IMG/VR virus record: IMGVR_UViG_3300037240_000302 | Location: 1-23,463 of that record | DNA from: a virus | Reading direction: 5' to 3' (one strand) | Length of the DNA stretch: 23,463 nt | Part shown: piece after piece, positions 1 to 23,463 of the stretch | How the letters are laid out: each line of letters starts with the position of its first letter | Position numbering within the stretch: position 1 is the stretch's first letter | The notes under the pieces: model-generated | Database searches by the model: none | Told to the model about the DNA's origin: nothing | What the model saw: the letters and a program-made list of their open reading frames with translations, nothing else | Position numbers and translations under genes: made by a program

Positions 1-1149
1 CTACGCTTGGCGCAAATTAAACTGTGAAAAAGTATTACTTTCGTACTGCGGCCCGAACTTCGGCGGCGTGGCAGATTGCTCACCCCAGGTCGCCGTCGCC
101 CACTTCCGCTTGGCCATCATGCCCACCGTCACATAATGCTGCTGCGAGCGCCGTGTCATGTGGCCCGCATAGGCCATCATCACGTGAATCGGCACGCCGG
201 CTTCAGCCATGCGCGTCAACCCGGTGTGGCGCAGATCATAAGGCCGCAACCAGTCAAGTCCGGCAGCGGCGCGCACCGCGTGCCAGCGTTTCTTCAAGCC
301 AGAATCTGACATCGCCCGCTGAGGATCATAGCGGCGCCTGCTCTCCCTGATCGGAAACAGGCAGTGATGCGGAGCTGTCGAACCAAGCTGCCTGGCGCGC
401 TCGATCAAGCATTCGACGGCGAAGATAACCTCCGGAGTCTCGAGCGGGATGGTGCGCATGCGGTATTTGTTCTTCGCCCCCTCGCGGCGAATCTGCAGGA
501 TACCCTGGCCAGGTACCACATCCACGAGTCTCAACGCGCGCAACTCGTTGGTCGAGGCCGTCGTTTGCAGCGCCAGCACCGAATACCAGTAAATGAACTG
601 CCACTCCACGCGGCTCGCGGCAACGGCCAGGAATCGCCTTTGCTCATCAGGCTGCATGGCGCGAGGCAGATCGAGCTCGACCGGCCGCAATGGCTGGAAG
701 TGGAGCGACTGCTCCTCGCCCCAAAGCTTGGCGGCGCGCAGAATGCGGAGCAGCAAATCAATCTCCTTGCGGATGCGATTGGCGCCGCAGGGCTTCTTCC
801 ACGCCGCGACCGTCAAATCACAGACGGACCGCGCGCGCTGGTATTCGCGCAGGTGGCCGGCGTGGATCTCAGAGAGCCGCAAGCCGAAGAAGAACTTGCC
901 CAGCGCCGACGCGCAGGCCTTGTAATCGCGCAACGTGCGATGGGACAGGTAACCGGCATTCAGCACCATGACACCGTTTTGCGCGCAGTCCAGGGTGCGA
1001 TGCGCGATCCAGATGCGGAAGGCCTCGGGAAACAAGAGGCCAGGAGTGACAGACTCAAAGGAGAGCGTCTGCGACCCCGCGCAGGCGGAGCAATCGACAT
1101 GCCCAAAAGTGTGTTGCAAAGATAAGCATGGCTCAATAACCTCAGACAT
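1..1149 (-). CDS. int: Tyrosine recombinase (phage integrase)
   Basis: This 382-aa protein should catalyse site-specific integration and excision of the prophage. The C-terminal catalytic domain is clear: Arg I near residue 204 (TNELRALRL), a Lys-containing beta turn near 225-229 (GAKNKYR), YDLRH at 304-308, AGH at 328-330 and the probable nucleophile Tyr339 in QQHYVTVG. The usual first His of the HxxR box is Tyr304, a tolerated variant. The middle region resembles a SAM-like core-binding domain. The N-terminus is odd: Cys8, His13, His17, Cys20 and Cys23 could form a small zinc site. The ATG at 1149 is preceded by AAGGA at good spacing. It is divergent from the RHH gene at 1255, so the 105-bp gap probably holds shared control sites. 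The stop codon is the first three bases of the window, so any att site beyond the gene cannot be seen. Confidence 0.93.
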   Translation of the reverse strand: MSEVIEPCLSLQHTFGHVDCSACAGSQTLSFESVTPGLLFPEAFRIWIAHRTLDCAQNGVMVLNAGYLSHRTLRDYKACASALGKFFFGLRLSEIHAGHLREYQRARSVCDLTVAAWKKPCGANRIRKEIDLLLRILRAAKLWGEEQSLHFQPLRPVELDLPRAMQPDEQRRFLAVAASRVEWQFIYWYSVLALQTTASTNELRALRLVDVVPGQGILQIRREGAKNKYRMRTIPLETPEVIFAVECLIERARQLGSTAPHHCLFPIRESRRRYDPQRAMSDSGLKKRWHAVRAAAGLDWLRPYDLRHTGLTRMAEAGVPIHVMMAYAGHMTRRSQQHYVTVGMMAKRKWATATWGEQSATPPKFGPQYESNTFSQFNLRQA

Positions 1150-1195
1150 TTAGAATCCTTCTTTCCGCCGTTTATCCTCCTCCCTTCCGTAGTGA

Positions 1196-1254
1196 ATTGC
1201 AATACAACTTTCGTTTACTTGACACAATCTCTGGAATTGTAAGACAATCCCTCC
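1196..1254 (+). promoter_or_regulatory. Probable promoter and operator of the RHH gene, with repeated ATTGT/ACAAT half-sites
   Basis: A perfect -35 hexamer TTGACA lies at 1219-1224. An 18-bp spacer leads to GACAAT at 1243-1248 (4 of 6 matches to TATAAT). Initiation about 7 nt downstream would fall on the A of the ATG at 1255, and no Shine-Dalgarno sequence is present, so the transcript may be leaderless. The element is full of short symmetric units: ATTGCAAT (1196-1203), ACAAT (1224-1228), ATTGT (1236-1240) and ACAAT (1244-1248). The last two form an inverted repeat over the -10 box. RHH proteins typically bind such short repeats and autoregulate. The region also lies between divergent int and RHH genes, so it may control both. 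The assignment rests on motif reading only. Confidence 0.55.
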
Positions 1255-1428
1255 ATGAGCGCAAAACCGAAGACCAGAGAAAGAAAACTGAAGACCACGC
1301 CAGTCAGCGTGCGCGTAAGCGATACGCACCTGGCCGAGCTGGCGCGGCTGATCAAGAAGACCGGAGTCCAACAATCGGCCCATATCCAGATGGCCATCAG
1401 CGAGTACCTGGAAAGAAGGAGAGCGTGA
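1255..1428 (+). CDS. Small ribbon-helix-helix (CopG/Arc-like) DNA-binding protein
   Basis: This 57-aa ORF reads MSAKPKTRERKLKTTPVSVR, then a beta strand (VSVRVSD), helix A (LAELARLIKKTG) and helix B (QSAHIQMAISEYLERRR), the compact RHH fold. RHH dimers insert the N-terminal strand into the DNA major groove; in phages such proteins act as repressors or regulators of excision. The basic N-terminal tail (KPKTRERKLK) fits DNA contact. It sits divergently next to the integrase, the usual place for a lysogeny or excision regulator. The start codon coincides with the predicted transcription start. No toxin gene follows, so an antitoxin role is less likely. The family call is fairly secure; the exact role is inferred. 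Confidence 0.75.
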   Translation: MSAKPKTRERKLKTTPVSVRVSDTHLAELARLIKKTGVQQSAHIQMAISEYLERRRA

Positions 1429-1446
1429 AAAAACAGCCTTCAGTCC

Positions 1447-1467
1447 TCAACTCTCAGCTCTCAGCTA
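1447..1467. repeat. TCARCTN heptamer repeat, left cluster
   Basis: Three consecutive heptamers are read on the plus strand: TCAACTC, TCAGCTC and TCAGCTA. The cluster is just downstream of the RHH gene and supplies the stop codon of the minus-strand ORF 1461-1745. A matching cluster lies at 1757-1782 in the same orientation. Confidence 0.7.
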
Positions 1468-1745
1468 AAAAGGCGGCCGCTCTCCGAAGCGACCAGGTTG
1501 GCCTGGCGGGTGAGGGTATGTTTACGGCCGCCAGGGTCTTCGGTAACTACGTACTTATGCCGCCCGCTGGGCATCCAGACGATGGAGCGCCCCATCCCCC
1601 GCTGCACGGCGCCGCCCTCCTCGTCTTTACCGATCAGCTTGAGAAGAAAATCCAACTGGTCGGGCGTCAGACGCCGAAGATTGCCGGGGTCATCCCTCCA
1701 GGACGGCCGAGAGAAGATTGAGTCGATAAGGTTGTGAGCGGTCAT
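1461..1745 (-). CDS. Hypothetical phage protein, 94 aa
   Basis: I do not recognise a named family. The N-terminal half has a helical, plausible pattern (DPGNLRRLTPDQLDFLLKLI), and the C-terminal half is basic and strand-rich (SIVWMPSGRHKYVVTEDP). Amino-acid make-up looks like a real soluble protein, unlike the plus-strand shadows over the same DNA. The ATG at 1745 has only a weak GAGGG upstream at long spacing. It is convergent with the RHH gene and divergent from the membrane protein at 1803. Heptamer repeats flank it on both sides, and its stop codon lies in the left repeat, so the gene may sit on a small inserted or shuffled segment. Function unknown. Confidence 0.55.
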   Translation of the reverse strand: MTAHNLIDSIFSRPSWRDDPGNLRRLTPDQLDFLLKLIGKDEEGGAVQRGMGRSIVWMPSGRHKYVVTEDPGGRKHTLTRQANLVASESGRLFS

Positions 1746-1756
1746 AAGAGCAGCCC

Positions 1757-1782
1757 TCAGCTTTCAGCTATCAGCTATCAGC
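1757..1782. repeat. TCAGCTN heptamer repeat, right cluster
   Basis: The plus strand reads TCAGCTT, TCAGCTA, TCAGCTA and a partial TCAGC in direct 7-nt register. It occupies the space upstream of the 161-aa gene and mirrors the cluster at 1447-1467 in the same orientation. No promoter is obvious inside it. Confidence 0.75.
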
Positions 1783-1802
1783 AAACACCAAAGGAGAATT
1801 TA

Positions 1803-2288
1803 ATGGAAAATCAGGCGACTCAAACCAATCCAAAAAGCAGCGGCCATTCCAATGCGGGCATCTGGATCATGGGTTCAATTCTTGGTCTCAGCATGATTGC
1901 GGCCGGCGTCTTTGCAGCATTGAGCCCTTCAACTCAAACTACAGCCGCATCCCCGACGCAGACCGAAATACCGCAGGAGAAACAATTCAACCACGCGGTG
2001 GGCGGCGCGGTGATGCTGCGCGAAAGAACGCGCGACCCCGACAGCCTTAAAATCACCAGCGCCCTGGTCATGCCGGACGATACAGTCTGCTACGAATATC
2101 GCAGCCGCAACGGCTTTGGCGGCATGGGCAACGCAACCGCCATGCTTTTTGCTGGCATCCTCCTCAGCCACGAAGACGCGGATTACCGCAAACTCTGGAA
2201 AAGCTACTGCGCGGGCCACATCGGCAACAACCTGACAGAAGACGCCAACTACGGGCTGGATGCATATAAAAAGTTACACAACGACTGA
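1803..2288 (+). CDS. Membrane-anchored small protein, probable moron, 161 aa
   Basis: The ATG at 1803 is chosen because AAAGGAG stands just upstream; a longer reading frame from 1734 lacks such a site and runs through the repeat. A single hydrophobic segment at about residues 19-41 (AGIWIMGSILGLSMIAAGVF) follows a short polar N-terminus, then a Thr/Ser/Pro-rich linker (42-60) and a small domain with TRDPDSLKITSALVMPDD, Cys96 and Cys136. The RDPDSLK...VCYEYR pattern resembles small extracytoplasmic domains I associate with Acidobacteriota, but I cannot name the family. It is one of only two plus-strand genes and lies between lysogeny genes and the tail fibre, a typical place for a gene expressed in the lysogen. 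It converges on the fibre gene with one base between stop codons. Function unknown. Confidence 0.75.
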   Translation: MENQATQTNPKSSGHSNAGIWIMGSILGLSMIAAGVFAALSPSTQTTAASPTQTEIPQEKQFNHAVGGAVMLRERTRDPDSLKITSALVMPDDTVCYEYRSRNGFGGMGNATAMLFAGILLSHEDADYRKLWKSYCAGHIGNNLTEDANYGLDAYKKLHND

Positions 2289-2289
2289 G

Positions 2290-4260
2290 TTACAGCATGC
2301 CGTACAAAGTGCAGACCGTTCCCTCCACAAAGTTCGTGCCACCATTCGGCTTGAGCGTGATCTCGTTGATCGCGGCAGTGGACATCCACTCCCCGCTGCG
2401 TGCTATATAACCTCGCAGGCCATTCCAATACGTATCCTCCGCCAGGATGGCTTTATAAAAAGACGTGTTAGCGTAGTTTCCAATCAGGCATCGAGCGAGA
2501 GCGGCCCTGGTCGGAGAATTGGAATCTTGCAGATCGCTGAGTTGCAGCGAAGTGGCCCCGTTGGCTACATAGGCATTGACGCCTGGAGCCGCAACGATAA
2601 AAGAGCAAGCCCAGTTATAGTTCGCTCCCGTGTCGCCATTGAAGATCATGTCAAGAGAGTCACTGGAGCTGCTGGTAGCGCTGGCGCCGGAAAAGACCAA
2701 AAGAAGATCAGAATAGCTATTTGGAATTGAAGAGAAATCAATCGAGGCCTGGCCGCCGGAGCTGACCGTCACCTTGGCGAGCTGCACCAGCGCACTGCCT
2801 CCGCCCGCGCCGCCAGCGACCGACGTCAATCTTCCATCCGCCTCCACCGTGATGGTGGGGTTGTTATAAGTTCCCGGCGTTGCCCCTGTTGCCGGCAATG
2901 CCAAATCAGAGGGTAGATAGACACCGCCGATGCGCGGGCCGTAGAGAATCCTTGACGCTGTGTCGAGATAGAAGTCGCCGTCGCTGCCTGGCGTACCTAT
3001 CTGTTTGGCATAGAATGCGATAGCGGTGAAGTCGCCGCGGTCGCCATCGTTCACTGTGAAGGAGATGGCGGCCGTGTTGGAGCCTGAGCCGCCGCTAAGA
3101 TTATACTCCACCGCCATCGGCTGCGAGGCACCACCACCGCCGTTGCTGGTGGCAAGCGTGAAGCCGCTGCCGGCGGTGAAAACTGCCGGGGTTCCATCGC
3201 CCCAAAGCAACGCCGATACGGCATAGATCAGATCGCCGGCAACCGATGCCACCACTGCTGCGCTGGCCGGAGACGCCATGTTGTAGACCGGAGCGCTCAT
3301 TGCATCAATCAGCGCCGACGCGCCAGAGAATTCAGAGACGGCAGTGACGGGCGACGTGACTCCGGTCTGGCTCCAAGTGACCGTGTTGGCGCCGCTGGCC
3401 GGGGCAATCCCGTACCAGATGGTCGCGGCGATCGTCAAAGTGCTGGCAAGAACTTGGGCGCGGGCATAGACCGTGCCGACAGTGTCGGTGGGCTGCAAAT
3501 CATAACCAAAGCCGGATTCGCCAACCTCGAGAACTATGAGCAAGTTGCCCTCGGTGACGTTCGAACCAAAGGCCAGAGAGCCGCTGGTCGGATTCACTGC
3601 GCTCTGCACGTGTGCCACGGTTGCCGGTGTTCCGACCGGCGGAACTCCAGCGCCGGTATGAATGACGCCGGCCGAGCTTCCGCCGCCGCCGCTCGAGGAG
3701 ATCACGCCTCCGGAGATGGTGATGGTGCTGCCGTCCGGTTTGACGATGCCAAAGGCCGACCCGGTAGCCACCGGCAGATCTGCCGGCACCAGCGCGCGCA
3801 GTGCGGCCGGCGCGCTCGATCCATCGGCGGGCGTGGCTACAACCTCATTGCCGGATCCGGTGGGTAAGCCGCCCGAGCCGCCCGCTGGAACCTCCCAGGT
3901 GGCGTCCGCCTTCAAAAACTTTCCAGCCGCTGCCGAGCCGGCTGGAGGCGCGGGCACACTGCCGCCCTCGCCGCCGCCGCTGCCGCCCGTATCGCCGATC
4001 ATAGGCGAAGCGCCCGGCGGAACTTTCCATGTAGCGTCCGCCTTCAAAAACTTGCCCGCGGCCGCATCGCCGGCGGCTGGCGCAGGCACGTTGCCCGAGA
4101 GGCCTCCGCCGGAGCTGCCATTGTCGCCGACCATCAACGGATCATAAGCGCTCTCGTTGCAGGTGGGTGTTCCGCCGTCATTCTGCCACTCGATGTTCTG
4201 CTGGTCAGAGGGCGGCGTGGGCGTCGTGTTGGAAAAGTTTAATGTGGTCGCTAAAGCCAT
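2290..4260 (-). CDS. Tail fibre / receptor-binding protein
   Basis: This 656-aa protein probably contacts the host surface at the tail tip. The ATG at 4260 has CAGGAG upstream; an in-frame ATG at 4503 would overlap the hub gene and adds low-complexity sequence, so it was rejected. Domains: an N-terminal tail-attachment-like part (1-40), two 44-residue modules at about 44-83 and 88-127 carrying GKFLKADATW, a Gly-rich linker, a beta-sandwich-like region at about 215-430, a short DFYLDTASRILYGPR segment, and a C-terminal domain beginning near VTVSSGGQASIDFSSIPNSY with FNGDTGANYNW, a type seen in phage tail-tip proteins. It follows the hub gene by 16 bp, the normal last position in a tail operon. 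Confidence 0.88.
   Translation of the reverse strand: MALATTLNFSNTTPTPPSDQQNIEWQNDGGTPTCNESAYDPLMVGDNGSSGGGLSGNVPAPAAGDAAAGKFLKADATWKVPPGASPMIGDTGGSGGGEGGSVPAPPAGSAAAGKFLKADATWEVPAGGSGGLPTGSGNEVVATPADGSSAPAALRALVPADLPVATGSAFGIVKPDGSTITISGGVISSSGGGGSSAGVIHTGAGVPPVGTPATVAHVQSAVNPTSGSLAFGSNVTEGNLLIVLEVGESGFGYDLQPTDTVGTVYARAQVLASTLTIAATIWYGIAPASGANTVTWSQTGVTSPVTAVSEFSGASALIDAMSAPVYNMASPASAAVVASVAGDLIYAVSALLWGDGTPAVFTAGSGFTLATSNGGGGASQPMAVEYNLSGGSGSNTAAISFTVNDGDRGDFTAIAFYAKQIGTPGSDGDFYLDTASRILYGPRIGGVYLPSDLALPATGATPGTYNNPTITVEADGRLTSVAGGAGGGSALVQLAKVTVSSGGQASIDFSSIPNSYSDLLLVFSGASATSSSSDSLDMIFNGDTGANYNWACSFIVAAPGVNAYVANGATSLQLSDLQDSNSPTRAALARCLIGNYANTSFYKAILAEDTYWNGLRGYIARSGEWMSTAAINEITLKPNGGTNFVEGTVCTLYGML
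3873..4136 (-). repeat. Two in-frame 132-bp repeats in the tail fibre gene
   Basis: The block GCGTCCGCCTTCAAAAACT recurs at 3902 and 4034, giving a 132-nt (44-codon) period. Each copy encodes VPAP..AG.AAAGKFLKADATW.VP, preceded by a Gly/Ser-rich stretch and a (V/I)GD(N/T)G turn. This is a familiar modular element of phage fibres, and copy number can change by recombination. Confidence 0.85.
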
Positions 4261-4276
4261 GGGGATTCTCCTGAGA

Positions 4277-7200
4277 TTAAATGCCGCCGGGAACGCCGGT
4301 GGGTGTGTAGCTGGTTGCGGGCACATCGGCGAGCGACTGGATCGCGGCGCCGAACGAATTGAAGCTGATGACCTTGAAGAAGAGCTCGACGCCCACCCAA
4401 ACTTCATCCATGCTGATCTTGAGAATGCCAGTGCCAGCGGGTGAGATAAAAGCAAAGCGGCTGCCGGGCGGGTGACCGATGCCGCTCGATCCCGGCGCTC
4501 CAAAGACCGCGCGGTCGAGATGGTTGCCGCTGCCGGTAGCCCTGAGGGTGAATTTGTTGGTCCCCGTCAACTGCGCGGTGGCGTAGGTCATCAGCTCGTA
4601 GCCGAAGGCCATGGAAGATTCAGCAATCAATGCACCGTTCGACTCATAATCGATGCCACTGTCGCAAACCGCCGTGCCGTTCGACTCGATGGTCAGATTC
4701 GAGCCACTGACGTAGCAGGGATAGGCGAAGTTATCCTCCTGGCTCACGGCGTAGCTTTGCAGGATGCCGTTCGATTCCGTCAGATCAAGCGGCAGGTCGT
4801 TCGAAGTATCGGGACTTGAGTCTGCCGGCCAGTCGGCCATCGATTCGCCAGTGATGGCCGAGCCCAGAACCGGATCGCCCAGCGGATCGTAGCTGTTGCC
4901 GCCGTCGGTAGAGACGAAGATCTGGGCGCCGCCGTAGTTCGGCGCCGGCGAGCTGACCACTACCCATAGCTGGGCCTGGGGAGCAAGGGCGCAGAGTCTC
5001 GGAACCGGCTCAAAGATGATGGGCGGATTCACGTTTCCGGCCGAGGCGTTGATGCCGGCCGAGTTGATAACGGGAGAGTCGGCCTCGATCGACACAGGCG
5101 CACACATGCCGTAAACAAACGGCTCGGCCGCTCCCTCGAAGCTGCTGTCGTCCTGCTCGTTGAACTCCGTGATGCGTACCGGGAGACCCAGGATCCCCTG
5201 CAAATCGTCGGTGATGGTCACCAGATCCATCGGCGTCAACAGCATCCACTTCGCGTTGACGGTAAACTTCCAGGTATCGCCGCCATACTGGTTGCGCCGC
5301 ACCGCGATACCGAGCAGCGAGAGAGCGATCGCCGGATCCTGAATGGCGTTATTGACCACCGGATCGTCTTTGCGCACCCCATAGAGCGCGATCGACGCCG
5401 CTTCCGGCTGCTCGACGACGATCTGTTTATAAAAGGCGCTGCGATCGAGGCACTGCATCTGCAGCACATTGGGCTGATTGATGCGACTGACACTCTGAAA
5501 CGCCGGCGTCCCCTCGGTGCCGACGAAGTCGCCATTGATGGTGCTAAGATTCGCGATCGGGCCAGTGGCGGTGGGCGCCGTATACTCGGCGCCGTTGCCA
5601 GCAGTCGAGACCTCGGAGTAGGGGAAGAAGTAGAGCTTGGTGCCGATCGGCACGCTGGCGCAGTTGGCCGCCTGGCAGAGCGATTTGATCCAATCTGAGC
5701 CTGCAGACTGCGAATTCATACTCAGCGAGCCATAGAGTCCGTTGGCCCGGCATTGCGCACGCACCAGGTCAAGCGATGGAAAGTCGATATAGTCGCCCAG
5801 GGGCCGCGGATACGACGCCGGCTGGGTGAACTTGAAGCTGAGCAGTAGCAGTTGCGACGGCGGTGGCCCAAGCGTGGGGAAGGGATAGATGCCAGGCGAG
5901 CGGATGATACGGCTGAGGAGCTGGTAGGTCGAGGGCGAAAGACCCGCAAAGTTCGGCGGCGAGAGCGTTCCCCATGCTGCTATCTGCTGCCCAGCAGGCG
6001 CATCGCCTGCGGGATACATGGGCACGGCCATCAGCAGCCCAGGGAATCCCTGTTCGACAGTGCTAGAAATGGCTGCGCCTGTCGAGGCAGAGGTGGTGGC
6101 GATCGCCCCAGGCGGCCCACCCGTCGAGGATTGGCCGGTGAGCGAGCCGGCCGCCGCGGGAGCCCCGCCGTTGACCCAAACCTGGGCCTCGGCGCAGTTG
6201 ACCTGGAAGACGGTAGCGACGCCGCCCGGGTACACGAGCACGTTCGTCCAAGGCTGAAGCGCAGCCGCGGATCCCTGTTGGGGCAGCGCCCAGGCTACCT
6301 GCTGGCCGGCGGGCACATCGAAGGGCGGTGGAATGGGCGGCGATCCAGAGGGCGGCGCCGCGGTGGTGAAGTAAACGGCATAGCCGACCGCGGTGAAGTT
6401 CGCGGCCCCGATCGGCGTGAGGCCCCGGTCTACCGAGCAGAAGATGCTGGCGCCAATGCCCTGGGCCACCAGGTCGGCTAGACTCGTGCCGATGCTGGGA
6501 CCATAAAACTCTCCATTAGATCCGGAGACCGGAGGCGATGGCGAAGTGAAATCGAGGCCTTCATCAAAGCCCCCAAGGGGGTCAAGCACCAGGCCAGCTC
6601 CATATTGATAGCTAAGAACGCCATCGTTCTCGACTGTGCCTGTGCCGACAAAGACCGGGTAGATTCCCTGAATGACCGCGTCTGAGGGTAGTGGCGCGGA
6701 GAGCAAAAAATCAGTAAAGAAAATGGAAACGACTTCGCCGGCGCCGCCGACGAACGGCCCATTGCCCTGCTTACTGATTGAGCCGCCCGCGCCGCCGCCG
6801 CCAGGATTGAAGACACTGGCCGAGTCGAGAGTTCCAACTCCGCCGACCTCCATGATGTGCATCTTCCAGGATCCGGACGCGCCGGCGACCGTGACCGTGT
6901 TCGGTCCGCCGATGGCCACGGCCGTCCACACCTGGTACCCGGTGACTCCGGAGAGCTGCGCAGTCCACACATCGCCGGCGCTTGAGCTTATGGTAAGCGC
7001 GCCGCCGGATTGCACCACGCAGACTAGGATGTTTCCCGCCACGTTGGGCAGATTATAGAGCATGGGCGGCAGTGCGGACGCCGGGCTCTGGTCATACTTC
7101 TTCTGGATGGTGCCAGGCATGGCGTAGCTCGAGAGTCCGCGCTCCATCTGTGTCCATGGAGTCGACCCGCCGAGAGCCGCCTGCGCCACGCCAGACTTAA

Positions 7201-8113
7201 AGACGTCCTCGATTATGTCGACGATGTCGGCGTCGCCGGTGGGATAGATGCCCCACTTGCCGGCAACCTCGGGCTGCAGCTGGGGAAGCGCGCCTGAAGC
7301 GCCAAGATCGATCTGGTCGCTGGCGGCGCCGGCGAAGTGCGGATAGATGATTTGCTGGTCGGTATAGGGATTGCCGTCCGGGTCGTCGCCGGCGTTGGCA
7401 TATTCTTCGCCGCTCCCGAGCTCCGACTCAAAAACCAACTGCAGCTCCATCATGGGCGACTGGTAGCCGGAGTAGGGCATGCCGGCGGCCGTGTTGGCCA
7501 ACTGTGCGTAGTAGACCTTCACCGTGCCCCCAGGGAAGGCCTGGGCGTCGATGTAGACGGTGGCGCCGTAGCCAGGCTGCCAGCGATAGCAGAAGGGCCA
7601 GTTGCGGTAGCAGGATGGATTGGTCGGATCCGGACCCTGCTCGAGCTCGTTCCACAACGGAATCTCGAAGGTTCCGGAGAGCGTCTCGGCGTAGCTATTT
7701 GACCCGTAGTCGTTGACCGGGAAGCTGTAGCTGCCTTCGACCGTAACGGCGACGACGGCATAGAAGTGATCGTCAGAGACCTCGACGCTTCCGCGGCCGG
7801 GGCCGACGTCGAAGCTCTGCGAGGTGAAGTTCAGAGGATAGTTCGACCCGTTGACTACCACCTGAAGCACGCCGCGAATGGGGTTGTGGCCGAGCAGGAA
7901 GTCGATGTTCTCGACGTAGGAGGTAATGCCCTTCTTCATCTGCTTGAATTTCTTGGTGGATCCGCCCTGGCGCAGATTGGCTGCCCAGATGGCGAGCAAT
8001 GGCGACTGCGTCTGCCCATAGATCACCGGAATGGTCGCGCCGTAGGTCGAGGCCTGGAGCATCGACCCCATGGCGGTGGGCGCGGTGGACGCCTGAGACT
8101 TAAATCCGCGCAT
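4277..8113 (-). CDS. J-like tail hub / host-specificity protein with a large insertion
   Basis: This 1278-aa protein is the likely central tail-tip hub. The N-terminus (TYGATIPVIYGQTQSPLLAI, residues 23-42) and the later part (DYIDFPSLDLVRAQCRANGL from about 774, TKLYFFPYSEV, VLQMQCLDRSAFYKQIVVEQ, VTITDDLQGILGLPVRITEF) match the putative phage tail protein family related to GTA gp15 and lambda J. A beta domain with QIFVSTDGGNSYDPLG follows. Between about 310 and 774 lies an extra section of roughly 450 residues rich in Gly, Pro and beta strands, containing a sandwich-like segment at 355-430 that resembles one in the fibre. The gene overlaps the NlpC/P60 gene by 14 bp, implying coupled translation. 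The start at 8113 has GGAG upstream. Confidence 0.88.
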   Translation of the reverse strand: MRGFKSQASTAPTAMGSMLQASTYGATIPVIYGQTQSPLLAIWAANLRQGGSTKKFKQMKKGITSYVENIDFLLGHNPIRGVLQVVVNGSNYPLNFTSQSFDVGPGRGSVEVSDDHFYAVVAVTVEGSYSFPVNDYGSNSYAETLSGTFEIPLWNELEQGPDPTNPSCYRNWPFCYRWQPGYGATVYIDAQAFPGGTVKVYYAQLANTAAGMPYSGYQSPMMELQLVFESELGSGEEYANAGDDPDGNPYTDQQIIYPHFAGAASDQIDLGASGALPQLQPEVAGKWGIYPTGDADIVDIIEDVFKSGVAQAALGGSTPWTQMERGLSSYAMPGTIQKKYDQSPASALPPMLYNLPNVAGNILVCVVQSGGALTISSSAGDVWTAQLSGVTGYQVWTAVAIGGPNTVTVAGASGSWKMHIMEVGGVGTLDSASVFNPGGGGAGGSISKQGNGPFVGGAGEVVSIFFTDFLLSAPLPSDAVIQGIYPVFVGTGTVENDGVLSYQYGAGLVLDPLGGFDEGLDFTSPSPPVSGSNGEFYGPSIGTSLADLVAQGIGASIFCSVDRGLTPIGAANFTAVGYAVYFTTAAPPSGSPPIPPPFDVPAGQQVAWALPQQGSAAALQPWTNVLVYPGGVATVFQVNCAEAQVWVNGGAPAAAGSLTGQSSTGGPPGAIATTSASTGAAISSTVEQGFPGLLMAVPMYPAGDAPAGQQIAAWGTLSPPNFAGLSPSTYQLLSRIIRSPGIYPFPTLGPPPSQLLLLSFKFTQPASYPRPLGDYIDFPSLDLVRAQCRANGLYGSLSMNSQSAGSDWIKSLCQAANCASVPIGTKLYFFPYSEVSTAGNGAEYTAPTATGPIANLSTINGDFVGTEGTPAFQSVSRINQPNVLQMQCLDRSAFYKQIVVEQPEAASIALYGVRKDDPVVNNAIQDPAIALSLLGIAVRRNQYGGDTWKFTVNAKWMLLTPMDLVTITDDLQGILGLPVRITEFNEQDDSSFEGAAEPFVYGMCAPVSIEADSPVINSAGINASAGNVNPPIIFEPVPRLCALAPQAQLWVVVSSPAPNYGGAQIFVSTDGGNSYDPLGDPVLGSAITGESMADWPADSSPDTSNDLPLDLTESNGILQSYAVSQEDNFAYPCYVSGSNLTIESNGTAVCDSGIDYESNGALIAESSMAFGYELMTYATAQLTGTNKFTLRATGSGNHLDRAVFGAPGSSGIGHPPGSRFAFISPAGTGILKISMDEVWVGVELFFKVISFNSFGAAIQSLADVPATSYTPTGVPGGI

Positions 8114-8645
8114 AGGGGTCGGTCTCCGGCGAAACGGTAAAGGGATCGAAGATATCCATGGGATGGAAGGCGGTGAGCGGATGGCTCGAGAGATCTACCT
8201 CGCGCACGCCGTCATGCTGAGCATGGATCCCACGCGGCCACTCGGTAACGATGGCTCCGTGATTGTAGAGCCGGCTTTGGACGACGCGGAAGAGCACCAG
8301 GTCGCCCGGCTGAGCCTCGACTCCGCCCCGGCAGACGGTCTCGGCCACCAGCTTGCCGTAGCGCATCAGGTTGCGCAGGTAGATCTGCGAGGAGGTGTGG
8401 CAGAACCAATCGGAGGAATAGGAATGGCTGACACCGCCATCGCGGTAAAAGCCGATCTCGACCAGCTGCGCCTCGGTAGCCGCCCCAATCTCGATGAGGT
8501 ATTCGGCCAAGGTGGTCGCGCAGTCTACTCCTGACCCCTTGATGCGGCCGCCAAGGACGTAGGGCGTCCTGAGCCAGCTGCGGGCGATGACGACGGCCTC
8601 TGCTCGAGTCTTCAACTTACACCCCACTCTGTGGGTTGGGAACAT
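8100..8645 (-). CDS. NlpC/P60-type tail-tip peptidase
   Basis: This protein probably cleaves peptidoglycan peptides at the tail tip or acts in tail assembly. The catalytic Cys is in KGSGVDCATTLAEYL and the His in YNHGAIVTEW, followed by HAQHDGVREVDL, the usual third polar region. The length (up to 181 aa) suits a stand-alone phage NlpC/P60 domain like GTA gp14. The start is uncertain: ATG at 8645 has no good ribosome site, while TTG at 8615 lies just after the DUF2163 stop, has GGGGTG upstream and would give 171 aa. Its position between DUF2163 and the hub is canonical, so it is a virion-associated enzyme rather than the lysis endolysin. Confidence 0.88.
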   Translation of the reverse strand: MFPTHRVGCKLKTRAEAVVIARSWLRTPYVLGGRIKGSGVDCATTLAEYLIEIGAATEAQLVEIGFYRDGGVSHSYSSDWFCHTSSQIYLRNLMRYGKLVAETVCRGGVEAQPGDLVLFRVVQSRLYNHGAIVTEWPRGIHAQHDGVREVDLSSHPLTAFHPMDIFDPFTVSPETDPYARI

Positions 8646-9543
8646 ATGGAAAGCCGTAGAAATCCCCGTCCTCTGCGCCCAGCGGAGGGGTCATCGAGAC
8701 ATAGAAGTTATCGGCGCCAGGCGCGGGCGGCCAGGGGAGCGAGGCGTAGATCTCAAACTGCGAGTACTCCTCGCCCAGGCCGCTGGTGTACATGCCATTC
8801 TGCCCGATCGCCGACCAGAACCCTGGCAGCAGGGCGCCGGTTCCGGAGAGGAAGACCATATAGCCGCCGGCGAACTGGTTGCCGGGGTAGATCTTGCCCG
8901 CGCTCGGCGCGGTGCAGTTGGCAATGATGTAATTCTCGGTCGACCCAGCCACACACTCAAAGACCGGAATCGACGGATCGCCGGGAGGCAAAGTGACCGC
9001 TGCGGTCGAGGCCAGGGTATTCGTGGTCTCAATCACCGTGGAGGGCACCTTTTGCGTGAGCACGTCGAGAAAGCTTTTGACGTTGAAGACGATCTGGTTG
9101 CGCTTGGGGCTCACGGTGTCAATGCGTCCACCAAACCAGTCCACACAGCCCAAGGTGTCGGCGTCGCCAGGCGTGGGCATCAGGGCTCTCCAGATGCGCA
9201 CCGGCCAGTTGTCATAGAAGTGCAACCGGGCGAGCTGGGCGACCGAGGCACTGGAGATGCTTGTGCCGGTAGCCTGCGTGTTTGGCGACCAGGTGATGCT
9301 CAAGCTCTGCGCGTCGGTCCCGATTTTGCACTGCACCATGTCTCGCTTGACTACGGCAGTATTGAAGCGGCCCCAGGGCGAGTAGATGACCGGGGCTTCA
9401 TGATTGGTCAGCCAGATGGAGCGCGGATCTTCGGGCGCGCCGATCAGGATCAGGTCGCGAAGGATCAGCGTCTTATTTGCCGCGAGGTAGGCGACTGCCG
9501 CAGCCGTATTGTCCTGGCCATTACCGGCGATCACGCGTCGCAT
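8617..9543 (-). CDS. DUF2163 / phage BR0599-family tail protein
   Basis: This 308-aa protein matches the DUF2163 tail protein family (GTA gp13-like) by order and by features such as the N-terminal AAVAYLAANKTLILRDLILI, a strand-rich middle (RIWRALMPTPGDADTLGCVD, GGRIDTVSPKRNQIVFNVKS) and the terminal GDFYGFPYVPNP, similar to the short C-terminal signature of the family. It should form part of the distal tail ring that joins tube to hub. Family members often carry conserved cysteines near the C-terminus; here Cys residues are sparse. The ATG at 9543 has GAGG upstream and overlaps the LuxR gene by 13 bp, so the two are probably translated together. Confidence 0.8.
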   Translation of the reverse strand: MRRVIAGNGQDNTAAAVAYLAANKTLILRDLILIGAPEDPRSIWLTNHEAPVIYSPWGRFNTAVVKRDMVQCKIGTDAQSLSITWSPNTQATGTSISSASVAQLARLHFYDNWPVRIWRALMPTPGDADTLGCVDWFGGRIDTVSPKRNQIVFNVKSFLDVLTQKVPSTVIETTNTLASTAAVTLPPGDPSIPVFECVAGSTENYIIANCTAPSAGKIYPGNQFAGGYMVFLSGTGALLPGFWSAIGQNGMYTSGLGEEYSQFEIYASLPWPPAPGADNFYVSMTPPLGAEDGDFYGFPYVPNPQSGV

Positions 9544-9845
9544 TTTGCCTCGTTCCTGCAGCCGGCAGCTAGAGCCTTGTGCTGCTGCATAAATACAACC
9601 GCTTCCACGCGCGTGCCCATGCCCGTCTTTTGATAGATAGCGTTCAGATGCTTGCTCACGGTTTCTTGTGAGATATTCAAAACCTGAGCTAGTTCCCGAT
9701 TGGAAGCTCCGAGCGATAGCGCATAGAGCACTTCTCTCTGCCGTGGTGTTAGAGATTTCAAAACTCGGATACCCGTCGTATCAGAAGCTCCCGGCACGAA
9801 GCCGTGGCCACATTGCGGACATTCGACTGTTGGAGTAATGCTCAT
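9531..9845 (-). CDS. LuxR/GerE-type HTH protein inside the tail operon
   Basis: This 104-aa protein has a complete LuxR-type helix-turn-helix at about residues 31-90: SLTPRQREVLYALSLGASNR, then ELAQVLNISQETVSKHLNAI, then YQKTGMGTRVEAV. The N-terminus carries ECPQCG, a CxxC knuckle, and the C-terminus has Cys-x5-Cys (CRNEAKC), so a metal site is possible but unproven. There is no receiver or autoinducer domain, so it is a bare DNA-binding protein. It sits between the DUF2460 and DUF2163 region genes, overlapping DUF2163 by 13 bp. No strong Shine-Dalgarno precedes the ATG; an AT-rich stretch and inverted repeats lie upstream. It may regulate phage late genes or host genes; neither is shown by the sequence. 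Confidence 0.85.
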   Translation of the reverse strand: MSITPTVECPQCGHGFVPGASDTTGIRVLKSLTPRQREVLYALSLGASNRELAQVLNISQETVSKHLNAIYQKTGMGTRVEAVVFMQQHKALAAGCRNEAKCDA

Positions 9846-9985
9846 TTTGCGGCACTCGAATCTAAAAAATTAAAGTTGGAAAAATCAGATGCGGCGAGTG
9901 TTCGACCGGGCAGGAGAGTTGCCTTGTCGTAGGTTCTCCCTACGCTCAATTCCCGCCGCACCCATCCCCGTTGCCGGGGAGCTTG
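9846..9985 (-). promoter_or_regulatory. Structured leader upstream of the LuxR gene
   Basis: This 140-bp gap is unusually ordered. TGCGGCG (9890-9896) pairs with CGCCGCA (9954-9960). Inside are two hairpins: GGCA/TGCC (9909-9923) and CGTAGG/CCTACG (9928-9944, 5-nt loop). Their loops contain GGAGA (9913-9917) and TCTCC (9935-9939), which are complementary and could kiss. On the minus strand a CCCCG-GCAA-CGGGG hairpin (9966-9979) follows the upstream gene's stop. Closer to the LuxR start, CACTCG (minus strand, 9895-9900) can pair with CGAGTG (9853-9858) across an AT-rich stretch (9861-9890) that could hold a promoter. The 17-bp CGTAGG..CCTACG element could equally be a protein operator. No known RNA family was recognised. 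Confidence 0.5.
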
Positions 9986-10441
9986 TTATGTCGTCTGTGC
10001 GAAGGTGATGCCTGTGGACAGCACCGGAGGAGCGGACGGCGTGATGGTGGCCGACAGGGACCAGCTCGGGGTGCCGACGCTGGACGCCGAGTAGGAGTAC
10101 GCCAGCGGAAGGGTGGCGCTTTCTACCCATCCCATGGGAAGCGGCCCAGTAACGATCAAGCCGGTTGGATCGACGGTCGGCGAAATCTCCGGATCGTTCG
10201 ATGTGACCTTATATACCGCGTCAGATGGATTTTGCGAACCGGCCGGGACAAGCGAGCCGGTAAAGATTTGAGTGTTTCCGCCTTTTGTGGGCAACATAGT
10301 TATCTCCTGGAACACGATCGAGGTTGGGAGTTGGGGTTTACGTTCCGAGAGAAGCTTTTCGAGCAGGTGCAGAGCTTTCCCGATACGGTGGTCGATGTTA
10401 TCCAAGCGCTGTTCAAGTCGGTATTCCGTGAGTGCATCCAT
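9986..10441 (-). CDS. Hypothetical virion-associated protein with N-terminal coil and beta domain
   Basis: The start at 10441 is chosen because TTTAGGAGGAGTCACG precedes the ATG; a frame from 10546 would overlap DUF2460 by 79 bp. The 151-aa product has a charged helical N-terminus (MDALTEYRLEQRLDNIDHRI and on to about residue 40), probably a coiled coil, then a beta-rich, Thr/Ser/Pro-rich domain (YKVTSNDPEISPTVDPTGLI, SVGTPSWSLSATITPSAP) resembling an immunoglobulin-like or Big-type sandwich. A second ATG at 10297 has CCAGGAGATAACT before it, which could start the beta domain alone (103 aa). It sits between DUF2460 and the LuxR gene. The function is unknown; a structural or decoration role is inferred. 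Confidence 0.7.
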   Translation of the reverse strand: MDALTEYRLEQRLDNIDHRIGKALHLLEKLLSERKPQLPTSIVFQEITMLPTKGGNTQIFTGSLVPAGSQNPSDAVYKVTSNDPEISPTVDPTGLIVTGPLPMGWVESATLPLAYSYSASSVGTPSWSLSATITPSAPPVLSTGITFAQTT

Positions 10442-10467
10442 CGTGACTCCTCCTAAAAACTTTTCTT

Positions 10468-11232
10468 CTAAAGCGGGTTGGGGCGTGACTGGCTGATTTT
10501 GACGTAACCTTTGCCGTTCTGCGATTCGCTGCCACCGATGGTCCACATCTTCTTTAGGCCCATCGAGAACTTTTCCATGTCTTGCGAATCGGATTCAAAG
10601 CGGCAGCGGAAGTAAAAGCTGAACTGCGCGGTGATCGGCGCGGTGGGCTGCACGGACCATTGCAAGTACATGCCCATATAAGAGCCGCCGGGGATGGCCA
10701 GACCGGGTCCCAGCAGCTGATAGGTAGGCCCCGAGTAGCCGCCTGGCGCAGATCCGGTAGCGTAGGCCTCTACGCCGTTGCAATAGACCTCGAGCGCCTG
10801 GCCGCCAGAGTAGGGGCTGGTATTGAGATCGACGACGTCCTCATAGAAGAGGCCGCCGAAGGTACGCTGCAGCGGCGAATAGTAATAGGTGCCGTCGGTG
10901 ATGAGACTCAATTGGGCCAGCGGAACATTGGGCTCGCCGGCGAGCATCGCCGGGCCGACGCTGTTGTCGTCCGGATCGAGGAAGAGGAAGGATTGCCCAG
11001 CGCCGCCCACGGCCAGGAAGAAGTCCAGCAGCGTGCGCAGCTCGCCGACGCCAAAACTGGGCGTGGGATAGTCGCGGAGAAAGTCGTAGATCAACTCCCA
11101 GTTCCATATCGGGTTCACCGTCTGCGGCAGACGCACGTCGTACTTGTTGGGTGCAGTCTCAATGAGGGTGTCGAAGTCCACCGACTTGAGCACAGGGAGG
11201 GTGAGACCCGGAAGTGTGGGGTAGACGAGCAT
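10468..11232 (-). CDS. DUF2460-family distal tail protein
   Basis: This 254-aa protein matches DUF2460 (GTA gp12-like, distal tail). Typical traits are the N-terminal part (YPTLPGLTLPVLKSVDFDTL), the Trp/Tyr-rich WNWELIYDFLRD, a loop FFLAVGGAGQSFLFLDPDDN matching the family's FFxxxxGxxxxFxFxDPxD signature, and a C-terminal strand region ending in an FRCRFESD...FSMGL segment typical of Dit-like proteins. It should form the ring at the tube end that carries the tip. GGAG lies a few bases before the ATG at 11232. It follows the tape measure gene by 46 bp, the normal order. Confidence 0.87.
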   Translation of the reverse strand: MLVYPTLPGLTLPVLKSVDFDTLIETAPNKYDVRLPQTVNPIWNWELIYDFLRDYPTPSFGVGELRTLLDFFLAVGGAGQSFLFLDPDDNSVGPAMLAGEPNVPLAQLSLITDGTYYYSPLQRTFGGLFYEDVVDLNTSPYSGGQALEVYCNGVEAYATGSAPGGYSGPTYQLLGPGLAIPGGSYMGMYLQWSVQPTAPITAQFSFYFRCRFESDSQDMEKFSMGLKKMWTIGGSESQNGKGYVKISQSRPNPL

Positions 11233-11278
11233 TTTCGCTCCGCGAAAAATGGGATAAGGAAATAACCGGAAGCTGCTT

Positions 11279-13894
11279 TTACGCCGTCAGCGCTCCGCTG
11301 CGGTAGCCGCCGCGAACGATGTCGAGGATCTCATCAGCGTGGCCGCGCAGGGCAGCTTTCATGCCGGCGCGATCATAACCGTTCATGTTTTGCGTGATGT
11401 GATTGTGAGTGGTCGAGGAGTTGGAGCTCGAATTGCTCTGGTTGACCATCTTGTCAAAATTGGCCGTCTGGCGCGGATCGAGCACGCGCTCGGCCGCCCC
11501 AGAGAGATTAACTGCAAGTCCCTTATGAGGAATCAAGCCACCCAAATCAGCGACTGCCCCTCCCGCATAAGCCATGGTTTCAGCGAATGCAAGAGCAGCC
11601 ATCCCCGGCGCCATCGGCGGATTGATGGCGGAGTAGTAAGCCATCGCCCCTGCCGCTGCCACAGAAGCGTCTCCAGTTACAGTGGCCACATTACTGGCAG
11701 CATCAACTACATGTTTTGTGGTTAAGCCGGTAGCTTGCATGATCCTAAGCATGGCCCACTTTTCGGCCTCTTTAAGCAGCCACTTCAACACCATGTCGGC
11801 CACGTCGAGAATGATCTTGTTGAACATCATAGAGAAAGCCTGCGAGATTGACTTTGATCCAGTGATGATCTGATTGAAGGCAGTAGTAAAAGCTGTGTTG
11901 AATTGATTCGCCGCCTTGTCCCAATTCTCCTTAAACTTGAGCGCCGCCTGCTGATGAATCTGAGTAATTTTCTTGGCGAATTCGCGAGCCGCCTCCTCTT
12001 CTTTTTTTAAGTCTTCCTCATAGCGTTTTACATCGTTACGGTCAAGCGCCTCAATCACAGCGAACTGCTGCCGGCGGATAGTCTCCTCTTTCTTGGCAGC
12101 GGCCTCAGTGGAGGCCAGCATTTGCTTCTCGCTCATCTCACCCATGCGAACTTTGAAGCGGCACTGCTCCTCAAATTCCTCGAGATCTTTGCGGCCGATG
12201 CGAATCTTTTCTTCGGCGCCGTTACGATAGGCCTCGATGATGTGTTTAGTGGCATCCTCGTCTAGCTTTACGGCCTCCTTCATAAAGGCGCCGATAGCGG
12301 CCTGCTGCTGTTTAGCAACAGCCAAATCCCAGACCGTCTTCGCCAGTTCTAGTTTTTCGACCGTGGCAGTGATGCTTTCCAGGTTACTTAGGCCTGGTTT
12401 CTCCGGCTTGCCATCCTTGGCGCCCTTACCGCCGGCGCCGATCGCGCCGGGCCCGGGCTCGCCCTCGCCGGTGTTTTCTGCCGCAGGCAGTGGCCGCTCC
12501 TTGCTCCAGCGAAAACTGGAGACGGCATCCTTCCAATGTTGCTCGATATCCTTAAAACCGGCGATCCATGTGTCGGTAAAAGCGGAGGACATTTTCTCCA
12601 CGTCGCTCTTGAGGGCGGCCCAGTTTCCAGTGAAGATATCCTTCATCAACACGCCAAGGCGGAACAGTGGAGCAAAGGTAGAAACGATAGCAGTGCCGAC
12701 CGCTTCGAAGGCGGTGATGATGATCGAGGCAGCCACTTCGATACCGCCGATCAAATCGGCAACTACATCTTCAACGTGCTCAAGGGCTGGAATCATCACG
12801 CGCTGGAACATGGCCGAGAGCCGCGCAGTCTCTTGCGCCCAGCGCCGCGAGGCCTCAAGAGATTCATTGGTGACACCGGTGAGCTTGCTGGCAGTATCCA
12901 CATTGTCTTTCATGGCCGCGCCCTGCTTCTCCAGGATAGGGATCAGGACGGATCCGCCACGCCCGAAGAGGGTGATGGCAGAGTTTACGCGGATAGCCTG
13001 AGTGTGAGTCTCAGCCATGCCGCGAGCCACGCGGTAAAGCATTGCCTCGGGATCGTGGAGCAACCCAGGCAGTTCACTGGCTGATATGCCCAGATCAGTA
13101 AAAGCCTTAATGGAAGGTTTCGCTCCCGCTGCGGCCATCGCCATGGCGCGCAGCATGCGCGTGAGACCGGTGCCCATAGCATCGAAATCCTCGCCGCTCT
13201 CTTTGGCAACCTGGCGCAGGCCTGCTAGTGCGGTCACGCTGATGCCGGTCTTCTCACTGAGGATGCCCAATTGCAAGATCATCTTGCTGGTGTCATCGAG
13301 GAAGTGCGCGGCGAAACCCACCAGAATACCCGCGCCCATCAGCGTGCCAAGGCCTGCAAATCCTGCACCGATACCTTCAGCACTCAGCTTGCTTGTCTCG
13401 GCGGTCTGAACAAGTTTCTCCTGAACGCCAGTGAGCGCCGCGCGGATCTCCATGCCGGCGACGCCCCATGCGGCAGCCACAGGCTCGGCACTCGCGGCCA
13501 TCTCGCCGGCGGCTGCCTTAGTGGCGGCAGCTGCTTCAGCTTGGGCAGCGGCCAGGCGCTGCTGAGCCGCGGCCAGGTAGCTCATGCTCTCGGCGGCGGG
13601 TATCGAGGCGTCTTTTGAGAGTACCCAGGCCCGGCGCAGATCGGCTTGAGAAGCAGCGACTGCCTTCGCAGTTTCTGCAACCTTGAGCGATTCAGCGCTG
13701 ATATTCGCGGCGCCGGCCTTCACCGCCTCACTCATATTCAGCCACGCGGCCTTCGTTCGGGAGGAGGTTTCCTCTACCACAGAAGACATGCTCTGGTTGG
13801 CGTTGTTGACTAGCTCCGCTGTGTCCGTGATTCCGGCATCAGCGTTGGTCTTATCAAAGACTGCGCCAATTCGTACTACAGCATCTTCAGCCAC
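11279..13894 (-). CDS. Tail tape measure protein
   Basis: This 871-aa protein sets tail length and may be injected into the host. The start is a GTG at 13894 with GAAGGGAAC upstream. It has a long helical Ala-rich N-terminal part (30-170), a membrane-like segment at about 176-198 (GLGTLMGAGILVGFAAHF), a second hydrophobic region (VGTAIVSTFAPLFRLG), a charged coiled coil (EEQCRFKVRMGEMSEKQMLA and the following Lys/Glu-rich stretch), an Ala/Met/Gly-rich region and a C-terminal tail with HNHITQNMNGYD. The size and position, between the tail chaperones and DUF2460, are characteristic. No peptidase or lysozyme insert is visible. An intrinsic terminator lies just upstream, so this gene may need read-through or its own promoter. 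Confidence 0.92.
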   Translation of the reverse strand: MAEDAVVRIGAVFDKTNADAGITDTAELVNNANQSMSSVVEETSSRTKAAWLNMSEAVKAGAANISAESLKVAETAKAVAASQADLRRAWVLSKDASIPAAESMSYLAAAQQRLAAAQAEAAAATKAAAGEMAASAEPVAAAWGVAGMEIRAALTGVQEKLVQTAETSKLSAEGIGAGFAGLGTLMGAGILVGFAAHFLDDTSKMILQLGILSEKTGISVTALAGLRQVAKESGEDFDAMGTGLTRMLRAMAMAAAGAKPSIKAFTDLGISASELPGLLHDPEAMLYRVARGMAETHTQAIRVNSAITLFGRGGSVLIPILEKQGAAMKDNVDTASKLTGVTNESLEASRRWAQETARLSAMFQRVMIPALEHVEDVVADLIGGIEVAASIIITAFEAVGTAIVSTFAPLFRLGVLMKDIFTGNWAALKSDVEKMSSAFTDTWIAGFKDIEQHWKDAVSSFRWSKERPLPAAENTGEGEPGPGAIGAGGKGAKDGKPEKPGLSNLESITATVEKLELAKTVWDLAVAKQQQAAIGAFMKEAVKLDEDATKHIIEAYRNGAEEKIRIGRKDLEEFEEQCRFKVRMGEMSEKQMLASTEAAAKKEETIRRQQFAVIEALDRNDVKRYEEDLKKEEEAAREFAKKITQIHQQAALKFKENWDKAANQFNTAFTTAFNQIITGSKSISQAFSMMFNKIILDVADMVLKWLLKEAEKWAMLRIMQATGLTTKHVVDAASNVATVTGDASVAAAGAMAYYSAINPPMAPGMAALAFAETMAYAGGAVADLGGLIPHKGLAVNLSGAAERVLDPRQTANFDKMVNQSNSSSNSSTTHNHITQNMNGYDRAGMKAALRGHADEILDIVRGGYRSGALTA

Positions 13895-13910
13895 GATGTT
13901 CCCTTCAATA

Positions 13911-13935
13911 GAAAAGCCCCGCCTGGGCGGGGCTC
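13911..13935 (-). terminator. Rho-independent terminator upstream of the tape measure gene
   Basis: The minus strand forms AGCCCCGC-CCAG-GCGGGGCT followed by TTTTC, an 8-bp perfect GC stem with a short loop and U-run. It lies after the 138-aa gene and 17 bp before the tape measure start. It should stop or attenuate transcription coming from the head and tube genes. The tape measure ribosome site is immediately 3' of the stem. Confidence 0.8.
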
Positions 13936-13959
13936 ACACTTCGCCGCACTGAAATAAAC

Positions 13960-14376
13960 TTATTTGTCCGGAACGCTGCAGCCAATCTTAGCTATAGCAT
14001 CCTCTGGAGTTAGGAATCCAATCTCTCCCCACTCGGTATATCTTTGAGGATCGTAGACGTTATACGCAATCCGCCGAAAAGCTTCTTTCTTATTTGGACG
14101 CATGAAAATAACCAAGACTCGCTGCTGTTCATACACCCAAGCAAGTTGGCCGTCAGGTGTGTTTCTGAAATGGTCCGGGTGCCCACACATCTTCAAAAAA
14201 AGAAATGGATCACCCTCGTACCCTCCATGCAGTTGAGCTAAAACATTTTGTGTCGATTTAGCAGTCTTAACTGCCTCAGCAGCCGTAGCGTCGGAACCGC
14301 TGGCGATCTCGTTACCGACAAAAACAACTATGGCGACCCCTAAAAACGAAGCTAATATTATCGCAATCGCTTTCAT
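13960..14376 (-). CDS. Membrane-anchored or secreted small protein, probable moron, 138 aa
   Basis: The protein begins MKAIAIILASFLGVAIVVFV, a signal anchor or uncleaved signal peptide (residues 2-20), followed by an Ala/Thr/Lys-rich linker and a small domain with KMCGHPDHFRNTPDGQLAWV, a strand motif RVLVIFMRPNK and a second Cys near the C-terminus (IGCSVPDK). The two Cys could form a disulfide outside the cytoplasm. It resembles small domains predicted to act in the envelope, but no family is recognised. GGGGGG lies directly before the ATG. It is squeezed between the G/GT chaperone and the tape measure gene, where there is normally nothing, and a terminator follows it, which is typical of a moron. 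A superinfection-exclusion role is only a guess. Confidence 0.78.
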   Translation of the reverse strand: MKAIAIILASFLGVAIVVFVGNEIASGSDATAAEAVKTAKSTQNVLAQLHGGYEGDPFLFLKMCGHPDHFRNTPDGQLAWVYEQQRVLVIFMRPNKKEAFRRIAYNVYDPQRYTEWGEIGFLTPEDAIAKIGCSVPDK

Positions 14377-14396
14377 AATCCCCCCACGTCAGTATT

Positions 14397-14795
14397 CTAG
14401 CCCTCTGCCGTGGTGGCTTCTCTACAACTTTCGTCTGCTTTCAGCGGTTTCTTGTTGATCACGCTCTGTGCGTATTCATAGAGAGCGGCGGTTCTCGCGC
14501 TCATGGGTTTGACACTCATGCCGGCTACCCCTGCAAGCAAGGGGATCTGCGAGACCGATTCCTCCGCGTCCTGTTTCCGGCTCGTCGACTCACCAGTTCG
14601 ATCGCTTGCTTTCCCCAGATAACGCAGTCCCAGCAGGTCATGAGTGGGCGGCGAGGTTCTCCAGTAGGTGAGCAGCCCAATGATACGGCCTATACACATC
14701 TCGTCGATCTGCTCAAAGCTCCAGCCGGTGGCGGTGGCTATGCGGCTGTCGATCGCCGCCCAGTCGATCTGCCCGTCGCCGGCCGCTATTCCCCC
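14397..14795 (-). CDS. T part of a G-T tail assembly chaperone, reached by -1 frameshift
   Basis: This reading frame has no convincing start: the first ATG, at 14699, lacks a ribosome site, while the frame is open from 14795, just at the end of the G gene. Translation from there gives GIAAGDGQIDWAAIDSRIAT and TATGWSFEQIDEM, then LLTYWRTSPPTHDLLGL, a pattern I associate with the second tail-assembly chaperone of lambda-like and GTA-like tails. A -1 slip on the G-run of the upstream gene (14791-14795) would join 100 residues of G to 131 residues here, a 231-aa product. Chaperones G and GT usually coat and fold the tape measure protein. Only a moron lies between it and the tape measure gene. Confidence 0.75.
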   Translation of the reverse strand, partial: GGIAAGDGQIDWAAIDSRIATATGWSFEQIDEMCIGRIIGLLTYWRTSPPTHDLLGLRYLGKASDRTGESTSRKQDAEESVSQIPLLAGVAGMSVKPMSARTAALYEYAQSVINKKPLKADESCREATTAEG

Positions 14796-15091
14796 TCAGG
14801 GACCGCCAGGAGGCCACTCTGGCCTGAAAGCGCCTTGATGGCGAGCTCGCTGGTATTCAGGTCAAGCCACTCGGCCAGCTGCTCGGCTGTGACCTCGGGG
14901 TAGTTGCGCTGGATGGCCAGCAGGATAATGTCGTCGAACCAGCTGATCGCCTCCTCAGTCGTGGTACCTGAGGGGATGCCCTCGCCGAGCCGCTTGGCGT
15001 TCTCCTGATACTGGCGCTTCGAGAGTGAGGGGATGTAGTAATTTTGTCCGTTCATGTAGACCGGCACGCCGAGGTACTTCAGCTTCTGCAT
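14786..15091 (-). CDS. Tail assembly chaperone G-like protein
   Basis: The ATG at 15091 has CGGAG upstream; a frame opening at 15190 adds a low-complexity leader through the intergenic hairpins and was rejected. The 101-aa product starts MQKLKYLGVPVYMNGQNYYI and contains a helical core (YQENAKRLGEGIPSGTTTEE, SWFDDIILLAIQRNYPEVTA, EQLAEWLDLNTSELAIKAL) like phage chaperones that bind the tape measure protein. It ends VPEGE just after a G5 run that can shift ribosomes into the -1 frame. It follows the tube gene after a 248-bp structured gap, which may lower its expression relative to the tube protein. Confidence 0.8.
   Translation of the reverse strand: MQKLKYLGVPVYMNGQNYYIPSLSKRQYQENAKRLGEGIPSGTTTEEAISWFDDIILLAIQRNYPEVTAEQLAEWLDLNTSELAIKALSGQSGLLAVPEGE
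14789..14797 (-). promoter_or_regulatory. Probable programmed -1 frameshift site
   Basis: The minus strand reads GAG GGG GAA TAG in the G frame. The Gly-tRNA on GGG can move back one base on the G5 run (14791-14795) and stay fully paired, giving GGA ATA GCG in the T frame. This is not the classic X XXY YYZ heptamer because the Glu codon does not re-pair well. The stop codon two codons after the run may pause the ribosome and help. Confidence 0.6.
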
Positions 15092-15339
15092 AAATTTTCT
15101 CCGTGAAATTTGGTTAGAGGTTGAAAAACTTAAAAAGGCTGGCGGCGACGCATGACGGTGCGCCGCCGCCCGGAGAACGACTGGAAGCACAGCCGCGCCC
15201 CTTCGCGCCAGCTAAGGACCAGCGCGAAAGCAGTTAGAAACTCAGTTTGCCATCGTGTCAACTTGTGGCTGACACGATGGCAGTGGCTTTGGCGATTCTC
15301 CGCGACCTCTTTCTCTCAGGTCGATCCGAATGCCTGAGG
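15092..15339 (-). other. Gene-free 248-bp spacer with three inverted repeats
   Basis: No credible gene is seen between the tube gene and the G chaperone. Three inverted repeats occur: GGCGGCG/CGCCGCC (15141-15147 with 15161-15167), TTCGCGC/GCGCGAA (15202-15208 with 15222-15228) and a 13-bp perfect pair TGCCATCGTGTCA/TGACACGATGGCA (15248-15260 with 15270-15282, 9-nt loop). The likely role is to dampen transcription after the highly expressed tube gene, or to protect the tube mRNA 3' end. Confidence 0.6.
15132..15167 (-). terminator. Possible intrinsic terminator or attenuator before the G chaperone gene
   Basis: The minus-strand stem GGCGGCG/CGCCGCC has a 13-nt loop and is followed after four bases by TTTTT. 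The loop is large and the U-run is offset, so partial termination is more likely than a strong stop. Confidence 0.45.
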
Positions 15340-16122
15340 TTACAGATCCCCTTCGATGGTGCCGACGTTGCCCGAGCCATCGGCACTGGCTTCGAAGTCG
15401 AAATCTGAGAGCCAGTGATCCTCTTGCTTGGTGGGGATAGAGAAGCTGCCGATCATGACCGCGTTGAGAGTAACGGCGTATCGCTTGCCCTTGTAGGAGT
15501 TGAAAAGCGAGAGCGCCAACTGTGGCGCTTCACCGATCAACTGGTTGGAAATCAAGAGAGAGAGGCCGTGAGTGGTATCCGGCCACGAATAGCTGATCAG
15601 CACCGTGGTCGCAGTCTCTGAGGCGTTGAAGACGAAGCTGGCGTTGGTCACCGGAGACGACCCGCTGGCCGGAACGAACTTGTAGCTTCCGATGGGCGGT
15701 GCGCCGGCGCCGGTGTAGAGTGTCATTTGCTCGGTGGTGGGTTGGCCTGCGGCGTTGAGATAGATAGCGAGAACACCCAGGTTGACGTTGGCGGTGGGAT
15801 TGATGGGGGTGATCGATGCCGCCGGCGCATAGCTCTCATTGAAAACCGGGCTCTGCATTCCCTCTTGAACTGCCAGGCCGAAAAATGTCTGAGAGAGCAC
15901 ATCCGGTGTGGGCACGATCATCTTGCCCTTGCCGGTGATCTTGACCTTGCCGCGCAGGGTGTCCATCGAGATCTGATATTGACCGTAGAGGCCCTTCAAG
16001 TCTCCCTTGAACTCCACCGACACTTCCTGAAGAACCGGGAAGACGTAGGGAGAGGGGTTGGGGGGCAAGAGGCCGATGTTCGGCGTCCCAATCAGGACGC
16101 CACTTCCACCTTGAAAGTTCAT
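15340..16122 (-). CDS. Major tail (tube) protein
   Basis: This 260-aa protein probably polymerises into the tail tube. The ATG at 16122 is preceded by AAGGAGCTACC; an upstream in-frame ATG at 16152 has none. Features include an early FPVLQEVSVEFKGDLKGLYG, a strand pair SMDTLRGKVKITGKGKM, a variable middle with GSYKFVPASGSSPV and a late SNQLIGEAPQLALSLFNSYK, followed by YAVTLNAVMIGSFSIPTKQE and FDFEASADGSGNVGTIEGD. The strand-rich pattern, length and location between tail terminator and chaperone genes fit a tube protein. A non-coding structured gap follows, consistent with uncoupling high expression from downstream genes. Confidence 0.8.
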   Translation of the reverse strand: MNFQGGSGVLIGTPNIGLLPPNPSPYVFPVLQEVSVEFKGDLKGLYGQYQISMDTLRGKVKITGKGKMIVPTPDVLSQTFFGLAVQEGMQSPVFNESYAPAASITPINPTANVNLGVLAIYLNAAGQPTTEQMTLYTGAGAPPIGSYKFVPASGSSPVTNASFVFNASETATTVLISYSWPDTTHGLSLLISNQLIGEAPQLALSLFNSYKGKRYAVTLNAVMIGSFSIPTKQEDHWLSDFDFEASADGSGNVGTIEGDL

Positions 16123-16162
16123 GGTAGCTCCTTCGGCGCTGATTGAGCGCACAGGTTGGGGA

Positions 16163-16180
16163 AAGCGGCTTAAGCCGCTT
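16163..16180. repeat. 18-bp perfect palindrome between tail terminator and tube genes
   Basis: AAGCGGCTTAAGCCGCTT is fully symmetric. It may be an operator or an RNA hairpin (7-bp stem, TTAA loop) in the 110-bp gap upstream of the tube gene. No U-run follows on the minus strand, so it is not a classic terminator. Confidence 0.7.
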
Positions 16181-16183
16181 CCA

Positions 16184-16211
16184 GGGGTGAGAGGTTAAGG
16201 GTTAGGGATTG
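16184..16211. repeat. Degenerate heptamer array between tail genes
   Basis: The plus strand reads GGGGTGA, GAGGTTA, AGGGTTA and GGGATTG in 7-nt register. The unit differs from TCAGCTN at 1447 and 1757 but has the same period and also occupies an intergenic space. Similarity between units is loose, so chance cannot be excluded. Confidence 0.4.
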
Positions 16212-16232
16212 AAAGAAAATCCGGGCCCACAG

Positions 16233-16724
16233 TTAATCGATCAAAATATGCACCGGAATCAGGGCACCGAGCAGGCTGCCAAAGATGCCCGGGTCGATAA
16301 AGGTTTTTCCCTCGATCCAGCAGTGGGTGACCAGGCCGCCGAGGGTGAACTTGCCGGTGTTGGGATCGTCCGGCAGGAAGGCGCCGTCGATCGCCTCGAG
16401 CAGCCCGTTCATAACGGTTTCACCGAGTACCTGCTCCTTGCCGATATCCTCAACCGGCGCCGGGTTCCAGGCATAGACGTATATCAATCCATGCAAAATC
16501 AATTTGGGCGGTGCACCCGGCGGCTTCTGCGGAATCTGCTCTTCTTTCTCTGCGACTAGGAAGAGCGCCGGCATGTCGGCGATCTTGAGTGTGGGCGGCA
16601 GGGTTTGCTTGCGTCCCATGGATGTAAACTCCATACCGAGGTTACTCACGAGCGAGTTGAAAAGCGCAACCAATACCGCCTCGCGATTGATGGCCGCGAA
16701 TTGCGAGCTGATCCCGACGGTCAT
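16233..16724 (-). CDS. Tail terminator-like protein (gpU-like)
   Basis: This 163-aa protein probably caps the tube and joins it to the head. The helical N-terminus INREAVLVALFNSLVSN, the strand element PALFLVAEKEEQIPQKPPGA, then LILHGLIYVYAWN, the helix LGETVMNGLLEAIDGAF and the terminal ALIPVHILID resemble phage tail terminator or minor tail proteins of about this length. The final strand with IPVHI is typical. Its ATG overlaps the stop of the gp10-like gene by ATGA, implying coupling. The tube gene follows after a 110-bp gap. Confidence 0.72.
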   Translation of the reverse strand: MTVGISSQFAAINREAVLVALFNSLVSNLGMEFTSMGRKQTLPPTLKIADMPALFLVAEKEEQIPQKPPGAPPKLILHGLIYVYAWNPAPVEDIGKEQVLGETVMNGLLEAIDGAFLPDDPNTGKFTLGGLVTHCWIEGKTFIDPGIFGSLLGALIPVHILID

Positions 16725-17293
16725 ACATTCTCCCCTGCAGCGGCTGCGGCGACGGCTTCTTGGATTTTTTCGAGCAGCGGCGGGTACCAGGTATCCATCG
16801 CCTCGGTAGCAAATGGCCGCGGCCGCACGCTGAAGGCCGCGTGCCCTGCCGCCCAGACTGGGGTTCCATCGGCCATAAAGGTAAAGGCGCGATGCATGAA
16901 GGAGCCAGCAAAACTCGAACCGCCCTTCAATGCTTTGTTGTATTTTCTGCGCTGGCCGCTCTGTGACAGCTTCATCGCCCCCTCATGAAAGCCAGCTAAG
17001 AGCCAGATGCCGATATGCTTGCCCTTCGTGCCCATCGAGCTATCCGTTTGAACCGTGCATCCGATCTCCGCCTCGTTGTCGTAGGCCATCGCTGAAGCCA
17101 GGATCGCTGCAAAGTATTTTCCGGTGCGCTCCTCAACTCCCTCCTCGGCCGCGGCCTGAACTGTCGCCTCAGCCAGCTCCGGAGCGCCCTCTTCCATCAC
17201 CTCGAGCACATTCGAGAAGATAAGCTCGCGCACCATCTCAAGGTGATCGACAGTTTCGTCGACGCTGGTCTGATCCACAAAGAGCGAGATCAT
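16721..17293 (-). CDS. HK97 gp10-like tail-completion / head-tail joining protein
   Basis: The start at 17293 is favoured because its ATG overlaps the methyltransferase stop (ATGA); a longer frame to 17335 runs into that gene. The 190-aa product has helical segments (EMVRELIFSNVLEVMEEGAP, ELAEATVQAAAEEGVEERTG) followed by a conserved-looking strand region and a C-terminal helix (WYPPLLEKIQEAVAAAA). RTGKYFAAILAS and the HRAFTFMADG segment fit gp10-like joining proteins in a general way. The order connector, gp10-like, tail terminator, tube is standard, except that two modification genes are inserted before it. The family assignment is moderate. Confidence 0.6.
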   Translation of the reverse strand: MISLFVDQTSVDETVDHLEMVRELIFSNVLEVMEEGAPELAEATVQAAAEEGVEERTGKYFAAILASAMAYDNEAEIGCTVQTDSSMGTKGKHIGIWLLAGFHEGAMKLSQSGQRRKYNKALKGGSSFAGSFMHRAFTFMADGTPVWAAGHAAFSVRPRPFATEAMDTWYPPLLEKIQEAVAAAAAGENV

Positions 17294-17811
17294 TCGGTCA
17301 ACCCCTTGCGCCAGACTCCTACCCAATCCAGCCATTCTGACTCGCCGTCGAGCTCGCCGATCGAAGACTCCAGCAGCTCGAGAAAATAGAAGTTGCGCGC
17401 TGCCCAGCGAGTGAGCGCGTCGCCGGCGTCCGGATAGAAGCGCCAGCAGTCAACAGGGTGCCGATGCACTGGCCCGTTCGATGGCGAATTGATATAGAGA
17501 AATCCTCCCGGCTTGAGGATCCTTGCCATCTCGAGAAACAGCAGCCAGAAAAACTCCGCGTGCTCAAAGGTCGAGGAGCTGACTACCACGTCCACCGAAT
17601 CATCCACGAAAGGCAGCCGGTAAGGCTCAACGAGTACCCGATCGACGCCAGGTCCCTCCGCCGCGTCCACGCCGATCCACTGAGAGTCCGGAGGCGCCAC
17701 CTCGCGCAGGGCGCCTCCGTAGACCTCCATCGAACCCACCTCGACGATGGTTCCAGTGGCTGGATAGGCGGCGAAAAAACGCCGGGCCGCTTCTTTGGCT
17801 CCGGGATGCAT
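17290..17811 (-). CDS. SAM-dependent class I methyltransferase in the head-tail cluster
   Basis: The ATG at 17811 shares a base with the glycosyltransferase stop (TGATG), so this start is preferred over an upstream frame with unlikely sequence. The 173-aa product has motif I (TIVEVGSMEVYGG, residues 21-33), an acidic motif II (WIGVDAAEGPGVD), the PFVDDSVDVVVSSSTFEHAE stretch and EMARILKPGGFLYINSP, all typical of Methyltransf_11 enzymes. It would transfer methyl from S-adenosylmethionine; the substrate is not evident. VHRHPVDCWRFYPDAG resembles methyltransferases found next to glycosyltransferases. It is tightly coupled to the glycosyltransferase before it and the gp10-like gene after it, so it is expressed with the virion genes. 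Confidence 0.88.
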   Translation of the reverse strand: MHPGAKEAARRFFAAYPATGTIVEVGSMEVYGGALREVAPPDSQWIGVDAAEGPGVDRVLVEPYRLPFVDDSVDVVVSSSTFEHAEFFWLLFLEMARILKPGGFLYINSPSNGPVHRHPVDCWRFYPDAGDALTRWAARNFYFLELLESSIGELDGESEWLDWVGVWRKGLTE

Positions 17812-19295
17812 CAGGCGCCCAGCCGCGCCTTGAGCGCCGGCAGAAACTGCTGAATGGTGCGATCGTCTATGTCGCGCGCCTGGCGGTTCTCGAATTCCGT
17901 CCTGGCCACGACGCCCAGGCCATCCACGCGGCCCAGGGCAATGCGCTTGTAGTATTCCTGGCGGCTTTTTGTCCCGTAGTGGTTGATGCGCAAGAGTGAA
18001 CTGTGATGAATAACGGTGCGCGCGGAGCCGATCTTCTCGCCCTCCTCGCCGAAGGTACCGGCGGCCACATTGAAGAAGTGCGCATTCTGGCCACTTGTAC
18101 AACCCTTATCCATACGAATGATCGACTTGATGTGACGGCTGTTGTCGTTAGTGTTCGGCAGTCTCCAATTGAAGCGTTCGATCACTGGCTCCGGCGAGTA
18201 CTCCTCGCGCCCAGAGGCGCCGAAGTAAACCCAGTTAACTCCCACCGCGCCCCAGGCCTGGTTGATGCGCTCGAGCGCCGGCGGAACGGTGGGGTATTGC
18301 GGCGAGAAGAGAAATTCGTCGATATCGATGAAAGCGATCCACAGCTGCTGCCCATGGTGTTTTCTGAGGCAGTCAGAATATGCGGCCATCTGCGTCGGGC
18401 CAGCCTGGGGCCATTCAATCAGCTCCACAATCTTGCGGTCGATATAGGGCTGGAGAACCTCGCGCCAGTTGTCTTTGGAGCGGTTCTGGTAAAGGAAGAA
18501 GCGGCTCACTCCCATCATCAAGTGGAACTCCACCCACTCGCGCAGGTAGAGCGCCTCGTCGCGGAAGATGGCGCAGATGGCGAGCGCGTTGGGGCTCACG
18601 ATCGGCCCTGGGCTTGACCTGGTGATACGGATCCAGTCCGCGCCATATTTGCGCGCCATCACCGTATCCATCTGGAGCTGCGCTTTGCGGCCATAGGCAT
18701 TGCGATCGGTCTGCGATGCCTTCGAGAGATGATGCAGCTCGGCGCGGTTGGTAAGCACTGAATGCAGGCCGGCCTGGCGAATGCGGTAGCCGTAGTCATA
18801 ATCGACGCCCCAACCGAGGGTGAACTCGAGATCCCAGAACCCAATCTCCTCAATCGTCACAGCTTTGATCAGCGTGCAGGTGGGCTCAAGCCAGGGCACA
18901 ACCTGCGCCTCGCTCGCGGCCTGGCGCATGTGCGGATGATCAGAGTTATACATCGGCGAAATCTGTCCGAAGCTGGGATCTGAAAATAAGGTATCGACGA
19001 GAATCCGAAGAACGCCTTGTTGATCCCTGGGAAACTGCAGATCGGAATTCAAAAACCAGTAAGCATCGTAGTTTTTAGTCTTGCGCGCGAGCTGATATCC
19101 CTCATGCATGCCTTTCGTAAAGCCGAGATTGAGCGGCAACTGCAGCTCCGCGCCGTCATACTCAGGCACGCTGCCATTGTCGACGACGTAGACATCCGCA
19201 TCCTCATAGTCGAGCTCGGTGCGCAGATAGGCCGCCAGCTTCGACGTCAGATCGGGCGTATTGAAGTTGAGAACGATGATGGCGACAGATTGCAT
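17811..19295 (-). CDS. Two-domain glycosyltransferase (GT2-like plus GT92/DUF23-like)
   Basis: The ATG at 19295 has GCAGGAG upstream. The 494-aa protein has an N-terminal GT-A domain like family 2 rhamnosyltransferases: VAIIVLNFNTP (4-14), VVDNGS (37-42), NLGFTKGMHEGYQLA, WFLNSDLQFP (80-89) and GWGVDYDYGYRIRQAG (161-176). The second domain, from about 238, resembles GT92: ALAICAIFRDEALYLREWVE, FHLMMGVSRFFLYQNRSKD, and FIDIDEFLF (322-330) with the metal-binding DxD-like site, then a C-terminal part with HYGTKSRQEYYKRIALGR. Both active-site patterns look intact, so it could add two sugars. It lies between connector and gp10-like genes, with the methyltransferase next. The target (virion or cell surface) is unknown. 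Confidence 0.88.
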   Translation of the reverse strand: MQSVAIIVLNFNTPDLTSKLAAYLRTELDYEDADVYVVDNGSVPEYDGAELQLPLNLGFTKGMHEGYQLARKTKNYDAYWFLNSDLQFPRDQQGVLRILVDTLFSDPSFGQISPMYNSDHPHMRQAASEAQVVPWLEPTCTLIKAVTIEEIGFWDLEFTLGWGVDYDYGYRIRQAGLHSVLTNRAELHHLSKASQTDRNAYGRKAQLQMDTVMARKYGADWIRITRSSPGPIVSPNALAICAIFRDEALYLREWVEFHLMMGVSRFFLYQNRSKDNWREVLQPYIDRKIVELIEWPQAGPTQMAAYSDCLRKHHGQQLWIAFIDIDEFLFSPQYPTVPPALERINQAWGAVGVNWVYFGASGREEYSPEPVIERFNWRLPNTNDNSRHIKSIIRMDKGCTSGQNAHFFNVAAGTFGEEGEKIGSARTVIHHSSLLRINHYGTKSRQEYYKRIALGRVDGLGVVARTEFENRQARDIDDRTIQQFLPALKARLGA

Positions 19296-19415
19296 GCTTC
19301 GAACTCCTGCGATCGGAGAAGTTGAATTGAGGCAGCGTGTTGCAGGCACTAGATGGGCACAGTGGTCCGGAGATCTCCTCCGGCGCCATGCGCAACCTCA
19401 AACTTGATGGAACAA

Positions 19416-20120
19416 TTAACTGCGATTGACGGCGGTAAATTGGTAGTTCCTCTTCATGCGCAGATCGCGCTCATCTTGGCGTCGATCGAGCGACGGCAGG
19501 CAGCGCGTATAGCGTTCGATCACTCTCAAAACATTCGGCGGTGCATCGAGAAGCGGCGCCTGCAGGCTGTCACCCTCAGTCGACCGGCGCTCGGTTGCGC
19601 TCACGTTGGGCCGCTCGTTGTAGCGGTAGGTGCACCAGTCGATGACCGCCTGCTCGATATCCTCGGGCAGCAGGATCTGACCGTCAGTTGGTCCGTAGGG
19701 CAAATAGGTCGGCAAGTAACCGGCCGTGTAGCCGATCTCGATGGGCTGATTGTCGGTGAAGACCAAGCCCCCAGCCAGCCAGAGATTGGAGATGCGCTCG
19801 GGGTCGATGTCCTGGTCGATAAACCACCCTGGCAAGATCTTGTCAGGGCTCTCAGCCACGGCGTAAGGCAGTCCGCCGATGATGAGCGATTGGACGAACA
19901 CAATCGGCCAGTGGTAGAGCGGAAAACGCTTCGATCCGTCGCCCAACCGGACCTCGGCATAGTCCGCCTGCAGCAGATCAGGGCGCTTGGTAGCGCGCAT
20001 GAAGTCCTGCGACGTCGCAGTGATCAGCCGCCCGATCGTCGCGTCGTCCGAAGTATTGGTCGACGTGATTGGCAGCCAATCTTTGAGGGTTTGTAGTGTC
20101 GTCAGATCCTGGGCGGCCAT
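19416..20120 (-). CDS. Head-tail connector protein (gp6-like)
   Basis: This 234-aa protein starts with a short helix pair (LQTLKDWLPITSTNTSDDAT, IGRLITATSQDFMRATKRPD) like the gp6-type connectors that form a ring below the portal. It continues through strands (YAEVRLGDGSKRFPLYHWPI, FVQSLIIGGLPYAV) to a helix VIDWCTYRYNERPNVSATER. IEIGYTAGYLP resembles the V.V.Y.AGY strand of this family. TGGAG is just upstream of the ATG at 20120. It is the second connector-like gene in this cluster. Afterwards comes a 120-bp gap with a small hairpin (CCGGAG/CTCCGG, 19367-19383), then the glycosyltransferase, which suggests an insertion point. Confidence 0.75.
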   Translation of the reverse strand: MAAQDLTTLQTLKDWLPITSTNTSDDATIGRLITATSQDFMRATKRPDLLQADYAEVRLGDGSKRFPLYHWPIVFVQSLIIGGLPYAVAESPDKILPGWFIDQDIDPERISNLWLAGGLVFTDNQPIEIGYTAGYLPTYLPYGPTDGQILLPEDIEQAVIDWCTYRYNERPNVSATERRSTEGDSLQAPLLDAPPNVLRVIERYTRCLPSLDRRQDERDLRMKRNYQFTAVNRS

Positions 20121-20132
20121 GGGTACTCCATT

Positions 20133-20282
20133 TCAGTTGGCGGCGTGACGGGCAAGCAGCGACAGCCCGATCGCAATCATTTCATTGACAGATCGTGCAT
20201 TGACGACGCAGACCGCCGACGCCGGCTGGCAGCTAAAGCGAAAACCGAGTGCGAGGTTAGCAAGAATAAGAGTGTCCTTCAT
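20133..20282 (-). CDS. Small 49-aa ORF coupled to the gp8-like connector
   Basis: The ATG at 20282 overlaps the stop of the gp8-like gene as ATGA, and the stop at 20133 is 12 bp before the next gene's start, so the space is filled exactly. The product begins MKDTLILANLALGFRFSCQP and ends with a helix-like stretch (SVNEMIAIGLSLLARHAAN). It is somewhat hydrophobic with two Cys and no recognised family. Position and overlap argue for a real gene; the short length and lack of homology argue for caution. Confidence 0.5.
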   Translation of the reverse strand: MKDTLILANLALGFRFSCQPASAVCVVNARSVNEMIAIGLSLLARHAAN

Positions 20283-20983
20283 GCTGGCCGATAGCTGAAG
20301 TTGTAATTCGAGTAAAAGTCGAGCAACGCGCCGGCAGCCGGAGAAATCAATTTCAGGTCCAACGGTTCAGGACTGCCGAGCTGATAGAGCCGCGCCAGGA
20401 GGAGCTTGATGGCCGCCTTGAGGTCCTGCGGGCAGGTATCGACCAGGACGCCATCGCCGTAGCTTCCGGCGACGTAAGTGATCACCACCGAGCCTGGTTT
20501 ATAGGTCATCCCGGAGGGCCAGGTGATTCCATCGACAGGCGTGATGCGCGCCGGCTCCGATGTAAGATCGACCTGGTACTGGCAAGGATCCACTGTTTGC
20601 ACGTTGTTGTTCTGATCGACATAGGTGATCGAAACTACACTGTTGGTCTTCGGCCGGGGAACATCGATGGTGACGGCGTTCAAGTAATCAGAGTAGTAGG
20701 GCCAGTCCTTGCGGTAGCTGGGATTGACGGTACTGTTCATAGACCACCAAATCGGGAAGTGGTCGAGGGTTCTGATCCAGGTCTGGTTAAAGATAGCCCG
20801 GTCCATGTAATTCTCAGCGATGGCCCGCGCTGCGACGATGAAGGGCCGGAGCTGGGCGCCGAGGATCTCCTCAGCTGCCCGATCCGTGTCCTGCATGGGC
20901 CCGAAGCCGCATTGCAGCTTGGCCTGGTAGAGCGTGATCGGCTCGACCACCGGCCCGATGATGGGTTGCGTACTGAGAGGCAT
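20279..20983 (-). CDS. phiE125 gp8-like head-tail connector
   Basis: This 234-aa protein matches the phiE125 gp8 type: ITLYQAKLQCGF near the start, LRPFIVAARAIAENYMDRAI, FNQTWIRTLDHFPIWW, a VDQNNNVQTVDPCQYQVDLT stretch, PARITPVDGITWP and VVITYVAGSYGDG, then a helix LKAAIKLLLARLYQLG. These are the hallmark segments of the family, which forms the adaptor ring under the portal. AAGGAG lies just before the ATG at 20983. It lies downstream of the capsid and a 76-aa gene and upstream of the 49-aa ORF. Confidence 0.88.
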   Translation of the reverse strand: MPLSTQPIIGPVVEPITLYQAKLQCGFGPMQDTDRAAEEILGAQLRPFIVAARAIAENYMDRAIFNQTWIRTLDHFPIWWSMNSTVNPSYRKDWPYYSDYLNAVTIDVPRPKTNSVVSITYVDQNNNVQTVDPCQYQVDLTSEPARITPVDGITWPSGMTYKPGSVVITYVAGSYGDGVLVDTCPQDLKAAIKLLLARLYQLGSPEPLDLKLISPAAGALLDFYSNYNFSYRPA

Positions 20984-21027
20984 GACGGCTCCTTCGGAGC
21001 ATCAACTAAGGGAAATTGCTAGCTTGC

Positions 21028-21258
21028 TTAGGAGGTGGAGACTGCAGTCTCACGATTGCGGTGCCGGGCGCCGGGCGCTTTGGCTGGGAGGTGAAACTCT
21101 TCCTCTGCGGCCTTGGCATTGCCGCCGGCAAACTCGATTGCAAGACCGTCGGCTATCCATTGACGGGCGAGTCCCTCGGAAATATCCAATAGCTCCCCGG
21201 CAAAAATCGGCCGTGAGGAACCGGGAGCCTTAAAGGATTTGATAGTTTGCAATTTCAT
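21028..21258 (-). CDS. Small hypothetical head-region protein, 76 aa
   Basis: The ATG at 21258 has GAGG upstream at fair spacing; a longer frame reaching 21564 is a shadow of the capsid gene. The product starts MKLQTIKSFKAPGSSRPIFA and continues GELLDISEGLARQWIADGLA, a pattern common in tiny phage head-region proteins (a target strand, then a D(I/V)xxxxAxxxIxxGxA helix), with a charged C-terminus. It lies between capsid and connector genes, the normal place for these proteins. No enzymatic function is implied. Confidence 0.72.
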   Translation of the reverse strand: MKLQTIKSFKAPGSSRPIFAGELLDISEGLARQWIADGLAIEFAGGNAKAAEEEFHLPAKAPGARHRNRETAVSTS

Positions 21259-21281
21259 GGGAACCTCGATGGAACGGTAAG

Positions 21282-21317
21282 CGACCCTCCAAACCCAGAC
21301 TGAAATCTGGAGGGTCG
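21282..21317 (-). terminator. Hairpin downstream of the capsid gene (attenuator or mRNA 3' stabiliser)
   Basis: CGACCCTCCA (21282-21291) and TGGAGGGTCG (21308-21317) form a perfect 10-bp stem. A competing inner hairpin, CCAGA/TCTGG, is possible on the minus strand. A TTTTTAC run precedes rather than follows this stem, after a weaker TGGC-AGTT-GCCA hairpin at about 21326-21337. The site lies 30 bp after the capsid stop, where partial termination is useful. The exact mechanism is unclear. Confidence 0.5.
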
Positions 21318-21346
21318 AGTAAAAAGCTGGCAACTGCCAACTCGGT

Positions 21347-22627
21347 TTAGCTGGCCGGTGTGGCCAGCGCCAGGATGGGATGCGTGCCGGCATCTGTGAA
21401 AGCGGAGCCGATACGGGCGTAGCCGATGAAGCCCACTTCCAAGGTGTCGGCGAAGCGCTCGTCGAGGCGCAGGATGGAGATATCGCCGTCCGTGCGCAGC
21501 AGGTATCCCTGGGCGAAGTCGCCGAAGAAAACCCCGTTGACCGGGTTGTAGGGGCTGGCTGCATTGGCAGCGACCAGCGCCTGATTGAGAACGATGGGGC
21601 GCCCGAGGATCATATCGAGCGAGCCGGTATTGGGGTTGGGAATGAAGAGCGGCCGACCGTACAGGTCCTTCTGGCCCATGATAAAGGCACGGCTGAGCGA
21701 ACTCATTAGCCAGTTGGCGTTGGCCAGGTAAGCCGGGTCGAGCGCGGCGTAGAGGGCGACAAAGTCGTCGTACACCGGGCCCGTCGAGCTGACCGCGGTG
21801 GCGCCGACGGTTGGTCCCGCGGTGGTGTGCGAGCCGGCAACAGCGCCAGGTACCAGGCCAACGATGTTCGAGCCGTTGCCGTTGGTGATCAGGTACTCCA
21901 GGCCGCGATAGTACCGGAGCGCAAACTTGTCGCGCAGCCAGGTTTCGAGGTTGAAGTAGCTGTCGTCGAGCTCCTGACGCGACACTTTGACCAGGGTGGC
22001 CACAGTATCGGTCTGCATGACGAATCCAGAGAAGCTGGGATCCTGCTCCGCCACTACCGATGCTTCGGCTGTGAGGGTGGTCAGGGTATTCATGGTGTCG
22101 TTCGCGAGCGCCACCTTGATGGGCGCGCCGTTATTGTTGGTAATCTTCTTGCCAACAATGCTCACCGTGTTGCCGATGAGCTTCAGAGCGTCGTACATGG
22201 TGGTGAGGAACTGCTGCGGGATCATGGTTGCGCCCGAAGGCCCGGTCCCTGGAGGCGCCGGCAGGCCGCCGACAATGGTCACATCGCGGCGCTCGAGCAG
22301 CGCGCGCTCTTCCTCGTTGAGGTGAGAATAGCCGCGGCGGATGTACTTCTCAAAAGCCTTGCGCTCGGATTTCAGATGAACTGGGTCGGTCGCCAGATCC
22401 GATCCATCGGGGTTGGGGCGCGGTGGGCGCTCGGTCGAGCGAGAATCAGCGTCGAGCTTTTCAACTAGCTCGAGGCGCTTGATATCGCCCTCGTGGACTG
22501 CGACGTCGGCCATCATCTGGTCGAACTTGGCGCGGTCCTCTGTCGTGACTGCATCCTGCAGCACGATACGCTGCGCTTCAGCGATGAGCTGAACGCGCTT
22601 TTGACGCATTTCAATAAGCTTGGACAT
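21347..22627 (-). CDS. HK97-fold major capsid protein
   Basis: This 426-aa protein is the main shell subunit. A charged helical N-terminal delta/scaffold region spans about 1-115 (MRQKRVQLIAEAQRIVLQDA, KFDQMMADVAVHEGDIKRLE) and is probably removed by the protease. The core follows: TMIPQQFLTTMYDALKLIGN, KVALANDTMNTLTTLTAEAS, SFSGFVMQTDTVATLVKVSR (the P-domain spine), QELDDSYFNLETWLRDKFAL, ANWLMSSLSRAFIMGQKDLY, GRPLFIPNPNTGSLDMILGR, PIVLNQALVAANAAS and a C-terminal FFGDFAQGYLLRTDGDISIL. These are family landmarks. GAGG stands upstream of the ATG. The protease gene is directly before it, the universal order. Confidence 0.96.
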   Translation of the reverse strand: MSKLIEMRQKRVQLIAEAQRIVLQDAVTTEDRAKFDQMMADVAVHEGDIKRLELVEKLDADSRSTERPPRPNPDGSDLATDPVHLKSERKAFEKYIRRGYSHLNEEERALLERRDVTIVGGLPAPPGTGPSGATMIPQQFLTTMYDALKLIGNTVSIVGKKITNNNGAPIKVALANDTMNTLTTLTAEASVVAEQDPSFSGFVMQTDTVATLVKVSRQELDDSYFNLETWLRDKFALRYYRGLEYLITNGNGSNIVGLVPGAVAGSHTTAGPTVGATAVSSTGPVYDDFVALYAALDPAYLANANWLMSSLSRAFIMGQKDLYGRPLFIPNPNTGSLDMILGRPIVLNQALVAANAASPYNPVNGVFFGDFAQGYLLRTDGDISILRLDERFADTLEVGFIGYARIGSAFTDAGTHPILALATPAS

Positions 22628-22749
22628 GAAAAAGCCTCGTGTGGATGTCTGGTCTACTATCGCTTCGCGGCGAAAGCTTCCAGCCGCAGTGCGGACACTT
22701 GCAATTGAACGCAGCGGAATGACCGCGCGCCCGCTCTGCCAAACTTGTG

Positions 22750-23463
22750 TTACTGAGTCATTGGCGGCGTGGCGATGGAGCCCAGGGCCGCGCTCACCCG
22801 CGCTGAAGCCTGCTTGCGCCAGGCGCGATCGTCATCGGCAGCAGCTCCAGCTACGTCGATGCCGTGCTCTTTACAGAGCTTATCGAGCTTATTCTTGGCG
22901 CTCGTTTTCTGCGCGTCCGAAAGGCCTTCGGTCTGATCGAAGCGGGCCAGGGCGTCGCGCAGGTGCGACTTAGTCTCCTCCTCAGAGGGGAACTTCCAGG
23001 GCAGCTTCCAGGTCTCGGTCTTCTCCGGATCCCCGACGACCAGGAAGCAGTCGGCGGTGAGGTTCGCGCCGTCGACTTTCTTGGTGTGGCCCAGGCGGCG
23101 ATACTCGGCCAGTCGCGACAGCGAGCGATTGCAGCGGCAGTTCTCATCGTCGCAATCGGGGTTCGAGCAATTCTCGCAATCGTCGCCCATGCACTCGGAG
23201 CAGCCGCAGATGCATTCGGTGTCGTCGTCGTCGTTGTCTTGAGAGCCGCGCTTGGCCAGGATCCGCATCCGGATCTCGGCGGGCATCGAGCGAGGCAAGG
23301 AGCTGACCTGGGACGCGGCGGCCGGATAAGCGGGGAAGGTGACCGGAGAAACATCGAAGAGCTCGTCGAACTCGAGAATCTTACGGCTTACAGATCCGTC
23401 TGCATTGTCGGTCCACTGATCGCGCTTGACAGTGAAGCCGAAGCTCGAGCCAGTAACATCTTT
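22750..23463 (-). CDS. HK97-type prohead protease (S78), 5' partial, with Cys-rich insertion
   Basis: The gene enters from the right edge without its start; 237 residues are visible. It begins KDVTGSSFGFTVKRDQW, matching the GxSxGF serine-motif region, then SRKILEFDELFDVSPVTFPA and YPAASQVSSLP, signatures of the S78 family that matures capsids. After an Asp-rich stretch (DNDDDDTE) comes a cluster of nine Cys in about 28 residues (ECICGCSECMGDDCENC, then PDC, ENC, RC). A C-terminal domain follows with CFLVVGDPEKTETWKLPW and a helix ALARFDQTEGLSDAQKTSAK and LDKLCKEHGID; similar GDPxxxxTWKLP domains occur at the C-end of some phage proteases. The catalytic His lies outside the window. The capsid gene starts 122 bp downstream. 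Confidence 0.88.
   Translation of the reverse strand, partial: KDVTGSSFGFTVKRDQWTDNADGSVSRKILEFDELFDVSPVTFPAYPAAASQVSSLPRSMPAEIRMRILAKRGSQDNDDDDTECICGCSECMGDDCENCSNPDCDDENCRCNRSLSRLAEYRRLGHTKKVDGANLTADCFLVVGDPEKTETWKLPWKFPSEEETKSHLRDALARFDQTEGLSDAQKTSAKNKLDKLCKEHGIDVAGAAADDDRAWRKQASARVSAALGSIATPPMTQ

What the first reader, a model, noticed from the sequence alone, without database searches (positions are those of the whole stretch)
17290..19295. Two-domain glycosyltransferase plus methyltransferase embedded in the head-tail assembly operon
A GT2-GT92 fusion and a Methyltransf_11 enzyme sit between the second connector and the gp10-like gene, where phages normally have no enzymes. TGATG and ATGA overlaps couple both to a virion gene, so they should be made during assembly. 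The pair looks like a small pathway that adds one or two sugars and then methylates the product. It could decorate capsid or tail subunits, or change host surface glycans to block competing phages. Seen: motifs and overlaps. Known: GT2, GT92 and Methyltransf_11 chemistry. Inferred: the target.
Basis: partly seen in the sequence, partly recalled or inferred. Interest (0 to 1): 0.75.

Follow-up and report, generated by a model that had tools for sequence, protein, structure and literature searches.

The report
Sugar-and-methyl gene cassette among phage connectors
A bacterial virus that probably infects soil Acidobacteria carries a two-domain sugar-attaching enzyme and a methyl-adding enzyme inside its particle-building operon, and related viruses repeatedly carry different sugar-attaching genes in the same stretch, which suggests, but does not prove, that these viruses decorate their own particles.

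Summary
A 494-aa two-domain glycosyltransferase (GT92 C-half, E 2e-22; GT2-like N-half, weak by Pfam, motifs intact) and a 173-aa SAM methyltransferase lie on the minus strand between the second head-tail adaptor and the next assembly gene, joined by TGATG and ATGA overlaps. Two other IMG/VR contigs carry it identically. An 83%-identical GT sits in the same place in five relatives without the methyltransferase. A 75%-capsid relative has the empty junction. A 71%-capsid relative has a 53%-identical GT with an unrelated methyltransferase. Purifying selection on the GT is strong (dN/dS about 0.12, both halves). Across 50 records with related capsids, all eight Pfam GT2 matches lie within 6 kb downstream of the capsid gene (chance about 3e-5), in several slots. 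Prophages place the host in Acidobacteriaceae. The idea that phages have no enzymes here is wrong: mycobacteriophage clusters J and O carry GT + methyltransferase cassettes among capsid and connector genes, and published work links such enzymes to capsid and tail-tube glycosylation. The sequences are unrelated. Best reading: a late-expressed virion-glycosylation cassette, methyltransferase optional. The target is inferred. New variant of a known kind.

The parts
17811..19295 (-). two-domain glycosyltransferase, 494 aa: N-half (window 18588-19295) GT2-like, C-half (window 17811-18587) GT92
   Evidence: dN/dS 0.12 vs L004; GT92 half weakly matches the sequence of solved galactan synthase 8d3t, E 0.026
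17290..17811 (-). SAM-dependent methyltransferase, 173 aa, member of a large phage family (invariant HxxPxDCWRFYPD block)
17809..17813 (-). TGATG stop/start overlap coupling GT to methyltransferase
   Evidence: sequence shown
17290..17293 (-). ATGA start/stop overlap coupling methyltransferase to the next gene
   Evidence: sequence shown; in L004 the GT itself overlaps the same downstream gene by ATGA
16721..17293 (-). downstream virion-operon gene, 190 aa, conserved in relatives (78% in L004, 31% in L013); function unverified ('gp10-like' not supported)
19416..20120 (-). second head-tail adaptor (Phage_connect_1 / phrog_442)
20279..20983 (-). first head-tail adaptor (phrog_442)
19296..19415 (-). 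120-bp gap upstream of the GT with AGGAG ribosome-binding site and a GCCGGAGGAGATCTCCGG inverted repeat conserved in L004; no sigma-70-like promoter found
21347..22627 (-). HK97-type major capsid protein, candidate acceptor
15340..16122 (-). probable tail-tube gene by position (phrog_8234, unknown function), candidate acceptor
   Evidence: position before the tape measure gene

Best explanation
The two genes form a virion-modification cassette of a probably temperate tailed phage of Acidobacteria. The soluble two-domain GT, made late together with the connectors, transfers one or two sugars from host nucleotide-sugars to an abundant virion protein (capsid or tail tube most likely), and in this subgroup the methyltransferase caps or alters that glycan, or methylates the same protein. 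Shown: the genes, their fusion and coupling, their conserved and recurrent position, and purifying selection on the GT. Inferred: late expression, glycosyl and methyl transfer, and the acceptor.
For: Position inside the virion operon with stop/start overlaps and no sigma-70-like promoter in the upstream gap. The GT stays at the same junction in an 83%-identical lineage while the methyltransferase comes and goes; it appears with an unrelated methyltransferase in L014 between adaptor and stopper; L013 and the Acidobacteriaceae prophages L098-L100 have empty junctions. GT dN/dS 0.12 overall (0.117 and 0.113 for the halves) against 0.195 for the capsid. In 50 related-capsid records, all eight GT2 matches in seven records fall within 6 kb downstream of the capsid although that is 27% of the bases; product of per-record chances 3e-5. 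9 of 29 capsid clusters carry a GT in the interval (7 with clearer Pfam support, L136 and L160 weak), in four slots. In phages the methyltransferase family often lies next to GTs, and similar domains occur inside proteins named as GTs. Precedent: cluster O and J mycobacteriophages carry unrelated GT/MT sets among virion genes, and enzymes of cluster O are reported to modify capsid and tail-tube proteins (PMC11600133; mycobacteriophage capsid and tail-tube C-terminal glycans also described in PMC12619734). No GtrA-type flippase in 12 records.
Against: No proteomic or glycan data exist. Gene position does not prove target. Known precedents share no usable sequence similarity (best BLAST E 0.019). 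No shared capsid C-terminal feature separates carriers from non-carriers. The GT2 half is below Pfam cut-offs and the GT model failed (pLDDT 35), so bifunctionality is not structurally tested. Late-made GTs could equally act on host glycans just before lysis.
Confidence: 0.6

Rival explanations
1. The enzymes modify host surface glycans (lipopolysaccharide or capsule), in the lysogen or late in infection, to block competing phages or prevent progeny re-adsorbing to debris.
For: The phage carries an integrase (phrog_1), so it is probably temperate. In Acidobacteriales, single GT92 domains (31-37% identity) lie near methyltransferase-like genes in at least two of four genomes. Published Acidobacteriota viruses carry GtrB-like and other GT genes (PMC11924767). 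GT92 and rhamnosyltransferase-like GT2 enzymes commonly build polysaccharides (general knowledge).
Against: The genes sit inside the virion operon with stop/start coupling and no visible own promoter. No GtrA flippase in the window or 11 related records. Recurrent placement near connectors rather than in the lysogeny region.
Confidence: 0.22
2. The cassette is mobile cargo (a moron) tolerated in a permissive gap of the late operon; its product is not tied to the virion.
For: The methyltransferase is present or absent between close relatives and empty junctions exist. Four different slots are used by unrelated GT families.
Against: The GT is under stronger purifying selection than most neighbours. 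Cargo recognised in the interval is almost all modification enzymes (GT, methyltransferase, radical SAM), not a random mix. No promoter or terminator typical of a moron was found around it.
Confidence: 0.12
3. The GT glycosylates phage DNA (hypermodified bases) and the methyltransferase acts on DNA or its sugar.
For: Phage GTs can decorate DNA (general knowledge; mentioned in PMC12619734).
Against: No base-hypermodification enzyme was recognised among the window proteins scanned. The methyltransferase best matches small-molecule methyltransferases, not DNA methylases. The GT92 match is to a polysaccharide synthase.
Confidence: 0.05

Closest known systems
Cluster J mycobacteriophage cassette (Omega gp16-gp17, LittleE gp15-18, Thibault gp11-19)
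   Same: [quoted passage not shown] includes GTs and SAM-methyltransferases with start/stop overlaps; Omega gp16 is a two-domain GT with a methyltransferase next to it (PMC3706429)
   Different: No usable sequence similarity; upstream of the first adaptor rather than after the second; also carries a kinase and other genes; actinobacterial host; Omega gp16 compared to chondroitin synthase, not GT2-GT92
Cluster O mycobacteriophage cassette (Corndog gp35-gp38; Idergollasper gp33-36)
   Same: O-methyltransferase and GT genes with overlaps inside the virion operon; reported to modify capsid and tail tube (PMC4351075; PMC11600133)
   Different: Between portal and capsid protease; methyltransferase upstream of the GTs; separate GTs rather than a fusion; no homology found
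L014 cassette (IMG/VR 3300035696_003061)
   Same: Homologous GT2-GT92 fusion (53% identity) in the connector interval, adjacent to a methyltransferase
   Different: Methyltransferase is of another family and lies upstream; slot is adaptor-stopper; downstream tail genes are of another type
GT92 galactan synthases (solved structure 8d3t)
   Same: C-half of the GT has a GT92 domain (Pfam E 2e-22)
   Different: Weak direct similarity (E 0.026); the phage protein adds a GT2-like domain and shows no obvious membrane anchor
phrog_32762 SAM-dependent methyltransferase family of phages
   Same: P0002 matches E 3e-12; many homologues at 45-59% identity in viral contigs, several next to GT genes
   Different: None is in a head-tail connector interval among the ten neighbourhoods read here

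Membership tests
GT92 (Glyco_transf_92) | Profile match above curated cut-off | tested here: met
   80.3 bits against cut-off 23
GT92 (Glyco_transf_92) | DXD-type metal-binding motif | tested here: met
   DIDEF invariant in all three relatives; the fold itself was not modelled
GT2 | Profile match of the N-half above cut-off | tested here: not met
   E 0.002-0.11 for the window, 1e-4 for L014, all below gathering scores; so called GT2-like, not filed as GT2
GT2 | Nucleotide-binding, DXD-like and catalytic-base motifs | tested here: met
   VVDNGS, LNSD, GVDYDYGYR conserved in window, L004, L014
Class I SAM methyltransferase / Methyltransf_11 | Rossmann-type fold and profile match | tested here: met
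   41 bits against cut-off 21.2; AF2 pLDDT 88, over 1000 PDB matches at E <= 0.001, the best 50 all methyltransferase-type
Virion-glycosylation cassette (mycobacteriophage clusters O/J type) | GT genes located among virion structural genes | tested here: met
Virion-glycosylation cassette (mycobacteriophage clusters O/J type) | Sequence homology to the characterised GTs or MTs | tested here: not met
   Best BLASTP E 0.019 to LittleE gp18; profile searches silent
Virion-glycosylation cassette (mycobacteriophage clusters O/J type) | Glycan on capsid or tail-tube protein | not testable with these tools
   Needs mass spectrometry of virions
O-antigen conversion (gtrABC) module | GtrA flippase plus membrane GT | tested here: not met
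   PF04138 absent in the window and 11 related records, some of them fragments

The most novel reading that the evidence does not exclude
The interval between capsid and tail-tube genes is a general slot where phage lineages, well beyond mycobacteriophages, repeatedly acquire glycan-modification enzymes acting on their own particles; virion glycosylation would then be widespread in environmental phages, here as a disaccharide built by a GT2-GT92 fusion and optionally methylated.
Probability: 0.35. Interest if true: 0.72.

Novelty: new variant of a known kind. Interest (0 to 1): 0.5.

Why it matters
In the papers read here, virion glycosylation by phage enzymes is tied to mycobacteriophages. 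A conserved, recurrent GT (and sometimes methyltransferase) slot in the capsid-to-tail interval of phages, some of Acidobacteria, predicts that particle decoration also occurs in Gram-negative soil phages, where mammalian antibody evasion cannot be the reason. It gives a concrete acceptor shortlist and an empty-site control lineage for testing.

Tried and rejected
AlphaFold2 of the GT with three sequences failed (pLDDT 35), so no fold search was made with it. A search of 397 genomes of the order of Granulicella sp. dw_53 found no full-length GT homologue, only GT92-half matches at 31-37%, so recent capture from a sampled host is unsupported. Capsid C-termini show no carrier-specific tail. gp10 identity of the downstream gene not supported. 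No DNA-level or close protein relative of the GT in the phage collection. The key paper on mycobacteriophage virion glycosylation (Freeman 2023) is not held and is cited only through papers that describe it. Omega and Corndog records by accession were not in the collection; LittleE, Thibault and Idergollasper were used instead. RNA folding of the upstream gap: window z -0.45, L004 z -2.95, inconclusive. PF08241 matches in related records do not fall in the connector interval, so only the GT, not the methyltransferase, shows the positional enrichment.

Full report
WHAT IS THERE. The window is a complete IMG/VR virus record of 23,463 bases, possibly a genome fragment. On the minus strand it carries an HK97-type capsid gene (21347-22627), two head-tail adaptors matching phrog_442 (20279-20983, 19416-20120), then the two enzymes, then a 190-aa gene (16721-17293), phrog_8150 and phrog_8234 genes, and a tape measure gene. 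An integrase at 1-1149 marks it as probably temperate. The GT (17811-19295) has a strong GT92 C-half and a GT2-like N-half; the methyltransferase (17290-17811) is a small class I enzyme. TGATG and ATGA overlaps are as reported. The label gp10-like for the next gene is not supported.

NOT AN ARTEFACT, AND SELECTED. Two other IMG/VR contigs carry the region at 100% identity (L002, L003). Against the L004 lineage the GT has dN/dS 0.119, with 0.117 and 0.113 for its halves, lower than capsid (0.195), adaptors (0.16) and tube (0.30). Both halves are therefore kept, which argues that both domains matter.

COMPARATIVE HISTORY. In L004-L008 (GT 83%, capsid 85%) the GT sits at the same junction and its stop overlaps the start of the next gene directly; the methyltransferase is absent. 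In L013 (capsid 75%, second adaptor 68%) the junction is empty, 61 bases between the two virion genes. In L014 (capsid 71%) a 53%-identical GT lies between the adaptor and the stopper, directly after a methyltransferase of another family. Related prophages in Granulicella and Silvibacterium place the host group in Acidobacteriaceae and have adaptor and stopper side by side with no enzyme. A GT with interchangeable methyltransferases, or none, fits a core glycosylation step with optional tailoring.

A RECURRENT SLOT. I scanned 50 virus records with related capsids (839 kb) for Pfam GT2. Eight matches in seven records were found (one of them, L185, weak), and every one lies 1.4-5.4 kb downstream of the capsid gene, in a zone holding 27% of the bases; multiplying the chance for each record gives about 3e-5. 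Two of the seven records (L140, L141) are near-identical, so the figure is approximate and somewhat too small. Reading these intervals shows GT genes in four slots: after the first adaptor (L014, L017, and weaker L136, L160), second adaptor to next gene (window, L004), stopper to tail completion (L140, L141) and gp10 to tube (L177, L182, L185, with a PF13524 GT and, in L185, a radical SAM enzyme). At 80% capsid identity, 9 of 29 clusters with the interval visible carry a GT there (7 with clearer Pfam support). The GT families differ, which suggests several acquisitions. The enrichment is for GTs; Methyltransf_11 matches in the same records fall elsewhere. The records were chosen by capsid similarity, and GT2 was searched over whole records, so the position is not built into the sampling.

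THE METHYLTRANSFERASE FAMILY. It has many phage relatives at 45-59% identity with an invariant HxxPxDCWRFYPD block. In L034 and L038 it overlaps a GT directly upstream, just before packaging genes; in phage MW202524 it stands in a GT cluster ahead of virion genes; and viral structure matches include records named as glycosyltransferases, one of them Aah/TibC-like, that contain a similar domain. The closest solved structures are varied small-molecule methyltransferases, so the exact acceptor cannot be read from fold.

MECHANISM. Most likely: late transcription makes the GT with the connectors; the soluble enzyme uses host nucleotide-sugars to put one or two sugars on an abundant virion protein; the methyltransferase caps the glycan in this subgroup. 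Steps shown: gene content, coupling, position, selection, recurrence. Steps inferred: expression timing, chemistry, acceptor. No sigma-70-like promoter was seen in the upstream gap, and no GtrA flippase in 12 records, which weighs mildly against surface-glycan conversion of the lysogen. A late effect on host glycans remains possible.

COMPARISON WITH WHAT IS KNOWN. Cluster J mycobacteriophages have 8-10 inserted genes including GTs and methyltransferases between capsid and connectors; Omega has a two-domain GT next to a methyltransferase (PMC3706429; annotated in LittleE and Thibault). Cluster O has an O-methyltransferase and GTs between portal and protease; few capsid peptides were detected and modification was proposed (PMC4351075), and a later paper states that these enzymes modify capsid and tail tube (PMC11600133). 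The present cassette works like these by architecture, but shares no usable sequence similarity with them, so it is not filed as a homologue. It is a new variant of a known kind, in another phylum of hosts and another slot.

VERDICT. Observation confirmed; interpretation partly supported. Confidence 0.6 in virion modification. Interest 0.5: the precedent removes the surprise of enzymes among virion genes, but the recurrent slot makes virion glycosylation outside mycobacteriophages directly testable.

Noticed in passing
window 19330-19400 (-): The gap between second adaptor and GT holds an inverted repeat (GCCGGAGGAGATCTCCGG) identical in L004 although neighbouring synonymous sites have diverged by about 60%; possible RNA element, L004 folds with z -2.95, window z -0.45.
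   Followed up: partly
L013 11660-11724: The empty junction in L013 holds a strong terminator-like hairpin (GGGGCCGG...CCGGCCCC followed by TTTTTT) between the second adaptor and the next gene.
   Followed up: no
L185 8391-11058: Cassette of GT2, radical SAM/SPASM and a PF13524 glycosyltransferase between gp10 and tube genes; a radical SAM enzyme in a virion operon is unusual.
   Followed up: partly
L182 10891-12777: GT2 and PF13524 glycosyltransferase fused in one 628-aa protein, while L177 has them as two overlapping genes: an independent two-domain GT fusion in the same interval.
   Followed up: partly
L014 9790-10728: The head-tail adaptor of L014 is 312 aa, longer than the 219-234 aa of relatives by an internal insert.
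   Followed up: no
window 9531-9845 (-): A 104-aa sigma-factor-like or helix-turn-helix protein (phrog_3282, E 2.6e-8) encoded among tail genes.
   Followed up: no
window 10468-11232 (-): A tail-region protein matching phrog_2913 'glycoside hydrolase' (E 2e-15) just downstream of the tape measure gene; could act on host glycans at entry.
   Followed up: no
L034 7337-8510, L038 7337-8510: GT2 and methyltransferase genes overlapping each other directly upstream of the packaging gene GP3 (and, in L038, terminase): another GT/MT pair attached to late genes.
   Followed up: partly
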